Shown: positions 1-64,000 of the stretch, piece after piece
Layout of the letters: each line of letters opens with the position of its first letter
How positions within the stretch are numbered: position 1 is the first letter of the stretch
DNA from: Hansschlegelia quercus
GTDB lineage: Bacteria; Pseudomonadota; Alphaproteobacteria; Rhizobiales; Methylopilaceae
DNA length: 64,000 nucleotides
Direction of reading: 5' to 3'
Assembly (NCBI RefSeq): GCF_004310425.1
Contig: NZ_SIUB01000002.1
Span: 310,001-374,000 of the forward strand
Translations under genes and position numbers: made by a program
The notes under the pieces: generated by a model
The model's database searches: none
The model's input: the letters and a program-made list of their open reading frames with translations, nothing else
Told to the model about the DNA's origin: nothing

Positions 1-95
1 ACGTCCGCCTCCTGGATGAGGCGGAGCGCCTTCAGCGTCAGGAGCTCGGGATCGCCGGGGCCGACGCCCACGCCCGACAGGCGACCAGGACTCAT
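1..95 (-). CDS. cobI: Precorrin-2 C20-methyltransferase, N-terminal fragment
   Basis: Only the first 31 codons are in the window; the gene continues beyond base 1. Read from the ATG at 95 on the minus strand, the protein begins [20 protein letters not shown]. The [17 protein letters not shown] core is the N-terminal SAM-binding signature of the tetrapyrrole methylase family. The start overlaps the cobH stop by 4 bases (ATGA at 92-95), so the two are translationally coupled. The identity as CobI rather than another methylase rests on the cobG-cobH-cobI order known from aerobic cobalamin clusters and on the fit of this short N-terminus. CobI would methylate precorrin-2 at C20 using SAM. Confidence 0.8.
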
Positions 96-715
96 TCGCG
101 CGCGTTCGCTATGGCGTTCAGCGCCGCGACCGTCATCGCGCTGCCGCCGCGCCGGCCGACGAGCGTGATGAAGGGGACGCCGCGCGGATTCGCCGCGAGC
201 TCGGCCTTGGATTCCGCCGCGCCGATGAAGCCGACCGGCAGGCCGATGATCGCGGCAGGCTTCGGCCAGCCGGCGTCAAGGCGCTCCAGCAGATGAAACA
301 GCGTCGTGGGAGCGTTGCCGATGGCGACTACCGCGCCCTCGAGACGATCGCGCCACAGCTCGACCGCCGCGGCGGAACGGGTGGTCCCAAACTCGGCCGC
401 GAGATCCGGCGTGCGCGGATCGTCGAGCATGCACAGCGTCTCGTTGTCAGCCGGCAGCCGCGACCGGGTCACGCCGGAGGCGACCATCTTGGCGTCGCAC
501 AGAATCGGCGCGCCTCTTTCGAGCGCAGCGCGCGCGGTCTGGAGGACCGCAGGGTCGTAGCGGATATCAAAGGGAAGGTCGGTCATGCCGCAGGCGTGGA
601 TCATCCGCACCACGATTCCCGCGACGTCGGCGGGCAGCGAGGAGAGGTCCGCCTCGGAGCGGATGGTCGCGAAGGAGCGCCGGTAAATCTCAGCCCCGTC
701 CTTGATGTAGTCCAT
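92..715 (-). CDS. cobH: Precorrin-8X methylmutase
   Basis: This 207-residue protein begins [20 protein letters not shown], the typical start of CobH/CbiC. It catalyses the 1,5-methyl shift that turns precorrin-8X into hydrogenobyrinic acid in the aerobic cobalamin pathway. Conserved family stretches include [18 protein letters not shown] (with the His thought to be catalytic) and a C-terminal [17 protein letters not shown] with [14 protein letters not shown]. The reading frame is open much further upstream, but that part is arginine-rich antisense-like sequence over cobG; the ATG at 715 gives the family's usual length of about 210 residues. It lies 86 bases after cobG and overlaps cobI by 4 bases, indicating one cobG-cobH-cobI transcript. 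Confidence 0.93.
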
Positions 716-801
716 GCCCAATTGGCTCGGCCCCAGTCCCTTCGCGACAGCCTTGTGAAGGGGCGCCCGGCGCAAGGCAAGGCATTCCTTCGGCAAAGGC
801 C

Positions 802-2013
802 TCAGTCGAGCAGCGCGAGGATGTCGCGGGGGGAGGGGGCGTCCAGCCGCCGTTCCGGCGGCGCCGGAGAGCGTGGCCGGGCGTCGCGACGCATGTCCCA
901 GCCCTGGCCGTCGCTGGCGCCGACCAGCAGAAGGTCGGCGGCGGCGCTGGAGGCGCAGCTCTTGGGGCACGCCGACAGGTGGAGCGAGGTCGGCCGGTCG
1001 GGCAATAGCGAGCGATCCTGCGCCGCGAGGGCCAGGATTGCGGCGGCGAGCGCCTTCGCAGGCTCACGCGCGCGCTCGCAAGAGGGCGCCCCCGCGCAGG
1101 CCGCCACCGTGAGGCGCCCGGCGACGGCGACCGGGGTAAAACCGATGGTTTCAGAGGCGAAGAGCAGATGGTCCGCCGCTTCGGGCGCGACGCCCGGAAG
1201 CACGACGGCCGACCATGGTGCCAGGATGAGTCCCCCGCAGCCATTCCGATCCGCCGCATCCGCCAGCCAACGCAACATGGCGGAATCTAGCCGTCCGACG
1301 GGCACGGGAATGACGACTGCGCCATAGAGCGCGCCGAGGCCTGGTGAGAGCCTGCGTGCGACCGCCGCGGCCGGCCGAACGCCGAACCGTCGCGCGAGCT
1401 CTTCGAGGAGAGGCAAGACAGGCAGATCGACGGCGCGGACGCCCGGTCCGCGAGCCGCCGCGGTCTCCGCGATCCTGAGAAGCACGTCCATGGCGACGTC
1501 TGGCCTTGCATGGACGGCCGTGCCGGCGAAGGCGATCGTGAACCCGGCTTCGTCAGCAAGCGCTACGACATCGGAGGCGATCGCGCCGACGCCGGAAGAG
1601 CCGCCGCCGTCGAGCGCGAAGGAAAACTTTGGTGAGAGAGCGCCAATCCACGGCGCCCGAGACATCGCCCCATCGAGAGCGGTCCCGAGCGGACGGCAGT
1701 CGTGGATTTCTGCGGGGTCGAGCCCGGACAAAGGATCGAGCAGGATGTTGCGCCGCCGGTCCGCAGGACCGTCCATGGCGGCGCCAGCCGCCGCCAATCG
1801 CGCGGCAAGCGCCGGGCCGGCGTCGAGCGGGAGGCCGCGAATCTGCAGATTGGCGCGGTTGGTGAGATCAATGATCCCCGAGCCGAGTTCGGACGCGGCG
1901 TCGGCTATGGCGCGCGCAGCGTTCGCCGTGAGCGCGCCGCCGGGCGCGCGAATGCGGGCGAGGCCGCCGTCCGCCATCGCCGCGAGATGCGCCACCCCAG
2001 GGCAGTCCGCCAT
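802..2013 (-). CDS. cobG: Precorrin-3B synthase
   Basis: This 403-residue protein belongs to the sulfite/nitrite reductase-like CobG family, the monooxygenase that contracts the ring using molecular oxygen and so marks the aerobic cobalamin route. Near the N-terminus GGLARIRAPGGALTANAARA and LTNRANLQIRGL are ferredoxin-like half-domain motifs. In the C-terminal half the 4Fe-4S cysteines appear as CAGAPSC and, further on, SACPKSCA. Length is normal. The start at 2013 is preceded by GGACGAGGCG, a usable ribosome site. It heads the minus-strand cobGHI group, with about 100 bases to the divergent gene at 2112. I see no B12-box type leader upstream. Confidence 0.9.
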   Translation of the reverse strand: MADCPGVAHLAAMADGGLARIRAPGGALTANAARAIADAASELGSGIIDLTNRANLQIRGLPLDAGPALAARLAAAGAAMDGPADRRRNILLDPLSGLDPAEIHDCRPLGTALDGAMSRAPWIGALSPKFSFALDGGGSSGVGAIASDVVALADEAGFTIAFAGTAVHARPDVAMDVLLRIAETAAARGPGVRAVDLPVLPLLEELARRFGVRPAAAVARRLSPGLGALYGAVVIPVPVGRLDSAMLRWLADAADRNGCGGLILAPWSAVVLPGVAPEAADHLLFASETIGFTPVAVAGRLTVAACAGAPSCERAREPAKALAAAILALAAQDRSLLPDRPTSLHLSACPKSCASSAAADLLLVGASDGQGWDMRRDARPRSPAPPERRLDAPSPRDILALLD

Positions 2014-2111
2014 CGCCTCGTCCAGCTCCCTCTCTTCCAGGGGAACCTCAACCTTCTCCGAACGTTGTCAACCCGATCGCGGCTTCGGCCGCTCAAAGCG
2101 ACGGAGGGTGC

Positions 2112-2489
2112 ATGACTATGGACAAGAGCCTGATGAAGGACCGCGCCGGCCAGCTCGCCGACCTTCGTTCGGCCGTCGCCGATCTTAGCGATCGCGTCGC
2201 CGAAGTCGCAGGCTCCTCGACCAGACAGGCAAAACGTAGAGCGAGCGCCGCCGCCAAGTCGGTCAGCAGCTCCGCAGGCAGTCTCTATGGGGACGGCCTT
2301 GAGGCGGTACAGAGCGCCGGTGACCATGCCGTTTATTACGGCCGCCGCGCCTCCGGTATCGCGCGTCAGAATCCGGGACTGACGCTTCTCGGCGTCGCGC
2401 TCGGCGTCGGCGTCATCGCCGCCATCATCTACGCTTCGCAGGAAGAAAACCGGCGCTGGTACGAAAAGCCGCGCGGCGGCTGGTTCTAA
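2112..2489 (+). CDS. Small membrane-anchored protein resembling the DUF883/YqjD-ElaB type
   Basis: A 125-residue protein with an N-terminal helical charged region (about residues 1-85, including an RAGQLADLRSAVADLSDRVA coiled-coil-like stretch), one hydrophobic segment (about 88-110, NPGLTLLGVALGVGVIAAII) and a short polar tail ending EKPRGGWF. This layout is that of DUF883-like proteins (YqjD/ElaB in E. coli), which sit in the inner membrane and in E. coli associate with ribosomes in stationary phase; function here is inferred by shape only. The start at 2112 has GGAGGG seven bases upstream; a second ATG lies six bases later. It is a single-gene unit, divergent from cobG and closed by a clear terminator. 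Confidence 0.7.
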   Translation: MTMDKSLMKDRAGQLADLRSAVADLSDRVAEVAGSSTRQAKRRASAAAKSVSSSAGSLYGDGLEAVQSAGDHAVYYGRRASGIARQNPGLTLLGVALGVGVIAAIIYASQEENRRWYEKPRGGWF

Positions 2490-2511
2490 GCGAAGGTCGA
2501 TCGAAAACGAA

Positions 2512-2546
2512 AAAGGGCGGCGCCAGAAGGCGTCGCCCTTTTTGTT
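2512..2546. terminator. Bidirectional rho-independent terminator
   Basis: A 13-bp stem (AAAGGGCGGCGCC pairing with GGCGTCGCCCTTT, one G-U pair) with an AGAA loop is followed by T residues on the plus strand and preceded by A residues, so it works in both directions. It separates the convergent genes ending at 2489 (plus) and 2558 (minus). Confidence 0.85.
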
Positions 2547-2557
2547 ATCCGCTCGGT

Positions 2558-3541
2558 TCAGTCGATCTGTGCGCCCGAGTCCTTGACGATGGGGGCCCAT
2601 TTGGCGAGTTCGCTTTTCACGTGAGCCGCCAGCTCTTCGGGCGTCGAGCCGACGACCACCGCGCTCGATTCTGCGAGCTTCGCCTTCACGGTCGGATCAT
2701 TGACCGCCGAGACGCCGGCGTCGTGCAGCTTGGCGATGATTTCGGGCGGCGTGCCTGCTGGTGCGAACAGCGCGTTCCAGGAATAAGTCTCGTAGCCCTT
2801 CAACGTCTCGCCGATCGCGGGCACGTCCGGCAGGCTCGCCACCCGGTCCTTTGTGGTCACGCCGAGCGCCCGCAGCCGACCCGCCTTGATGTGTTCGACG
2901 GAGGAGGGGAGGTTGTCGAACTGAATGGGCACCTGTCCCGCGATCACGTCGACCAGCGCCGGACCCGAACCCTTGTACGGGATGTGGATGAGGTCGACGC
3001 CCGCGAGCTTCTTGAACAGTTCGCCTGACAGGTGCAGCGGCGAGCCGTTGCCGGAGGAGGCGTAGGCGTATTTGCCGGGATCCTTTTTGGCGAGGTCGAT
3101 CAGTTCCTGAACCGTCTTGGCCGGGAAGTTCGGATTCACCGTCAGCACGTTCGGCACGTTCACGAGCAGCGAGATCGGCGCGAAGTCCTTCTCGGCGTCG
3201 TAAGGCAGCTTCTTGTAGAGCGCGGGATTGAGCGCGTGGGTCGCGACAGTCGCCATGAGGATGGTGTAGCCGTCGGGATCGGCCTTGGCCGCGGCGGTCG
3301 CGCCCAGATTTCCGCCGGCGCCGCCACGGTTCTCGACGATCACCTGCTGCTTCAGCGCGTCGCCCATCTTGGCCGCGACAAGCCGCGCGACGAGATCAGT
3401 CGAGCCGCCCGGCGCGAAGGGTACGATCATCGTGATCGGCCGGGTCGGATAATCCGCCGCAGCTGCCGGTCCGGCGAGTGACGCCGCGGCGATCGCGCCC
3501 GCTCCAGCGAGCGCCGCCACTGACCTCAAGATCCTGAACAT
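2558..3541 (-). CDS. Bug/TctC-family tripartite tricarboxylate transporter substrate-binding protein
   Basis: A 327-residue periplasmic binding protein with a clear signal peptide (cleavage predicted after GPAAA, about residue 28) followed by ADYPTRPITMIVPFAPGGST, the classical Bug-family opening. VENRGGAGGNLGATAAAKADP and IHIPYKGSGPALVDVIAGQV are further family motifs. Such proteins capture organic acids or related ligands for TctAB permeases, or act as sensors. No tctA/tctB membrane genes are in the window, which is common for this family because orphan Bug proteins are abundant. The ligand cannot be deduced. It is a single-gene unit on the minus strand, sharing the terminator at 2512 with the gene on the other side. 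Confidence 0.9.
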   Translation of the reverse strand: MFRILRSVAALAGAGAIAAASLAGPAAAADYPTRPITMIVPFAPGGSTDLVARLVAAKMGDALKQQVIVENRGGAGGNLGATAAAKADPDGYTILMATVATHALNPALYKKLPYDAEKDFAPISLLVNVPNVLTVNPNFPAKTVQELIDLAKKDPGKYAYASSGNGSPLHLSGELFKKLAGVDLIHIPYKGSGPALVDVIAGQVPIQFDNLPSSVEHIKAGRLRALGVTTKDRVASLPDVPAIGETLKGYETYSWNALFAPAGTPPEIIAKLHDAGVSAVNDPTVKAKLAESSAVVVGSTPEELAAHVKSELAKWAPIVKDSGAQID

Positions 3542-3660
3542 CGAACGTCTCCTCCTTCGCTGGCCGCCTTCGTGGCGGCTTCTAGCAAAGGCGAGCTTGG
3601 CATGCCGTAGACCGACGGTCGACCCGTCGAAACGGTTCGACCCTTCGCTTCATGCCGCTG

Positions 3661-4935
3661 TCATCGCGCGATTTTTCCGACGTCGCCGGGGTCCGGGAAG
3701 CAGGTCGGCGCGCGGCCCTGCGCAGCCTCCCAACGACCGATGGCGACGCGGGTCCGAAAGCCGATGAGGCCATCCGCCGTGCCGACATCGACGCCCTTGG
3801 CTTCGAAGCGGCGCTGCATGGCCGCGATCTCGCTCCGCGCGACGCCCTTCGGCGTGGTCCATGTTCCGACGATCGGGCCGCCGCCGCGAAGCCGGTCCGC
3901 TAGATGGCCGACGAAAAGGGCATAGAGGTCGGACTCGTTGTATTCCTTCAGCACGTAGAAGTTGTCGGAAACGAGAAAAGTCGGCCCGGTGCGGCCGGCG
4001 GGCGCCATCAGGTGAAGCGAGGCCGCGTCCACCTTCGGCAGCGCGCCCCCGCCAATCGGTCTCGCGCCGGCGGCCTTCCACTCGGCGCCGGTGCGGCTGT
4101 GGTCGGGGCCTTCGAGCGTGCAGGGGACGGAGGCCGGCAACGCCGCTTCGACGCCCCAGTCGCGCCCGGGAGTCCAACCGTGGCGTCTGAGGTAGTTGGC
4201 GATCGAGCCGAGCGTATCCGGGACTGAATTCCAGATGTCGCGCCGCCCGTCTCCGTCCATGTCGACGGCGTTCTCGAGATATTTCGACGGCAGGAACTGG
4301 GGCTGCCCCATCGCGCCCGCCCAGGAGCTTTTCATCGCGTCGAGCGCGATGTGGTCGCCATCCAGGATCTTCAGCGCTGCGACGAGCTCGGGCATGAACT
4401 GAGCCTTGCGCGCGCCCATGAAGGCCTCGGTCGCGAGCGCCCGGATCGCGACATAGGGAATCTTCGCGCGGCCATAGCGGGATTCACGGCCCCAGATAGC
4501 GACGACGATCTCGCGCGGCACCCCGAAGCGCCGCTCGACCGCGTCGAGGCTCTTTGACCAGCGTGCGAGTTCGGCCTGGCCCTCCTTGGTTAGGGCGGCG
4601 AAGTTCGGCTCCGCGACATAGCGAGCGGGATCGGCGAACTCCGGCTGCCGCTGCGGGCCTGCCAGCGGCGGCGCGCCGGGCGGCGCCAGGTCCGGCAGCG
4701 ACCAATCCAGAGCCAGTCCGCGGGTCGCCGCATCAAAGGTGGCCTGCGAAACACCCGCTTTGCTCGCGAGCGGCGCTACGGCGCCTCTCAGCCAAGATTG
4801 GAACTGCCCTTCGACGCGGACCTTGTCGACGTCCTGCGCGGACGCCATCTCCGCGGTCGCGCCAAGGATGAGCGCAGCGATCGCCAGCATGGCGGCCAGG
4901 GCCGTCATGCTTTGTTCTTGGAATCGGCGACTCAT
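3661..4935 (-). CDS. MltB-type lytic murein transglycosylase with peptidoglycan-binding domain
   Basis: This 424-residue protein cleaves peptidoglycan glycan strands in the periplasm. An N-terminal hydrophobic segment ending ATAEMASAQ is a signal peptide. The SltB/MltB domain (about residues 40-335) has the catalytic glutamate in WGRESRYG, followed by SWAGAMGQPQFLPSKYLENA and DMDGDGRRDIWNSVPDTLGS, all hallmarks of the family. The C-terminal part (IVGTWTTPKGVARSEIAAMQ onward, with GTADGLIGFRTRVAIGRWEA) is a PG_binding_1-like repeat. Two starts are possible (MSRRF at 4935 or MTAL nine codons later); both leave a working signal peptide. It is monocistronic on the minus strand. Confidence 0.92.
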   Translation of the reverse strand: MSRRFQEQSMTALAAMLAIAALILGATAEMASAQDVDKVRVEGQFQSWLRGAVAPLASKAGVSQATFDAATRGLALDWSLPDLAPPGAPPLAGPQRQPEFADPARYVAEPNFAALTKEGQAELARWSKSLDAVERRFGVPREIVVAIWGRESRYGRAKIPYVAIRALATEAFMGARKAQFMPELVAALKILDGDHIALDAMKSSWAGAMGQPQFLPSKYLENAVDMDGDGRRDIWNSVPDTLGSIANYLRRHGWTPGRDWGVEAALPASVPCTLEGPDHSRTGAEWKAAGARPIGGGALPKVDAASLHLMAPAGRTGPTFLVSDNFYVLKEYNESDLYALFVGHLADRLRGGGPIVGTWTTPKGVARSEIAAMQRRFEAKGVDVGTADGLIGFRTRVAIGRWEAAQGRAPTCFPDPGDVGKIAR

Positions 4936-5066
4936 GCAATCCTCCGAAGGCGTCCGTTGCCTGATGGACGATGAACGCTCGATGCGAAATCGGCCGAAAG
5001 AGTTAACGGCGCGTTAACGACTTGTTGGCATGATCGACAGATCACCCGCCGCAGAGGATCCTGAAA

Positions 5067-5276
5067 ATGGCGTCCGCCGCATTCGCACCAAACGTCGACC
5101 GGCTCCGGCCCGCGACCGCGCCTTCTCCCGAGCGCCTGCGCGCGATCGGCGACATGCAGGCTTTCCTCGCACGCACGCACCCGCAGACGCCGGCCGAAGC
5201 GCTCCGGCTTCTCCGCAACGCCTATCCGGATATGCCGCTCAGCGTCCGGGTCGCCGCTTGCGGTCTCGCCGCCTGA
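5067..5276 (+). CDS. Small conserved-looking hypothetical protein (69 aa)
   Basis: A 69-residue reading frame starting MASAAFAPNVDRLRPATAPS, with no membrane segment or signal peptide. The middle (RLRAIGDMQAFLARTHPQTP) and the end (NAYPDMPLSVRVAACGLAA) look like a short helical soluble protein. An AGGATC stretch precedes the ATG by about nine bases. Its stop codon (5274-5276) abuts the stop of pssA on the other strand with no base between, leaving no room for a conventional terminator. I do not recognise a function. Codon composition looks like that of a real gene, but evidence is limited to the open frame and ribosome site. Confidence 0.5.
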   Translation: MASAAFAPNVDRLRPATAPSPERLRAIGDMQAFLARTHPQTPAEALRLLRNAYPDMPLSVRVAACGLAA

Positions 5277-6101
5277 TCAGCCGATATCGAGCGTCTCGCC
5301 TGAAGGGGCGGGGCGGCTCTCCGCGTCGCGCGCGATCAGCCGGCGGTGGTGCAGGAAGGCGAATGGAATCGTGCCGAGATAGCTGAGCACCAGCAGCGTC
5401 AGCACAGCCCATGGGTAACTGATCAGCAGCGTCACGAAGAGCGCCGCGCCGATCAGGAAAGGCGCGATCCACTGCCGATTGACGCGAGCGCCGAGCTGCT
5501 TGCCGGACCATGTCGCGAGCGGGCTCACCATCAGCAGCGCGATCAGGATCACGTAGACGAGCACGACCGGCTCGCCGACGGGGGCGCGCGGAAAGCCGAG
5601 AAAACCGAGATAGATCGGCAGCAGCGAGGCGAGCGCGCCAGCCGGCGCCGGAACGCCGGTGAAGAAGGCGCCCGCCCATGCTGGCTTCAGCGGATCGTCG
5701 AGCGCCACGTTGAAGCGCGCAAGCCTGAGCGCTGCGCCGATCGCAAGCACGAGCGAGCCGATCCAGCCGATATGGCCGAGCTCGTTCAGGCCCCAGATGT
5801 AGAGGATGAGCGCCGGCGCGACGCCGAAGTTGAAGAAGTCGACGAGGCTGTCCAGCTCGGCGCCGAAGCGCGACGAGCCCTTGAGCAGGCGCGCCAGCCG
5901 GCCGTCGACGCCGTCGAGCACCGCCGCCAGCACGACGAGATAGACCGCCATCTCAAGTCGACCTTCGATCGCCATGCGCACGGCCGTGAGGCCGGCGCAG
6001 AGCGCGAGCAACGTCACGAGGTTCGGCAGCAGCAGGCGCAGCGGCACGCGCTTCAGCCGGCTGCGGCGAAGGGGGCCTTCAAGGAGGGGCTTGTCGCTCA
6101 T
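5277..6101 (-). CDS. pssA: CDP-diacylglycerol--serine O-phosphatidyltransferase
   Basis: This 274-residue inner-membrane enzyme makes phosphatidylserine from CDP-diacylglycerol and serine. The CDP-alcohol phosphatidyltransferase signature (DGx2ARx8Gx3Dx3D) is visible as LDGVDGRLARLL followed by GSSRFGAELDSLVDFFNFG. Several hydrophobic helices follow, with FFTGVPAPAGA typical of the type II PssA found in alphaproteobacteria. The frame is open upstream across psd, but the ATG at 6101 ([20 protein letters not shown]) overlaps the psd stop by the usual coupling sequence and gives the family length. Together psd and pssA form the phosphatidylethanolamine pathway on one transcript, psd first. Confidence 0.95.
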   Translation of the reverse strand: MSDKPLLEGPLRRSRLKRVPLRLLLPNLVTLLALCAGLTAVRMAIEGRLEMAVYLVVLAAVLDGVDGRLARLLKGSSRFGAELDSLVDFFNFGVAPALILYIWGLNELGHIGWIGSLVLAIGAALRLARFNVALDDPLKPAWAGAFFTGVPAPAGALASLLPIYLGFLGFPRAPVGEPVVLVYVILIALLMVSPLATWSGKQLGARVNRQWIAPFLIGAALFVTLLISYPWAVLTLLVLSYLGTIPFAFLHHRRLIARDAESRPAPSGETLDIG

Positions 6102-6808
6102 CAGCCGGCCCGGAACGTGCGGCCGTCGCTGGTGGCGGAAAGCTCCGCAATCACCGTCTCGCCGGCCGTGGCGCGCTGTCCGACACCGACCAGGATCGCT
6201 GCGCCTTCGGGAAGGTAGTGATCGACGCGGCTCCCGAAGCGAATGAGCCCGAAGCGCTGGCCCGCGGCGAGGCCGTCCTGCTCGCGTACGAAACAGACGA
6301 TGCGCCGGGCGACGAGCCCTGCGATCTGCACCACGCCAACGGGGCCGCGAAGGCTGTCGATGACCAGCCCGTTGCGCTCGTTGTCCTCGCTCGCTTTGTC
6401 CATGTCGGCGTTGAGGAACTTGCCCGCGGTATAGGCGACTCGGCGGACGGAGCCGCCCACGGGGGCCCGATTCACATGCACGTCGAACACGTTCATGAAC
6501 ACGGCGACGCGGGGCAGGGGCGTGGCGCCCAGCCCGAGTTCGGGCGGCGGCACGGCACGCTTGACGTCGCAGACGACGCCGTCCGCCCCCGAGACGACCA
6601 GCCCCTCCCGAACCGGAGTCACGCGGTCGGGGTCGCGGAAGAACAGCGCGCACCAGATCGTCAGCCCGACGCCGATCCAGCCGAGCGGTTGCCAGATCAG
6701 GAACAGGATGAAGGCGACGATCGCGAAGATCGCGATGAAGGGCCGGCCCTCGCGATGGATCGGGACCATCGCGTTCTTTGCGGAGACGAGGACGTCGTTG
6801 AGCGCCAT
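6101..6808 (-). CDS. psd: Phosphatidylserine decarboxylase (short type)
   Basis: This 235-residue proenzyme converts phosphatidylserine to phosphatidylethanolamine at the inner membrane. A hydrophobic pair of helices lies at about residues 24-55 ([20 protein letters not shown]), then [22 protein letters not shown] and a C-terminal [10 protein letters not shown] follow. The Gly192-Ser193 bond in FGSRVD is the self-cleavage site that yields the pyruvoyl group. The start at [14 protein letters not shown] (6808) gives normal length; the longer frame runs into an intergenic repeat and is rejected. The gene precedes pssA with a 4-base-type overlap. Confidence 0.95.
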
Positions 6809-6888
6809 TTTGTTGTTTTCCCTGTCAGGCGCCTGTTCATAGCGGGGACGGCTTCGGGGACCAAGCGGCGTCGCAATCGTAGCGTTGA

Positions 6889-6990
6889 CGTCACCCGGAC
6901 AACGCGAAGCGTTGAGCTGGGATCGCGCGCAGAACTGAGCGTCTCCTGAGGACGATCCCGGCTCTTCGCTACGCTTCGGCCGGGATGACG
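6889..6990. repeat. Dispersed palindromic repeat, family A copy 1 (double hairpin)
   Basis: About 102 bases made of two hairpins: 6889-6925 (CCCGGA.. CAACGC/GCGTTG ..CTGGG) and 6953-6990 (GATCCCGGC pairing with GCCGGGATG), joined by a spacer with CTGAGCG. On the minus strand it reads CGTCATCCCGGCCGAAGCG, matching copies at 28957 and 61904. Its right end overlaps the 3' end of the ABC exporter gene and provides that gene's last codons and stop. Confidence 0.75.
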
Positions 6991-8915
6991 AGATCGTCGT
7001 CGCGGGCGATAAGCGATCTCGCCGGGCCCTCGTCCTCGTCGACGACGCGGGCAAGTTCTTCCCGGACCTCGTCGGCGCGCCTCTGGCGCGCCCAGAGCCC
7101 GGCATAGAGCCCGTTCGCGGCGATCAGCGCCTCATGCGTTCCCCGTTCCGCGATGCGGCCGGCATCCATCACTAGGATTTCGTCGGCCGCCACGATCGTC
7201 GAGAGCCGATGCGCGATGACGAGCGTCGTGCGTCCCACGGACACACGGGCGAGGGCGTCCTGGATGTCTTTCTCGGTCGCGCTGTCGAGCGCCGAGGTCG
7301 CCTCGTCGAGGATCAGCAAAGGCGGCCCCTTGAGGATCGTCCGGGCGATCGCGACGCGTTGCTTCTCGCCGCCGGAAAGCTTCAGCCCACGCTCGCCGAC
7401 CTGCGTCTCGTAACCAGCGGGCAAGTCGCGGATGAAGTCGTCTATCTGCGCCAGCCGCGCGGCTTCCTCGACCTCGGCGTCGGTCGCGTCCCAGCGGCCG
7501 TAGCGGATGTTGTAGCGGATGGTGTCGTTGAACAGCACGGTGTCCTGCGGGACCATGCCGACGGCGTCGCGCAGCGATCCTTGCGTGACGTCGCGGATGT
7601 CCTGCCCGTCGATCGTGATGCGGCCGCCCTGCACGTCGTAGAAGCGGAACAGCAGCCGCGACAGGGTGGATTTGCCCGCGCCGGTCTGTCCGACGATCGC
7701 GATCGTCTTGCCCGCCGGCGCTTCGAAGCTGACGTCCTTCAGGATCTGGCGGTCGGGATCGTAGTGGAACGAGACGTTCTCGAACCGGATGGTCCCGCCG
7801 GACACGACAAGCGGTTTGGCGCCCGGCCTGTCCTCGATCTCCGGGTCTTTTTCCAGCAGCGTGAACATCGCTTCAAGATCGGCGACCGCGAGTTTGATCT
7901 CGCGATAGACGAAGCCCATGAAGTTCAGCGGGACGTAAAGCTGCACCATCATGGCGTTGATCAGCACGAAGTCGCCAATCGTATTGCGGCCGGCCCGGAT
8001 GTCCGCGATCGCCATCGCCATGCAGATCGTGAGGCCGCCGGAGAAGATCAGCGCCTGCCCTGCGTTCAGCCAGGCGAGCGAGGTGTAGGACCGGACCGCA
8101 GCCTTCTCGTAGCCCGCCATGGAGCGGTCGTAGCGTTCCGCCTCGCGCGCCTCATTGCCGAAATATTTGACGGTCTCGTAGTTCAGCAGGCTGTCGATGG
8201 CCTTCGAGCTTGCGTCGGTGTCGTTCTCGTTCAGCACGCGGCGGAAGCCGATGCGCCGCTCGGTCGCGAGATAGGTGAAGGCGAGATAGAGCACGACCAT
8301 GCCGCACACGACGGCGGAGTAGCGCCAGTCAAACTGCCAGGCGAGCACGCCGAGGACGAGCAGGAGCTCTAGGACCGTCGGGAAGACGGTGAGCAGCGCC
8401 GTGCGGGTGAGCGTTTCGATCGCGAGCTTGCCGCGGTCGACGATCCGGCTCATCGCGCCGGTCCGCCGCTCCAGATGAAAGCGCAGGCTCAGGCGGTGCA
8501 TGTGGCGGAAGACGATCAGCGACAGCCGGCGGACGGCATGTAGGACGACCGGCGCCGTGACGCCGTCACGCGTCTGGGCGAGCGCCACCATCAGGATGCG
8601 CCCGACGCCATAGGCGAGCACCATCGCCGCCGGCGCGGCGAGCATCATGGCGGTCCACGTGCCGCCCGACGGCGCAGGCTGGCCCTTCGCGATCAGCGTC
8701 AACCCGTCGGTGGCGTATTTGAAGCCGTAGGGGACGATGACGGTGACGAGCTTTGTCGCGATCAGCAGCACGATCGCGATCGCGATGCGCCGCTTCAGGT
8801 CGGCCCGCTCGCCCGGCCACATGTAGGGCTGAAGCCGCCGCATCGTGGCGAAGAAGGCGAAACCCTCGGCCGTGACCTCGCCCGGAAGCGTCTCGCGACG
8901 CCGGCGCCTCACCAT
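6969..8915 (-). CDS. Atm1-type ABC exporter, fused permease and ATPase
   Basis: This 648-residue half-transporter has an ABC type 1 membrane domain (about residues 40-350, six hydrophobic helices, with [10 protein letters not shown]-like [20 protein letters not shown] typical of the Atm1/HMT1 heavy-metal and glutathione-conjugate exporters) and an ATPase domain. Walker A is GQTGAGKST (409-417), the signature LSGGEKQR (513-520), Walker [13 protein letters not shown] (533-544), followed by the H-loop AHRLSTI. It works as a homodimer in the inner membrane; bacterial relatives export glutathione derivatives and give metal tolerance. The final residues (VIPAEA and stop) come from a family A intergenic repeat, so the C-terminus is probably a recent extension. 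Confidence 0.9.
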
Positions 8916-9003
8916 GTCGATGCGATCTGGAAGGATTTAAAAGTCATGCGGAGCCGGAGGTAAGGCCGCAGGCGCCCAGGGACAAGCTCGACGATGACGT
9001 TCT

Positions 9004-9047
9004 GCGTGCTTCGAGACGGCCGCTCTGCGGCTTCTCGGAGCACGCAC
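9004..9047. repeat. Dispersed palindromic repeat, family B copy 1 (short form)
   Basis: A 44-base palindrome beginning TGCGTGCTTCGAGACGGC and ending with its imperfect complement (TCTCGGAGCACGCA). It lies between the start of the ABC exporter and the stop of cobM and matches the outer arms of the longer copies at 16653 and 25146. Confidence 0.75.
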
Positions 9048-9062
9048 AGCCCGCCCCGCTGC

Positions 9063-9827
9063 TCATTCTGAAGCAGCGGGCTTCAGATGGCGGTCGTGCT
9101 CCGCCGCATAGAGCGCGCTCCGCGCCCCGCCTGCGCCGGCAAGCGCCCATCCCACGATCACCAGCGCCGTCCGCTCGACGCCGAGCGGCGCCGCGTCCTC
9201 CACGATGCGTCCCAGCGTCGAGACGACGATAGCCTCGTCCGGCCATGTCGCCCGCGCGACGAACGCGGCGGGGCAATCAGCGCCGTAGAGCGGCGTCAGC
9301 TCGTCTGTGATCCGCGCGAGCTGCTTGGCCGCGAGGTGCAGGACGAGCGTGCCGCGAGAGGCCGCTACAGCCGCGAGCGTCTCCGCCTCCGGCATCCTGG
9401 AGGCGCGGCCGGAAAGGCGGCTGAGCGTCACCGTCTGCGCGACCTCCGGAACCGTGAGCTCGACGCCAAGCCGCGCGGCGGCGGCGGCGAAGGCGGGGAC
9501 GCCGGGCGTGATCTCGTAAGGAATGTTCCGTTCGCGCAGCGTGGCGAACTGCTCGGCCGTAGCGCCGTAGAGCGAGGGGTCGCCGGAATGGACTCGGGCA
9601 ACGTCCTCGCCTCGCGCATGCGCCGCCTGCATCTCCCCGACGATCTCGTCGAGCGCAAGCGACGCCGTGTCGATCACGCGCGCCCCCGCCGGCGCGTAGG
9701 CCACGACCGCGGCGGGCACGAGCGACCCAGCGTAGAGGCAGACGGGGCAGCGGGCGATCAGGTCGCGGCCGCGCACGGTGATGAGGTCGGGGTCTCCCGG
9801 CCCCGCGCCGATAAAGTGAACGGTCAT
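9063..9827 (-). CDS. cobM: Precorrin-4 C11-methyltransferase
   Basis: This 254-residue tetrapyrrole methylase opens MTVHFIGAGPGDPDLITVRG, the SAM-binding signature, followed by CPVCLYAGSLVP, typical of CobM/CbiF. ARVHSGDPSLYGATAEQ and PYEITPGVPAFAAAAARLGV are conserved active-site stretches. It methylates precorrin-4 at C11. The frame is open upstream over cobL, but the ATG at 9827 overlaps the cobL stop by 4 bases and gives the correct length. It is the last gene of the minus-strand cobK-cobL-cobM set. Confidence 0.95.
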   Translation of the reverse strand: MTVHFIGAGPGDPDLITVRGRDLIARCPVCLYAGSLVPAAVVAYAPAGARVIDTASLALDEIVGEMQAAHARGEDVARVHSGDPSLYGATAEQFATLRERNIPYEITPGVPAFAAAAARLGVELTVPEVAQTVTLSRLSGRASRMPEAETLAAVAASRGTLVLHLAAKQLARITDELTPLYGADCPAAFVARATWPDEAIVVSTLGRIVEDAAPLGVERTALVIVGWALAGAGGARSALYAAEHDRHLKPAASE

Positions 9828-11077
9828 CGCATGGGCTTCGTCACGGCGTATTGCGTCACCGGCATCGCCGGGCGCCATCCCGTCATGCGGCCAACGGCGT
9901 CGGCGTAGGACGCCTCGATCCGCACGAGATCGCCGCCCCACTCGGTCCGCGCGGCGAACAGGCGGGCCTCGGTCTCGATCGTCACCGCGTTCGCGACAAG
10001 GCGACCTCCGGGCTTCAGTGCAGCCCAGCAGGCCTCCATAACTCCGAGAACGGAGGCGCCGCCGCCGAGAAACACGGCGTCGGGCGCGGGCAGGCCATTG
10101 AGACCTTCCGGCGCGCGCGCCTCTCGGATGTCGAGCGTAGGCACGCCCAGCCACGCCGCGTTTTCTCGGGCGCGCGCCGCACGATCGGGGCGCGGCTCCA
10201 GCCCGATCGCCCGTCCGCCGCCGGCGCGCAGCCATTCAATGCCGATCGAGCCCGAGCCGGCGCCGACATCCCACAGCAGCGCGCCCGGCATCGGCGCGAG
10301 GCGAGCGAGCGTGACGGCGCGGATCTCGCGGCGGGTGATCTGGCCGTCATTTTCGAACGCGTCGTCCGGAAGACCCGGCGCGCGCGGGAGCGGCCGCCCG
10401 TCCGGCCCAGCGACAGCCTCGATCGCGACCGTGTTGAGCGCGTCGAAACGGCGATCGCCCAAGGAGGAGGCGGTCAGCGAGAAAGCGTTCGCGGCCGAGG
10501 AGCCGAGCCGTTCGAGCACCGTCATCCGGCTCTCGCCGTAGCCGTGAGCGACGAGCAAGCGGGCGGCCGCTGCGGGCGTCCCGCCGTCAGCGGAAAACAG
10601 CACGATCCGCGCGCCGTCGAACAGCTCCAGCGCGAGCCCCTCGACCGGCCGGCCGCAGGCGGAGACCAGCCGGGTCGCAGCTTGCGGCCAAACCATCGCC
10701 GCGCAAGCGAGCGGAAACGCTGAGACTGCCGGTATGACGCGCATTTCGGCCGCTTCGACGTGGGCTAGGAAGGTCGTGGCAACGCCGTAGAGCAGCGGGT
10801 CGCCGCTTGCCAGCACGACGACGCGCCGGCCGCGCCACCCGGCGACGGTCTCGACGAAGGGCAGCATCGGGGAAGGCCAGACATGGCGCGTCGCGCGCGG
10901 CGCAAGCGCCTCGCCGACCAGCGCCAGATGACGCGCCCCGCCGACGAGCATCTCCGCCGCCTCGAGCGTGGCCAACGCCTCTAGCCCGAGCGAGGACGCG
11001 CCGTCCTCGCCGAGGCCGACCACCGTCAGCCAGCGACGATCCGGGTCAGGCTGCGGCTGGAGAGCTGCGGACGGCAT
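9824..11077 (-). CDS. cobL: Precorrin-6Y C5,15-methyltransferase (decarboxylating)
   Basis: This 417-residue two-domain enzyme methylates C5 and C15 and decarboxylates the C12 acetate side chain. The N-terminal CbiE-like half (residues about 15-215) has WLTVVGLGEDGASSLG and VVVLASGDPLLYGVATTF. The C-terminal CbiT-like half has ALLWDVGAGSGSIGIEWLRA (SAM motif I) and PDAVFLGGGASV. CbiE and CbiT are separate in anaerobic pathways; the fusion fits the aerobic route. The gene sits 30 bases after cobK and overlaps cobM by 4 bases. Confidence 0.95.
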   Translation of the reverse strand: MPSAALQPQPDPDRRWLTVVGLGEDGASSLGLEALATLEAAEMLVGGARHLALVGEALAPRATRHVWPSPMLPFVETVAGWRGRRVVVLASGDPLLYGVATTFLAHVEAAEMRVIPAVSAFPLACAAMVWPQAATRLVSACGRPVEGLALELFDGARIVLFSADGGTPAAAARLLVAHGYGESRMTVLERLGSSAANAFSLTASSLGDRRFDALNTVAIEAVAGPDGRPLPRAPGLPDDAFENDGQITRREIRAVTLARLAPMPGALLWDVGAGSGSIGIEWLRAGGGRAIGLEPRPDRAARARENAAWLGVPTLDIREARAPEGLNGLPAPDAVFLGGGASVLGVMEACWAALKPGGRLVANAVTIETEARLFAARTEWGGDLVRIEASYADAVGRMTGWRPAMPVTQYAVTKPMR

Positions 11078-11107
11078 GACGGCTCCGGGTTCAGCAAAGC
11101 CCGTCCC

Positions 11108-11938
11108 TTAGCACGCCCCAGCTTCAGCGAGCATTCTGCCGACCTCCGCCACCGCCAGGTCGACGTCGGCGACGGTCGGGCTGTCGGGCGCGACCGGGCG
11201 GTCGACGATGACGACCGGGATGCCGCGCTCGCGCGCGACGATCAGCTTGGCTTCCGCGGCATGCGATCCACTGTTCTTCGCGACGAGGCATGTGACGTTG
11301 CGCTCGGCAAACAGCGCGCGCTCCGCCTCCAGCGCGAACGGCCCGCGCTGGGCGAGGAAGGTCGCCCGCTTGTGGCGGAACGGCCTCTCCGGGGGATCTA
11401 TGACGCGGATCAGGAGCTCAAGGTCCTTCCGCTTCTCGAAGGCCTTGATGTGCTGGCGTCCGATCGTCAGCAGGCAGACGCCGGCGGTGGCGGGCGTCGC
11501 GGCGGCGGCCGCCGCGACATCGGAGACGATTCGCCAGTCGTCGCCCGGCTCGCGCCGCCATTGCGGACGGTCGATGTGGACGATCGGCGTGCCGGTATCT
11601 GCGCAGGCGATCCCGGCATTGGCCTTCATCTTCGAGGCGAACGGATGCAGCGCGTCGACCACCGCCGCTATGTTCTCGACCGCGAGATACGCGCCGAGGC
11701 CCTTCGCCCCGCCGAAGCTTCCGACGCGCTCCTCACCAACGGCGCTGCGACGCGTTTTGGTTCTGCCGGCGAAGGAGGAGATCACCTCGTAGCCTGCTGC
11801 GGTCAGGGCTTCCGCCGCGGCGAAGCCTTCCGTCGAGCCGCCCAGAACCAGAATACGCGGCCGCCCCGGCTCCGGCCGAGATTGTGCGACGGCTGCGAAA
11901 TCTGCATGGTCCGCCGCATGTCGCCCGTGTTGCCCCAT
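11108..11938 (-). CDS. cobK: Precorrin-6A reductase
   Basis: This 276-residue NADPH-dependent enzyme reduces precorrin-6A to precorrin-6B. RILVLGGSTEGFAAAEAL is the nucleotide-binding start of the CobK/CbiJ family; VDALHPFASKMKANAGIACA, GVCLLTIGRQHIKAFE and CLVAKNSGSHAAEAKLIVAR are further conserved blocks (the last substituting NSGS for the common NSGG). The only in-frame ATG near the domain start is at 11938, giving about 27 extra residues before the fold. The upstream part of the open frame is antisense to cobA and is not real. Its start lies 51 bases from the divergent cobA start, so one short region must hold both promoters. Confidence 0.92.
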   Translation of the reverse strand: MGQHGRHAADHADFAAVAQSRPEPGRPRILVLGGSTEGFAAAEALTAAGYEVISSFAGRTKTRRSAVGEERVGSFGGAKGLGAYLAVENIAAVVDALHPFASKMKANAGIACADTGTPIVHIDRPQWRREPGDDWRIVSDVAAAAAATPATAGVCLLTIGRQHIKAFEKRKDLELLIRVIDPPERPFRHKRATFLAQRGPFALEAERALFAERNVTCLVAKNSGSHAAEAKLIVARERGIPVVIVDRPVAPDSPTVADVDLAVAEVGRMLAEAGAC

Positions 11939-11989
11939 GGAACTCTCCCCCCGTATCCCGTCGTCCTGCCGTCCGCTATCGCGGGCGCC

Positions 11990-12745
11990 ATGCCGCCTTT
12001 TCCCGCCGGTTGCGTCTGGCTCGTCGGCGCGGGTCCTGGCGATCTTGGTCTTCTCACGTTGCAGGCAGCCTGGGCCCTCGCTCAGGCCGAAGTCGTCTTC
12101 TTCGATGCGCTCGTGAATGAGGAGGTTTTGAGGCTCGCGAAAGGCGGCTGCGAGTTCGTCTTCGTCGGCAAGCGCGCGGGCTGCCCGTCGCCCAAGCAGT
12201 CGGAGATCACTGCGCGACTGATCGCGGCTGCGCAGGAGGGCAAAAGGGTCGTGCGCCTGAAGGGCGGCGACCCCTACGTCTTCGGGCGCGGCGCGGAAGA
12301 GGCGCAGGGGCTGGTCGCCGCCGGAACGCCGTTCCGCGTGGCCTCGGGCGTCACGGCGGGGATCGGCGGCTTGGCCGCCGCGGGCATCCCGGTCACGCAT
12401 CGCGACGTCAACCAGGCGGTCACCTTCATCACCGCTCACGACGCCTCCGGAAAGCTCTCGGAGCGGCTGGACTGGGCGGCGCTCTCGGCCGGGTCGCCGG
12501 TGCTGGTGGTCTATATGGGTTTCCGGTTGATGCGGGAGATCGCCGCGCGTCTGCTCGCCGCCGGGCGGCCCGAGGACGAGCCCTGCGCCGTCGTGAGCCA
12601 CGCGTCCACGCCGCGCCAAAAGGTCTTCGTGACCACGCTCGGCGCGCTGGTGGAAGGCGGAGGGACTGACGGCGCGGAATCGCCGGCGATCCTCGTCTTC
12701 GGCCGGGTCGTCGCGCTCGCGCCCGTGCTCAGCCCCGCCCGATGA
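11990..12745 (+). CDS. cobA: Uroporphyrinogen-III C-methyltransferase
   Basis: This 251-residue enzyme makes precorrin-2, the branch point to cobalamin and siroheme. VWLVGAGPGDLGLLTLQAAW is the SAM-binding start, and VVRLKGGDPYVFGRGAEEA with GVTAGIGGLAAAGIPVTHRD is diagnostic of SUMT proteins. It is a stand-alone SUMT, without the CysG N-terminal reductase domain. I prefer the ATG at 11990 (MPPFPAGCVW), which leaves an intergenic gap to cobK; an earlier ATG at 11918 would add 24 residues and overlap the divergent cobK start. It overlaps cobB by 4 bases. Confidence 0.93.
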   Translation: MPPFPAGCVWLVGAGPGDLGLLTLQAAWALAQAEVVFFDALVNEEVLRLAKGGCEFVFVGKRAGCPSPKQSEITARLIAAAQEGKRVVRLKGGDPYVFGRGAEEAQGLVAAGTPFRVASGVTAGIGGLAAAGIPVTHRDVNQAVTFITAHDASGKLSERLDWAALSAGSPVLVVYMGFRLMREIAARLLAAGRPEDEPCAVVSHASTPRQKVFVTTLGALVEGGGTDGAESPAILVFGRVVALAPVLSPAR

Positions 12746-14040
12746 CGCCCGCTTTCGTCGTCGCCGCGCCGTCGAGCGGTTCAGGCAAGACCATCGTCAC
12801 GCTCGGTCTGCTCCGAGCCTTCCGAAACGCCGGCGTCGTGGTCGCCTCCGCCAAGATCGGCCCAGACTACATCGACCCGCGCTTCCATGAGGCCGCGAGC
12901 GGGCGGCCGAGCCTCAACCTTGACGGCTGGGCGATGCGCCGCGCCCGCCTGCTTGCGCTCGCCCAGGAGGCGGGGAGGGGCGCCGAGCTCATGGTGGTCG
13001 AAGGCGTCATGGGCCTGTTCGACCATGCCGCCGAACCTGGGATCGAAGGCCATGGCGGCGCGGCCGATGTCGCCGCCACGCTTGGCGCGCCGGTCGTGCT
13101 GGTGCTCGACGCGTCGGGGATGGCTCAGTCGGCCGGCGCGATTGCGCGCGGGTTCGCAGGATTTCGAGAGGGCGTGACGGTCGCGGGCGTCATCCTCAAT
13201 CGCGTCGCAAGCCCACGTCACGAGGCGCTGCTGCGGCTCGGCTGCGATGCGGCTGGCGTTCCGGTCTTTGGCGCCCTGCCGCGGACGAATGAGCTCCGCA
13301 CGCCCTCGCGCCATCTCGGTCTGGTGCAAGCGGAAGAGTTGCCCGAGCTCCACGCGCTGATCGCCGACGCCGGCCGGCTCGTCGCGGCGCATGTCGACCT
13401 CGACCGGTTACGCGCGATCGCGCGGCCGGCGCCGACGTCGGGAGAGGCGCTTCCGCGTCCGACGATCCGCCCGTTCGGCCAGAAGATCGCGGTGGCGGCC
13501 GACGCCGCGTTCCGGTTCGCCTATCCGCATGTGCTCATGGGCTGGCGAAAGGCGGGCGCGGAGATCGCCCCGTTCTCTCCGCTCGCCGACGAGGCGCCAG
13601 CCTCCGATTCTGATGCGGTGTTCCTGCCGGGCGGCTATCCCGAGCTTCACGCCGGGCGACTCGCTGGCGCGTCACGTTTCGGCGCTGGGATGCGCGCGGC
13701 GCCCGGTCGTGGGGCTGCAGTCTATGGCGAGTGCGGGGGCTACATGACGCTCGGCGAAGGCCTCGTCGACGCCGAAGGCGCGCGCCACGCGATGCTTGGG
13801 CTGCTCGGCCTGGAAACCTCCTTCTCCGCCCGAAAACTCCATCTCGGCTATCGCCACGCCACGCTTGCGGCGTCTGGACCGCTTGGGGACGCGGGCGCGG
13901 CGTTCCGGGCGCACGAGTTCCATTACGCGACAACGGCGTCTGAGGCCGGCGATCCGCTGTTTGAGGTCGGCGGGGCGTCGGTCGGCTTGCGGCGCGGAAG
14001 CGTCTGCGGCTCGTTCCTGCACATGATCGACGGGTCTTGA
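12742..14040 (+). CDS. cobB: Cobyrinate / hydrogenobyrinate a,c-diamide synthase
   Basis: This 432-residue glutamine amidotransferase amidates the a and c side chains of the corrin ring. FVVAAPSSGSGKTIVTLGLL is the P-loop; KIGPDYIDPRFHEAASGRPS and VVEGVMGLFDH are typical of CobB/CbiA. The C-terminal type 1 amidotransferase domain has FLPGGYPELHA and the nucleophile cysteine in YGECGGYMTLGEGL, with AHEFHY near the end. Given the aerobic gene set, the substrate is most likely hydrogenobyrinic acid. Coupled to cobA by a 4-base overlap. Confidence 0.95.
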   Translation: MTPAFVVAAPSSGSGKTIVTLGLLRAFRNAGVVVASAKIGPDYIDPRFHEAASGRPSLNLDGWAMRRARLLALAQEAGRGAELMVVEGVMGLFDHAAEPGIEGHGGAADVAATLGAPVVLVLDASGMAQSAGAIARGFAGFREGVTVAGVILNRVASPRHEALLRLGCDAAGVPVFGALPRTNELRTPSRHLGLVQAEELPELHALIADAGRLVAAHVDLDRLRAIARPAPTSGEALPRPTIRPFGQKIAVAADAAFRFAYPHVLMGWRKAGAEIAPFSPLADEAPASDSDAVFLPGGYPELHAGRLAGASRFGAGMRAAPGRGAAVYGECGGYMTLGEGLVDAEGARHAMLGLLGLETSFSARKLHLGYRHATLAASGPLGDAGAAFRAHEFHYATTASEAGDPLFEVGGASVGLRRGSVCGSFLHMIDGS

Positions 14041-14089
14041 GCCCTAGACGCGCTTGCGCCCGCCGCCGCAACTCGTCCATGGTCCGCGA

Positions 14090-15097
14090 ATGTCCGTGCG
14101 CGCGTTCATCTGCGGCTGCGAAGGCCTTCAGCTCACTCAGCGAGAGCGTGATTTCCTGCGCGAGGCGCAGCCCTGGGGGCTGATCCTGTTCGGACGCAAC
14201 ATCGCGTCGCTTGAGCAGGTGTCCGCGCTCTGCGCCTCCTTCCGCCAGGCGGTCGGCCGCATGGACGCTCACGTGCTGATCGATCAGGAAGGCGGCCGTG
14301 TGCAGCGGCTGAAGCCGCCTCTGGCGCTCGGCCATCCTCCTGCGGCGCGCTATGGCGAGCGCTACGACACCGATCCGGAAGCTGCGGTCGAGGCGGCGCG
14401 GGCAGGCGCCCAGCTGATCGCGGCGGAGCTTGCGGCGCTCGGGATCACGATCGATTGCCTGCCCGTGCTCGACCTTCCCGCCGATGGCATGACCGACGCG
14501 ATCGGCGACCGCGCCTATGCGCGCACCGTCGAGGGGGTCGCGGCGCTCGGCGGCGCGGTCGTCTCGGGCATGCTCGCCGGCGGGGTGCTGCCAGTCGTCA
14601 AACACATCCCCGGACACGGACGCGCGACCGTCGATAGCCATTATCACCTTCCGCGCGTGACGGCCGATCGCGCGACGCTGGAGGCGTCCGACTTCAAGAC
14701 ATTTCAGGCGCTGGCCGACGCGCCATTGGGCATGACCGGGCACATCGTGTTCGAGGCGATCGACCCCGAACGACCGGCGACGCTGTCGCCCGTCGTCATC
14801 TCCGAGATCGTGCGCGGGCTGATCGGCTTCGAAGGCCTGCTGATGTCCGACGACCTCTCGATGAAGGCGCTGTCGGGCAGCGTCGGCGTTTCGGCCTCGC
14901 GGGCGCTTCGCGCGGGCTGCGACATCGCCTTGCATTGCAACGGCGCGATGGACGAGATGCTCGAAGTCGCGGCGGCGTCGCCGCTTCTCGAAGGACGCGC
15001 AGCGGAACGCGCGGCGGCGGCGTCCGCGATGCTCTTGCCGGCCGGCGCGGTCGATATCGCGGCGCTCCGCGAAAAGCGTGACAGCCTGCTCGCCTGA
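14090..15097 (+). CDS. nagZ: Beta-N-acetylhexosaminidase (family GH3)
   Basis: This 335-residue cytoplasmic enzyme removes N-acetylglucosamine from anhydro-muropeptides during peptidoglycan recycling. The NagZ signature KHIPGHGRATVDSHYHLP carries the His-Asp catalytic pair of the mobile loop, and LLMSDDLSMKAL carries the nucleophile aspartate. IDQEGGRVQRLKPP is the family substrate-binding motif. No signal peptide is seen, as expected. I take the ATG at 14090 (MSVRAFICGC) rather than the TTG 36 bases earlier. It directly precedes scpA, the usual nagZ-scpA-scpB arrangement of alphaproteobacteria. Confidence 0.93.
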   Translation: MSVRAFICGCEGLQLTQRERDFLREAQPWGLILFGRNIASLEQVSALCASFRQAVGRMDAHVLIDQEGGRVQRLKPPLALGHPPAARYGERYDTDPEAAVEAARAGAQLIAAELAALGITIDCLPVLDLPADGMTDAIGDRAYARTVEGVAALGGAVVSGMLAGGVLPVVKHIPGHGRATVDSHYHLPRVTADRATLEASDFKTFQALADAPLGMTGHIVFEAIDPERPATLSPVVISEIVRGLIGFEGLLMSDDLSMKALSGSVGVSASRALRAGCDIALHCNGAMDEMLEVAAASPLLEGRAAERAAAASAMLLPAGAVDIAALREKRDSLLA

Positions 15098-15126
15098 CTC
15101 GACTTTCCCGCGGAGGCGACCCGCCC

Positions 15127-15939
15127 TTGGCCGAGCGTGACGAGACGGCTTTCGAGGCCGACCAGCGGGAGAGGCCGGACGGCCCCGCCTTCGTCGTCGA
15201 CGTCGACGGCTTCGAGGGGCCGCTCGATCTGCTGCTCGACCTCGCCCGCCGTCAGAAGGTCGATCTCGCGCGGATCTCGATCCTGGATCTCGCCGAGCAG
15301 TATCTCGCCTTCGTAGAAGCCGCCCGCGCCGAACGCCTCGATCTCGCCGCCGACTATCTCGTCATGGCGGCATGGCTCGCTTACCTCAAATCCCGGCTGC
15401 TCGCGCCCGACCCTGTCTCGGACGACGACGAAACACCGCCGGAAATAGTCGCAGCTGCGCTCGCCTTCCGCCTGCGCCGGCTGGAGGCCATGCGCCGCGC
15501 CGGCACCGCGCTGCTCGACCGGCCTTTGTTGGAGCGCGACGTGTTCGCCCGAGGCGAACGAGCCGAGGAGGCGACACCGGGCGCGCCGATCTGGACCGCC
15601 ACTCTCTACGACCTACTGACAGCCTACGCCCGCCAGCGCACGCGCAACCTCGTCACCTCCCATACCGTCGCGCGCCGGCCGACATGGACGCTCGCCGAGG
15701 CGCGCGAGGCGCTGGAGCGGCTCGTCGGAAGGTCCGCGAACTGGTCCCGGCTCGACGCGCTGCTGCTGCGCTACATGACGCCCGAAATGCGCGCCTCGGT
15801 GCTCGCCGCAGGCTTCGGCGCCTCGCTGGAGCTTGCGCGTGAGGGCAGGGTAGAGCTTCGTCAGGACCGGCTGTTCGGGCCGTTGTTCGTCCGCTCCGGC
15901 GCGCCGCTTGCGCTCGCCTCATCGACGGACGAGCGATGA
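15127..15939 (+). CDS. scpA: Segregation and condensation protein A
   Basis: This 270-residue kleisin subunit works with ScpB and SMC in chromosome condensation. The N-terminal motif VDGFEGPLDLLLDLARRQKV and the helical AADYLVMAAWLAYLKSRLLAP are the ScpA hallmarks; the C-terminal winged-helix part ends in EGRVELRQDRLFGPLFVRSG. The start is a TTG at 15127 with GGAG about 11 bases upstream; no ATG is available before the conserved domain. The stop overlaps the scpB start by 4 bases. Confidence 0.93.
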   Translation: MAERDETAFEADQRERPDGPAFVVDVDGFEGPLDLLLDLARRQKVDLARISILDLAEQYLAFVEAARAERLDLAADYLVMAAWLAYLKSRLLAPDPVSDDDETPPEIVAAALAFRLRRLEAMRRAGTALLDRPLLERDVFARGERAEEATPGAPIWTATLYDLLTAYARQRTRNLVTSHTVARRPTWTLAEAREALERLVGRSANWSRLDALLLRYMTPEMRASVLAAGFGASLELAREGRVELRQDRLFGPLFVRSGAPLALASSTDER

Positions 15940-16634
15940 GCTTCGAGCAGCCGACCTTTGCGATCCCGGGTCTCGACGGACGGCTGACCGAGGACGAACG
16001 TGCGCGGGTCGATCCGCTGCATGTGCGGATCGTCGAGGCGCTGCTGTTTGCGGCGCCGGAGCCGGTCGAGGAAAGGGCGCTGGCGGGCCGCCTTCCCGAG
16101 GGCGCCGACCTCCGTCTCGTCCTGCGCGCGCTCGCCGAGGATTACGCGGTCCGCGGCGTGAACCTCCGGCACGTCGGCGCAGCCTGGGCCTTCCGCACGG
16201 CGCCCGATCTCGCCGCCTCGGTCGCGGACGGAGCGCGCGAGATCCGGAAGCTTTCTCGCGCGGCGATCGAGACGCTGGCGATCATCGCCTATCATCAGCC
16301 GGCGACCCGCGCCGAGATCGAGGAGATCCGCGGCGTCGCGACCTCGCGCGGCACGCTGGAGACGCTGCTGGAGGCGGGCTTCATCAAGCTCCGTGGCCGC
16401 AGGCGCGCGCCGGGCCGGCCGGTGACTTTCGGCACCACGCCCGGCTTCCTTGACCATTTCGGTCTGGAGCAGGTTTCCGACCTGCCGGGCCTTGCCGAGC
16501 TCAAGGCCGCTGGCCTGCTCGACGCCCGCCTGCCCCCGGGCCTGGACATGGCCCCGCCGTCGGATGACGACTCGCTCGGTGAGGACGAGGAGCCGCTGGG
16601 GGATGGCGATCCGTTCGGGCGGGAGGAGGAGTAA
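15936..16634 (+). CDS. scpB: Segregation and condensation protein B
   Basis: This 232-residue protein has tandem winged-helix domains: RIVEALLFAAPEPVEERALA, then LSRAAIETLAIIAYHQPATR followed by IEEIRGVATSRGTLETLLEA, the conserved ScpB core. The last 50 residues are acidic and low in complexity (DDDSLGEDEEPLGDG). It binds ScpA, and the 4-base overlap of the two genes supports stoichiometric expression. It ends just before a family B repeat that separates it from the convergent slt gene. Confidence 0.94.
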   Translation: MSFEQPTFAIPGLDGRLTEDERARVDPLHVRIVEALLFAAPEPVEERALAGRLPEGADLRLVLRALAEDYAVRGVNLRHVGAAWAFRTAPDLAASVADGAREIRKLSRAAIETLAIIAYHQPATRAEIEEIRGVATSRGTLETLLEAGFIKLRGRRRAPGRPVTFGTTPGFLDHFGLEQVSDLPGLAELKAAGLLDARLPPGLDMAPPSDDDSLGEDEEPLGDGDPFGREEE

Positions 16635-16652
16635 GGCTGTACGGCGACGGCT

Positions 16653-16760
16653 TGCGTGCTTTGAGACGCGCCTTTGGCGCTCCTCAGCATACGGAGATCG
16701 GAAAGGCCTCACCGATCCTCATGCTGAGGAGCCTGCGGAGCAGGCGTCTCGACGCACGCA
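16653..16760. repeat. Dispersed palindromic repeat, family B copy 2 (long form)
   Basis: A 108-base inverted repeat: the left arm starts TGCGTGCTTTGAGACGCG and goes on to CTCCTCAGCAT; the right arm is its complement (ATGCTGAGGAG...GTCTCGACGCACGCA). It occupies nearly all the space between the convergent scpB and slt genes and could fold into a long hairpin in either transcript. Confidence 0.8.
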
Positions 16761-16777
16761 GCATCTGGACGTGCGGC

Positions 16778-18910
16778 TTACCGGTTGGCCCCGCGCGTCA
16801 TGTCACGGTCGATCAGCAGCGACGTGCGGCCGTTGAGTCGTGCGCGGTAGACCTGCGTGTTCTCCATCACCCGCTGCACATAGTTGCGCGTTTCGGTGAA
16901 GGGGATGCGCTCGACCCAGTCGACGGGGTCGGTGTCGGGTTTGCGCGGGTCGCCATAGCGTTGGACCCATTGGGTCACACGGCTCGTGCCGGCGTTGTAG
17001 GCCGCGAACACCATCACGTAGGAGCCGTCGAAGTCGCGCGCGAGTTCGCCGAGATGCGCGGCGCCGAGCTGCGCGTTGAAGGCGGGATCGGACGTGAGGC
17101 GACGCGCATCGAAGGCGACGCCAGCGTTCTTCGCCGTCTTTGCGGCCGTCGAGGGCAGCATCTGCAGCAGCCCGCGCGCGTTCGCGTGGCTCACCGCCTG
17201 CGGGTTGAAGGCGCTCTCCTGCCGCGCGATGGCATGGACGACGGGCGGCTCGATGGCGGGGCCGACCGGGCGATAGCTCGGGACGCCGCCGGTCGGGTAG
17301 GCGAGGGCGTCCACCGCAAACCCATTGTTGAGGCCGGCCTTGCCGACGGTAAGGGTCGCGCGGGGATCCTGATAGCGCTGCGTCAGTGCGCCGAGCAGGA
17401 CGACCTCGCCGGGGCTCTTCAGATCGTCGGCGAGCGCGGCTACGAGCGGCAAAGCGAGCTCGCGCTCGCCGGCCCGGTAGAGCAGGTCGATCGCGCGGAC
17501 CGACAGCCGGGCGCCGAACGTGGCGCGGTCCGTCGCGGTCGGTGTCGGGAGTGAGCGGATCGGCAGGTCCGGCAAGCCGAGGCGCGCGCGCGCGATCTGC
17601 CCGTAATAGCTGGTGACGTAGCGCGCGGCGCGTTCGTAGGAGACACGGGCGGAAGCGCGATCGTTGGACGCTTCGAGGGCGCGGCCCTGCCAATAGAGCG
17701 CTCGCGACAGCGTACCAGGAATCGTCGCTTCCCTCTGGACGATCGCAAAGTGACGGGCGGCCGTCCTGGGGTCGTTCATGGCGCGGAGAGCGATGAAGCC
17801 GGCGAGCATGTTCGACTCGACTTTGTCGCTGTCCGAGCTCGGCTCGTCGCGCGCGAGCACCTGATAGGCGCCGCGGGCGTCGCCGATGTCGAGCAGGTCG
17901 CGGGCGATCACCCGTCGCTCGACCGACCAGGCGTCGGGATCGACCAGCGCGGCCCCGCCGCGCGGCGCCGAGGCGATGGCGGCCGCAGCCTCCTTGGGGC
18001 GCTCGGCGCGCCGGTTGAATTTGGCGGCGGCGAACATGAAGCCCGGATCGGACCGCGCCGAGCTCGGCACCGCCGCCAGCAGCGCGGCCGCGTTCGGCAA
18101 TTTGCGGATGACGGCGGCGCGCGCCTTGGCGACCGCTGCGTAGGATCCGCCGGCGCGGGTTGCAGCGCGCATGCCGGCGTCAACTTCGTCGGACAGGAAA
18201 CGCATCTCGGCGCGGGCGCGATGATCCGCGGCGGAGAACATCGACCCGAATGTCGAAAGGGTCTGCTGCTCGAGCTGGCCGTCGAGGCCGTCGGAACGGT
18301 AGGCGTCCTTGGCGAGGCTCGCGGCCGAGGCGCGGTCCCCGGCGGCGAGAAGCGCGCGGGCAAGGGCGAGCTTGCCCTCGGCCCGTTCCGGCTTGCCGTT
18401 CGCGGCGAAGAAGGCGCGCACCGTCGCAGCCGGAACGTTCTCGAGCCAAAGCGCTTCCTCGGCCCGGCGGCGGACCATGGAGGCCAAAGGCCAGTCGCGA
18501 TGGACGCGGTAGAACGCGTCGATCTGCGCGAAGCCGCAGGTGCGCGAGGCCAGCCTGATCTGCAGCCAGTCGAGCAGGGTGACTGCGCCGGGATCGGAGA
18601 CCTGGGCGCGCAGCGCGCGGGCGCCGGCGGCGTCGCCGCGCTCGAACGCCTGGATCGCGGCGCGGATCTGCGCGACGTCGTTAGACGACACGCTCGGGTT
18701 CGGAGTCGCTCTGGATGTCGACGAAATCGCGCCCGTGACCTCAGTGTCGTAGGCGAGCACGATCTCCCCCGCAGCCTTCATCGTCTCGGCGGACGAGGCG
18801 TCGGCGTCAGGTCCGAAGCCCGGCGCTTCCAGGGCGATAGCGGCGGCATGCGCGGAAATGAGAACGCTGACGACGGCGGCGCCGCGAAGCAGGACATGAA
18901 ACGCGGACAT
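16778..18910 (-). CDS. slt: Soluble lytic murein transglycosylase
   Basis: This 710-residue periplasmic enzyme cuts peptidoglycan with formation of 1,6-anhydro ends. A signal peptide (MSAFHVLLRGAAVVSVLISA) leads into a long alpha-helical superhelix of TPR-like hairpins (about residues 80-530). The C-terminal Slt domain has the catalytic glutamate in ARQESAFNPQAVS, then ARGLLQMLPSTA, FAAYNAGTSRVTQW and ETRNYVQRVMEN. The frame is open 59 codons further upstream, but MSAFHV at 18910 gives the signal peptide. It is divergent from dapA, with about 245 bases between that show no other feature. Confidence 0.92.
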   Translation of the reverse strand: MSAFHVLLRGAAVVSVLISAHAAAIALEAPGFGPDADASSAETMKAAGEIVLAYDTEVTGAISSTSRATPNPSVSSNDVAQIRAAIQAFERGDAAGARALRAQVSDPGAVTLLDWLQIRLASRTCGFAQIDAFYRVHRDWPLASMVRRRAEEALWLENVPAATVRAFFAANGKPERAEGKLALARALLAAGDRASAASLAKDAYRSDGLDGQLEQQTLSTFGSMFSAADHRARAEMRFLSDEVDAGMRAATRAGGSYAAVAKARAAVIRKLPNAAALLAAVPSSARSDPGFMFAAAKFNRRAERPKEAAAAIASAPRGGAALVDPDAWSVERRVIARDLLDIGDARGAYQVLARDEPSSDSDKVESNMLAGFIALRAMNDPRTAARHFAIVQREATIPGTLSRALYWQGRALEASNDRASARVSYERAARYVTSYYGQIARARLGLPDLPIRSLPTPTATDRATFGARLSVRAIDLLYRAGERELALPLVAALADDLKSPGEVVLLGALTQRYQDPRATLTVGKAGLNNGFAVDALAYPTGGVPSYRPVGPAIEPPVVHAIARQESAFNPQAVSHANARGLLQMLPSTAAKTAKNAGVAFDARRLTSDPAFNAQLGAAHLGELARDFDGSYVMVFAAYNAGTSRVTQWVQRYGDPRKPDTDPVDWVERIPFTETRNYVQRVMENTQVYRARLNGRTSLLIDRDMTRGANR

Positions 18911-19156
18911 GATCTCTCGACTTGAGGCTTGGCGTTCCGGGCCGGTTCCCGGACTCGTTCGAAGCCTCAGTTTCGACGTGCGGACTTTACGAAACGCTAA
19001 CCGAGACATTAGGCGGCGCGAGCATGGTCGGGCTTTCCGTTCGGCCGCGGCGCGGCTATCTAGGTCGATCGAACGTGACGCCGGCAAGGCGAAGCGCCAT
19101 CACCAATCCGCGACGACCGCGTTTCCAAGCGGCGCGGCGCGAGAAACTCGAAGACG

Positions 19157-20080
19157 ATGACCCAGCCTCAGTTCCTCGGCTCCATCACCGCGCTCGTCAC
19201 GCCGATGCGCGAAGACGGCGCGCTCGACGAGGGCGCGTTCCGCTCGCTGGTCGACTGGCAGATCGCAGAAGGCACTCATGGCCTCGTGCCGGTCGGCACC
19301 ACCGGGGAGAGCCCGACGCTCGGCCATGAGGAGCACCACAGCGTCGTGCGCTGGTGCGTCGAGGAGTCGAAGGGCCGCGTGCCCGTCATCGCGGGCGCGG
19401 GGTCGAACTCGACCCGCGAGGCGGTGTCGCTCGCCCAGCATGCCGAGAGAGACGGGGCCGACGGTCTGCTCGTCGTGACGCCCTATTACAACAAGCCGAC
19501 CCAGGAGGGCCTTTACGCCCACTTCAAGGCGATCGCCGACGTCACGGCTCTGCCGATCCTGATCTACAACATCCCCGGCCGCTCCGTCATCGACATGAAC
19601 GTCGACACGATGGCGCGGCTCTATGAACTACCGAACATCGTCGGCGTGAAGGACGCGACCGCGAACATCGCGCGCGTCTCGCAGCAGCGCGCCAAGCTCG
19701 GGCCGGATTTCATCCAGCTCTCGGGCGAGGACGTGACCGCGCTTGGTTTCATGGCGCATGGCGGGCACGGCTGCATCTCGGTCGCGTCGAACGTCGCGCC
19801 CGGCCCCTGCGCAGCGTTCCAGGAGGCCTGCATGGCGGGCGACTACGCCTCCGCGCTCGCGTTCCAGGACCGGCTCTACGGGCTTCATGTCGATCTGTTC
19901 TGCGAATCGAACCCCGGCCCGGCCAAGGTCGCGCTCAACATGCTCGGCCGCTGCGGCGAGACCATGCGGCTGCCGATGGCCCCCTGCTCGGACGCGACCC
20001 GGACCAAGATCCGCGCGGCGCTCGAGGCCGCCGACCTGCTCCGCCCGAACGCGGCGCCTGTGCGGGCGGTCGCCGTTTGA
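19157..20080 (+). CDS. dapA: 4-hydroxy-tetrahydrodipicolinate synthase
   Basis: This 307-residue aldolase condenses pyruvate and aspartate semialdehyde in lysine and diaminopimelate synthesis. Visible active-site residues are the Thr pair in [11 protein letters not shown] (48-49), Tyr137 in IYNIPGRS, Arg142, and the Schiff-base Lys165 in [18 protein letters not shown] and [11 protein letters not shown] are also typical. Start [16 protein letters not shown] gives the family's usual length, with about 12 extra residues at the C-terminus. The gene is followed after 7 bases by smpB, an arrangement common in Hyphomicrobiales. Confidence 0.96.
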
Positions 20081-20087
20081 CGCCGTC

Positions 20088-20564
20088 ATGAACGCAAAGG
20101 ACCCGAACGCCCGCTACCGTATCGTCGCGGACAACCGAAAAGCCCGCTTCAACTACGAAATTGGCGAGACAATCGAAGCCGGCATCGTGCTCGTCGGGAC
20201 CGAGGTGAAGTCGCTGCGCGAAGGAAAGGCCACGATCGGCGACGCCTATGCCGGCGAGTTCAACGGCGAGGTGTTCCTCTACAACGCCTACATCCCCGAA
20301 TATCTGCAGGCGAACCGCTTCAACCACGAAGCCAAGCGCCCGCGGAAGCTGCTGCTGCACGAGGCGCAGATCAACAAGCTCACCGGCGCCGTGACCCGCG
20401 AGGGCATGACGGTTGTGCCGCTGAAGATCTATTTCGACGACCGCGGCCGCGCAAAGGTCGAGATCGCGCTCGCCCGCGGCAAGAAGCTCCACGACAAGCG
20501 CGAAGCCGACAAGGAGCGCACCTGGAACCGGGACAAGTCTCGGATCATGCGAGACCGAGGATGA
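20088..20564 (+). CDS. smpB: SsrA-binding protein
   Basis: This 158-residue protein binds tmRNA and brings it to stalled ribosomes for trans-translation. [38 protein letters not shown] and the C-terminal tail [20 protein letters not shown] are SmpB hallmarks. The frame extends upstream through dapA, but the ATG at 20088 gives the correct N-terminus. No tmRNA gene is seen in this window. The stop overlaps the next start by 4 bases. Confidence 0.96.
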
Positions 20565-20965
20565 GCTTTTTTGCGGAGCGGTGGGCGTTCCGCGGGATTG
20601 TCGCGATCGCCGGGCTTGTCCCGGTCTCCGCAGGATTGAGCGGGATCGTCACCGGCGCCGGCTTTCTCGACGTGCACGGGCCGGCGCTCGACAGCCATGT
20701 TCGCTATCTCTCGGGGCTGCTGCTGGGAATAGGGCTCGCGTTCTGGGCGACGCTGGGTCGGCCGGAACGCCATAGCGGCCGCTATCGTCTGCTGACGGCG
20801 ATCGTCGTCCTTGGAGGGCTCGCACGGCTCTACGGCGTTTTTGTCGGCGACGCGCCGCCGGCGCCGATGTTGTTCGGGCTGGTGATGGAGCTGATCGTGA
20901 CGCCGGCGCTCTGCCTTTGGCAGGCGCGATTGGCGCATCGATTAAGCGTCTCATCTTCAGCCTAG
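20561..20965 (+). CDS. DUF4345-like small membrane protein
   Basis: A 134-residue protein with four probable membrane segments: about residues 10-32 ([20 protein letters not shown]), 45-65 ([20 protein letters not shown]), 75-95 ([19 protein letters not shown]) and 100-122 ([20 protein letters not shown]). The spacing and the [15 protein letters not shown] stretch resemble DUF4345 proteins, whose role is unknown. It starts inside the smpB stop codon (ATGA) and ends with a 9-base convergent overlap with the uracil-DNA glycosylase gene. No catalytic motif is evident. Confidence 0.75.
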
Positions 20966-21610
20966 ATGGTGGCGGACCTTGGCGAAGACCGCCTCGAACA
21001 TCTCGGTCGTCAGTACGCCGGTGTTCGTGTTGTAGCGGGAGCAGTGGTAGCTATCGAACAGCGCGACGGCTCCGATGCTGTGCTCCGTATTGTGGCCGAA
21101 CGGGGCGTCCTTCAGCTTTGCGCCGAGAGCCCGAAGCACGCTCTCATGAGCGATGCGGCCGAGCGCCACGATGGCGCCGCCGGCCGGCAGAGCCTCAAGC
21201 TCGCTCTCCAGGAACCTGCGGCAGGTCCGGATCTCCGAGGGTTCAGGCTTGTTTTGCGGCGGCACGCAGCGGACCGCGTTCGCGATCCGGGCGTCGAGGA
21301 GGACGAGGCTGTCGTCTGGCCGGGCTTCGAAGCGTCCCGTCGCAAAGCCGAAGTTGATCAGGGTCGCGTAGAGCAGATCGCCCGCGTAGTCGCCGGTGAA
21401 GGGACGGCCCGTGCGGTTGGCGCCCCTCAAGCCTGGCGCGAGGCCGACGATCAGCAGCCGCGCGCCGACCGGACCAAAGGAATCAACCGGGGCGTTGTGC
21501 CAGTCGGGAAAGCGCGCTCGCTGCTCCTCACGGAACGCCGCCAGGCGAGGGCATAGCGGGCAATCCCGCGACGGCGCTTCCGGCGCAGGCGACGGCTCTA
21601 CAAGGACCAT
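20957..21610 (-). CDS. Family 5 (UDGb-type) uracil-DNA glycosylase
   Basis: This 217-residue DNA repair enzyme excises uracil and other deaminated bases. LLIVGLAPGLRGANRTGRPF followed by TGD is the family 5 motif 1, which lacks the Asp/Asn water-activating residue found in families 1 and 4. The C-terminal SYHCSRYNTNTGVLT motif corresponds to the second active-site loop. Cysteines at CPLC (17 and 20), RCVPPQNKPE and TCRRFLESE are placed as the 4Fe-4S ligands of this family. The 3' end overlaps the DUF4345 gene by 9 bases in convergent orientation. Confidence 0.88.
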   Translation of the reverse strand: MVLVEPSPAPEAPSRDCPLCPRLAAFREEQRARFPDWHNAPVDSFGPVGARLLIVGLAPGLRGANRTGRPFTGDYAGDLLYATLINFGFATGRFEARPDDSLVLLDARIANAVRCVPPQNKPEPSEIRTCRRFLESELEALPAGGAIVALGRIAHESVLRALGAKLKDAPFGHNTEHSIGAVALFDSYHCSRYNTNTGVLTTEMFEAVFAKVRHHLG

Positions 21611-21622
21611 CGGCCTGAACCG

Positions 21623-22210
21623 TCAGACCTCTGGCGCGGCGTCGATCGCGGCGTTTCGGCGCGCTTCGCGAGCCACGCGCTCGGCGGGATCCCGGCCGAT
21701 CCGCGGCGCCAGCTCCGCCAAGTCGAGGAAGTGGTCGGCGCGACGGCGAAGGTCGTCTGCGATCATCGCCGGCTGGGTGGTCACGGTCGAGACGACGGTG
21801 ACCCTGACCCCGCGCCGCTGCATGGCCGCCACCAGAGGCGTGAAATCGCCGTCGCCCGAGAACAGCACCATGTGGTCGAGCTTCTCAGCGAGCTCCAGCG
21901 CGTCGATCGCGAGCTCGATATCGAGATTCCCCTTCACCTTGCGTCGACCTTGCGTGTCGGTGAACTCCTTGATCGGCTTCGTCACGACCGTGTAACCGTT
22001 ATAGTCGAGCCAGTCGATCAAAGGCCGGATCGTGGACACTTCCAGGTCTTCTGCGAGCGCGGTGTAGTAATAGGCGCGGATCAGATAGCCGCGGCTCTGA
22101 AAATCACGCAGTAGACGTCTGAAATCGATGTCGAATCCGCAGCCGCGGGCGGTCGCATAGAGGTTCGCGCCGTCGATGAACAGGCCTAAGCGCTCATCGG
22201 AATAGAACAT
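21623..22210 (-). CDS. NYN-domain (LabA/DUF88-type) protein, putative RNase
   Basis: A 195-residue PIN-like NYN domain. The acidic active-site residues are in LGLFIDGANLYATARG, KGNLDIELAIDALELA and VLFSGDGDFTPLVAAMQRRG, followed by VVSTVTTQPAMIADDLRRRA. These are the hallmarks of the LabA/YqfB-like group, probable metal-dependent ribonucleases of unsettled function. The open frame begins at 22294, but MFYSDERLGLF at 22210 matches the usual N-terminus. The gene is divergent from rpoZ and lies 12 bases after the uracil-DNA glycosylase gene's start, so the two may share a transcript. Confidence 0.88.
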   Translation of the reverse strand: MFYSDERLGLFIDGANLYATARGCGFDIDFRRLLRDFQSRGYLIRAYYYTALAEDLEVSTIRPLIDWLDYNGYTVVTKPIKEFTDTQGRRKVKGNLDIELAIDALELAEKLDHMVLFSGDGDFTPLVAAMQRRGVRVTVVSTVTTQPAMIADDLRRRADHFLDLAELAPRIGRDPAERVAREARRNAAIDAAPEV

Positions 22211-22362
22211 AGCGTATCGTCTTTCTTCGGAAAAAGGATTGAAAATGGAGCGCCCGCGGCCGCTGACGGCGAAGCGCTTCCGCGTGCTTGCCACGGGAGA
22301 CGCCCCGCGGTAAAGACCGCGCTCATCCTAATCCCAAGCGACCGATCATAGGAGCGCGCCAC

Positions 22363-22752
22363 ATGGCCCGCGTCACCGTCGAGGATTGCATCGACAAGGT
22401 CGACAACCGCTTCGACCTCGTTCTGCTCGCGGGGCATCGCGCCCGTCTGATTTCCGCTGGTCAGCAGATCACGGTCGATCGCGACAACGACAAGAACCCG
22501 GTCGTCGCGCTCCGCGAGATCGCCGAGGAGACGGTGGCGCCCGCCGATCTTCGCGAAGACCTGATCCACTCGCTGCAGAAGTACGTCGAGGTCGACGAGC
22601 CCGAAGCCGAGGCCGTTCCCGCGCTTGCCGGCTCCGGCGGGTCGCCCGACGATGACGGCAACATCTCCTTCGATCGCATGACCGAGGAGGATCTCCTCCG
22701 CGGCCTCGAAGGCCTGGTGCCGCCGGCGGAGACCGACGACGACGAGGGCTGA
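22363..22752 (+). CDS. rpoZ: RNA polymerase omega subunit
   Basis: This 129-residue subunit opens [20 protein letters not shown] and continues [20 protein letters not shown] and [15 protein letters not shown], all RpoZ hallmarks. It helps assemble RNA polymerase and, with the beta-prime subunit, forms a ppGpp-binding site. The C-terminal half (about residues 80-129) is acidic and variable. GGAG precedes the ATG by about 9 bases. It is followed by a strong terminator and then rsh, the usual rpoZ-rsh order. Confidence 0.96.
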
Positions 22753-22782
22753 GGCGCGGCGCTTCATATCTGGACTGATGTG

Positions 22783-22816
22783 ACGCCGTCGCGGATTTCC
22801 GCGGCGGCGTTTTTTT
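22783..22816 (+). terminator. Rho-independent terminator after rpoZ
   Basis: A 12-bp stem (ACGCCGTCGCGG with CCGCGGCGGCGT, one T-G pair) with an ATTT loop is followed by seven T residues. It would end most rpoZ transcripts before rsh, so rsh probably has its own promoter in the 90 bases that follow. Confidence 0.88.
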
Positions 22817-22905
22817 ACGCTCGAATTGGTAATTCTTGTGCGCTGGTAGGCGGCCGCCGATATCTTCGATTGATTCCACGCGGCGAGACGGTTCGGCACT
22901 ACGGC

Positions 22906-25119
22906 ATGATGCGGCAATACGAGCTGGTCGAGCGCGTCAAGGCGTACAATCCCAACGCCGACGAAGCCCTGCTCAACCGCGCCTACGTCTACGCGATGAA
23001 GGCGCATGGCCTTCAGCTTCGCGCGTCGGGCGACCCGTATTTCTCGCATCCCCTCGAAGTCGCGGCGATCCTCACCGAACTCAGGCTCGATGATGCGACG
23101 ATCGTGGCGGCCTTGCTGCACGACACCATTGAGGACACCGACACCACGCGCGATGAGATCGACGCGCTGTTCGGCAAGCAGATCGGCTCTCTCGTCGAGG
23201 GGCTGACCAAGCTCAAGAAGCTCGATCTCGTCACCAAGGAAGCGGCCCAGGCGGAGAACCTGCGCCGCCTGCTGCTCGCGATCGCAGAGGACGTCCGCGT
23301 CCTGCTCGTGAAGCTGGCGGACCGGCTGCACAACCTTCGCACCCTTCACTTCGTGCCGCAGTCAAAGAGGGCGCGCATCGCGCAGGAAACGCTCGACATC
23401 TATGCGCCGCTCGCCGCGCGCATGGGCATGCAGGCGCTGCGCGAGGAGCTGGAGGACATCTGCTTCCGCACGCTCTTTGCGGACGCCTACGCCACCATCA
23501 TGGAGCGGCTGAACCGGCTCGCCGCGCGCAATGTCGAGGCGATCGAGGAGATCCGGAAGAACTTCGAGGAGATCTTCGCCAAAGCGGGCCTCAAGGCCCG
23601 GGTCACCGGCCGCCAGAAGCGTCCCTACTCGATCTGGCGGAAGATGGAGCGGAAGTCCGTAGCCTTCGAGCAGCTTTCGGACATCTTCGCGTTCCGCGTC
23701 GTCGCGCCCGACGTTCCTGCCTGCTACCAGGCGCTCGGAGCGCTCCACACCGCCTGGCCGACCGTGCCGGGGCGGTTCAAGGACTACATCTCGACCCCGA
23801 AGGCCAATGACTACCGCTCGATCCACACCACGATCGTCGGCCCAGGCCATCAGCGCGTCGAGGTGCAGATCCGCACCGAGGCGATGCAGCGGCTCGCCGA
23901 ATACGGCATCGCGGCGCACGCGCTCTACAAGGACGCTGCGGGCCCGGACAACGACGTGCTGGCGCGCGAGAGCCGGGCCTATGGCTGGCTGCGACGCACC
24001 GTGGAGCTGCTCGCCGAGGGCGACAATCCGGAAGAGTTCCTCGAGCACACCAAGCTCGAGCTGTTCAACGATCAGGTGTTCTGCTTCACGCCGAAGGGCC
24101 GCCTGATCGCGCTGCCGCGCGGCGCGACGCCGATCGACTTCGCCTACGCCGTCCACACCAGTGTCGGCAACGAGTGCGTGGGCGTGAAGATCAACGGCAT
24201 GAGCGAGTCGCTCGTGACGCCGCTGAACAATGGCGACGAGGTCGAGATCATCCGCTCGGACGCCCAGACGCCTCCTGCGGCCTGGGAGGCGCTGGTCGTC
24301 ACCGGCAAGGCGCGCTCGGCGATCCGCCGAGCCACGCGCTCAGCGGTCAGGGCGCAATATGCCGGGCTCGGCCGCCAGATCGTGCAGCGCGCGTTCGAAC
24401 GCGCGGGCAAGAGCTTTGCGGAAGAGCGTCTGCGCGGCGTGCTGCACCGGCTCGCGCGGGCGTCCGTCGAGGACGTGCTGGCTGCGGTCGGACGCGGCGA
24501 GATGCACTCGATCGACGTGGTCCGGGCCGTATACCCGGAAGTGAAGGACGAGCGTCCGCAGACCTCGATGGGCGTGCCCGCGCCGGCCGATGGCTGGTTC
24601 GGCCTGGAGCAGGCCGGCGCTCTGCGCTTCAAGGCGCCGGAGGTGGAGCCCGCGGACGGGCAGGGGCCTTCACTGCCGATCCGGGGCTTGCGCGGCGATC
24701 TGCCGGTGCGGTTCGCGCCGAACGGCGGCGCGGTGCCGGGAGACCGCATCGTCGGCATTCTCGATCCCGGCCAGGGGATCACGATCTACCCGATCCAGTC
24801 GCCTGCGCTGAAGGATTTCGACGACCATCCCGAGCGCTGGCTCGACGTCCGCTGGGACGTCGATCTCGCCAAACGCGAGCGGTTTCCCGTGCGCATCGTC
24901 GTGACGTCGATCAACGAGCCGGGCTCGCTCGCGCTGATCACCGGCATCATCTCGAACTACGAGGCGAACATCGACGACATGAGCATGGTCTCGCGTTCGC
25001 CGGATTTCCACGACATCGTCTTCGATCTCGGCGTGTTCGACGCCAAGCATCTCGGCGCGATCATCGCGGACCTGCGGCAGGCGCCGGTCGTGAGCAACAT
25101 CCTGCGGGTGAACGGCTGA
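22906..25119 (+). CDS. rsh: Bifunctional (p)ppGpp synthetase/hydrolase
   Basis: This 737-residue RelA/SpoT homologue makes and degrades (p)ppGpp. The hydrolase domain (about 30-190) has YFSHPLEVAAILTEL and the metal-binding LLHDTIEDT, so it should be active. The synthetase domain (about 235-370) has GRQKRPYSIWRKM, STPKANDYRSIHTT and VEVQIRTEAM. TGS (about 390-450) and a C-terminal ACT domain (about 660-737) follow. As is usual for alphaproteobacteria, it is probably the cell's main long Rsh. I start at the first of two adjacent ATGs (22906/22909); the frame upstream runs into the terminator. Confidence 0.95.
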   Translation: MMRQYELVERVKAYNPNADEALLNRAYVYAMKAHGLQLRASGDPYFSHPLEVAAILTELRLDDATIVAALLHDTIEDTDTTRDEIDALFGKQIGSLVEGLTKLKKLDLVTKEAAQAENLRRLLLAIAEDVRVLLVKLADRLHNLRTLHFVPQSKRARIAQETLDIYAPLAARMGMQALREELEDICFRTLFADAYATIMERLNRLAARNVEAIEEIRKNFEEIFAKAGLKARVTGRQKRPYSIWRKMERKSVAFEQLSDIFAFRVVAPDVPACYQALGALHTAWPTVPGRFKDYISTPKANDYRSIHTTIVGPGHQRVEVQIRTEAMQRLAEYGIAAHALYKDAAGPDNDVLARESRAYGWLRRTVELLAEGDNPEEFLEHTKLELFNDQVFCFTPKGRLIALPRGATPIDFAYAVHTSVGNECVGVKINGMSESLVTPLNNGDEVEIIRSDAQTPPAAWEALVVTGKARSAIRRATRSAVRAQYAGLGRQIVQRAFERAGKSFAEERLRGVLHRLARASVEDVLAAVGRGEMHSIDVVRAVYPEVKDERPQTSMGVPAPADGWFGLEQAGALRFKAPEVEPADGQGPSLPIRGLRGDLPVRFAPNGGAVPGDRIVGILDPGQGITIYPIQSPALKDFDDHPERWLDVRWDVDLAKRERFPVRIVVTSINEPGSLALITGIISNYEANIDDMSMVSRSPDFHDIVFDLGVFDAKHLGAIIADLRQAPVVSNILRVNG

Positions 25120-25145
25120 TCCCAACGAGAGAGCGGATACGGGAT

Positions 25146-25259
25146 TGCGTGCTTCGAGACGCCGTCCTACGGACGGCTCCTCAGCATGAGGACCGGTGTC
25201 TCTGGCTCTAAACGGTCCTCATGCTGAGGCCTGCGTCAGCAGGCGTCTCGAAGCACGCA
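25146..25259. repeat. Dispersed palindromic repeat, family B copy 3 (long form)
   Basis: A 114-base inverted repeat starting TGCGTGCTTCGAGACGCCG with CTCCTCAGCATGAGGACCG in the left arm, and ending with the complementary CGTCTCGAAGCACGCA. It fills the space between rsh and pdxJ and shares its outer 16 bases and the CTCAGCAT core with the copy at 16653. Confidence 0.82.
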
Positions 25260-25284
25260 GACCGTCTGTTCAGGCAAGCTCATC

Positions 25285-26040
25285 ATGACGGAAAACATCA
25301 GGCTCGGCGTCAACATCGACCACGTCGCGACGGTCCGAAACGCCCGCGGCGGGATGCTGCCGGACCCGGTCAGGCTCGCCCATCTTGCGGCCGAGGCGGG
25401 AGCCGAGGGGATCACGGCGCATCTGCGCGAAGACCGCCGCCACATCCGCGATCGCGACATCGAGCGTATCCGGGCGGAGGTCGCGGCCCCGCTGAACTTC
25501 GAGATGGCGGCGACGCCGGAGATGCTGGCCATCGCCCTGAAGGTGCGCCCCAACGCCTGCTGCCTGGTCCCCGAGAAGCGGGAGGAGCGGACGACGGAGG
25601 GCGGCCTCGACGTCGTCGGCGCCAAGGCGCAGATCGCGCCAGTCGTGAAGGAGCTTGCGGCAGCCGGCATTCGCGTCTCGCTGTTCGTGGAGCCCCAGGA
25701 GGAGGCGCTGGAGCAGTCCGCGCTGATGGGCGCTCATATCGTGGAGCTCCACACCGGCTCGTGGTGCGAGGCTCTGATCGCTGGCGAAACCGGGCGGGCC
25801 GACGCCGAGTTCGCCAAGTTGGCGGCCGGCGCCACGCTTGCGGCGAGCCTCGGTCTCGAAGTCCACGCAGGACACGGGCTCGATTTTGCGAGCGCCGAAA
25901 CGATCGCCGCGCTTCCGGAGATCGCCGAGCTCAACATCGGGCATTTCCTCATCGGCGAGGCGCTCGCCGTCGGGCTGCCGGAGACGATCCGGACGATGAA
26001 GGCCGCGATCGCACGCGGACGAAGGAGGCCTGCTTCATGA
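25285..26040 (+). CDS. pdxJ: Pyridoxine 5'-phosphate synthase
   Basis: This 251-residue TIM-barrel enzyme makes pyridoxine phosphate. [17 protein letters not shown] is the signature start; [37 protein letters not shown], and [17 protein letters not shown] cover the phosphate-binding and catalytic parts (His45- and Glu72-type residues lie in the first blocks). Length is normal, with a short basic tail GRRRPAS. It overlaps acpS by 4 bases, opening the conserved pdxJ-acpS-lepB-rnc-era operon. Confidence 0.96.
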
Positions 26041-26438
26041 TCCTCGGCATCGGCAACGATCTCTGCGACATCCGCCGGATCGAACGGACGCTCGAACGCT
26101 TCGGCGACCGGTTTCTCGATCGCGTCTTCACCGATCTCGAACGCAAGCGCGCCTTCGCGAGAGGTGAGCCCGCGCCGACGCTCGCCAAGCGCTTCGCCGC
26201 CAAGGAGGCCTGCGCGAAGGCGCTTGGCACCGGCCTCCGGAATGGCACTTTCTGGCGGGACATGGGGGTGGTGAACCTGCCCTCCGGTCGGCCGACGCTG
26301 GCGCTGACCGGTGGCGCGAAGGAGCATCTCGATCGGATGACCCCCGCGGGCTACGAGGCGCGGATCGATCTGACGCTCACCGACGAGTCTCCGCTCGCGG
26401 CGGCCGTCGTCGTGATCAGCGCGGCGCCCAAGGCCTGA
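26037..26438 (+). CDS. acpS: Holo-[acyl-carrier-protein] synthase
   Basis: This 133-residue enzyme transfers 4'-phosphopantetheine from CoA to acyl carrier protein. [16 protein letters not shown] carries the metal-binding aspartate, and [18 protein letters not shown] is the second signature with the metal-binding glutamate. Length is normal. The ATG at 26037 overlaps the pdxJ stop (ATGA). The frame is open upstream over pdxJ, but that part is antisense-like arginine-rich sequence. Confidence 0.95.
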
Positions 26439-26523
26439 GCGCGACGCCGCGCTTCATTGCCACCGGCCTGCGCCGGGGCTATCACGCGCCGCTGCGGCTT
26501 CTCCGCCTTCGAACAGGACTTCC

Positions 26524-27288
26524 ATGAGCGCGACGACCGACAAGAAGCAAACCGCCGAAGGCGGCTTCCTCGAGATCGTGAAGATCTGCGCCCAGGCGCT
26601 TTTGATCGCTATCGTGATCCGAAGCCTCGTGTTCCAGCCCTTCAACATCCCGTCCGGCTCGATGGAAGACACGCTGCTCGTCGGCGACTACCTGTTCGTG
26701 AACAAGTTCTCCTACGGCTACAGCCACCACTCGCTGCCCTTCAGCCCGCCGATCTTCAAGGGTCGGATTCTGGAGTCGCTGCCGAAGAGGGGGGACATCG
26801 CCGTCTTCAAGGTCAACGTGCCGCAAGACGGCTGGACCGACTACATCAAGCGCGTCATCGGCCTGCCCGGCGATCGCATCCAGATGATCGATGGCGTGCT
26901 CTACATCAACGAGAAGCCGGTGCCGAAGGTGCGGCTGCCCAACGACTACATCGAGGGAGAGGGCGGCGCGACGCGGCGCATTCCGCGCTACCAGGAGACG
27001 CTCGACAACGGCCGATCCTACGAGGTCCTCGACATGGACCCGAACGGCTTCCTCGACAACACGCCGGTCTATGAGGTGCCGCCCGGACATCTCTTCATGA
27101 TGGGCGACAACCGCGACAACTCCACCGACAGCCGCGTGCAGTCGGCAGTCGGCTACGTGCCCGTCGAGAACCTCGTCGGCCGCGCCGAGATGCTGTTCTT
27201 CTCCGTCGACCGGGGCGAAGCGGCCTGGGCGTTCTGGAAGTGGCCGTGGACGGTGCGCTGGTCGCGGATCGGCACGATCCTCGAATGA
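26524..27288 (+). CDS. lepB: Signal peptidase I
   Basis: This 254-residue inner-membrane protease removes Sec and Tat signal peptides. One N-terminal membrane segment (about 20-38) precedes the catalytic Ser46 in NIPSGSMEDTLL; the general base is Lys109 in YIKRVIGLPGDRI. Box E appears as MGDNRDNSTDSRVQ. Only one membrane span precedes the catalytic domain, as in most alphaproteobacteria. It overlaps rnc by 4 bases. Confidence 0.96.
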   Translation: MSATTDKKQTAEGGFLEIVKICAQALLIAIVIRSLVFQPFNIPSGSMEDTLLVGDYLFVNKFSYGYSHHSLPFSPPIFKGRILESLPKRGDIAVFKVNVPQDGWTDYIKRVIGLPGDRIQMIDGVLYINEKPVPKVRLPNDYIEGEGGATRRIPRYQETLDNGRSYEVLDMDPNGFLDNTPVYEVPPGHLFMMGDNRDNSTDSRVQSAVGYVPVENLVGRAEMLFFSVDRGEAAWAFWKWPWTVRWSRIGTILE

Positions 27289-27995
27289 AGCGGCCGAAGG
27301 TCGCGCATGAAGAGGTCGAGGCGAGCATCGGCTACGTCTTTGAGGACCGCACCCTGCTCGACCGCGCGCTGACCCACATCAGCGCAGCCAAATCCTCCGA
27401 GGGAAGGCTCGGCAGCTATCAGCGCCTCGAATTTCTCGGAGACCGGGTGCTCGGCCTCGCGATCGCGTCGATGTTGCTCCACGCCTTCCCGAAATCGGCC
27501 GAAGGCGAACTTTCGCGGCGCCTAGCAGAACTTGTGCGCGCGGAAGCGTGCGCAGAGGTCGCCGAGGCGATGGCGCTCGCGCCTCATATTCGGCTTGGGC
27601 CCGGCGAAGCCCATTCTGGCGGGCGCAAGAAGATGGCGATCCTCTCCGACGTCTGCGAATCCGTAATCGGCGCGGTCTATCTCGACGGCGGCTACGACGC
27701 GGGCGCCGCGCTGGTCGACCGTTTCTGGCGTCCGCGTATGCTCGATCCGGTGCGTCCGTTGCGCGATCCAAAGACCGAGCTCCAGGAATGGGCGCAGGGA
27801 CGCGGATTGCCCGCGCCGTGCTATCGTGAGGTGGCGCGCTCCGGTCCCGACCACAGCCCGCAGTTCCGAGTAGCGGTTTCCGTCGACAGCCTTGGCGAGG
27901 CCGAAGGCGAGGGCGGCTCGAAGCGGGCGGCGGAGCAGGCCGCCGCGACAGCGCTGCTCGCCCGAGCGGGCGTTACGTCTGGAGAGAAAGATTGA
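27285..27995 (+). CDS. rnc: Ribonuclease III
   Basis: This 236-residue double-strand-specific RNase processes rRNA and regulatory RNA duplexes. The signature YQRLEFLGDRVLGL carries catalytic Glu/Asp residues, and SDVCESVIGAVYLDGG carries the second pair. The C-terminal dsRBD begins DPKTELQEWAQGRGLPAP and ends with GSKRAAEQAAATALL. The ATG at 27285 lies in the lepB stop (ATGA). The era start overlaps its stop. Confidence 0.96.
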   Translation: MKRPKVAHEEVEASIGYVFEDRTLLDRALTHISAAKSSEGRLGSYQRLEFLGDRVLGLAIASMLLHAFPKSAEGELSRRLAELVRAEACAEVAEAMALAPHIRLGPGEAHSGGRKKMAILSDVCESVIGAVYLDGGYDAGAALVDRFWRPRMLDPVRPLRDPKTELQEWAQGRGLPAPCYREVARSGPDHSPQFRVAVSVDSLGEAEGEGGSKRAAEQAAATALLARAGVTSGEKD

Positions 27996-28924
27996 GCGAC
28001 GAAGACACGCTTGCCGACGGCCATGAAGGCGCGACGCGCTGCGGTTTCGTCGCCTTGGTCGGCGCGCCGAACGCCGGCAAGTCGACGCTGGTCAACGCCC
28101 TTGTCGGCACGAAGGTCTCGATCGTCAGCCACAAGGTGCAGACGACGCGGGCGCTGGTGCGCGGCCTCGTCATCGAGAATGGCGCGCAGATCGTGTTCGT
28201 TGACACGCCCGGCATCTTCGCGCCAAAGCGCAGGCTCGATCGCGCCATGGTGACGACCGCCTGGGGCGGCGCGTCCGACGCCGACGTCATCGCGCTGCTG
28301 ATCGACGCGCGGAAGGGGCTCGACGAGGACAACATGGCGATTCTCGGCAAGCTTGCCGACACCAATCGTCCGAAGATCCTGCTGCTGAACAAGATCGACC
28401 TCATCCGCCGCGAGCAGCTTCTGGCGCTGGCGCAGGAGGCTAGCGCGCGCGTCGCCTTCGGCCGCGTCTTCATGATCTCGGCGCTGAAGGGCGACGGCGT
28501 GAAGGACGTGACCTCCTACCTCGCAGACGAGATGCCGGTCGGTCCCTGGCTTTATCCGGCCGACGACGTCTCCGACCTGCCGCTGCGGGCGCTCGCCGCC
28601 GAGATCACGCGCGAAAAACTATTTGGCCGCCTGCACGACGAACTGCCTTACGCCTCGACGGTCGAGACCGAGAAGTGGGAGCAGCGCGACGACGGCTCGG
28701 TCCGTATAGAGCAGACCATCTTCGTCGAGCGCGAGACCCAGAAGCGCATCGTGATCGGCAAGGGCGGCCAGACCATCAAGCAGATCTCCACCGAAGCCCG
28801 GAAGGAGATCTCCGAGATCGCCGACACCGTGGTGCACCTCTTCCTGTTCGTGAAGGTGCGCGAGAACTGGAGCGACGACCCCGAGCGTTACCGGGAGATG
28901 GGGCTGGAGTTTCCTCGAAGCTGA
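27992..28924 (+). CDS. era: GTPase Era
   Basis: This 310-residue GTPase binds 16S rRNA and helps small-subunit maturation. G1 is GAPNAGKS (24-31), followed by KVQTTRALVRG, the G3 motif DTPG, and G4 NKID. The C-terminal KH domain has VIGKGGQTIKQISTEARKE. The start is a TTG at 27992 overlapping the rnc stop (TTGA); there is no ATG in frame before the G1 motif. It ends the operon; recO, which often follows era, is not here, and a family A repeat comes next. Confidence 0.95.
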   Translation: MSDEDTLADGHEGATRCGFVALVGAPNAGKSTLVNALVGTKVSIVSHKVQTTRALVRGLVIENGAQIVFVDTPGIFAPKRRLDRAMVTTAWGGASDADVIALLIDARKGLDEDNMAILGKLADTNRPKILLLNKIDLIRREQLLALAQEASARVAFGRVFMISALKGDGVKDVTSYLADEMPVGPWLYPADDVSDLPLRALAAEITREKLFGRLHDELPYASTVETEKWEQRDDGSVRIEQTIFVERETQKRIVIGKGGQTIKQISTEARKEISEIADTVVHLFLFVKVRENWSDDPERYREMGLEFPRS

Positions 28925-28956
28925 ACGGACACGTTTTCTCCGGAGACGATAAAGGC

Positions 28957-29064
28957 CGTCATCCCGGCCGAGTGAAGCGAGAGCCGGGACCGTCATCAGG
29001 ACTGAGCGCAGTTTCGAGCGCGATCCCGGCTCTGCACGGCTTCGCCGCTCCAGCCGGGATGACG
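28957..29064. repeat. Dispersed palindromic repeat, family A copy 2 (double hairpin)
   Basis: Two hairpins, about 28957-28993 (TCCCGGC with GCCGGGA) and 29022-29064 (ATCCCGGCT with AGCCGGGAT), flank a spacer with CAGGACTGAGCGCAG. The sequence starts and ends with CGTCATCCCGGC and its complement, like the copy at 6889. It lies between era and the antiporter gene. Confidence 0.82.
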
Positions 29065-29226
29065 TCCGTCTTCCGCGACGTCTCCGTAATCCGCCTTCCC
29101 GCCTTGATGCCGCACGAATCGTCGTGTGAGACTGCAGTCCTCCAATCGAGGCTTCGGCGCTCGGACGGACGCTCGGCAATTGCGCCGGCGCCCTTGCGAC
29201 GTCGCGCCTCCTGAACACGGGCGGAC

Positions 29227-31047
29227 ATGGACAACATCGCGATCGTCAACGCGATCCTGCTGTTTGGCTCGGCCCTGATGCTCGTCGGCATCCTGTCCTC
29301 GCTGGTGGCCTCCCGCTTCGGCGCGCCGCTGCTGCTCGTCTTCCTTGTCATCGGCATGCTGACAGGGACTGACGGGCCCGGCGGCGTCGCCTTCGACAAT
29401 TACCGCATCACCTATCTGATCGGATCGCTCTCTCTGGCGATCATTCTGTTCGACGGCGGGCTGCGGACGCGTCTCGCCCACGTCCATGGCGCGCTCGTTC
29501 CTGCAATCGTGTTGGCGACGGTCGGCGTGCTGCTGACGGGCGGGATCGTCGGGCTGTTCGCCGCCTGGGCGCTGAACCTCAAGCTCGTCGAGGGCCTGCT
29601 CGTCGGCGCGACTGTCGCCTCGACCGACGCGGCGGCGGTGTTCTTCCTGATCCGTTCGAGCGGCATGCAACTTCAGCGCCGGGTCAACGCGACGCTGGAG
29701 ATCGAATCCAGCACAAACGATCCGGTGGCGGTGTTCCTGACCGTGCTGCTGGTCGGCCTGGTCTCCGCCCAAGGCGGAGACGGCGAGGGGATCGCCGTCA
29801 TCGGCCGCTTCCTGCAGGAGGCGGTGATCGGAGCTGCGGCGGGCGTCGCGGGCGGCTTCGCGCTCGCCTTCGTGCTGAACCGCGTCGACCTGCCCTCGGG
29901 TCTCCATCCGCTGTTCGTGGTGGTCGGCGTCATCGCGCTTTATGCGCTCGCCGCCGTCATGCACGGCTCCGGCTTCCTCGCCGTCTACATCGCGGGAATT
30001 ATCGTCGGCAACAAGCAGGTACGCGCGCTGCCGAGCATCATCGCCTTCACCGACACGGTGACCTGGCTGTGCCAGATCGTGATGTTCATCGTGCTCGGCC
30101 TGCTCGTCACGCCCTCGCAGCTGCTGCCATCCCTGCCGGCGGCTTTCGCGATCGCGGCGTTGTTGATCTTCGTCGGACGGCCGCTCGCGGTGGCGCTCTG
30201 CCTCGCGCCATTCGGATTCAAGCCGAAGGAGATCGCTTTCGTCGGCTGGGTGGGCCTGCGCGGCGCGGTGTCGATTTTCTTAGCCGCGATCCCGACGCTC
30301 GCCCACGCGCCGAACGCGCAGATCTATTTCAACGTCGCCTTCGTGGTGGTGATCGTCTCGCTGATCGTCCAGGGATGGACGATCACGCCGCTCGCCAAGC
30401 GTCTGGGCCTTGCGGTTCGCAAGACGACCCGTGTGGTCCATCGCGTCGAGATCGACCTGCCGGGCCAGCTTGCGCAAGAGATGGTGGGCTACACCGTCAC
30501 CCCCAAATGTCCGATCCTGGCGCGAGACTCGCTGCCGAAATGGGCGCGCGCAATCATGGTTGTGCGCGATGACGCGATCCTCGATCCCGACAACGCGGGG
30601 TCCTTGAGGCCCGGCGACTACGCGTACTTCCTCGCGGCGCCCGAGCGCGTCGCCGAGCTCGACGGCCTGTTCGCCTCGACTGAGACTGCGGGCGCAAGGC
30701 CGGCGCTGGGCGAGTTCCCGCTCAGGGGCGACGTGGCGCTCGCAACGCTTGCCGAACTCTATGGACTGGCGGTCGCGCCCGACGACCAGACCCGCACCGT
30801 CGCCGACGTCTTTGCGAGCCGCTTCGAGAACGAACCGGCGGTCGGCGATGTCGCGTCCTTCGGCCCGGCGACCCTGATCGTGCGCGGCGTCGATGACGGC
30901 CGGGTAGCGCGCGCCGTTCTGCGGATCGAGGATGAGGGCGAGACGATCGCGACGCAGGGCTTCGCTGATGGAGGGGCGGCGCAAAAGGCGGGCGTTCGCA
31001 TCGCGGAGCTGGTCGCTGTTCTGCGCAAGCGTCTCGGCTTCGCGTAA
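29227..31047 (+). CDS. CPA1-family K+(Na+)/H+ antiporter, NhaP2/CvrA type
   Basis: A 606-residue inner-membrane protein. The first 400 residues form about twelve membrane helices with LVIGMLTGTDGPGG, AIILFDGGLRTR, GATVASTDAAAVFF and ESSTNDPVAVFLTV, the last holding the ion-binding Asp pair region of CPA1 antiporters. The cytoplasmic tail holds a TrkA-C-like domain (about 410-490, with ILDPDNAGSLRPGDYAYFLA) and a CorC/HlyC-type domain (to the end), the architecture of NhaP2/CvrA, which exports K+ for osmotic and volume control. I give no symbol because ion choice cannot be read from the sequence. It follows a family A repeat by about 160 bases. Confidence 0.88.
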   Translation: MDNIAIVNAILLFGSALMLVGILSSLVASRFGAPLLLVFLVIGMLTGTDGPGGVAFDNYRITYLIGSLSLAIILFDGGLRTRLAHVHGALVPAIVLATVGVLLTGGIVGLFAAWALNLKLVEGLLVGATVASTDAAAVFFLIRSSGMQLQRRVNATLEIESSTNDPVAVFLTVLLVGLVSAQGGDGEGIAVIGRFLQEAVIGAAAGVAGGFALAFVLNRVDLPSGLHPLFVVVGVIALYALAAVMHGSGFLAVYIAGIIVGNKQVRALPSIIAFTDTVTWLCQIVMFIVLGLLVTPSQLLPSLPAAFAIAALLIFVGRPLAVALCLAPFGFKPKEIAFVGWVGLRGAVSIFLAAIPTLAHAPNAQIYFNVAFVVVIVSLIVQGWTITPLAKRLGLAVRKTTRVVHRVEIDLPGQLAQEMVGYTVTPKCPILARDSLPKWARAIMVVRDDAILDPDNAGSLRPGDYAYFLAAPERVAELDGLFASTETAGARPALGEFPLRGDVALATLAELYGLAVAPDDQTRTVADVFASRFENEPAVGDVASFGPATLIVRGVDDGRVARAVLRIEDEGETIATQGFADGGAAQKAGVRIAELVAVLRKRLGFA

Positions 31048-31082
31048 ACCTCGAGGTAACCATGCCGCGGTATGCTTCGTGC

Positions 31083-31394
31083 ATGATCATCCGCACGAAA
31101 TGGCGCATGGCCGCCGCTCAACTCGCGCTCTGGCTCGTCGCAGCCGGCGCGGTCGTCTATTTCGGCCAGCAGGCTTATGTCGGCGATCACGGGCTGGTCG
31201 CGAGCCGCTCCAAGGAAGCGGAGGTTGCGTCGCTGACCCAGCGGCTGGATAGCCTGAAGGCCGAACGCGCGGCGATCGAGCATCGCATCGATCTTCTCAG
31301 CACGGAGCGGCTCGATCCGGATCTGCTCGACGAGCAGGCGCGCGACGACCTCGGCTGGGTCAGCCCCAGCGATCGGGTCATCAAGTTCCAGTGA
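31083..31394 (+). CDS. FtsB/DivIC-family septum formation initiator
   Basis: A 103-residue bitopic protein: a basic N-terminus (MIIRTKWRM), one membrane segment (about 11-30, LALWLVAAGAVVYFGQQAYV), then a coiled coil (about 40-80, EAEVASLTQRLDSLKAERAA) and a tail with DPDLLDEQARDDLGW. This is the alphaproteobacterial FtsB-like division protein, normally found just before pdhA, as here. The frame has an earlier ATG at 31062; I prefer 31083, which matches the usual short N-terminus. It bridges FtsL and FtsQ in the divisome by family knowledge. Confidence 0.85.
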   Translation: MIIRTKWRMAAAQLALWLVAAGAVVYFGQQAYVGDHGLVASRSKEAEVASLTQRLDSLKAERAAIEHRIDLLSTERLDPDLLDEQARDDLGWVSPSDRVIKFQ

Positions 31395-31608
31395 CATCCG
31401 GCGCAGCAATGCTGCGACAACCGGCGCCGCACAGCCGCGCTGAACGCGATCCCTGTCTGTCGCGCCTCAGAAATGCGCCAGCAGGGGCTTGCGACTTTCG
31501 TCGAACCTCTGTCTCATCCATTCAGAAGCAGCGTCGCGGCTCCGCTCGCCAGAGCGGGTCCGTCGCACTAGCTTCCAATAAGACAATGGAAACGAGCCGG
31601 GGAACGTC

Positions 31609-32724
31609 ATGGCCGCCACCGCCGCCAAGAAAGAGCCTCCTGTAAGGGAGCAGGCGCCGCCGAAGGCCGCCAAGTCCGCGACATCCAAGCCCGCGGCCGC
31701 GAAGTCTGCGGCGTCCAAGTCGGCCACGTCCAAATCCGCCGCGCCCGCGAAATCCGGTGGCCTTTCCTTCACGAAAGAGCAGGAGCTTCACGCGCATCGC
31801 GAGATGTTGCTGATCCGCCGTTTCGAGGAGAAGGCCGGTCAGCTCTACGGCATGGGCCTCATCGGCGGCTTCTGCCACCTCTATATCGGCCAGGAGGCCG
31901 TCGTCATCGGCATGCAGATGGCTCTGGAAGCCGGCGACCAGGTCATCACCGGCTATCGCGACCACGGCCACATGCTCGCCTGCGAGATGGACCCGAAGGG
32001 CGTCATGGCCGAGCTCACGGGACGTCGCGGCGGCTACTCCAAGGGCAAGGGCGGCTCCATGCACATGTTTAGCGTGGAGAAGCAGTTCTATGGCGGCCAC
32101 GGCATCGTCGGCGCGCAAGTGTCGCTCGGCACAGGCCTCGCCTTCGCCAACATCTACAAGAAGAACGGCAAGGTCTCGCTGATCTATTTCGGCGACGGCG
32201 CGTCGAACCAGGGACAGGTCTACGAGAGCTTCAACATGGCGAAGCTGTGGAAGCTCCCCGCGGTCTACGTCATCGAGAACAACAAATACGGCATGGGGAC
32301 CTCCGTCGAGCGCGCCTCGTCGAACACCAACCTCTCCCAGCGCGGCGCAAGCTTCGACATTCCCGGCGAGCAGGTCGACGGCATGGACGTGCGCGCCGTG
32401 CACGCCGCCGGCCTCAGAGCGATCGCGCATGCCCGTGAAGGCAAGGGGCCGTACATCCTCGAGATGGTGACCTATCGCTATCGCGGGCACTCCATGTCCG
32501 ACCCGGCGAAATACCGGTCGAAAGACGAAGTGCAGAAGATGCGCGAGACGCACGACCCCATCGAGCAGGTCCGCAAGCGGCTTCTGGACGGCGAGCACAT
32601 GAGCGAGGACGAGCTGAAGGCCGTCGACAAGGAGGTCCGCGACATCGTCAACGCGGCGGCGGATTTCGCGACCAACGACGAGGAGCCGGACCCTGCCGAG
32701 CTCTGGACGAACATCCTGCGCTGA
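31609..32724 (+). CDS. pdhA: Pyruvate dehydrogenase E1 component, alpha subunit
   Basis: This 371-residue subunit binds thiamine diphosphate with PdhB. The TPP motif starts at YFGDGASNQGQVYESFNMA and ends IENNKYGMGT. RYRGHSMSDPAKYRSK is the regulatory-loop region. The first 51 residues are an unusual extension made of alanine, lysine, serine and threonine (repeats such as AAKSAASKSATSKS), before the normal domain begins at LSFTKEQELHAHREML. The extension resembles low-complexity histone H1-like tails; its role is unknown. The gene opens a pdhA-pdhB-pdhC-lpdA operon. Confidence 0.96.
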   Translation: MAATAAKKEPPVREQAPPKAAKSATSKPAAAKSAASKSATSKSAAPAKSGGLSFTKEQELHAHREMLLIRRFEEKAGQLYGMGLIGGFCHLYIGQEAVVIGMQMALEAGDQVITGYRDHGHMLACEMDPKGVMAELTGRRGGYSKGKGGSMHMFSVEKQFYGGHGIVGAQVSLGTGLAFANIYKKNGKVSLIYFGDGASNQGQVYESFNMAKLWKLPAVYVIENNKYGMGTSVERASSNTNLSQRGASFDIPGEQVDGMDVRAVHAAGLRAIAHAREGKGPYILEMVTYRYRGHSMSDPAKYRSKDEVQKMRETHDPIEQVRKRLLDGEHMSEDELKAVDKEVRDIVNAAADFATNDEEPDPAELWTNILR

Positions 32725-32785
32725 GGCCAGTCGGCCGCCGCGCGTCGAAAAGCAAGAAGACTGCTGACCAGAGGGACGACTCCCC

Positions 32786-34276
32786 ATGCCGATCGAGGTC
32801 CTCATGCCGGCGCTTTCGCCGACCATGGAGGCGGGCAAGCTCGCCAAGTGGTTGAAGAAGGAAGGCGACGCGGTGCGGTCCGGCGACGTGATCGCCGAGA
32901 TTGAGACCGATAAGGCCACCATGGAGGTCGAGGCGGTCGATGAGGGCGTGCTCGGCAAGATCCTGATCGAGGACGGCGCGGAGGACGTGAAAGTCAACAC
33001 GCCGATCGCGCTCATTCTGGCCGAAGGCGAAGACCAGAGCGCGCTCAGCGGCGGCGCTTCGGAGACGAAGGCTGAGGCCGGCGACAAGCAGCAGAAGCCT
33101 GATGCCGTGCCAGCCGCCGACGAGCCGAAGACGGGCGGCGAAGCGGCCGCCAAGTCTGCGGAGGAAGGCGCTGAGAAGGACGCCTCCGGAGGCAAGCAGC
33201 CGCCGCAGGAGGCGAAGGCCACCAAATCCGCCGCGGCGCAGCCGCCGCAACCGGAGGCATTGCCCGAGCCGGACGTGCCGGAAGGCACGGAGATGATCCA
33301 GCAGACTGTCCGCGACGCGTTGCGGGGCGCCATGGCCGAGGAGATGCGCGCCGACGAGCGCGTGTTCCTGATGGGCGAGGAGGTCGCGGAGTATCAGGGC
33401 GCCTACAAGGTCAGCCTCGGTCTGCTCGAGGAGTTCGGCAAGGAACGTGTGATCGATACGCCGATCACCGAGCACGGATTCGCCGGCGTCGGCGTCGGCG
33501 CTGCGCTCGCGGGCCTGAAGCCGATCGTCGAATTCATGACGTTCAACTTCGCGATGCAGGCGATCGACCAGATCATCAATTCGGCCGCCAAGACGCTCTA
33601 TATGTCCGGCGGACAGATGGGCTGCTCGATCGTGTTCCGCGGCGCGAACGGCGCCGCCGCCCGCGTCGGCGCGCAGCACAGCCAGGATTACGCCTCCTGG
33701 TACTCGAACGTCCCGGGTCTCACCGTGATCGCGCCGTATACCGCGGCCGACGCCAAGGGCCTGCTGAAGGCCGCGATCCGCGACAACAACACCGTCATCT
33801 TCCTCGAAAACGAAATCCTTTACGGCCAGACCTTCCCGGTGCCGAAGCTCGACGACTTCGTCGTGCCGATCGGCAAGGCCAAGATCGCGCGGTCGGGCAA
33901 GGACGTCACGATCGTCGCCTGGTCGATCGGCATGACCTATGCGCTGAAAGCCGCCGAAGAGCTCGCGAAGGACGGGATCGAGGCCGAGATCATCGATCTC
34001 CGCACCATCCGCCCGATGGACACGGACACCATCATCGAATCCGTCAAGAAGACCGGACGTTGCGTGACCGTCGAGGAGGGCTGGGCGCAATCGGGCGTCG
34101 GGGCCGAGATCGCGGCTCGGATCATGGAGCGCGCGTTCGACTGGCTCGACGCGCCGGTGACCCGAGTGTCGGGCAAAGACGTCCCCATGCCCTACGCCGC
34201 GAACCTCGAGAAGCTCGCGCTGCCGAGCGTGGCCGAAGTCGTCGAGGCGGCCAAGTCCGTCTGTTACCGGGATTGA
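32786..34276 (+). CDS. pdhB: Pyruvate dehydrogenase E1 component, beta subunit with N-terminal lipoyl domain
   Basis: A 496-residue protein. Residues 1-78 are a lipoyl domain with the lipoylated lysine in [18 protein letters not shown] low-complexity Ala/Glu/Lys/Pro linker (about 80-165) follows, then the E1-beta domain (about 170-496) with [36 protein letters not shown] and [21 protein letters not shown] lipoyl domain on E1-beta is a known alphaproteobacterial trait. The E1-beta C-terminus ends [15 protein letters not shown] 60-base gap separates it from pdhA. Confidence 0.96.
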
Positions 34277-34284
34277 CGCCGCCG

Positions 34285-34452
34285 ATGCTCGGACGTCTGC
34301 TCAGGATTGCGGTCAACGAATATCTCCGGCGCCGCTCGATTGGATCGGGTCTGGGAGCGCGACGGACGGCCCGACCTTCCGCGGGCGCGTTCCGCAATCA
34401 GGCCGTTCAGTCGATCCTCCGCGTCGCGCTTAAGCGGTTGGCGAAGCGCTGA
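34285..34452 (+). CDS. Small basic hypothetical protein between pdhB and pdhC
   Basis: A 55-codon frame from the ATG at 34285, only 8 bases after the pdhB stop. The product starts MLGRLLRIAVNEYLRRRSIG and ends QSILRVALKRLAKR. It is strongly basic, with two amphipathic helix-like ends. The frame is open upstream within pdhB, so openness itself proves little. Position within an operon and translation-ready spacing favour a real small gene; no function is recognised. Confidence 0.35.
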   Translation: MLGRLLRIAVNEYLRRRSIGSGLGARRTARPSAGAFRNQAVQSILRVALKRLAKR

Positions 34453-34456
34453 GCCG

Positions 34457-34546
34457 ATGAGCGCCGACCCCGCTCTCGGGTTTCCGCTGGACGCGCTGTT
34501 CCCGTTCGACGAGCCTGTCCGACAGAAGCCTTCCGAAGAGGCCTGA
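34457..34546 (+). CDS. Very small hypothetical ORF before pdhC
   Basis: A 29-codon frame with ATG at 34457, reading [20 protein letters not shown] and ending QKPSEEA, with its stop 5 bases before the pdhC ATG. It is acidic and proline-rich. It could be a real microprotein, or simply a frame that couples ribosomes into pdhC. Supported only by position and the tight spacing to both neighbours. Confidence 0.25.
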
Positions 34547-34551
34547 GCCAG

Positions 34552-35910
34552 ATGCCCACGAATATCCTGATGCCCGCGCTGTCTCCGACGATGGAGAAGG
34601 GCAACCTTGCGAAGTGGCTCGTCAAGGAAGGCGACACGGTTAAGTCCGGCGACGTCCTGGCTGAGATCGAGACCGACAAGGCGACGATGGAGGTCGAAGC
34701 CGTCGACGAGGGCGTGGTCGGCAAGATCGTGGTCGCCGAGGGCACTTCGGACGTAGCCGTGAACGAGTTGATCGCGATTCTTCTGGAAGAGGGCGAGGAC
34801 GCCAGCGCCCTGAAGGACGCGGCTAAGCCGAAGGCCGAAGCCGCGCCGAAAGAGGAGTCCAAGCAGGACGGGAAGGCCGAACAGCCCGCTTCGCGTCCGA
34901 GCGAGGCGAAGCACGACGAGCCCCCGAATGCGGAGGAGAGCGCCGAAAAGCCGGTCTCGAACGGCCACGACAAGGGGGAGCGCGTGTTCGCCTCTCCGCT
35001 CGCTCGTCGCCTCGCCAAGGAGGCCGGCATCGAGCTCAAGGCCATGTCGGGCTCCGGGCCTCACGGCCGCATCGTGAAGGCCGACATCGAGGAGGCGAAG
35101 GCGTCAGGCGGAGCGAAGGCGACTTCGCCTCAGCAAGGTGATGCGGGCCGCGCCCCGGCGGCGACGCCCGCCTCCGACGAAGCGTTGAAGAAACTCTTCC
35201 CCGAGGGCTCCTTCGAGGAGATCCCGCACGACGGCATGCGCAAGACGATCGCGCGGCGGATGACGGAAGCGCGCCAGACGATCCCGCAATTCTACGTCAC
35301 CGTGGATTGCGTAATCGACGATCTGCTCAAGCTGCGCGAGCAGATCAACGAGGCCGCTCCGAAGAACGACGGCAAGCCTGTCTGGAAGGTCTCAGTCAAC
35401 GACTTCGTGGTGAAGGCGCTCGGCGTCGCGCTCTCCCGCATCCCGGACGCGAACGTCAGCTGGACCGAGAGCGCGATGCTGCGCCACAAGCACGCCGACA
35501 TCGGCGTCGCGGTCGCGCTGCCGAACAACGGGCTGATCACGCCGATCATCCGGGCTGTCGAGACCAAGTCACTCTCGACCATCGCCAAGGAGATGAAGGA
35601 CTTCGCGACCCGGGCGCGTGATCGCAAGCTCAAGCCCGAGGAATACCAGGGCGGAACGACGGCGGTCTCGAACCTCGGCATGTATGGGGTCAAGGACTTC
35701 ACTGCGGTGATCAACCCGCCGCATTCGACCATTCTGGCGGTCGGGGGGGCCGAGAAGCGAGCGGTTGTCATCGGGAACGAGATCAAGGTCGCGACCGTGA
35801 TGAGCCTGACGCTCACCTGCGATCACCGCGCCGTCGACGGGGCGCTCGGCGCGACGCTGATCGCGGAGCTCAAGAAGCTGGTCGAGAAACCGTTCGCCAT
35901 GCTGGCGTAA
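34552..35910 (+). CDS. pdhC: Dihydrolipoamide acetyltransferase (pyruvate dehydrogenase E2)
   Basis: This 452-residue E2 core protein has one lipoyl domain (1-78, [17 protein letters not shown]), an Ala/Glu/Lys-rich linker, a peripheral subunit-binding domain (about 143-180, [20 protein letters not shown] with [13 protein letters not shown]), and the catalytic domain. The acetyltransferase motif [13 protein letters not shown] carries the active His and Asp. The lipoyl domain is very similar to that of pdhB in the same operon, suggesting domain duplication. It transfers acetyl groups to CoA. Confidence 0.96.
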
Positions 35911-35951
35911 CCGCCCTTCGCTTGCTCGACAAAGACGAAAGAAAACGAACC

Positions 35952-36332
35952 ATGCCCCTCGTTCGTATCTCGCTCCGCTCCGGCGAAACCGACATCTTCA
36001 AGAAGGCGCTCGCCGACGGCGTCTACGGCGCGCTTCGGGAGGCGTTCAACGTCCCCGAGAACGACCGCTTCGTCGTGATCCACGGCCACGCCAAGGCCGA
36101 GTTCGAGTACGACCCGTCTTATCTCGGCATCGAGCGCGACGACCGGCTGGTGATCGTCCAGATCACGGCGAACGCCGGCCGCACGGTCGAGCAGAAGAAG
36201 GCGCTCTACAAGGCGATCGCGGACAATCTCGCCGCGAACCCCGGCATCGAACCGCGCAACGTGCTGATCAACCTCGTCGAGGTCGCCAAGGAGAACTGGT
36301 CCTTCGGCGACGGCGTCGCGCAGTACGCGTGA
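35952..36332 (+). CDS. Tautomerase-family protein
   Basis: A 126-residue protein starting MPLVRISLRSGETDIFKKAL. Removal of Met1 would expose Pro1, the catalytic base of the tautomerase superfamily. IHGHAKAEFEYDPSYLGIER and VIVQITANAGRTVEQKKALY fit the two beta-alpha-beta units of the longer (about 125-residue) subgroup. Substrate unknown. The frame is open from 35922 with a TTG, but the ATG at 35952 places proline second, so it is chosen. It lies between pdhC and lpdA with a nucleoside deoxyribosyltransferase-like gene next to it; no link to pyruvate dehydrogenase is evident. Confidence 0.85.
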   Translation: MPLVRISLRSGETDIFKKALADGVYGALREAFNVPENDRFVVIHGHAKAEFEYDPSYLGIERDDRLVIVQITANAGRTVEQKKALYKAIADNLAANPGIEPRNVLINLVEVAKENWSFGDGVAQYA

Positions 36333-36336
36333 CGGC

Positions 36337-36864
36337 ATGAAGGCCTATCTCGCCGGTCCGGAGGTGTTCCTTCCCGACGCCGCCGCAATCGGCCGCGAGA
36401 AGAAAGAAATCTGCCGGACGTATGGGCTCGAGGGGCTTTACCCCGTCGACGATTCCGAGCCGGGGGAGGGGTCTGAGGCGGCCCAGCGGATTTTCGCGGC
36501 GAACGACGCGCTGATCCGCTCGTGCGATCTCGTCATCGCGAACCTCACGCCGTTCCGCTCGGTGAGCGCGGATGTCGGCACGGCGTTCGAGGTCGGCATG
36601 GCGTTCGCGCTCGGCAAGTCGGTTTTCGGCTATTCGAACGAGCCGGCGCTGCTTGTCGACCGTGTTGCGCAGGATGGAATGCTGGTCGAGGATTTTGGCG
36701 GCTTCGACAATCTCATGCTGACGCAGGCGGTTACCGGTTTCGTTTCGTCGCCAAACGGGCGGCCTCTTCCCCTGGGCGATCTCGCCGTCTTCGAAGCCTG
36801 CGTCGCAATGGCGGCGCAAGCGCTCGGCGACCTCACGCAGTCACAGCGACGGATGGCGCTTTGA
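36337..36864 (+). CDS. Nucleoside 2-deoxyribosyltransferase-like protein
   Basis: A 175-residue protein starting MKAYLAGPEVFLPDAAAIGR. The AGPEVF motif, the DDSEPG region, RSCDLVIANLTPFRSVSADV, and GTAFEVGMAFALGK are those of the nucleoside 2-deoxyribosyltransferase family, with the nucleophile Glu expected in GTAFEVG. It would exchange bases between deoxynucleosides or hydrolyse nucleotides. It starts 4 bases after the tautomerase gene and ends 3 bases before lpdA, so all are probably co-transcribed. Confidence 0.88.
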   Translation: MKAYLAGPEVFLPDAAAIGREKKEICRTYGLEGLYPVDDSEPGEGSEAAQRIFAANDALIRSCDLVIANLTPFRSVSADVGTAFEVGMAFALGKSVFGYSNEPALLVDRVAQDGMLVEDFGGFDNLMLTQAVTGFVSSPNGRPLPLGDLAVFEACVAMAAQALGDLTQSQRRMAL

Positions 36865-36867
36865 GAC

Positions 36868-38307
36868 ATGGCTGATGCTTACGACGTCCTCATCATCGGC
36901 GGCGGCCCCGGCGGCTACGTCGCGGCGATCCGCTCGGCGCAGCTCGGATTCAAGACGGCGGTCGTCGAGCGCGAGCATCTCGGCGGCATCTGCCTGAACT
37001 GGGGCTGCATTCCGACCAAGGCGCTGCTGCGCTCGGCCGAGGTTTTCCACTACATGCAGCATCCCGACGCCTACGGGCTGACCGCCGAGAAGGTCGGCTT
37101 CAACATGGCCGCGGTGGTGAAGCGCTCGCGCGGGGTCTCCGCCCAGCTCAATGGCGGCGTCGGCTATCTCATGAAGAAGAACAAGGTCGACGTCATCTGG
37201 GGCGAGGCGTCGATCACCAAGCCGGGCGAGGTGAAGGTCGTTCCTCCCAAGAAGTCAGTGCAGGGTCCGCCCGCCCCAGCACCCAAGGGCGCGTTGGGGG
37301 AGGGGACCTACTCGGCGAAGAACATCATCGTGTCGACCGGCGCGCGCCCCCGCGTCCTGCCGGGTATCGAGCCCGACAAGAAGCTGGTCTGGACCTATTT
37401 CGAGGCGATGGTTCCCGACGCCATGCCGAAGTCCCTGCTGGTGGTCGGCTCCGGCGCCATCGGGATCGAGTTCGCGAGCTTCTACCGGACGATGGGCGCG
37501 GAGGTGACCGTCGTCGAAGTGCTGCCGCAGATCCTGCCCGTCGAGGACGAGGAGATCGCGGCCCACGCGCGCAAGCGTTTCGAGCAGCAGGGGATCCGCA
37601 TCCTCACCGGCGCCAAGGTGACCAAGCTCGATAAAGGCGCGAACGACGTTACGGCTACAGTCGAGCTCGAAGGCGGCAAGACCGAGACGATCAAGGTCGA
37701 CCGCGTCATCTCGGCGGTCGGCGTCGTCGGCAATATTGAAAATCTCGGCCTCGAGGCGCTGGGCGTGAAGACCGAGTGCGGCTGCATCGTCACCGACGGG
37801 ACCGGCCGAACCAACATCAAGGGAATCTATGCGATCGGCGATGTCGCAGGACCGCCGATGCTCGCTCACAAGGCGGAGCACGAAGGCGTCATCTGCGTTG
37901 AGGGCATCAAAGGCATGCCCGTCCATTCGATGGACAAGGCCAAGATCCCGGGCTGCACTTATTGCCAGCCGCAGGTCGCCTCGGTGGGGCTGACGGAGAA
38001 AAAGGCAAAGGAGCAGGGCCGCAAGGTCCGCATCGGCCGCTTCCCGTTCAACGCCAACGGCAAGGCGATTGCGCTCGGCGAGCCGGAGGGGCTGGTGAAG
38101 ACGATCTTCGACGAGAAGACGGGCGAACTGATCGGCGCTCATCTGGTCGGCGCAGAGGTGACCGAGCTCATCCAAGGCTTTGTCATCGCAATGAACCTGG
38201 AGACAACGGAGGAAGAGCTGATGCACGCCGTCTTCCCGCACCCGACGCTCTCCGAGATGATGCATGAAAGCGTGCTCGACGCTTACGGACGCGTGATCCA
38301 CACCTGA
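36868..38307 (+). CDS. lpdA: Dihydrolipoyl dehydrogenase (pyruvate dehydrogenase E3)
   Basis: This 479-residue FAD disulfide oxidoreductase reoxidises dihydrolipoamide with NAD+. The FAD site is VLIIGGGPGGYVAAIRSAQL, the redox disulfide is in GGICLNWGCIPTKALL, the NAD site is LLVVGSGAIGIEFASFY, and the C-terminal active-site His/Glu is in HAVFPHPTLSEMMHES. Start MADAYDVLIIGG. It closes the pdh operon. A basic/proline insert (PPKKSVQGPPAPAPKG, about residues 128-145) lies before the FAD second motif and is a known feature of E3 proteins of this group. Confidence 0.96.
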   Translation: MADAYDVLIIGGGPGGYVAAIRSAQLGFKTAVVEREHLGGICLNWGCIPTKALLRSAEVFHYMQHPDAYGLTAEKVGFNMAAVVKRSRGVSAQLNGGVGYLMKKNKVDVIWGEASITKPGEVKVVPPKKSVQGPPAPAPKGALGEGTYSAKNIIVSTGARPRVLPGIEPDKKLVWTYFEAMVPDAMPKSLLVVGSGAIGIEFASFYRTMGAEVTVVEVLPQILPVEDEEIAAHARKRFEQQGIRILTGAKVTKLDKGANDVTATVELEGGKTETIKVDRVISAVGVVGNIENLGLEALGVKTECGCIVTDGTGRTNIKGIYAIGDVAGPPMLAHKAEHEGVICVEGIKGMPVHSMDKAKIPGCTYCQPQVASVGLTEKKAKEQGRKVRIGRFPFNANGKAIALGEPEGLVKTIFDEKTGELIGAHLVGAEVTELIQGFVIAMNLETTEEELMHAVFPHPTLSEMMHESVLDAYGRVIHT

Positions 38308-38388
38308 TTTCCGTATTTTTTCCCATGACGACGGAACCCACGTCCCGTCTGCGTGTTTCTTGGACGGATCATAAAGGGAGTGGTTTCC

Positions 38389-38646
38389 ATGGAAGGCGTA
38401 GGTTGGTTGATGGCGATCATTCTCGGCGCGATCGCCGGGTGGATCGCCGAGCAGATCATGAAGTCGGACATGGGTCTGCTCATGAACATCATCCTCGGCA
38501 TCGTCGGGGCTCTGGTGATGAACGCGATCCTGCGCGCGGTGGGCGTCATCCCTCCGGGCGGCTGGATCTGGCAATGCATCGTCGCCGTCGTCGGCGCATG
38601 CCTGCTCATCTTCGTCTGGCGGATGATCCGCGGCCGCACCGCCTGA
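38389..38646 (+). CDS. GlsB/YeaQ/YmgE-family small membrane protein
   Basis: An 85-residue protein with three hydrophobic segments: about 4-22 (VGWLMAIILGAIAGWIAEQI), 31-52 (LLMNIILGIVGALVMNAILR) and 60-80 (GGWIWQCIVAVVGACLLIFV). GAIAGWIAEQIM and MNIILGIVGAL are the transglycosylase-associated protein (GlsB/YeaQ) motifs of stress-related membrane proteins. AAAGGGAG lies 8-10 bases before the ATG at 38389, which is why this start is chosen over a TTG at 38353. It follows lpdA by about 80 bases. Confidence 0.88.
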   Translation: MEGVGWLMAIILGAIAGWIAEQIMKSDMGLLMNIILGIVGALVMNAILRAVGVIPPGGWIWQCIVAVVGACLLIFVWRMIRGRTA

Positions 38647-38721
38647 GCCTTGCGCCCCCCTTGACGCGGCCATGCAAAGCGCGCGAACGCATCGACTGCC
38701 GGGTTAGATCGGCTTAAGTTG

Positions 38722-38755
38722 AAGGGGAGGGCCGTTTTTCGGGCCTCCCCTTTCT
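38722..38755 (+). terminator. Rho-independent terminator before lipA
   Basis: A 9-bp stem (AAGGGGAGG with CCTCCCCTT) with a small inner bulge and T-rich loop is followed by TTTCTT. It ends the GlsB-like gene transcript; lipA begins about 45 bases later. Confidence 0.8.
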
Positions 38756-38797
38756 TGCGTCCGCTTGGCGGGCATGGAGGCGCGCCAAGGCGCAGGC

Positions 38798-39781
38798 ATG
38801 GTCACCGTCCTCGACCGAACCGGCGACGCCGCCAGTCGGCCGCGCCATCCCGAGAAGGCCAAGCGGCCCGAAAGTCCCCTGCTCAAGAAGCCGGACTGGA
38901 TCCGCGTCCGCGCGCCGGGATCGCCAATCTATCGCGAGACGCAGGAGATCGTTCGCACCAACAAGCTCGTGACGGTTTGCGAGGAGGCCGGCTGTCCCAA
39001 CATCGGCGAGTGTTGGTCGAAGAAGCACGCGACCTTCATGATCCTCGGCGACACCTGCACGCGCGCCTGCGCCTTCTGCAACGTGCGGACCGGAATGCCC
39101 GAAGCCGTCGACGCCGGCGAACCGAAGCGCGTCGCCGAGGCCGTCGCCAAGCTCGGCCTCAGTCACGTCGTCATCACATCCGTCGATCGCGACGATCTGG
39201 CGGACGGCGGCGCGCGCCACTTCGCGGATGTCATCGACGCAATTCGCGCCGCAAGTCCCGGCACGACGATCGAGGTGCTGACGCCGGATTTCCTGCGCAA
39301 GCCCGGCGCTCTCGAGATCGTGGTCGAGGCTCGGCCGGACGTGTTCAACCACAATCTGGAATGCGTGCCGTCGCTTTATCTGACGGTCCGTCCCGGCGCC
39401 CGGTACTTCCACTCGCTGCGGCTGCTGCAGCGGGTGAAGGAGCTCGATCCAACGATGTTCACCAAGTCCGGCATCATGGTCGGGCTTGGCGAGCAGCGGA
39501 ACGAGGTGCTGCAGCTCATGGACGACCTCCGCAGCGCGGATGTGGATTTCCTGACTATCGGTCAGTATCTCCAGCCGACCCGTCGCCATCACGCGGTCGC
39601 ACGCTTCGTGGAGCCGGCCGAGTTCTCGTCCTATGAGACGATCGCCTATGCCAAGGGCTTCCTGATGGTGTCGGCGAGCCCTCTGACCCGGTCATCGCAC
39701 CATGCGGGCGAGGACTTCGCGAAGCTCTTCGCCGCTCGAGTCGCCCGCGCCGGCGCATCGACGGCCGTCGCTGCGGAATAA
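38798..39781 (+). CDS. lipA: Lipoyl synthase
   Basis: This 327-residue radical SAM enzyme inserts sulfur into octanoyl groups on E2 and related domains, which fits its place after the pdh genes. The auxiliary cluster cysteines are in [12 protein letters not shown]; the radical SAM CxxxCxxC is [14 protein letters not shown]. The C-terminal cluster serine appears in [16 protein letters not shown]. ATGs at 38765, 38774 and 38798 are in frame; MVTVLDRTG at 38798 fits the usual start in alphaproteobacteria. The choice does not affect any motif. Confidence 0.95.
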
Positions 39782-39855
39782 CGCGGGGCGTTTTCGCCGT
39801 TCAGAGCGCCGCCGGCTCAAATTCGCCATCGAAAACAACGTCATAGCTCCCCTTG

Positions 39856-39888
39856 CGAACGTAATCAGTTGCTCAAATGCAACGTTCC
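39856..39888. other. Inverted repeat upstream of the outer-membrane protein gene
   Basis: GAACGT at the left and ACGTTC at the right enclose an inner GTTGC/GCAAC palindrome, about 120 bases before the outer-membrane protein start. The 225-base gap between lipA and that gene holds no other feature I can see. It may be an operator or a transcript hairpin; neither is shown. Confidence 0.3.
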
Positions 39889-40006
39889 TCACGGGCGTCG
39901 ATCATGGCGCCGTTTCGACACCCGAGCGCCCAGATCTCATGGTGACTGCCTCTCTATGCAGGTCCGCCCCCGGGGACCTCGCACGTAACTGCTGATTGGG
40001 TAAGAC

Positions 40007-40642
40007 ATGACAAACAAGCTTCTGGCCGGCGTCGCTTCTGCGGCCATCCTGACCTTCTCCACGGCTGCTTTCGCCGCCGACCTCCCGGCCTACGAGCCCG
40101 CTCCGGCCGCCGTCGCTCCCCTGGCTTCCTTCACCTGGACCGGCGCCTATCTCGGCGCCCATGCCGGTTATGCCTGGGGCGACACCAACATCGGCCGCGT
40201 GAAGCCGAAGGGCGCGCTGGTCGGCGCGTTCGCCGGCTACAACTACCAGCTCGACGGCTCGCCGGTCGTGATCGGCATCGACACCGACTTCAACTACGCC
40301 GACATCGATGACAGCGCGGGCGGCGTGAAGGTCCGTGACAAGTGGAACGGCGCGACCCGCGCTCGCGTGGGCTACGCGTTCGACCGCTTCCTCGCTTACG
40401 GCGCCGGCGGCATCGCGTATGCGGACCGCAAGGTGCGCGTCGGCGGCGTCGGCACCGACACGAAATGGGATGCCGGCTGGACTGTCGGCGGCGGCGCGGA
40501 ATATGCGGCGACCGACAACGTCTTCGTCCGCGCTGAGTATCGCTACACGGATTACGGCCACCGCAACTTCGAGGGCGTGAGCCACGTCAGCGACACCGAG
40601 CACCGCGTGATGGCCGGCGTCGGCTACAAGTTCGGTTGGTGA
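40007..40642 (+). CDS. Omp25/RopB-type outer-membrane beta-barrel protein
   Basis: A 211-residue protein with a signal peptide (MTNKLLAGVASAAILTFSTA, cleavage after AFA, residue 23) and then ADLPAYEPAPA, the opening common to Hyphomicrobiales Omp31/25 proteins. FTWTGAYLGAHAGYAWGD, RARVGYAFDRFLAYGAGGIA and VRAEYRYTDYGHRNF are alternating beta strands of an eight-stranded OmpA-like barrel, ending YKFGW with a terminal aromatic residue for BAM recognition. Structural role in the outer membrane is inferred from the family. Its codons and strong terminator suggest high expression. Confidence 0.92.
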   Translation: MTNKLLAGVASAAILTFSTAAFAADLPAYEPAPAAVAPLASFTWTGAYLGAHAGYAWGDTNIGRVKPKGALVGAFAGYNYQLDGSPVVIGIDTDFNYADIDDSAGGVKVRDKWNGATRARVGYAFDRFLAYGAGGIAYADRKVRVGGVGTDTKWDAGWTVGGGAEYAATDNVFVRAEYRYTDYGHRNFEGVSHVSDTEHRVMAGVGYKFGW

Positions 40643-40684
40643 TTTCCGAACCACGCCGTTCTTAAAGAGCGGCGGTTATATTCG

Positions 40685-40715
40685 GGGCCTGGCGGGAAAC
40701 CGCCAGGCCCTTTTT
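40685..40715 (+). terminator. Rho-independent terminator after the outer-membrane protein gene
   Basis: A perfect 11-bp stem (GGGCCTGGCGG with CCGCCAGGCCC) with a GAAA tetraloop is followed by TTTTT. This is one of the strongest terminators in the window. Confidence 0.92.
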
Positions 40716-40815
40716 CGTTGCGCAGCAGCCCATCCCATTCCGCGCGGAGTCAATCATTTACCAAGCCACACTAGGGTACTCGCTCAAGGACAAGAGACAT
40801 CCAGGTCGTTGATCG

Positions 40816-42480
40816 GTGCCGGCGCAGCGCATTCTTGGCTTCTTCGCGATTCGGTCGCGGCTCATGCTCCTCGTGGTCGGCGCCGTCGCGCCGCTCGTCG
40901 CCTTGCTTGCGGCTGACGTCTATGACGCCCGTTACGCCGCTATCGAAAACGCGCTGACGACCGTCGAACTGCGCGCAGGCTTTGCCGCCGAAAGGCAATC
41001 CCGAGTTTTCGACAGGGCCGCGGGGCTGCTCAGCGATTTCCGCGCGACCGGCGGCGTCGACACCGCAGGGGGCGCGCAGTGTCAGAAGGCGGCCGCCTCC
41101 TTCGCCAACCGCAACAGCGAGTTCATGACCGTCGGCGTGGTCGACGCCGACGGCGTCATCGTCTGCCACAGCTCAATCGCGGACCGGCGTTCCTTCACCG
41201 ATCCCGACCTCGTCTCGGCGGTTCTCAAGACGAGCCAAAGCGGCGTCGTGGTCAGCCGACTGACGGTGGGAAAGGTGACGGGCAAGCGGACGCTCATCAT
41301 CGCAATGCAGACCGAGTCGGGGTCGACGTCGCCGCCTGGGATCGTGTTCGCCAGCATCGACCTCGCCAGCTTCAGCAATCTGGCCGAACTGTCCGTCGAG
41401 GATGACATCGGGACGGTTCTCGTCGTCGATGGCGCGTCGGGCGAGGTCTTTGCCGGCGGCGGCGTCGGACGATCGCTGATCGGAGGCAATGTCGGCGAGC
41501 CGCTACGCCTCGCGATGCAGCGGCATCTTCCGCGCGCGGGTGCATGGCTGCCCCTGTTCGGCGAGGAGCAAGTGGTGGGATTCGCGCCGCTCCGGGCGCA
41601 GGGCGGATCTCGGCCGATGATGGTCGTCGCCGCGCCCACGGAGCAGATCCTAGCCGACGCGAACCAGCAGGCGATCCGGCACGTGATCGTCGCCGTCGGG
41701 GTTACGGTCTTTGCGCTCGGGGCGACATGGCTGATCGGCGTCGCCGCGCTTGCCCAGCCCATCCGCCGCCTGACGGGAACGGCGGAGAGCATCGGCGCCG
41801 GACGCCTCGACGCGCGTGTCTTGATCGAACCGTGGCAGGCGCGAGAATTGCGGACGCTCGCTGGCGCGCTCAACGACATGGCCATCAAGCTCGGCGCCGC
41901 GCAGGAGCACCTCGAAAGTCTGGCGAATCAGGACAGTCTGACAGGGTTGGCGAACCGGCGGAGGTTCGACAGCGCGCTGGCCGTCGAGTGCCGTCGCGCG
42001 CAGCGGGACGGGCTGCCGTTATCGCTGCTGCTGATCGACATCGATTTCTTCAAGTCGTTCAATGACGAAGCGGGCCACCTCGCGGGCGACCGCTGCCTTC
42101 GGCGCGTCGGCGCGGCGCTGAAGGAATGCGCCACGCGGGCCGGCGACCTCGCCGCGCGCTATGGCGGCGAGGAGTTTGCGCTGATCCTCTCGAACACCTC
42201 CGAACAGAGCGCGATCTCGGTCGCAGCCAATGTGCACGATGCGATCCGCCGCGCTGGGGTGCGCCGTCCGGGTCCCGAAGGCGGTTTTCTTACCGTAAGC
42301 ATTGGGATCGCGTCTTCCGCCAAGGGAGCCGGCGAGATCTTCCCGGAGCAGATGGTCGCGGTCGCCGACGACGCTCTCTACGCGGCCAAGCTGGACGGAC
42401 GGAACCGCTCTCGCATCGGCGTCTGGCCCACAACCCCGGTGATCACTTTCGTCGATAGCGACGTCGCCGCGCCTTCATAG
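40816..42480 (+). CDS. Membrane-bound diguanylate cyclase with HAMP and GGDEF domains
   Basis: A 554-residue protein. A first membrane segment (about 12-34, IRSRLMLLVVGAVAPLVALL) is followed by a periplasmic Cache-like sensor (about 35-285), a second segment (about 288-310, HVIVAVGVTVFALGATWLIG), a HAMP domain (about 310-365) and a GGDEF domain (about 385-535). The active site is YGGEEFALIL, and an RAGD sequence five residues before it is the product-binding I-site, so cyclase activity under feedback inhibition is expected. No EAL domain is present. The start is GTG at 40816; an ATG at 40864 would cut the first membrane helix. Confidence 0.93.
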   Translation: MPAQRILGFFAIRSRLMLLVVGAVAPLVALLAADVYDARYAAIENALTTVELRAGFAAERQSRVFDRAAGLLSDFRATGGVDTAGGAQCQKAAASFANRNSEFMTVGVVDADGVIVCHSSIADRRSFTDPDLVSAVLKTSQSGVVVSRLTVGKVTGKRTLIIAMQTESGSTSPPGIVFASIDLASFSNLAELSVEDDIGTVLVVDGASGEVFAGGGVGRSLIGGNVGEPLRLAMQRHLPRAGAWLPLFGEEQVVGFAPLRAQGGSRPMMVVAAPTEQILADANQQAIRHVIVAVGVTVFALGATWLIGVAALAQPIRRLTGTAESIGAGRLDARVLIEPWQARELRTLAGALNDMAIKLGAAQEHLESLANQDSLTGLANRRRFDSALAVECRRAQRDGLPLSLLLIDIDFFKSFNDEAGHLAGDRCLRRVGAALKECATRAGDLAARYGGEEFALILSNTSEQSAISVAANVHDAIRRAGVRRPGPEGGFLTVSIGIASSAKGAGEIFPEQMVAVADDALYAAKLDGRNRSRIGVWPTTPVITFVDSDVAAPS

Positions 42481-42524
42481 CTCTGAAGCCGAAATCGGCG
42501 GCCGCCTTCGCTCGATCGACGTTT

Positions 42525-42614
42525 TGGCGGAAGGGGTGGGATTCGAACCCACGGTACGGTTGCCCGCACGGCGGTTTTCAAGACCGCTGCCTTAAACCGC
42601 TCGGCCACCCTTCC
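42525..42614 (-). tRNA. tRNA-Ser (anticodon UGA), CCA encoded
   Basis: On the minus strand the gene starts GGAAGGGUGGCCGAGCGG at 42614. The anticodon loop CUUGAAA is closed by GCGGU/ACCGC, giving anticodon UGA. There is a long variable arm as in class II tRNAs, the T-arm GUGGGUUCGAAUCCCAC, the acceptor end CCCUUCC, discriminator G and an encoded CCA (42525-42527). Reads UCA and related serine codons. Confidence 0.96.
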
Positions 42615-42727
42615 GCATCGCACTTGTCGAGCGTCGGCGATCTTTGCGATATCGCGTTCCCGGACGCAACCAGATCGTTTCCGCACGCGTAAATCATGGC
42701 GCCGCAACCAATTTGGATGCTTCGCCG

Positions 42728-43123
42728 ATGCGCAAACGCTCTCTTCGCATGCTTCTTGTCGCCGTCGCCTGCGTGAGCTTTTGCGCATCTGGAAGCGCGG
42801 CGGAGCGCCTTTCCGGAGATGGCTTGAAGCAGGAGATCTCCGGCAAAGAGGTTTTTCTCGCGACGCCTTTCGGCGGTGAGTTTCCACTGAATTATCACGC
42901 CAACGGAGTGGTCGACGGTTCCGGTAAAGCGGTCGGCCTCGGCAAATTCATGCAGCCGAATGACAGCGGCTCATGGTGGGTCGACGGCGAAAACCTCTGT
43001 CAGAAATGGAAGAGCTGGTACAACGGCAAGCCTTTCTGTTTCACGATCGAGAAGCTCGCACCGGGCAAGATCGCCTGGACGCGCGACGACGGTCTCAAGG
43101 GGACCGCGCGAGTCAGCGATTAA
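42728..43123 (+). CDS. Secreted hypothetical protein (131 aa)
   Basis: A 131-residue protein with a signal peptide (MRKRSLRMLLVAVACVSFCA, cleavage after GSAA). The mature part starts ERLSGDGLKQEISGKEVF and includes GGEFPLNYHANGVVDGSG, GSWWVDGENLCQKWKSWYNG and KPFCFTIEKL. Two cysteines in LCQKW and FCFTI could form a disulfide. The layout resembles small periplasmic DUF995-like proteins, but I cannot be sure of the family. It is a single-gene unit between the tRNA and rlpA, and the ATG at 42728 gives the signal peptide; upstream frame extends into the tRNA region. Confidence 0.7.
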   Translation: MRKRSLRMLLVAVACVSFCASGSAAERLSGDGLKQEISGKEVFLATPFGGEFPLNYHANGVVDGSGKAVGLGKFMQPNDSGSWWVDGENLCQKWKSWYNGKPFCFTIEKLAPGKIAWTRDDGLKGTARVSD

Positions 43124-43321
43124 CCCGAGTTAAAATTGTGTTTCGCTGCCCCATTCTCGCCTTAATACGCCGGCTTCCTGAGGGAAGAACGTGGTCGAAG
43201 CGGTTGGGTCGGCTGCGCGGTAGGGGGATGAGGCGAGCGCGGGCAAGCGCTTGGTCCTCGCGCTTCGACGGGCGATTGTAACGCCTGCGATGCTCCTCAC
43301 GCCGGAAGTGAGGAACGTCGC

Positions 43322-44605
43322 ATGTATCTTACGGCGAAGCGCTCTCATCCGGCGCGTCACGATCCTGCCGTAAGTCGCTCAGCCGACGTTCATCGCTCCA
43401 TCGCCGATCGACTTCGCAAGACAAGCGGATTGCTGTTGGCCTGCGGGCTATTAGCCGCCTGTTCGACGGTGTCTCCTGACACCGTTGCGGATGCGACGCC
43501 GCCCGCCAGCGTCGAGACGGTGGCGACGGCTCAAGCATCCTCGGCGGGGCCCGCGTCGGCCAACGGGACCAACAAGCCTTATTCCGTCGATGGCAAGTCC
43601 TACCGTCCCGCTCCGGCGCGCAAGCCTGGCAAGGTCGGCGTCGGTCTGGCGTCCTGGTACGGCGAGAGCTTCCAGGGGCGCCGCACCGCAAACGGCGAGA
43701 CCTTCGACATGGCCGGCTTCACCGCCGCGCATCCGACGCTGCCGCTGCCGTGCTATGCGCGCGTCACCAACGTGCAGAACGGCCGCTCGATGGTCGTGCG
43801 CGTCAACGACCGCGGACCATTCCACAAGAACCGGCTGATCGACGTATCGAAGCGTACCGCTGACATGCTCGGCTTCCGGGGGACGGGCGTCGGCAATGTG
43901 AAGGTCGACTATATCGGCCCGGCATCCGCGACGCGTGACGACCGCCGCATGCTCGCGACCTATCAGGAGTTCGGCCGGCCGGCGATCCCCGCCGGGACGC
44001 AGATGGCGTCGCTTTCACCGGTCTCCGACGCCGCGCTCGCCGCTGAGTCCGGGCAGCCCGCCAGCGTCGTGCAAACGCTTGTCGCGACCGCCGCTTCCGC
44101 TGCGACCACCGCGAAGGATTCTGTTGTGGCCGTCGCCAAGGCGATCCCGCTGCCGTCTTCGGCGCCGGTCAAAGTGGCGACCGCCGCGCCTGCGCATGTC
44201 GCGCCCCGGGCGGATCCCACGGTGGCTTCCGTCAGCCTGACCAAGCCGGTTTCCCTGCCGAACGCGCAGTCGCCCTCGGTCGAGTCGGTCGCAGCGCTCG
44301 CGAAGCGTGAGCAGCCGCATTCGACCGTCGCCGCGCCCAAGGCGCCGGTCGCCGTCGCCTTCGCCGAAACCACGCCGCACAAACGCGTCGTGCAGCCTGC
44401 GGCGCCGGTGCTCGCCAGCTCAACGCCGGACCTGCCGATGCGCGCGGCGCCCGAGCCCGTCAAGGTCGCTGAGGCGCCACAGGCGTCCGCGCCCAGCGTC
44501 TCGTCGCGCATCGCGTCGAGCTTCGAGGCGTTCGGAACGCCGGCTCCCTTCGGTCGCAATGCCGGCGAGCAGGCTGGCGGCCTCGCTTATTCCGGATTCC
44601 GCTAA
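43322..44605 (+). CDS. rlpA: RlpA-like septal lytic transglycosylase, lipoprotein
   Basis: A 427-residue protein. The lipobox LLAAC puts the lipidated cysteine at 47, after an unusually long, basic N-terminal part (34 residues). The DPBB domain (about 105-200) has GLASWYGESFQGRRTANGET and VRVNDRGPFHKNRLIDVSKR, the RlpA signatures with the catalytic Asp expected in VNDRGP. The remaining 200 residues are Ala/Pro/Val-rich and of low complexity, with no SPOR domain that I can recognise. GAGGA precedes the ATG by 8 bases. It sits just upstream of the carboxypeptidase homologue, the usual alphaproteobacterial order. Confidence 0.88.
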   Translation: MYLTAKRSHPARHDPAVSRSADVHRSIADRLRKTSGLLLACGLLAACSTVSPDTVADATPPASVETVATAQASSAGPASANGTNKPYSVDGKSYRPAPARKPGKVGVGLASWYGESFQGRRTANGETFDMAGFTAAHPTLPLPCYARVTNVQNGRSMVVRVNDRGPFHKNRLIDVSKRTADMLGFRGTGVGNVKVDYIGPASATRDDRRMLATYQEFGRPAIPAGTQMASLSPVSDAALAAESGQPASVVQTLVATAASAATTAKDSVVAVAKAIPLPSSAPVKVATAAPAHVAPRADPTVASVSLTKPVSLPNAQSPSVESVAALAKREQPHSTVAAPKAPVAVAFAETTPHKRVVQPAAPVLASSTPDLPMRAAPEPVKVAEAPQASAPSVSSRIASSFEAFGTPAPFGRNAGEQAGGLAYSGFR

Positions 44606-44696
44606 CCTAGTTCCGCCTTCTTCCCGCCACGCGATTGCGCGATTTCGGACGCGCGCGTATTCTTCAGATCCTGTGGGGATCTGGCGTAGCGTAGCG

Positions 44697-45896
44697 ATGA
44701 TCGGAACTCTGCTCTCAACGCTTCGCGGGTCGATCGCAGCTGCCGTTGCAGCCATTCTCCTGGCCGCGCCGGGGCCGGCAATCGCCGCTGCGCCTACTGG
44801 CCCGACGAACGCGCCGATCGCTTTCCTCTACGACGTGGACGCCGGCGCGACGCTGTTCGCCCGACAGGCCGACCTTCCGTCCCCACCCGCCAGCATGGCG
44901 ACCCTGATGACGGCGGAGCTCGTCTTCAAGGCGATGCGCGAGGGCAGGCTCAAGCCGGAGGAGTCCTTCCGCGTCACCGAGGACGCCTGGCGTCGCGGCG
45001 GCGCGCCGTCGCGCGGCTCGACGATGTTCGCGAAGTTGAACTCGGACGTCCCGCTGCCGGACCTGCTCCGAGGCTTGATTGTTCAGTCCGGCGGAGACGC
45101 CGCCATTACGCTCGCTGTGGCCGTCGCAGGATCGGAGCCGGCGTTCGCCGAGCTCATGAACCAGCGTGCGCGCGAGCTCGGTCTGGCCCGCTCGAATTTC
45201 CGGAACGCGACCGGCCTGCCGGCGCCGGACCAGCGGATGACCGCACGCGACATCGCGACCCTCGCGACCTGGCTGATCCAGACGTACCCTGAGGATTACA
45301 AGCTCTTCGCCGAACCGGAATTCACCTGGAACAAGATAACCCAGCGCAACCGCAACCCGCTGCTCGCCGACTATGCCGGCGCTGATGGGCTGAAGACGGG
45401 CTACACGGAAGACGGCGGCTACGGCCTTGTCGGCTCCGTGCAGCGCGACGGTCGTCGCCTGATCCTGGTCCTGAACGGCTTGGAAACCGCGAAGGCCAGG
45501 GCCGAGGAAGCGCGCAAGCTGCTCGACTGGGGCTTTTCAGCCTTTGCCCGCCGGGAGCTCTTCGCTGCGGGTGAGACGGTCGCGGAGGCCCGCGTCTTCG
45601 GCGGAACGACGCTCCATGTGCCGCTTGTGGCCGAGCGCGCGGTCGAGTTGCTCACGCCCAAAGGCGACGAGGGCCGTGTCGCGGCGCGGGTAAGCTATGA
45701 CGGGCCTCTCGTCGCGCCTATCGCCAAAGGCGCGCGCGTCGCGACGCTGCGGGTCTGGCGCGGGGACACGTTGACGCTCGAAACGCCGCTGCACGCGGCT
45801 GAGGACGTTACGGTCGGGCCGCTGCCCCGTAGGGCCTTCGACGGGGCGCTGGAGCTCGTCAGCGGCTGGTGGGACCAGATCTCAGCGAAGATCTGA
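44697..45896 (+). CDS. D-alanyl-D-alanine carboxypeptidase homologue (DacF/PBP5-like) with degenerate active site
   Basis: A 399-residue protein with signal peptide (cleavage near AIAAA, residue 32) and peptidase S11 domain plus a PBP5-like C-terminal beta domain. The fold is well kept: [49 protein letters not shown] and the KTG motif at 233-235 ([20 protein letters not shown]). But the family's SxxK motif reads Ser66-Met-Ala-Thr69 (lysine replaced), and SxN reads Ser131-Gly-Gly133 (asparagine replaced). Both are needed for acylation in active S11 enzymes. The frame is intact and coupled to tmk, so I read it as a pseudoenzyme, not a broken gene. The start at 44697 gives the signal peptide. 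Confidence 0.85.
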
Positions 45897-46537
45897 TGGC
45901 GCAGCGCGGCTTGTTCGTCGCCGTCGAAGGCGGCGACGGGGCGGGGAAGAGCGGCGTGATCGTTGCTCTCATGCGCCATCTCGAAGCGCGGGGCGTCTCC
46001 GCGCTCGCGACCCGCGAGCCAGGCGGCACGGCGGAAGGCGAGCAGCTTCGCGCTCTTCTCCTGTCCGGAGACGGCGAAGCTTGGGACCCACGTTCCGAAC
46101 TCCTGCTGATGACCGCCGCCCGCGTGCAGCATGTCCAGCACGTCATCATGCCTGCCGTCGCGCGCGGCGAGGTCGTGGTCAGCGACCGCTTCGTCGGATC
46201 GACAATCGCGTATCAGGGCGCGGGGAGGGGGCTGCCACTGCCCCTCATCCGAATCCTGCACGATCAGGCGGTGGGCGGTTTGCTGCCCGATCTGACGCTG
46301 GTGCTGGACGTCGATCCCCGCACCGGGATCGCGCGGAGCCGCAAACGGCTCGACGCGAGCGCCATCGACGAAGCGCGGTTCGAGGGTCTCGATCTCGGCT
46401 TCCACGATCGGGTACGCTCAAGCTTCCTTGATCAGGCGGCGCAGGCGCCGGAACGGCACGCGGTGATCGACGCGTCGCTTGAGCCTGAAGCCGTGCAGTC
46501 GGCTGCGATCGCCGCCGTGGATTGCCTCTTGGCGTGA
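45896..46537 (+). CDS. tmk: Thymidylate kinase
   Basis: This 213-residue enzyme phosphorylates dTMP to d[23 protein letters not shown] is the P-loop, [15 protein letters not shown] the DRE-type LID partner, and [20 protein letters not shown] the dTMP-binding region. The LID is basic ([17 protein letters not shown]). The ATG at 45896 shares one base with the preceding stop (TGATG), so it is coupled to the carboxypeptidase homologue. holB follows within about 70 bases. Confidence 0.95.
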
Positions 46538-46607
46538 TGCGCGCGGCGGGTCAAAAGTCCGCCATGGCGCCACGTCGACCCATGCTCGCTCTGTCGGAGC
46601 CGGCCTC

Positions 46608-47669
46608 TTGATCGAGACCGACGGCCCGCCTGAATCCGACCGCCGTGAAGGGCTTCCGCATCCGCGGGAGACGGTGGATCTCGTCGGCCATACGGAGGCG
46701 GAGCAAGCGCTGCTTTCGGCCTTCCGCTCCGCCCGTATGCATCACGCCTGGCTGATTTCCGGCGAGGAAGGAATAGGCAAGGCGACGCTCGCCTACAGGC
46801 TCGCGCGCTTCATCCTGGCGAACCCTGATCCGTCCGCGCCAGCGGTCGTGAACGCAACGGATCTCTCTGTGGATCCGGATCATCCAGCCGCCCGCCGCGT
46901 CGCGCGGCTGGCCCATTCCGATCTCTTCGTGCTGCGCCGAGTGTGGAACGCCGAGCGCAAGGCGTTCTATGGCGACATTCGCGTCGATGACGTGCGTCGC
47001 GCGGTCTCGTTCTTCAGCACGACTGCGGGAGAGGGCGGGTGGCGCGTCGCGATCGTCGATACCGCGGACGACATGAACGGCGCCTCCGCAAACGCGCTCC
47101 TGAAGGCGCTCGAGGAGCCGCCGGCGCGCGCGATCTTCCTGTTGCTCACGACCTCTCCCCGCATGCTGCCCGCACCGGTGCGATCACGGTGCCGGTCGCT
47201 TCGGCTCGAGCCGTTGTCATCGGTTGAGACGCTCCGGGTGCTTCAGGGGCTGCCCGATGCCGAGGAACACGAGCCGGAGGCCTTGCAGGCGGCGGCCGAG
47301 CTTGCCGAGGGTAGCGTCGCACGCGCGCTGTCGCTACTGGCGAATGACGGCGCCGGACTGCGGGCCTCGGTCGCCGCGCTGCTCGACCATCTGCCTGAGA
47401 TCGATGTCCGCGCTGCACATGCGCTCGCCGAAGACCTCGCCAAACGGGGAGGGGAGGAGCGCTTCGCGCTTTTCGTCAGCCTCGTGGGCGACTGGCTGCA
47501 CGCCCGGGCTGTCGACGGCGCCGCAGTGCGGGAGCCGCGCCTTGCGCGCTTCGCGGAGCTATGGGAGAAAACGGCCCGCTCGGCCCGCGATATCGATGTC
47601 TTCAACCTCGACCGCCGGCCCTTCGTCCTTGCGACGCTGACCGAGCTCGCCGGCCTCGCGCGCCGGTGA
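46608..47669 (+). CDS. holB: DNA polymerase III delta-prime subunit
   Basis: A 353-residue clamp-loader subunit. [40 protein letters not shown] (Walker A) and [20 protein letters not shown] with [15 protein letters not shown] (the SRC motif) are the delta-prime hallmarks. The cysteine-rich zinc module between Walker A and the SRC region of many DnaX/HolB relatives is absent, as I expect in alphaproteobacteria. No ATG is in frame before the domain; I use TTG at 46608. The true start could be a further upstream TTG. It lies between tmk and metG in the conserved order. Confidence 0.88.
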
Positions 47670-47700
47670 GGCCCGACTGCCCGAGATCCTGAAGCTCGCG

Positions 47701-49260
47701 ATGCCGGACCAGAAGCCCTTTTACGTCACGACCGCCATCTCCTACCCGAACGGCGTCCCGCATATCGGGCACGTCTACGAGGCGATCGCGACGGACGCGA
47801 TCGCGCGCTTTCACCGGCTGTCCGGACGCGACGTCCGCTTCGTCACCGGCACGGACGAGCACGGCCTGAAGATGGCGCAGACGGCCGCGCGCGAAGGCGT
47901 GACGCCGTTCGAATGGGCGACGAGGAACGCCGAGCGCTTCCGGGCGATGGACGAGCGCTTCGCGATCTCCTTCGACCGCTTCATCCGCACGACCGACAAG
48001 GACCATTACGCCGCGAGCCAGGAGGTCTGGCGGCGGATGGCGGAGAACGGCGACATCTATCTCGGCAAGTACGAGGGCTGGTACTCGGTCCGCGACGAAG
48101 CCTATTTCGACGAAGCCGAGACGGTTCTGGCCGAGGACGGAAGCCGCAAGGCGCCGACCGGCGCGCCGGTCGAATGGGTGGTCGAAGAGAGCTATTTCTT
48201 CCGCCTCTCGGCCTATCAGGATCGGCTGCTCAAGCTCTACGAAGAACAGCCCGGCTTCATCGGCCCCGAGGCGCGGCGCAACGAGATCCTGGCCTTCGTG
48301 AAGCGGGGCCTGACGGACCTTTCGATCAGCCGCACGACGTTCGACTGGGGCGTGCCGGTGCCCGGCGATCCGCGCCACGTGATGTATGTCTGGCTCGACG
48401 CGCTGACGAACTACCTGACCGGCGCCGGCTTTCCCGACGACGCGTCCGAGCTGAAGCGCTTCTGGCCGGCCGACCTGCACGTGATCGGCAAGGACATCAT
48501 CCGCTTCCATACGGTGTTCTGGCCGGCCTTCCTGATGTCGGCTGGGCTGCCGCTGCCGAAGCGGGTGTTCGCGCACGGCTTCCTCACCAATCGCGGCGAG
48601 AAGATCTCGAAGTCGGTTGGCAACGTCGTCGATCCCTTCGCGCTCGCCGACGGCTACGGCGTCGACGCCGTGCGCTATTTCCTGCTGCGCGAGGCGCCGT
48701 TCGGGCAAGACGGCTCCTACAGCCACGAAGCGATCGTCGGCCGCATCAACGCCGATCTCGCAAATGACCTCGGCAATCTCGCGCAGCGCTCGCTCTCAAT
48801 GGTCGCAAAGAACTGCGAGGGCAGGGCGCCTGCGCCCGGCGTTCCTTCGCCCGCCGACGAGGCGATGCTGGCCGCGGTCGACGCGCTCTGGCCGAAGGTC
48901 TCCGCCGCTTTCGTGGAGCCCGCGCCGCACGCCGCGCTCGCCGCAATCTGGACGGTCGTTGCGGAAGCCAACCGCTATTTCGCGGGCCAGGAACCGTGGG
49001 CGCTCAGGAAGACGGACCCGGAGCGCATGGCGACGGTGCTCTACGTCACGCTCGAGACGGTGCGGCAGATCGCGATACTTGCGCAGCCGGTGATGCCGGA
49101 AGCTGCGTCGAAGCTCCTCGATCTCGTCGGCTCGCCGGAAAACGCGCGCAGCTTCGCGGCGCTCGGGGAGGGCGGTCGGCTCGTCCCCGGCGCCGCCCTG
49201 CCCGCACCGCAGCCGGTGTTCCCGCGCTATGTCGAGTCCGAAGCGGAGGCCGCTTCGTGA
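47701..49260 (+). CDS. metG: Methionine--tRNA ligase
   Basis: This 519-residue class I synthetase has [20 protein letters not shown] with the HIGH motif and [20 protein letters not shown] with KISKS. The connective peptide (about 120-150) lacks the four zinc cysteines, so it is the zinc-free type. There is no C-terminal tRNA-binding dimerisation domain; the protein ends shortly after the anticodon-binding helices. It overlaps tatD by 4 bases (GTGA). Confidence 0.96.
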
Positions 49261-50075
49261 CGGCGGCGCTCGTCGACAGCCATTGCCACCTCGACTTCGC
49301 CGATTTCGCGCCCGAGCGGGACGCGGTGGTTGAGCGCGCCCATGCAGCCGGCGTCGGCCTGATGCTGACGATCTCGACCCGCGTGCGCCGGTTCGACGAA
49401 ATTCTCGCGCTTGTGGAGCGGTATCCCAGCGTCGTCGGCACTGTGGGCACGCATCCGCAAAACGCGCATGAGGAAATCGACGTCTCGGCCGAAGAGCTCA
49501 TTCGGCTCGCGGCGCATCCAAAGATCGTCGGCTTCGGCGAGGCCGGGCTCGATTTCCACTATGAGGGCGACTACGCGGCGCAGGAGCGGGGCTTTCGCGC
49601 CCACATCGCCGCCGCCAGAGAGACGGGCCTGCCTTTGGTGATCCACGCGCGGTCCGCCGACGACAAGATGATCGCCGTGCTCGAGGAAGAGACGGGGAAG
49701 GGGCCCTTCCCCGCGGTCCTTCACTGTTTCTCGTCCGGCGCGGAACTCGCGCGCCGCGGCGTCGCGCTTGGGCTCTACGTGTCCTTCTCCGGAATCCTGA
49801 CGTTCAAGAGATCGGAGGAGCTGCGCACGATCGCCGCTGAGGTCCCGGCCGACCGGCTGCTGGTGGAGACCGACGCGCCGTATCTCGCGCCAGAGCCGTT
49901 CCGCGGCAAGCGCAACGAACCGGCCTATACGGCGCGAACCGCTGCGACGCTCGCTGGCGTCCGCAACTGGAGCGAGGCGGAGACCCGCGCAATCACAACA
50001 GACAATTTCTTCCGCTTGTTCAGTAAGGCGGACAGGAACGCTCTCGTCGTGTCGGAAGCCGTCGGAACCGCATGA
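49257..50075 (+). CDS. TatD-family metal-dependent hydrolase
   Basis: A 272-residue TIM-barrel hydrolase. The metal ligands are in [45 protein letters not shown] and [20 protein letters not shown], the last two being family signatures. TatD-type enzymes act as DNases or on D-aminoacyl substrates; the exact substrate is not clear. The GTG start overlaps the metG stop; the stop overlaps the next ATG by 4 bases. Confidence 0.92.
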
Positions 50076-50866
50076 GCCGCACGGTCACGATCCTCGGTTG
50101 CGGCTCATCCGGCGGCGTGCCGCGGGTGGCTTCTGGCTGGGGCGCGTGCGATCCGAACGAGCCGAAGAACCGGCGCCGCCGCTGTTCGATATTGGTGGAG
50201 CAGGGATCGGCAGTTGGCGTCACCCGCGTGCTGGTCGACACCGGCGCGGACCTGCGCGACCAGTTGCTCGGCGCCAATGTCGATCGCATCGACGGCGTCC
50301 TCTACACGCATGAGCACGCAGACCACACCCACGGGATCGACGATCTGCGGCCGCTCGCGATCCACGCCCACGGCCGCGTCGACATCTGGTGCGACGCGCA
50401 GATGTCCGGCTTCCTGAACGACCGCTTCGGCTACGTCTTCAAGACGCCCACGGGCAGCGATTATCCGCCGATCCTCAACGAGCGACGGCTAACCGCCGGA
50501 ACGTCTGCGGCCGTAGAAGGGCCGGGGGGCGCCATCGACGCCCTTCCCTTCGAACTGGTCCACGGCCGCGAGCGCGCGCTCGGCTTCCGCTTCGGCGACA
50601 TGGCCTACACGCCCGACGTCAACAGGATCCCGCAAGATGCTGAAACGCATCTCAAAAATCTTGATCTGTGGATCGTCGACGCGCTGCGCGACACGCCGCA
50701 TCCGAGCCATTTCTCGCTGAGCGATGCGCTCGGCTGGATCGAGCGTCTGAAGCCGCGCCGGGCGGTGCTGACCAACCTCCATACCGATCTCGATTACGCC
50801 ACGCTCAAGGCGCGCCTGCCGGCCGGGATCGAGCCGGCCTATGACGGGCTGAGGCTGGCGTTCTGA
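50072..50866 (+). CDS. Metallo-beta-lactamase fold hydrolase (PhnP-like)
   Basis: A 264-residue protein. ILGCGSSGGVPRVASGWGAC is the opening of the PhnP/lipoate-associated MBL group, and VLYTHEHADHTHGIDDLRPL carries the HxHxDH metal motif. The His in PHPSHFSLSDAL and NLHTDLDY near the end supply further ligands. PhnP itself is a cyclic phosphodiesterase; here, without phn genes, the substrate is unknown. It is coupled to tatD by overlap, part of the rlpA-to-MBL conserved run. Confidence 0.88.
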   Translation: MSRTVTILGCGSSGGVPRVASGWGACDPNEPKNRRRRCSILVEQGSAVGVTRVLVDTGADLRDQLLGANVDRIDGVLYTHEHADHTHGIDDLRPLAIHAHGRVDIWCDAQMSGFLNDRFGYVFKTPTGSDYPPILNERRLTAGTSAAVEGPGGAIDALPFELVHGRERALGFRFGDMAYTPDVNRIPQDAETHLKNLDLWIVDALRDTPHPSHFSLSDALGWIERLKPRRAVLTNLHTDLDYATLKARLPAGIEPAYDGLRLAF

Positions 50867-50867
50867 G

Positions 50868-51176
50868 ATGAGGCGGCGTTTAATTCTCTATGGTTCGAGC
50901 CTCGCCGTGATCCTCCTGCTAGCCTTCCTGCCGCTGATCCTGGCGCTCGGCGCATCCGCGATCGCCGACGCTGCGGGCTGCAGGCTCGACGAAGCCAGCA
51001 GCTATCCCTGTATTATCGGCGGCGTCGATTTCGGCGACATGCTCGCCGTGATGTTCGTGCTGGGCTGGCTGTCGCTGGTGAGCTTGCCGTTCGGAGCGGC
51101 CGCGGTGCTGGCCTGGCTCATAGTCTTGGCGGTCGACGTCGTCTGGCAGCGGGTACGCCAGCGGCGGCAGACCTGA
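50868..51176 (+). CDS. Small membrane protein of unknown function (102 aa)
   Basis: A 102-residue protein with an N-terminal membrane segment (about 5-32, LILYGSSLAVILLLAFLPLI) and a C-terminal segment pair (about 58-92, MLAVMFVLGWLSLVSLPFGA then AVLAWLIVLAVDVVW). Between them is a short loop with two cysteines (AGCRLDEASSYPCIIGG), likely periplasmic. It begins 1 base after the MBL gene stop. I do not recognise a family. Confidence 0.65.
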   Translation: MRRRLILYGSSLAVILLLAFLPLILALGASAIADAAGCRLDEASSYPCIIGGVDFGDMLAVMFVLGWLSLVSLPFGAAAVLAWLIVLAVDVVWQRVRQRRQT

Positions 51177-51313
51177 TTAGACGCCGGACCCGCTGCCGTC
51201 CCCAAGCGCGGGGATCAGGAGTCGTTCCATAATATATCTTATGCGACTCACAGTGACGTCTCTGGACGCCCCGTACGCAGCGCTCTCCTGGCGGCCAAAT
51301 AGACCCTGAGGCC

Positions 51314-52783
51314 TTACTGGCTGGCGAGCGACTGAAGCACGTTCGGCAACGCGCCCGGCAGATCGTCGGCGATTAGGCCCCGTCCGATCGCATTGGCGGC
51401 CTCGCCATGCAACCAGACCGCGGCTGACGCCGCTTCGAAGACCGGCGCACCCTGGGCCATGAGGCCCGCGATCAATCCGGCCAGCACATCGCCGGCCCCG
51501 GCCGTTGCGAGATGCGGCGGCGCGTTGTCCGCGATCGTCGCGCGTCCATCCTGCGACGCGACGACGGTGTCCGGGCCCTTGAGGACGATCGTCGCGCCGA
51601 CACGCGCCGCCGCCGCGCGTGCGCGCTCGAGCTTGGAGGGAGCGACGTCGGCATCCTCTCCGAACACGCGCTTGAATTCGCCCTCGTGCGGCGTCAGCAC
51701 CGCCTCGCCCTCGCCGATCAGGCGTCCCAGGCCTTCCGCGTCGCCCGCGAACAGCGAAAAGACATCGGCGTCCATCACGACGCGCCGGTCGCCCGCGCAG
51801 GCCTCCTCCAGCGCGCGCCGGGTGTCGGGCGTCGCGCTGGCGCCCGGCCCAACCACGACTGCGGCAACCTTTCGCTGGTCGAGAAAAGAGCGCCAGCCGT
51901 CTTCGGCCTCCCGCAGCATGATGGCGGTGAGGTGTGCGGCGTGTTCCTTCAGCGCGGCCTTGGAGCCGAGGAGGGTGACGGCCCCTGCCCCAGCCCGAAG
52001 CGCAGCAAGAGCCGACAGCCGGCTGGCGCCGGTTTGAAGCTCCGGCCCGCTCCATACGGCGACATGCCCGCGGGAGTATTTATGGCCCGCGATCGACGGC
52101 TCCGGAATGGCGTCACGCCAGACCGCCGGCCGGTTGAGCCAGACGCGCGCGCCGACCGATGCGACGGCGCTCGCCGGCGCGCCGATGTCGGCGAGGACGA
52201 TGCGGCCGCACAGCAACCGCCCCGGAAGCAGGATATGGCCGGGCTTCAGCCGCACGAAGGTGACCGTGACGTCCGCTCTCATGCAGACGTCACCGATTGG
52301 ATGTCCTGAGGCGCCGTCGAGGCCGCTGGGGGTATCGACGGCGATGATCGGGGCGCCGCAGGCCTGTGCGGCCAGGACCGCGTCGGCGGCCGCGCCCGAG
52401 AGTGGCCGCGAGAGCCCTGCCCCGAACAAGGCGTCGATGATCAGATCGACCCTAGCGAAATCCGCGTCCTCGAGCCGGACCGTCGGCCCCGCCCATCCCG
52501 CGGCAGCCTGCGCGGCGTCGCCCCTCAGCGCAGCTCGGTCCCCAAGCACGGCGACGACCACCGCTCTGTTCGCCTCGGCCAGCAGCCGCGCCGCGACGAA
52601 GCCGTCGCCGCCGTTCGCGCCGGGGCCTGCGAGGACCACGATCTTTTCCGCCGCGTAGTCGAGAGCCGCGTGTGCGACCGCTTCGCCGGCACGCTCCATG
52701 AGCGCAGCGCCGGGAACGCCCTCGGCCGCCGAGGCGCGGTCCACTTCCGTCATCTCTGCTGGCGTCAGAAGCTCGAAATCCAT
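51314..52783 (-). CDS. nnrDE: Bifunctional NAD(P)H-hydrate epimerase / ADP-dependent NAD(P)H-hydrate dehydratase
   Basis: A 489-residue repair enzyme that restores hydrated NADH and NADPH. The epimerase half (NnrE, about 1-210) has LAGPGANGGDGFVAARLLAE and VDTPSGLDGASG. The kinase-like dehydratase half (NnrD, about 215-489) has VVGPGASATPDTRRALEEAC, LTPHEGEFKRVFG and NAPPHLATAGAGDVLAGLIA. The fused form is common in bacteria. It is divergent from glnB, with 276 bases between that contain a long inverted repeat and a sigma-54 promoter. I give the common symbol for the fusion. Confidence 0.93.
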   Translation of the reverse strand: MDFELLTPAEMTEVDRASAAEGVPGAALMERAGEAVAHAALDYAAEKIVVLAGPGANGGDGFVAARLLAEANRAVVVAVLGDRAALRGDAAQAAAGWAGPTVRLEDADFARVDLIIDALFGAGLSRPLSGAAADAVLAAQACGAPIIAVDTPSGLDGASGHPIGDVCMRADVTVTFVRLKPGHILLPGRLLCGRIVLADIGAPASAVASVGARVWLNRPAVWRDAIPEPSIAGHKYSRGHVAVWSGPELQTGASRLSALAALRAGAGAVTLLGSKAALKEHAAHLTAIMLREAEDGWRSFLDQRKVAAVVVGPGASATPDTRRALEEACAGDRRVVMDADVFSLFAGDAEGLGRLIGEGEAVLTPHEGEFKRVFGEDADVAPSKLERARAAAARVGATIVLKGPDTVVASQDGRATIADNAPPHLATAGAGDVLAGLIAGLMAQGAPVFEAASAAVWLHGEAANAIGRGLIADDLPGALPNVLQSLASQ

Positions 52784-52811
52784 CGCTCACTCGTTTGCAT
52801 CAAATGCTGCT

Positions 52812-52864
52812 TAATTTTCGCGCCGGAGGCTATCGTATGGGCAGGTATCTCCGGACGAAAATTA
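52812..52864. repeat. Inverted repeat between nnrDE and glnB
   Basis: A perfect TAATTTTCG/CGAAAATTA pair (52812-52820 and 52856-52864) with an inner CCGGAG/CTCCGG pair (52823-52828 and 52849-52854). It is AT-rich at the ends, unlike its surroundings, and lies upstream of both divergent genes, about 110 bases before the sigma-54 promoter. Confidence 0.55.
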
Positions 52865-52948
52865 TGCGGCGCGATCATGCATTGAGCAGGATCGTTTGCG
52901 CCGATAGAGTATCGTCGCGCCCGTCGCCAACGCCAGCTAGGGCGCTGA

Positions 52949-53398
<450 letters not shown>

Positions 53399-53463
53399 GG
53401 ATCGCCGACGCCCGGTGGGAGCGCCGGGCGGCGAAAGACTTCGTAGAAAAAGGATAAGAAAAA

Positions 53464-54879
53464 ATGACGATGAAATCGTCCAAAGACGTCATGAAGTTCA
53501 TCGCCGAAAACGACGTGAAATACGTCGATCTCCGGTTCACCGACCCCAAGGGCAAGTGGCAGCACGTCACCTTCGACATCACGATGGTCGACGAGGACTT
53601 TTTCACCGACGGGCAGATGTTCGACGGCTCGTCGATCGCCGGATGGAAGGCGATCAACGAGTCCGACATGCTGCTGATGCCGGATGTGAAGACCGCCTGC
53701 GTCGACCCGTTCTTCGCGGCGACCACCCTTTCGGTCGTGTGCGACGTGCTGGAGCCAACCACGGGCGAGCCCTACGAGCGCGATCCGCGCGGCACTCTGG
53801 TCAAGGCCGAGGCCTATCTGAAGTCGCTCGGAATCGGCGACACCATCTATTTCGGCCCCGAGGCCGAGTTCTTCGTGTTCGACGACGTGCGCTTCGCGGC
53901 GACGCCATACAATACCGGCTTCAAGCTGGACAGCGATGAACTGCCGACGAATTCGGACGCGGAATACGACACCGGCAATCTTGGCCACCGCATCCGAACC
54001 AAGGGCGGCTACTTCCCCGTTCCGCCGATGGACAGCGCGCAGGACATGCGCGGCGAGATGCTCGCCGCGATGGCCGCGATGGGCGCCAAGGTCGAGAAGC
54101 ACCACCACGAGGTGGCTTCCGCCCAGCATGAGCTCGGCTTGAAGTTCGAAGAAGCCGTGCTGATGGCGGACCACACGCAGGTCTACAAGTACTGCATCCA
54201 CCAGGTCGCGCAGAGCTACGGCAAGACGGCGACCTTCATGCCGAAGCCGGTCTATGGCGACAACGGCTCGGGCATGCACTGCCACATGTCGATCTGGAAG
54301 AACGGCAAGCCCCTGTTCGCCGGCGACAAGTACGCGGGCCTCAGCCAGGAGTGCCTCTGGTACATCGGCGGCGTCATCAAGCACGCCAAGGCCATCAACG
54401 CCTTCACGAACCCTACGACGAACAGCTACAAGCGCCTTGTCCCGGGCTTCGAAGCCCCGGTCCTGCTCGCCTATTCCGCGCGCAACCGCTCGGCCTCCTG
54501 CCGCATCCCGTGGACGACCTCGCCCAAGGCGAAGCGCGTCGAAGTCCGCTTCCCGGACCCGTCGGCGAACCCCTATCTCTGCTTCGCCGCGCTCATGATG
54601 GCCGGGCTCGACGGCATCGTGAACAAGATCGATCCCGGCCAGCCGATGGACAAGGATCTCTACGACCTGCCGCCGAAGGAGCTGAAGAAGATCCCGACGG
54701 TGTGCGGCTCGCTCCGCGAGGCGCTGAGCTCGCTCGACAAGGACCGCGAGTTCCTGAAGCGCGGCGCGGTCTTCACCGACGACCAGATCGACAGCTTCAT
54801 CGACCTCAAGATGCAGGAAGTCATTCGCTTCGAGCACACGCCGCACCCGGTCGAGTTCGACATGTATTACTCGGTCTGA
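53464..54879 (+). CDS. glnA: Glutamine synthetase type I
   Basis: This 471-residue dodecameric enzyme makes glutamine from glutamate and ammonia. [20 protein letters not shown] (N-terminal), [28 protein letters not shown] (ATP site), and [11 protein letters not shown] are the class I signatures. The adenylylation site is Tyr400 in [12 protein letters not shown], so it is probably under GlnE control. A strong terminator follows, so this ends the operon. Confidence 0.98.
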
Positions 54880-54909
54880 GGATCTGCTCTCAGCTCCCTT
54901 GGAGCGCTG

Positions 54910-54937
54910 GGGGACGCCGTAAGGCGTCCCCTTTTTT
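54910..54937 (+). terminator. Rho-independent terminator after glnA
   Basis: A perfect 9-bp stem (GGGGACGCC with GGCGTCCCC) with a GTAA loop is followed by TTTTTT. It also separates glnA from the convergent beta-helix gene, whose stop lies 16 bases further. Confidence 0.93.
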
Positions 54938-54952
54938 ATTCGCTAGCCCGCT

Positions 54953-56317
54953 CTAGAGCGTCGCCCGGCTCGCCACGCCTTCGATCCTGAGATTGGCGGT
55001 TCCTGTGCTCTCGGTGAAGGAGGCGAGATCTGTGGTCCCTGTGACTGCGCCCGCTGCGTTCATTTGACGAAGCGCTCCGCCGCCGGACGACACGGCTGCG
55101 AAGCCCGTTGCGAGGTTGTCGCCCACGAGCACCTCCTTCGCCCCGGCCACGGTCGACACGCCCATCGCGAGCGTCGTTTTGCGCAGGACATTGCCCAGGA
55201 TGACGCTGTCCTGCGTGTAGGAACCCGCCGACAGGTCGATCCCCTGAAAGGCATCCTCCACGAAGTTGTTGGCGATCAGCACGCAAGTTTCCGCCGCGAT
55301 CGCTTTGCCCGGCGAGGTGTACTGGTTCGCCGTCCCCGCGGCGACCGTGCGCTTGGAAATGCGACGGATCACGTTATTAGCGATGACGCCAAGCCGCCCG
55401 CTGTTGTCGATGTTCGCGATCGCAACGCCGACGCCGGCGTCGTTGATGACATTGTCGCTGACGACGACATCGAAGCCATCGTTGGCGATCTGCCGACCGT
55501 TGCTGAAGCCTTCGACATAGATCGCGACCTCGCCATGTTTGTCACAATGGTTCTGTGAGACGCGCGAGCGGGTGCAGCCGTTCAGTCTGACGGCTGTGAA
55601 GGCGCAGTCATAGATTTCGTTCTGCGCTACGACGACGTTCGACTCGGCTTCGATAAGGACAGCGTTACCCTGGTAGCCCGTGGACTCGGGCGTGGTCCGC
55701 GCGACGCCGTTGATGCGGTTGCCTACAATATGGGTGATCGCCGGTGTGCCGGCGTCGCGAGACATTACGACGCCGTTGTTTCGCATCGCTGACAGACGGC
55801 TGTCTTCAAAAACGAAGCCTTCATGATTCTCCGCGCCGGTCGCGGCGAAAAGATCGTTGAAATCGCTATCAACGATCAACGCCGCGCATTGCGATACCCC
55901 GAGGCCGTAGCCGTCCGCGTGCTGGAACACGCAGCGCTCAACCGCCAGTCGCGAGGTCGTCGAGGTAGTCCGCTGCGCGACTACCAGGGCGCGGTATCCG
56001 ACGCCGTAGGAATCCGAAGGCGTGAGATTGACGCCGTCGAAGATCAGTCCACTGAGCCTAGCCCGCCCGAAATTCTGCAGGACCAGAATGGCGTTTGCGC
56101 CGGACGCCAGTTTCAGCGTCACCTTTCCGGGTACGCCGATTAGATCGAGCGGCCCCGTGATGACGACGTTGCTGACGGTGTAAGATCCTGGATCGATGAA
56201 TAGCGGCCGCCCCTGCGAAATCGCAGCGCTGATGGCGCTCGACAGAGCCGTAGACGGGTTGGAGGCGGTCGGCGTGAAGCCATAGTCGGTGGCGTTCAAC
56301 TGAGTGACAGTAGGCAT
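54953..56317 (-). CDS. Right-handed parallel beta-helix repeat protein (TIGR03808-like)
   Basis: A 454-residue protein opening MPTVTQLNATDYGFTPTASN, then a pectate-lyase-3-like start (LSSAISAAISQGRPLFIDPG) and repeated beta-helix coils with NNGVVMSRDAG, VVAQNEIYDCAFTAVRLNGC, GEVAIYVEGFSNG and NVINDAGVGVAIANIDNSG. The coils from about residue 200 on resemble TIGR03808, a twin-arginine secreted repeat family of alphaproteobacteria, but here no Tat or Sec signal is seen. Polysaccharide binding or cleavage is possible but not shown. GGAG lies 6 bases before the ATG at 56317, so I prefer it to 56323. Its neighbours upstream are a Tat-signal protein and a GMC oxidoreductase. Confidence 0.8.
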   Translation of the reverse strand: MPTVTQLNATDYGFTPTASNPSTALSSAISAAISQGRPLFIDPGSYTVSNVVITGPLDLIGVPGKVTLKLASGANAILVLQNFGRARLSGLIFDGVNLTPSDSYGVGYRALVVAQRTTSTTSRLAVERCVFQHADGYGLGVSQCAALIVDSDFNDLFAATGAENHEGFVFEDSRLSAMRNNGVVMSRDAGTPAITHIVGNRINGVARTTPESTGYQGNAVLIEAESNVVVAQNEIYDCAFTAVRLNGCTRSRVSQNHCDKHGEVAIYVEGFSNGRQIANDGFDVVVSDNVINDAGVGVAIANIDNSGRLGVIANNVIRRISKRTVAAGTANQYTSPGKAIAAETCVLIANNFVEDAFQGIDLSAGSYTQDSVILGNVLRKTTLAMGVSTVAGAKEVLVGDNLATGFAAVSSGGGALRQMNAAGAVTGTTDLASFTESTGTANLRIEGVASRATL

Positions 56318-56398
56318 AGCCATCTCCAGAACGAAAAGGGAACAAAGAGATAGCCGAACCGGTCTGGCTTGTAAACCTATTTACGGATATAATCCTAA

Positions 56399-56815
56399 CT
56401 AAGCTTGCTGGGGCCTCAACATGCGCGCCGCGCAGAGGCTCGCTTCAGTCTCGGAGAGGACCCATCCGTCGACGATGACGGTGCGCTGGGCGGCAAAGTC
56501 CAGCGCACACTGGTCCTGTACCAGCGTCCGCCGCACAGTCGGGCAATCCTCGGCCAGCGCCTGCCGGATCAAGGGACGCTCCGTGAGCGCGGAAGCGAAG
56601 CCCGGAAGGTCGTTCGGCAGGCTCCCGAGCTCGAGCGCCCGCTCTCCGATCCGCCGTGCGATCGGCGCGTCAGGCGCGATGTCGAGGAGCGAGAAGAAGT
56701 CCGGATGGTTCCGCGGCACGAAGGCGCAACCGAACCGGCTGCCGCCATAGGCGACCGCGCCGAAAGCGACGACGGCGGCCGAACCTAGCAGCGCGCGGCG
56801 GGTGAAAGTTGCCAT
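56399..56815 (-). CDS. Tat-signal small protein next to GMC oxidoreductase
   Basis: A 138-residue protein starting MATFTRRALLGSAAVVAFGA, with a twin-arginine (TRRALLG) signal and hydrophobic core, then SRFGCAFVPRNHPDFFSLLD. The mature part has FASALTERPLIRQALAEDCP, DQCALDFAAQRTVIVDGWVL and SETEASLCAARML. The conserved-looking VDGWVLSETEASLCA end resembles small accessory subunits found beside membrane-linked FAD dehydrogenases, which can carry the partner out folded through Tat. It lies 13 bases after the GMC gene on one strand. I regard it as a probable partner, but no family can be named with confidence. Confidence 0.7.
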   Translation of the reverse strand: MATFTRRALLGSAAVVAFGAVAYGGSRFGCAFVPRNHPDFFSLLDIAPDAPIARRIGERALELGSLPNDLPGFASALTERPLIRQALAEDCPTVRRTLVQDQCALDFAAQRTVIVDGWVLSETEASLCAARMLRPQQA

Positions 56816-56828
56816 GTCCCTGCTCTCC

Positions 56829-58418
56829 TCAGACTGTTACGGCTAAGTGGTCGGCGAGACGGATGGCGAGCGCCGTGACCGTCAATGTCGGATTGGCGCA
56901 GCCCCCAGTCGTGAAGGTGGAACTGCCCGCCATGTAGAGGTTTCGCACCGAATGCACGCGGCAGTCGGCGTCCACGACGCCCTGCCTCGGGTCCGCGTGC
57001 ATGCGCGTGGTGCCCATATGGTGGTAGCCGGAATAGGCGACCTCCGGATCAGGCGTTTCGGGAATGCCGATCTGGAGCCTGCCGATGCCGGCGGCGCCGA
57101 TCGCCGCCCCTATGACCTCGTGGGTTCGACGAAGCTTCAGGAGATCGTCGGATGTGATGCGCCAATTGAGCGCTATGCGGTTGAAGCCGAGCGCGTCCTT
57201 TTCTTCGATCAGCGTGACGCGGCTGTCGGGGTTCGGCGACTGCTCGGCGTCCTGGCGGATCTTGAAGACGCTGGCGCGGGAGGATGGCGCGACCTTGCGC
57301 ACCGCATGGCGGTAGACGCCGGTGGCGACCGCGCCGAGATCGTCGACGACGTCGCAGTAATGCTCAGCGAACCGGTCCGGCACATGCCCGCGGCTGAACG
57401 TCTTCAGCATCGTGGAGAAGGCGATCCAGCCGTAGTTCCGGAAGTCGTCGTCGTAGATTTCGCTGTCGTGCTGAGCGACGAGAAAGGCGGAATTGTTGTT
57501 CAGGTGCAGCCGCCTGACCAGATCAGGGTGAATCTTCAGGCCGAGCGCCAGCAGAGCGCCGCCGACCTGTATTTCCTCGGGATAAAGCGCAGTGTCGACG
57601 CCCTCGTTGAACATGACGGTCGAGGTCTCGATCGTCATATGGTCGGTGTAGTAACGACCGACGAGATCGTTCTCGTTGCCAATGCCGGCCGAACGCTGCT
57701 TACGGCTGTTCAACAGGATGCGGGCATTTTCAATGCCGCCGCAGGCGATCACGAAGGTCTTGGCGCGAACCATGGTCTGCGCGCCCTCGAGCGTACTGAC
57801 GGTCATGCTTTCGACGACGTCCGAGCCGTCACGCAGCACGATGTCGGTGAGGTTTGCGTGAAGCCAGCAGTCGATCCGCGCATCGTCCCGGATCGCGTCG
57901 TGGAACTTCTCCGCGAACCGCGTCGGAGGGCTCTGCTGGTAGACGTCGGTGAACACCTTGCCGGGATCAAGCGGCAACGGCTTCGCGGGCAACTTCGCCG
58001 CCCAGTCCGCGAAGTCGTACTTGAAGGGGCCGAGGTCGAGATAATTCTGAGCGCGGGCGTAGAAGGGGTCGAGATCCGCGCGCGTGATCGGCCAGCCGTG
58101 ATGGGGCACGTCGTTCCGCGGCTCGAAGTCCAATGGGTCGAGCGGAGCGCACATGCCCGTCCAGTGGCCGGACGTGCCACCGAACTGGCGAAGGCGCGAG
58201 TTTGCGGTGTCGATGTGATGGTGACCGGTGACCTGGCCTCTGTAGAGGTCCTGCGAATCCTGCTCGTAGACAGGACCGCCGCCCTCGAGCAGCACGACCC
58301 TTCGCCCTTTTTTGGAAAGCTCCAGAGCCAGAGAGATGCCGGCCGGACCTGTGCCGACGATGCAGACGTCGCCCACGATCTCCCGCGGCGGCGGTCCTGA
58401 GCGAAGATCGGAGATCAT
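56829..58418 (-). CDS. GMC-family FAD-dependent oxidoreductase
   Basis: A 529-residue flavoenzyme. GDVCIVGTGPAGISLALELS is the FAD dinucleotide motif; GGTSGHWTGMCAPLDPLDFE is the GMC signature region; the C-terminal YHHMGTTRMHADPRQGVVDA and NLYMAGSSTFTTGGCANPTL contain the catalytic His and Asn of this class. It would oxidise an alcohol or sugar. There is no signal peptide on it, but the adjoining Tat protein could carry it out. ATG 58418 (MISDLRSGPPP) has GAGGG about 9 bases upstream and is preferred over 58466. Substrate is not evident. Confidence 0.88.
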   Translation of the reverse strand: MISDLRSGPPPREIVGDVCIVGTGPAGISLALELSKKGRRVVLLEGGGPVYEQDSQDLYRGQVTGHHHIDTANSRLRQFGGTSGHWTGMCAPLDPLDFEPRNDVPHHGWPITRADLDPFYARAQNYLDLGPFKYDFADWAAKLPAKPLPLDPGKVFTDVYQQSPPTRFAEKFHDAIRDDARIDCWLHANLTDIVLRDGSDVVESMTVSTLEGAQTMVRAKTFVIACGGIENARILLNSRKQRSAGIGNENDLVGRYYTDHMTIETSTVMFNEGVDTALYPEEIQVGGALLALGLKIHPDLVRRLHLNNNSAFLVAQHDSEIYDDDFRNYGWIAFSTMLKTFSRGHVPDRFAEHYCDVVDDLGAVATGVYRHAVRKVAPSSRASVFKIRQDAEQSPNPDSRVTLIEEKDALGFNRIALNWRITSDDLLKLRRTHEVIGAAIGAAGIGRLQIGIPETPDPEVAYSGYHHMGTTRMHADPRQGVVDADCRVHSVRNLYMAGSSTFTTGGCANPTLTVTALAIRLADHLAVTV

Positions 58419-58786
58419 GCCTGAATGCCCTCGCCTTCGCGCTCGCCATGGCGCGGTAGGACGCACGATGGTCAGCGCCCATGCTTCGCTAGGGTCGCGG
58501 AACGCTGCGCGCCGAAGGCGCGACCTCTATGCTCGAGGGCTATCAGGAAAGCCTAAAAACTTTGCTCAAGAGAAGGCCGCTTTCTGAGCCGATCCGCTGA
58601 TGAGGCGCGGGCATCGTACAATTATCGAAGGCTGTTGAAGCGCGACAGGGGCAGCCAAGAGCTCGATCGCGTGGCTCCTGAGGCTGGACTTTCGGCCGAG
58701 TGGTAGTCCGCCGCGGCGAGGATTGACGATCGCCGATGACGGGCGCATCATCGCCTCGTCAACACTTACAACGGAGGTCTAGAAAA

Positions 58787-58813
58787 ATGACTCCGCCGAA
58801 GCGTGTAGACTGA
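58787..58813 (+). other. Mini-ORF of 8 codons with a strong ribosome-binding site
   Basis: ACGGAGGTCTAGAAAA precedes an ATG at 58787, a near-perfect Shine-Dalgarno (GGAGGT) at 8-9 bases. The frame reads MTPPKRVD then TGA at 58811. It may be a leader peptide, the remnant start of a decayed gene, or chance. No larger frame follows. Confidence 0.25.
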
Positions 58814-59057
58814 CCGTAGTGAAGCGCATCCGGAGCGCGATTTTCTACGGCGACCTATAATATTATGGACTTCTGCCGAGGGTCTATTGCCTCACGGCTG
58901 ATTGTTGCATCCGAAGGATCGGAGCGGATGCCGGGATCGGCCTTGGAGACTTAATCGGACGCCTCGAAATAGATCGACGACGCGCACGGTTCAAGAATAG
59001 CCGAATGCCTCAGGGCCGGCTCTCACACCCTAGAGAACCTCGCTCATCGACATGAAT

Positions 59058-59096
59058 GAAACGCCTCGACCGGCCCGCCGGCGGGGCGTTTCTGTT
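59058..59096. terminator. Weak terminator-like hairpin downstream of hflX
   Basis: GAAACGCC (59058-59065) pairs with GGCGTTTC (59085-59092) around a GC-rich loop, with TGTTT after it on the plus strand. On the minus strand it lies about 100 bases after hflX. The T-run is poor in both directions, so terminator function is doubtful. Confidence 0.35.
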
Positions 59097-59194
59097 TGCA
59101 GCCGCCCTGCGCCTCAAGCCCAGCCGATTTCTTCCCAGTCGCGGCAACCTCATTTGGAAGGTCGGCCCGGAAAAATGGGCGCCAAAGTGAGATC

Positions 59195-60544
59195 CTAGAC
59201 TGCGCTCACGGACGGGAACCGGCGGCGCAGGCCGTCGACCCGTTCGGACTCAACTCGCACGACGACGCGCACCGCGCCGTCGTCCGCGATCTCGCGGCGC
59301 ATGACGTCGCCGTGCCGATGGAGCCAGTTCTCACCGGCCCCGTCATCCGGCTCGATGGTCACGACGAGCGTTTCGCGCCGCGCCGACAGCCGATCCTCGA
59401 CCGACCCGAGCAAAGCGTCGGTCCCCTCCCCTGTCAGCGCCGAGACCAGCGCTGGCCGCCCGTCGGCGTCGCGCCGCGCGACAGTCGCCGCGAGCGTCGC
59501 CCGCGCGTCCTCATCCAGCCGATCGACCTTGTTCCACACCTCGATCACGCGATCGTCCGTCTCGGGATCGATCCCGAGGTCGCGCAGGACCGAAGCGACG
59601 TCCTGGCCCTGAGCGTCGGAATCCTCGTGGGCGATGTCGCGCACGTGCAGGATGATGTCGGCCTCGATGACCTCTTCAAGCGTCGCGCGGAAGGCAGCGA
59701 CAAGCTGCGTCGGCAGTTCCGAAATGAAGCCGACCGTATCCGACAGGATCGCATGGGCCCCGTGCGGCAGCCGGATCTGGCGCAGCGTCGGATCGAGCGT
59801 CGCGAACAGCATATCGGCCGCCGTCACTTCGGCCTTGGTGAGGCGATTGAAGAGCGTGGACTTGCCGGCATTGGTGTAGCCGACCAGCGCGACGATCGGA
59901 TACGGCACGCGCTTGCGGCCTGCGCGATGAAGGCCGCGAGTGCGCTTCACCTGCTCGAGCTCGCGCTCGATCTTCAGGATCCGGTCGGTGATCATCCGGC
60001 GGTCAGCCTCGATCTGCGTCTCGCCGGGGCCGCCGAGGAAGCCGAAGCCGCCGCGCTGGCGCTCCAGATGGGTCCAGGAGCGGACAAGCCGGCTCTTCTG
60101 CCAGGTGAGGTGCGCATGCTCGACCTGGAGCACGCCTTCCTTGGTGCGCGCCCGCTGACCGAAGATCTCGAGGATCAGACCGGTGCGATCGATGATCTTG
60201 GCGCCGAGCGCCTTTTCAAGGTTGCGCTGCTGGACTGGCGTCAGGGCGGTGTCGACGACGACGAGTTCGACGTGCTCCGCCTTGGCGAGCTCGGCCAGTT
60301 CTTCGACCTTGCCCTTGCCGAGGAAGGTCGCCGGGCGGATCTCGCTGAGCGTCACCAGTTTGGATGCGACGACCTCAAGGTCGATCGCGAGCGCCAGGCC
60401 CACAGCCTCGTCGAGGCGAGCCGCGGGACTCCGGGCCAGCTCCGGAGCGCGTCGCCCGGTCAGAACCGGCGTGATCACCAGCGCCCGCGTCGCGGGCGCC
60501 TTTCCGTTCGGTCCGCCATTGAGGCCGGAAATGTCAGAGCTCAA
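59195..60544 (-). CDS. hflX: GTPase HflX
   Basis: This 449-residue ribosome-associated GTPase splits stalled or hibernating ribosomes. The N-terminal HflX domain has LVTLSEIRPATFLGKGKVEE and QRNLEKALGAKIIDRTGLIL and FGQRARTKEGVLQVEHAHL. The G domain has VALVGYTNAGKSTLFNRLTK (G1), DTVGFISELP (G3) and NKVD (G4). It lies 9 bases after hfq on the minus strand in the conserved ntrX-dat-hfq-hflX set. A weak hairpin lies about 100 bases after the stop. Confidence 0.95.
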   Translation of the reverse strand: MSSDISGLNGGPNGKAPATRALVITPVLTGRRAPELARSPAARLDEAVGLALAIDLEVVASKLVTLSEIRPATFLGKGKVEELAELAKAEHVELVVVDTALTPVQQRNLEKALGAKIIDRTGLILEIFGQRARTKEGVLQVEHAHLTWQKSRLVRSWTHLERQRGGFGFLGGPGETQIEADRRMITDRILKIERELEQVKRTRGLHRAGRKRVPYPIVALVGYTNAGKSTLFNRLTKAEVTAADMLFATLDPTLRQIRLPHGAHAILSDTVGFISELPTQLVAAFRATLEEVIEADIILHVRDIAHEDSDAQGQDVASVLRDLGIDPETDDRVIEVWNKVDRLDEDARATLAATVARRDADGRPALVSALTGEGTDALLGSVEDRLSARRETLVVTIEPDDGAGENWLHRHGDVMRREIADDGAVRVVVRVESERVDGLRRRFPSVSAV

Positions 60545-60553
60545 CCGTCATCC

Positions 60554-60826
60554 TTACCGTGCAGCCTTTGCGGGCGCTCGCTCCGCTTCGGTCTCCTCCG
60601 GCTCGAAGAGCTGGATCGGATGACCGGGCATAACGGTCGATATGGCGTGCTTGTAGACGAGTTGCGAGTGCCCGTCGCGACGCAGCAGCACGCAGAAGTT
60701 GTCGAACCAGGTGACGACGCCTTGCAGCTTGACGCCGTTCACCAGGAAGATCGTCAGCGGAATCTTGTTCTTACGGACGTTGTTGAGAAAGGTGTCCTGC
60801 AGGTTCTGAGCGCGCTCGGCGGCCAT
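60554..60826 (-). CDS. hfq: RNA chaperone Hfq
   Basis: This 90-residue hexameric Sm-like protein pairs small RNAs with mRNAs. [20 protein letters not shown], then [20 protein letters not shown] (Sm1) and [16 protein letters not shown] (Sm2 with YKHAIS), are textbook. Only a short tail follows ([16 protein letters not shown]). The start at 60826 has a purine-rich stretch (AAAGAAAAAG) upstream. It is followed by hflX and preceded by about 185 bases to the transaminase gene. Confidence 0.97.
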
Positions 60827-61012
60827 GTTCTTTTTCTTTCGTTATAGGGCTCAGCTTAGCGCCGAGACGCACGAGCCGACCTTCGCAGAAGACAACGCGG
60901 ATAAGGCCTTGCGCCGTCCGCCTCCGCCCCTGGTGGTCGGCGCGGAACGAATGCAGCGCCTCGCTTATTAACTCCAGCGCCGCGAGATTGCGCAAGCGTG
61001 GACGGCGCGATG

Positions 61013-61876
61013 TCAGGGCTTCGCGCGTTCCGCAAATTCGTGGAATCGCCGCCTGAGCCCCAGCGCCGCTGGTCCCGGCTTCCCATCACCGACGGGTTTG
61101 CCGTCGATCGCAGTGACGGGCGTCACAATAGCGGTCGCAGCGGTGATGAAGGCCTCTTTAGCGCGCTTCGCCTCCTCCACCGAGAAGGGTCGCTCCTCGA
61201 TCCGCATCTGAAGGTCACGGGCCATGTCGAACAGCGTCGTGCGTGTAACGCCGCGCAAGATGCCGCTCTCGGCGGGGCGCGTGACGATCGTCCCCTTCTC
61301 AGTGACGATCCAGGCGTTCGTCGAGCCGCCCTCGGTCACGAACCCGTCGGCGTCGACATACCAGGCCTCCTTCGCGCCGGCCTCCTTGGCCTGCTGCTTC
61401 ACCAGCACGTTCGGCAGCAGCGCAACGGACTTGATGTCCACGCGCGGCCAACGATTCTCCGGCACGGTGATGACCGACACCCCGGCTTCCGCCGCAGCGC
61501 CGACTTTGGCGCGATCGGTCGACCGTGCGGTGACGACAATGGCGGGCGGGATGCTGGCGGACGGGAAATAATGATCGCGCCGCGCGACGCCACGGGTGAC
61601 CTGGAGATAGACGATGCCGTCGCGGACCCGGTTGCGCCTGATCGTCTCCCGCAACACGACCTTCAACGCTGTTTCCGGCATCGGGTCGCGGATCTGCAAC
61701 TCCGAAAGTGAGCGGCGCAGTCGCGTTAGATGCCGGGTCTCGTCGATCATGACGCCGCCGACGACTTCGCAGACCTCATAGACGCCGTCGGCAAATTGGT
61801 AGCCGCGGTCCTCGATATGGACTGCCGCTTCCGCGTGGCGGACGTATCGGCCGTTGACATAGGCGATGCGGGACAT
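61013..61876 (-). CDS. dat: D-amino acid aminotransferase (class IV)
   Basis: This 287-residue PLP enzyme interconverts D-amino acids and 2-oxo acids. MSRIAYVNGRYVRHAEAAVH and IEDRGYQFADGVYEVCEVVG are the N-terminal signature; the Schiff-base Lys is in DIKSVALLPNVLVKQQAKEA; EGGSTNAWIVTEKGTIVTRP is the phosphate-binding loop. D-alanine transaminase is the usual call at this ntrX-dat-hfq place. The longer frame starting at 61909 lies in a family A repeat, so the ATG at 61876 is chosen. It could instead be a branched-chain transaminase, but the gene order favours this call. Confidence 0.88.
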   Translation of the reverse strand: MSRIAYVNGRYVRHAEAAVHIEDRGYQFADGVYEVCEVVGGVMIDETRHLTRLRRSLSELQIRDPMPETALKVVLRETIRRNRVRDGIVYLQVTRGVARRDHYFPSASIPPAIVVTARSTDRAKVGAAAEAGVSVITVPENRWPRVDIKSVALLPNVLVKQQAKEAGAKEAWYVDADGFVTEGGSTNAWIVTEKGTIVTRPAESGILRGVTRTTLFDMARDLQMRIEERPFSVEEAKRAKEAFITAATAIVTPVTAIDGKPVGDGKPGPAALGLRRRFHEFAERAKP

Positions 61877-61903
61877 GGAGAGCTCTGATCGACTAAACGG
61901 AGG

Positions 61904-61930
61904 CGTCATCCCGGCCGCAGAGCCGGGATG
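61904..61930. repeat. Dispersed palindromic repeat, family A copy 3 (half element)
   Basis: CGTCATCCCGGCCGCAGAGCCGGGAT is one hairpin (ATCCCGGC with GCCGGGAT) of the family A double element, placed between ntrX and dat. Confidence 0.75.
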
Positions 61931-61994
61931 ATCCTGAGATTAAAGGCGCTTGATCCGGTCCCGGCGCATGGCGCCGTCCAGGCCGACGCGTGGC

Positions 61995-63362
61995 TCACCC
62001 GATCCCAAGCGCCTTGAGCTTCCTGTGAAGCGCCGAGCGCTCCATGCCGATGAACTCGGCCGTGCGTGAGATGTTGCCGCCAAACCGGCTGATCTGGGCA
62101 AGCAGATACTGCCGCTCAAAGATTTCGCGCGCCTCGCGCAGCGCCAGGCCCATCAACTGTTCGCCCCCCGCTCCGCTCGGCGTCGGCGGCACCATGGTGC
62201 CGATTTCGGAAGGCAGCATGTCCGCATTGACGACCACGTCGGCGTCGCCCCCGGCGAGGATCATCAGGCGTTCGACATTGTTGCGGAGCTGGCGGACGTT
62301 GCCCGGCCAGTCATGGCTCTGGAGAACGGCCATCGCGTCCTCGCCGATCTTGCGCTTCGGCAATCCGGTCGCGGAGGAAATCTGGTCGAGGAAAAACTCG
62401 ATCAGCTCCGGGATATCTTCGCGCCGCTCGGCGAGGCCGGGAACGCGGACCGGCACAACGGCCAGCCGGTGAAACAGATCTTCGCGGAAGCGACCCTCGG
62501 CGATCTCCTGCTCGAGGTTCCGCGAGGAGGAGGAGATGATCCTGACGTCGACCTGCACCTTGGTGGCGCCATTCAGTCGCGTGAAGGTCTGGTCGACGAG
62601 AACGCGCAGGATACGGTTCTGCGTCTCGCGCGGCATGTCCGCAACTTCGTCGATGAACAGCGTGCCGCCATGCGCCTCCTCGAGCGCGCCGACCTTCCTT
62701 GAGCCGTTCTCTGCGCCTTCAACGCCGAACAGCTCCTCCTCCATCCGCTCCGGCGTGATCGCGGCGGCGTTGATCAGCACGAACGGTCCCCGCGCCCGCG
62801 CTGACTTCGCGTGGATCATGCGCGCCGCCAGCTCCTTTCCGGAGCCGGAAGGTCCCGCGATCAGGATACGGCTGTTGGTCGGCGCAACGCGGTCAAGCGC
62901 GCCGCGAAGCTGATTCAGTACCGTCGACTTGCCGACGAGCTTGGTGGTCTGCGCGGAGCCGCGGCGCAAATCCTTCAGCTCGCGCTTGAGAGCAAAGGAT
63001 TCGAGCGCCCGCTGCGCGATCAGCACCAGCCGGTCGGCCTTGAAAGGCTTCTCGATGAAATCGTAGGCGCCCGACTTGATGGCTGAAACCGCGGTCTCGA
63101 TGTTTCCGTGACCGGAGATCATGACGATCGGGATTTCGGGGTGATCCTTGTGGATCGCGTCCAGAATCTCCAGACCGTCGAGCTTCGAGCCTTGCAGCCA
63201 GATGTCGAGAAAGACGAGTTGCGGGCGGCGCTTGGCGATCTCCGCCAGCGCCTCGTCGGAATTCCGCGCCGTGCGCGTCCCGTGGCCTTCGTCCTGGAGG
63301 ATGCCGGCCACGAGTTCGCGGATGTCGGCCTCGTCGTCGACGATGAGGATGTCGGTCGCCAT
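61995..63362 (-). CDS. ntrX: Nitrogen assimilation response regulator NtrX
   Basis: A 455-residue response regulator. The receiver domain has phosphorylated Asp53 in LVFLDIWLQGSK and PFKADRLVLI. The AAA+ domain has GPSGSGKELAARMIHA (Walker A) and GGTLFIDEVADMP (Walker B), but the sigma-54-contacting GAFTGA motif is absent (EELFGVEGAENGSRKVGALE in its place), as is usual for NtrX. The C-terminal Fis-type HTH is GGNISRTAEFIGMERSALHR. NtrX controls nitrogen, respiration and envelope genes. It forms a two-component pair with ntrY next door. Confidence 0.95.
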   Translation of the reverse strand: MATDILIVDDEADIRELVAGILQDEGHGTRTARNSDEALAEIAKRRPQLVFLDIWLQGSKLDGLEILDAIHKDHPEIPIVMISGHGNIETAVSAIKSGAYDFIEKPFKADRLVLIAQRALESFALKRELKDLRRGSAQTTKLVGKSTVLNQLRGALDRVAPTNSRILIAGPSGSGKELAARMIHAKSARARGPFVLINAAAITPERMEEELFGVEGAENGSRKVGALEEAHGGTLFIDEVADMPRETQNRILRVLVDQTFTRLNGATKVQVDVRIISSSSRNLEQEIAEGRFREDLFHRLAVVPVRVPGLAERREDIPELIEFFLDQISSATGLPKRKIGEDAMAVLQSHDWPGNVRQLRNNVERLMILAGGDADVVVNADMLPSEIGTMVPPTPSGAGGEQLMGLALREAREIFERQYLLAQISRFGGNISRTAEFIGMERSALHRKLKALGIG

Positions 63363-63406
63363 GAGGAAAAAACGGTCTCCGAAAGAAGCTGTCGGTTGAA
63401 AGGATT

Positions 63407-64000
63407 TCAGGCTGCGGGGGCCGCTGGCGCGGGCGCGGATTGCTCGGTGCGGGCCTTGAACCAGAGCCGCACCATTGCGCCGCGGCCGCCTTCGGCCACA
63501 GCGGGCGCGTCGAGCAACTCCACACCGCCTCCGTGCTCCTCCATGATCTTCCCCACGATTGCGAGGCCGAGCCCCGTGCCCTTCTCGCGGGTGGTCATAT
63601 AGGGCTCGAGCAGCCTTTGCCGATTCTCCACCGGAAGCCCGGCCCCGTTATCGACCACCTCGACGACCGCGGAATCGCCCTCGCGACGGACGAATACGTC
63701 GATCCGACCCTCGCCGTTCACGCCTTCCGGCGTGGCGTGCACGGATTCCGTCGCGTTCTTGACGATGTTCGTCACAGCCTGCGCGATCAGCCGCCGGTCG
63801 AACTTGGCCTTTACCGGCTGATCGGCCCCGTGCGCTTCGATGGCGATGTCGGGGTAGCCGACGCGCATCATGAACACGCCTTGGCGGACGACGTTCGCGA
63901 GATCCTCCTCCTCGATCGTCGGTTTCGGCATGCGCGCGAAAGACGAGAACTCGTCCACCATCCGCTTGATGTCGTCGACCTGCCGGATGATTGTGTCCGT
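63407..64000 (-). CDS. ntrY: Nitrogen sensor histidine kinase NtrY, C-terminal part
   Basis: The last 198 residues of NtrY are in the window; the gene runs past base 64000. ...RQVDDIKRMVDEFSSFARMP is the H-box region helix after the phospho-His; IVKNATESV is the N-box, VVDNGAGLP the G1-box, and KGTGLGLAIVGKIMEEHGGG the G2-box. A low-complexity Ala/Pro tail (APAPAAPAA) ends the protein. It lies 44 bases before ntrX, so the pair are co-transcribed. Periplasmic and PAS parts are outside the window. Confidence 0.93.
   Translation of the reverse strand, partial: TDTIIRQVDDIKRMVDEFSSFARMPKPTIEEEDLANVVRQGVFMMRVGYPDIAIEAHGADQPVKAKFDRRLIAQAVTNIVKNATESVHATPEGVNGEGRIDVFVRREGDSAVVEVVDNGAGLPVENRQRLLEPYMTTREKGTGLGLAIVGKIMEEHGGGVELLDAPAVAEGGRGAMVRLWFKARTEQSAPAPAAPAA

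Follow-up and report, generated by a model that had tools for sequence, protein, structure and literature searches.

Does a PBP5-type protein of peptidase family S11 that has lost the lysine of its SxxK motif still serve the cell and, if so, in what capacity? The question is raised by dacF, a gene within a 64,000-nucleotide stretch of the Hansschlegelia quercus genome (contig NZ_SIUB01000002.1, positions 310,001 to 374,000; hereafter the window). Judged by its sequence, DacF is a non-catalytic S11 homologue, and it would be wrong to file it as an active DD-carboxypeptidase. An initial annotation, made from the letters of this DNA, had pointed in the same direction; the fixation of the change in the sampled genus, the loss of a further residue (E141) and the recurrence of motif loss across the order by two opposite routes are new beyond it.

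Sequence sets and definitions

The genus sample (g1) comprised 13 genomes, including that of the window (G000). Orthologues of dacF from the order, which the named relatives indicate to be Hyphomicrobiales, formed a set of 195 rows (L004-L198), and the paralogues L002 and L003 were left out of all orthologue counts. A conserved core was defined over residues 30-398 of 131 intact-motif orthologues with a threshold of at least 95% of rows, which gave 45 positions; four loci without tmk nearby (L069, L124, L126 and L128) lie outside these 131 rows and inside the 135 intact rows counted below. Genus-fixed differences were those found in at least 12 of the 13 members at columns whose consensus residue is shared by 60% or more of the intact orthologues. 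The loci L221 and L234 were left out of the omega sets, and the partial rows L056, L060 and L198 were left out of the tree.

The dacF locus and its operon

The dacF reading frame opens with ATG at 44697, its stop codon ends at 45896, and the gene order around it is rlpA-dacF-tmk-holB-metG-tatD, all on the + strand. The features are as follows.

43322..44605, + strand: rlpA, with a DPBB lytic transglycosylase-type domain (Pfam)
44697..45896, + strand: dacF ('dac'), S11/PBP5-like protein of 399 aa, non-catalytic by sequence (Pfam, model)
44697..44792, + strand: N-terminal 32 residues of DacF, probable signal peptide (predicted helix 7-21, low model confidence)
45543..45812, + strand: PBP5_C domain, residues 283-372 (Pfam)
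45819..45890, + strand: predicted helix 375-398 at the C-terminus, a probable PBP5-like membrane anchor (model)
45896..46537, + strand: tmk, its first base being the last of the dacF stop codon (TGATG junction)
46479..47669, + strand: ORF with holB, DNA polymerase III delta' (ORF extent)
47701..49260, + strand: metG (neighbour annotation)
49257..50075, + strand: tatD, probable start GTG at 49257, overlapping the end of metG (neighbour annotation)

The initial annotation had given the same start, frame and length, and its claim that the S11/PBP5 fold is kept is borne out by Pfam matches above cut-off to Peptidase_S11 (residues 37-259, 202.8 bits) and PBP5_C (64.9 bits). The AlphaFold model, built on a 12-row alignment (mean pLDDT 84.9, pTM 0.77; helix 375-398 at low to middling confidence), has Pseudomonas aeruginosa PBP5 (4k91, E 6.8e-38) as its top match among solved structures, and by fold and domain architecture DacF is a member of family S11. 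The coupling of dacF and tmk in a conserved operon had also been proposed, and it extends well beyond this genome: Tmk adjoins 186 of the 195 orthologues, on the same strand every time, and rlpA lies upstream on the same strand in 169. Nine orthologues are without Tmk; five of these are near a contig end, and L069, L124, L126 and L128 have none within 2.3-3 kb on each side.

Several observations concern the neighbours themselves. The tmk genes of the window and of G005 (L005) are very unlike those of the other 11 genus members (VEGGDGAGK versus FEGGEGVGKST), which looks like the in situ exchange of the gene for a foreign copy in this lineage, and the minimum pairwise tmk identity in the genus is 37%. 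RlpA is fast-changing outside its core domain; the window protein has a self-score of 843 bits, with 341 for L005, 186-254 for ten other genus loci and no score for L015, and Pfam found no SPOR domain in it. Upstream of the operon, at 40816-42480, lies a HAMP and GGDEF (diguanylate cyclase) protein with a Cache match below the Pfam cut-off.

Active-site residues

The residues of the S11 pocket read as follows in the window protein.

44892..44903, + strand: SxxK position, S66-M-A-T69, Lys to Thr (AGC-ATG-GCG-ACC); Thr69 in 13 of 13 genus members
45087..45095, + strand: SxN position, S131-G-G133, Asn to Gly (TCC-GGC-GGA); Asn in 2 of 13 genus members
45117..45119, + strand: V141 (GTG) in place of Glu, which is present in 99% of intact orthologues
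45351..45353, + strand: R219 of NRN, kept in 13 of 13 genus members
45393..45401, + strand: KTG 233-235, intact (AAG-ACG-GGC), in 13 of 13 genus members

With codon starts at 44892 (S66), 44901 (T69), 45087 (S131) and 45093 (G133), the codon readout agrees with the initial annotation, which had reported SMAT with Thr69 ACC at 44901, SGG with Gly133 GGA at 45093 and a preserved KTG. Its summary that two of three motifs are lost is right in that Lys69 and Asn133 are gone and slightly overstated because both motif serines, Ser66 and Ser131, remain; Glu141, the third lost residue, had been missed. Among the motifs expected of an active S11 DD-carboxypeptidase, DacF has KTG and has neither SxxK nor SxN in full. 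We take the catalytic and binding roles of Lys69, Asn133, Lys233 and Arg219 to be those of their counterparts in PBP5, and Arg219, going by the structures of PBP5 and PBP6, is presumably a substrate-side residue. The E. coli PBP5 requires its SxxK lysine for activity, and the carboxypeptidase activity of the window protein has probably been lost.

Fixation in the genus and selection

Alignment of close relatives had been proposed as a way to see whether both changes are shared by the clade; the loss of Lys proved common to all 13 genomes and that of Asn to 11. The gene is present without an internal stop in all 13, each with the SxAT motif and with no variation at S66, T69, S131, K233, T234 or G235. 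Four different residues occur at position 133 (G 7, T 3, N 2, A 1) and three at position 141 (V 5, A 4, T 4), where Glu is lost throughout. The Thr69 codon is ACG in 12 genomes and ACC in one. A DNA pattern for PAS-x-ATLMT matched in 12 of the 397 genomes sampled from the order, every one within the genus, and gave no match among the 384 non-genus genomes; the 13th member, G007, has the same motif with a Val67 codon outside the pattern. In the class-wide sample of 385 genomes, the sole match beyond the window's own genome (L311) has Arg for Ser and is without the motif.

Conservation elsewhere in the protein is high. As many as 42 of the 45 core positions are kept in all 13 members, including both serines, KTG and R219, and those lost are exactly K69, N133 and E141. 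The genus-fixed differences fall at positions 55, 69, 106 and 239 only; position 106 is Arg, as it is in 33 of the 47 other motif-defective rows, and position 239 carries Asp in place of Glu. None of these differences introduces a new Lys or His, which rules out a replacement base among them.

Maximum likelihood (ML) omega across the genus was 0.066 for dacF and 0.064 for tmk (13 rows each). The pair of motif-intact S11 paralogues of the genus gave 0.074 and 0.059 (12 rows each), and g22, the genus used for comparison, gave 0.059 (dacF) and 0.058 (tmk) over 9 rows; all of these values are rough because synonymous sites are highly diverged. Pairwise NG86 values were 0.29 for dacF of the genus, 0.40 and 0.32 for the intact paralogues and 0.21 for dacF of g22. 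Relaxation relative to the paralogues was seen by neither method, and the low dN/dS that the initial annotation had suggested looking for is present. Exactly three S11 matches were found in each of the 13 genomes, and the other two copies are motif-intact in all of them (26/26), so that carboxypeptidase activity is covered.

Recurrent loss across the order by two opposite routes

Motifs are intact in 135 of the 195 orthologue rows and defective in 60. When counted by genus, with one genome per genus except for the window's genus (13 rows) and g3 (4 rows), 73 of 100 sampled genera are intact and 27 are motif-defective; the defective genera fall in 13 of 46 families, and families f14, f16, f31, f35 and f42 contain both kinds. 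The mixed genus g22 has eight intact dacF rows out of nine, and the exception, L294 (G237), has TTG in place of KTG, its SxxK and SxN motifs unbroken and Ser131 present; it is a recent first step of loss on the Lys233 side. No motif-defective copy occurred among 58 paralogues (29/29 and 29/29 intact for two paralogue types). This control took the 58 top-scoring loci besides the window's own copies from a pair of searches, each covering 71 genomes and yielding 30 loci; it is therefore biased to close matches, and two of its loci come from the window's genus. Set beside the 27 of 100 genera, this result indicates that motif loss is peculiar to the operon copy and does not affect S11 genes generally.

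At E 1e-60, with at most seven candidates scored per genome, 217 of 249 genomes sampled from the order gave a match and 32 did not, so the gene is dispensable, missing or too diverged in some lineages; the genomes without a match include 4-6 Mb members of families f18 and f45. A DNA search of a plasmid collection returned 38 records, of which the 8 listed show short partial matches over 5-7% of the query, to glutamine synthetase where annotated.

The direction of loss separates the window's genus from the rest. Among the 47 defective rows outside the genus, K69, N133 and E141 are each kept in 46, and S131 is present in 3, K233 in 2 and T234 in 15; the window's genus is the reverse, with the K69/N133/E141 side lost and the S131/K233 side kept. 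Lys233 is lost with Ser131 kept in two defective rows and in L294, and the opposite holds in one row. Read from these alignments, the S11 pocket falls apart as two units, Lys69 with the Asn and the acid on one side and the Ser131-Lys233 pair on the other. The nucleophile itself is replaced in nine of the 47 rows, by Asn in L054, L058, L192, L193, L195 and L197 and by Ala in L036, L143 and L162, and serine-peptidase activity is therefore unexpected in these tmk-linked orthologues. In the 94-112 loop, W98, R99, G101, G102 and M110 are each conserved to at least 90% in every one of the three groups.

K69 survives in g2 and g3, sister genera from the same family, and K233 survives in the window's genus. 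The simplest view is therefore that their shared ancestor carried both residues, in which case the two losses within this one family are separate events. A quick tree of 112 orthologues with the motif columns masked requires at least six changes between intact and defective, or seven with three states; such counts do not separate loss from gain, and the tree has long branches. A single clade for the 29 other defective rows is rejected, though not strongly (AU p 0.026). Rows of f16g80, f24 and f14 are placed apart from some members of their families, which makes the quick tree a poor guide to deep order.

What the retained pocket may do

The explanation we favour, with about an even chance of being correct, is that DacF is a membrane-bound S11 (PBP5-type) pseudoenzyme kept by selection and binding D-Ala-D-Ala stem peptides. 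On this view the window's genus dropped the general-base side (Lys69, with Asn133 and Glu141). It retained Ser66 as nucleophile, the residues of the substrate-binding side (Ser131, Lys233-Thr234-Gly235 and Arg219), the overall fold, the stalk and the predicted helix at the C-terminus. The protein would still be exported and held at the inner membrane, where D-Ala-D-Ala stem peptides would dock without being cleaved at a useful rate; near RlpA or the division machinery, pentapeptides could then be shielded or presented, and the cell's other two S11 carboxypeptidases, both intact, would thereby be tempered. It is because the substrate side is kept in this genus that non-cleaving peptide binding is the preferred reading. 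Judging from the residues retained, we consider the likelihood that binding persists to be evenly balanced, and the shielding role, suggested by analogy, is tentative.

A rather unlikely alternative is that the pocket is irrelevant and that the fold serves as a protein-binding scaffold, recruiting or activating a partner such as RlpA or an intact S11 enzyme, after the model of the degenerate LytM factors, which activate amidases. Such a role would account for the loss of different pocket halves while the fold, the operon and parts of the 94-112 loop persist, and the frequent presence of rlpA upstream is in keeping with it; however, a pure scaffold predicts that S66, S131 and K233 should drift as position 133 does, and pocket residues are among the 42 core positions kept throughout the genus. 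The scaffold role fits the other lineages better.

It is improbable that DacF is still an enzyme with a changed mechanism, through a Ser66-Ser131-Lys233 triad or chemistry altered by Thr69, and the proposed outcome of slow or altered hydrolysis or a long-lived acyl-enzyme is improbable to the same degree. A Ser-Ser-Lys triad is used by amidase-signature enzymes, and the invariance of the six residues from S66 to G235, alongside free variation at 133 and 141, is what this mechanism would lead one to expect. Nevertheless, the genus shows no variation in 181 of 396 columns, nor in 8 of the 25 columns that hold Thr, so that a single unchanging Thr is weak evidence, the losses of N133 and E141 look like relaxation following the loss of the lysine, and the requirement for this lysine in PBP5 also weighs against it. 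A fully rebuilt enzyme, with that triad and with Thr69 for the lysine, acting as an S11/SxxK-superfamily hydrolase or a covalent D-Ala-D-Ala trap without the SxxK lysine, is quite improbable; if it were true, one operon gene would show two opposite dismantlings of one active site, with the base half naturally split from the substrate half.

Slow decay of a redundant third S11 gene, kept solely through its operon coupling to tmk, is very unlikely. It would suit this reading that each genome of the genus has two intact paralogues, that loss recurs in the order and that 32 genomes gave no match, but coupling to tmk would preserve the frame and not the residues, and a pseudogene is disfavoured by an omega inside the range of the intact paralogues, the absence of stops in 13 genomes and the loss of just three core positions; the initial annotation had likewise argued against decay, from the intact frame, the normal length and the link to tmk in a conserved operon. 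The probability of a sequencing or assembly error is practically nil, as Thr69 occurs in 13 separate genomes by way of two Thr codons and so is neither an error nor an accident of one strain.

S11 carboxypeptidases are commonly counted as active from annotation, and the operon copy is defective in about a quarter of the sampled genera, including rhizobia in which peptidoglycan and polar growth are under gene-by-gene dissection. The opposite losses provide natural variants in which one or the other half of the S11 pocket, the catalytic-base side or the substrate side, has gone, and they make wall regulation through binding by inactive S11 proteins directly testable. Among the literature matches listed, with subscription journals mostly outside their range, there was no report of motif loss in a tmk-linked S11 protein, and the available portions of PMC5567381, PMC9022086 and PMC6435803 hold nothing that bears on it. 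PMC9320039, a paper on PBP6, gave no match to the residue names looked for.

Comparison with known systems

The window protein shares with E. coli PBP5 (DacA) and PBP6 (DacC), of MEROPS family S11, the fold, the S11 and PBP5_C domains, a predicted C-terminal helix, both serines and KTG, and differs from them in having no catalytic lysine, no SxN asparagine and no E141, the conserved acid. The degenerate LytM factors EnvC and NlpD are peptidases of the cell wall that lack catalytic residues and work through binding; unlike the window protein, they have an unrelated fold of metallopeptidase origin. E. coli PBP6a keeps the full motif set. According to the available part of PMC4916385, PBP6a is inactive as a DD-carboxypeptidase in cells, with lower but real activity on an artificial substrate, and protection of pentapeptides was suggested as its role; that it has its serine follows from the S66A mutant made in that work. 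Cell shape was unaffected by the inactive PBP6a(S66A) and was not restored by inactive forms of PBP5 and PBP6b, so that shape in E. coli depends on activity, at least from the part of PMC4916385 available. PBP6a is thus likewise an S11 protein reported there as inactive in cells, and the window protein differs from it in that the base is missing.

In Sinorhizobium meliloti Ak57, the order rlpA-dac-tmk-holB-metG-tatD is found on a 3.7-Mb record labelled as a plasmid, and its Dac carries S131L, K233A and R219K. SMc01188 ('pbp5C') is probably this tmk-linked dac gene, because SMc01192 is methionyl-tRNA synthetase in the accessible text of PMC4941405 and the Ak57 dac lies three genes before metG. 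In a transposon study, insertions in SMc01188 significantly lowered the competitive index under the host peptide NCR247, and under polymyxin B these genes had no effect that reached significance, going by the portion of the article available (PMC5539429). If SMc01188 is indeed dac, a motif-defective member has a cell-envelope role; as the S. meliloti protein is without the substrate side, this lends no support to peptide binding in the window's genus. Four annotated DD-carboxypeptidases, one called dac, are given for S. meliloti in the available text of PMC7327166, a count that may be one too high. For Agrobacterium tumefaciens, a DD-carboxypeptidase 'dac', the gene not being specified in the part of PMC11527210 available, is synthetically essential with the loss of LD-transpeptidases.

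Close counterparts of DacF are encoded by the tmk-linked S11 genes in Sinorhizobium, in Rhizobium and in several records from Mesorhizobium; one Mesorhizobium record, L070, is motif-intact. These counterparts are orthologues from the same operon that show motif loss in an intact frame. In them Ser131 and Lys233 are gone and Lys69, Asn133 and Glu141 remain: the missing half of the pocket is opposite to the one lost in the window's genus.
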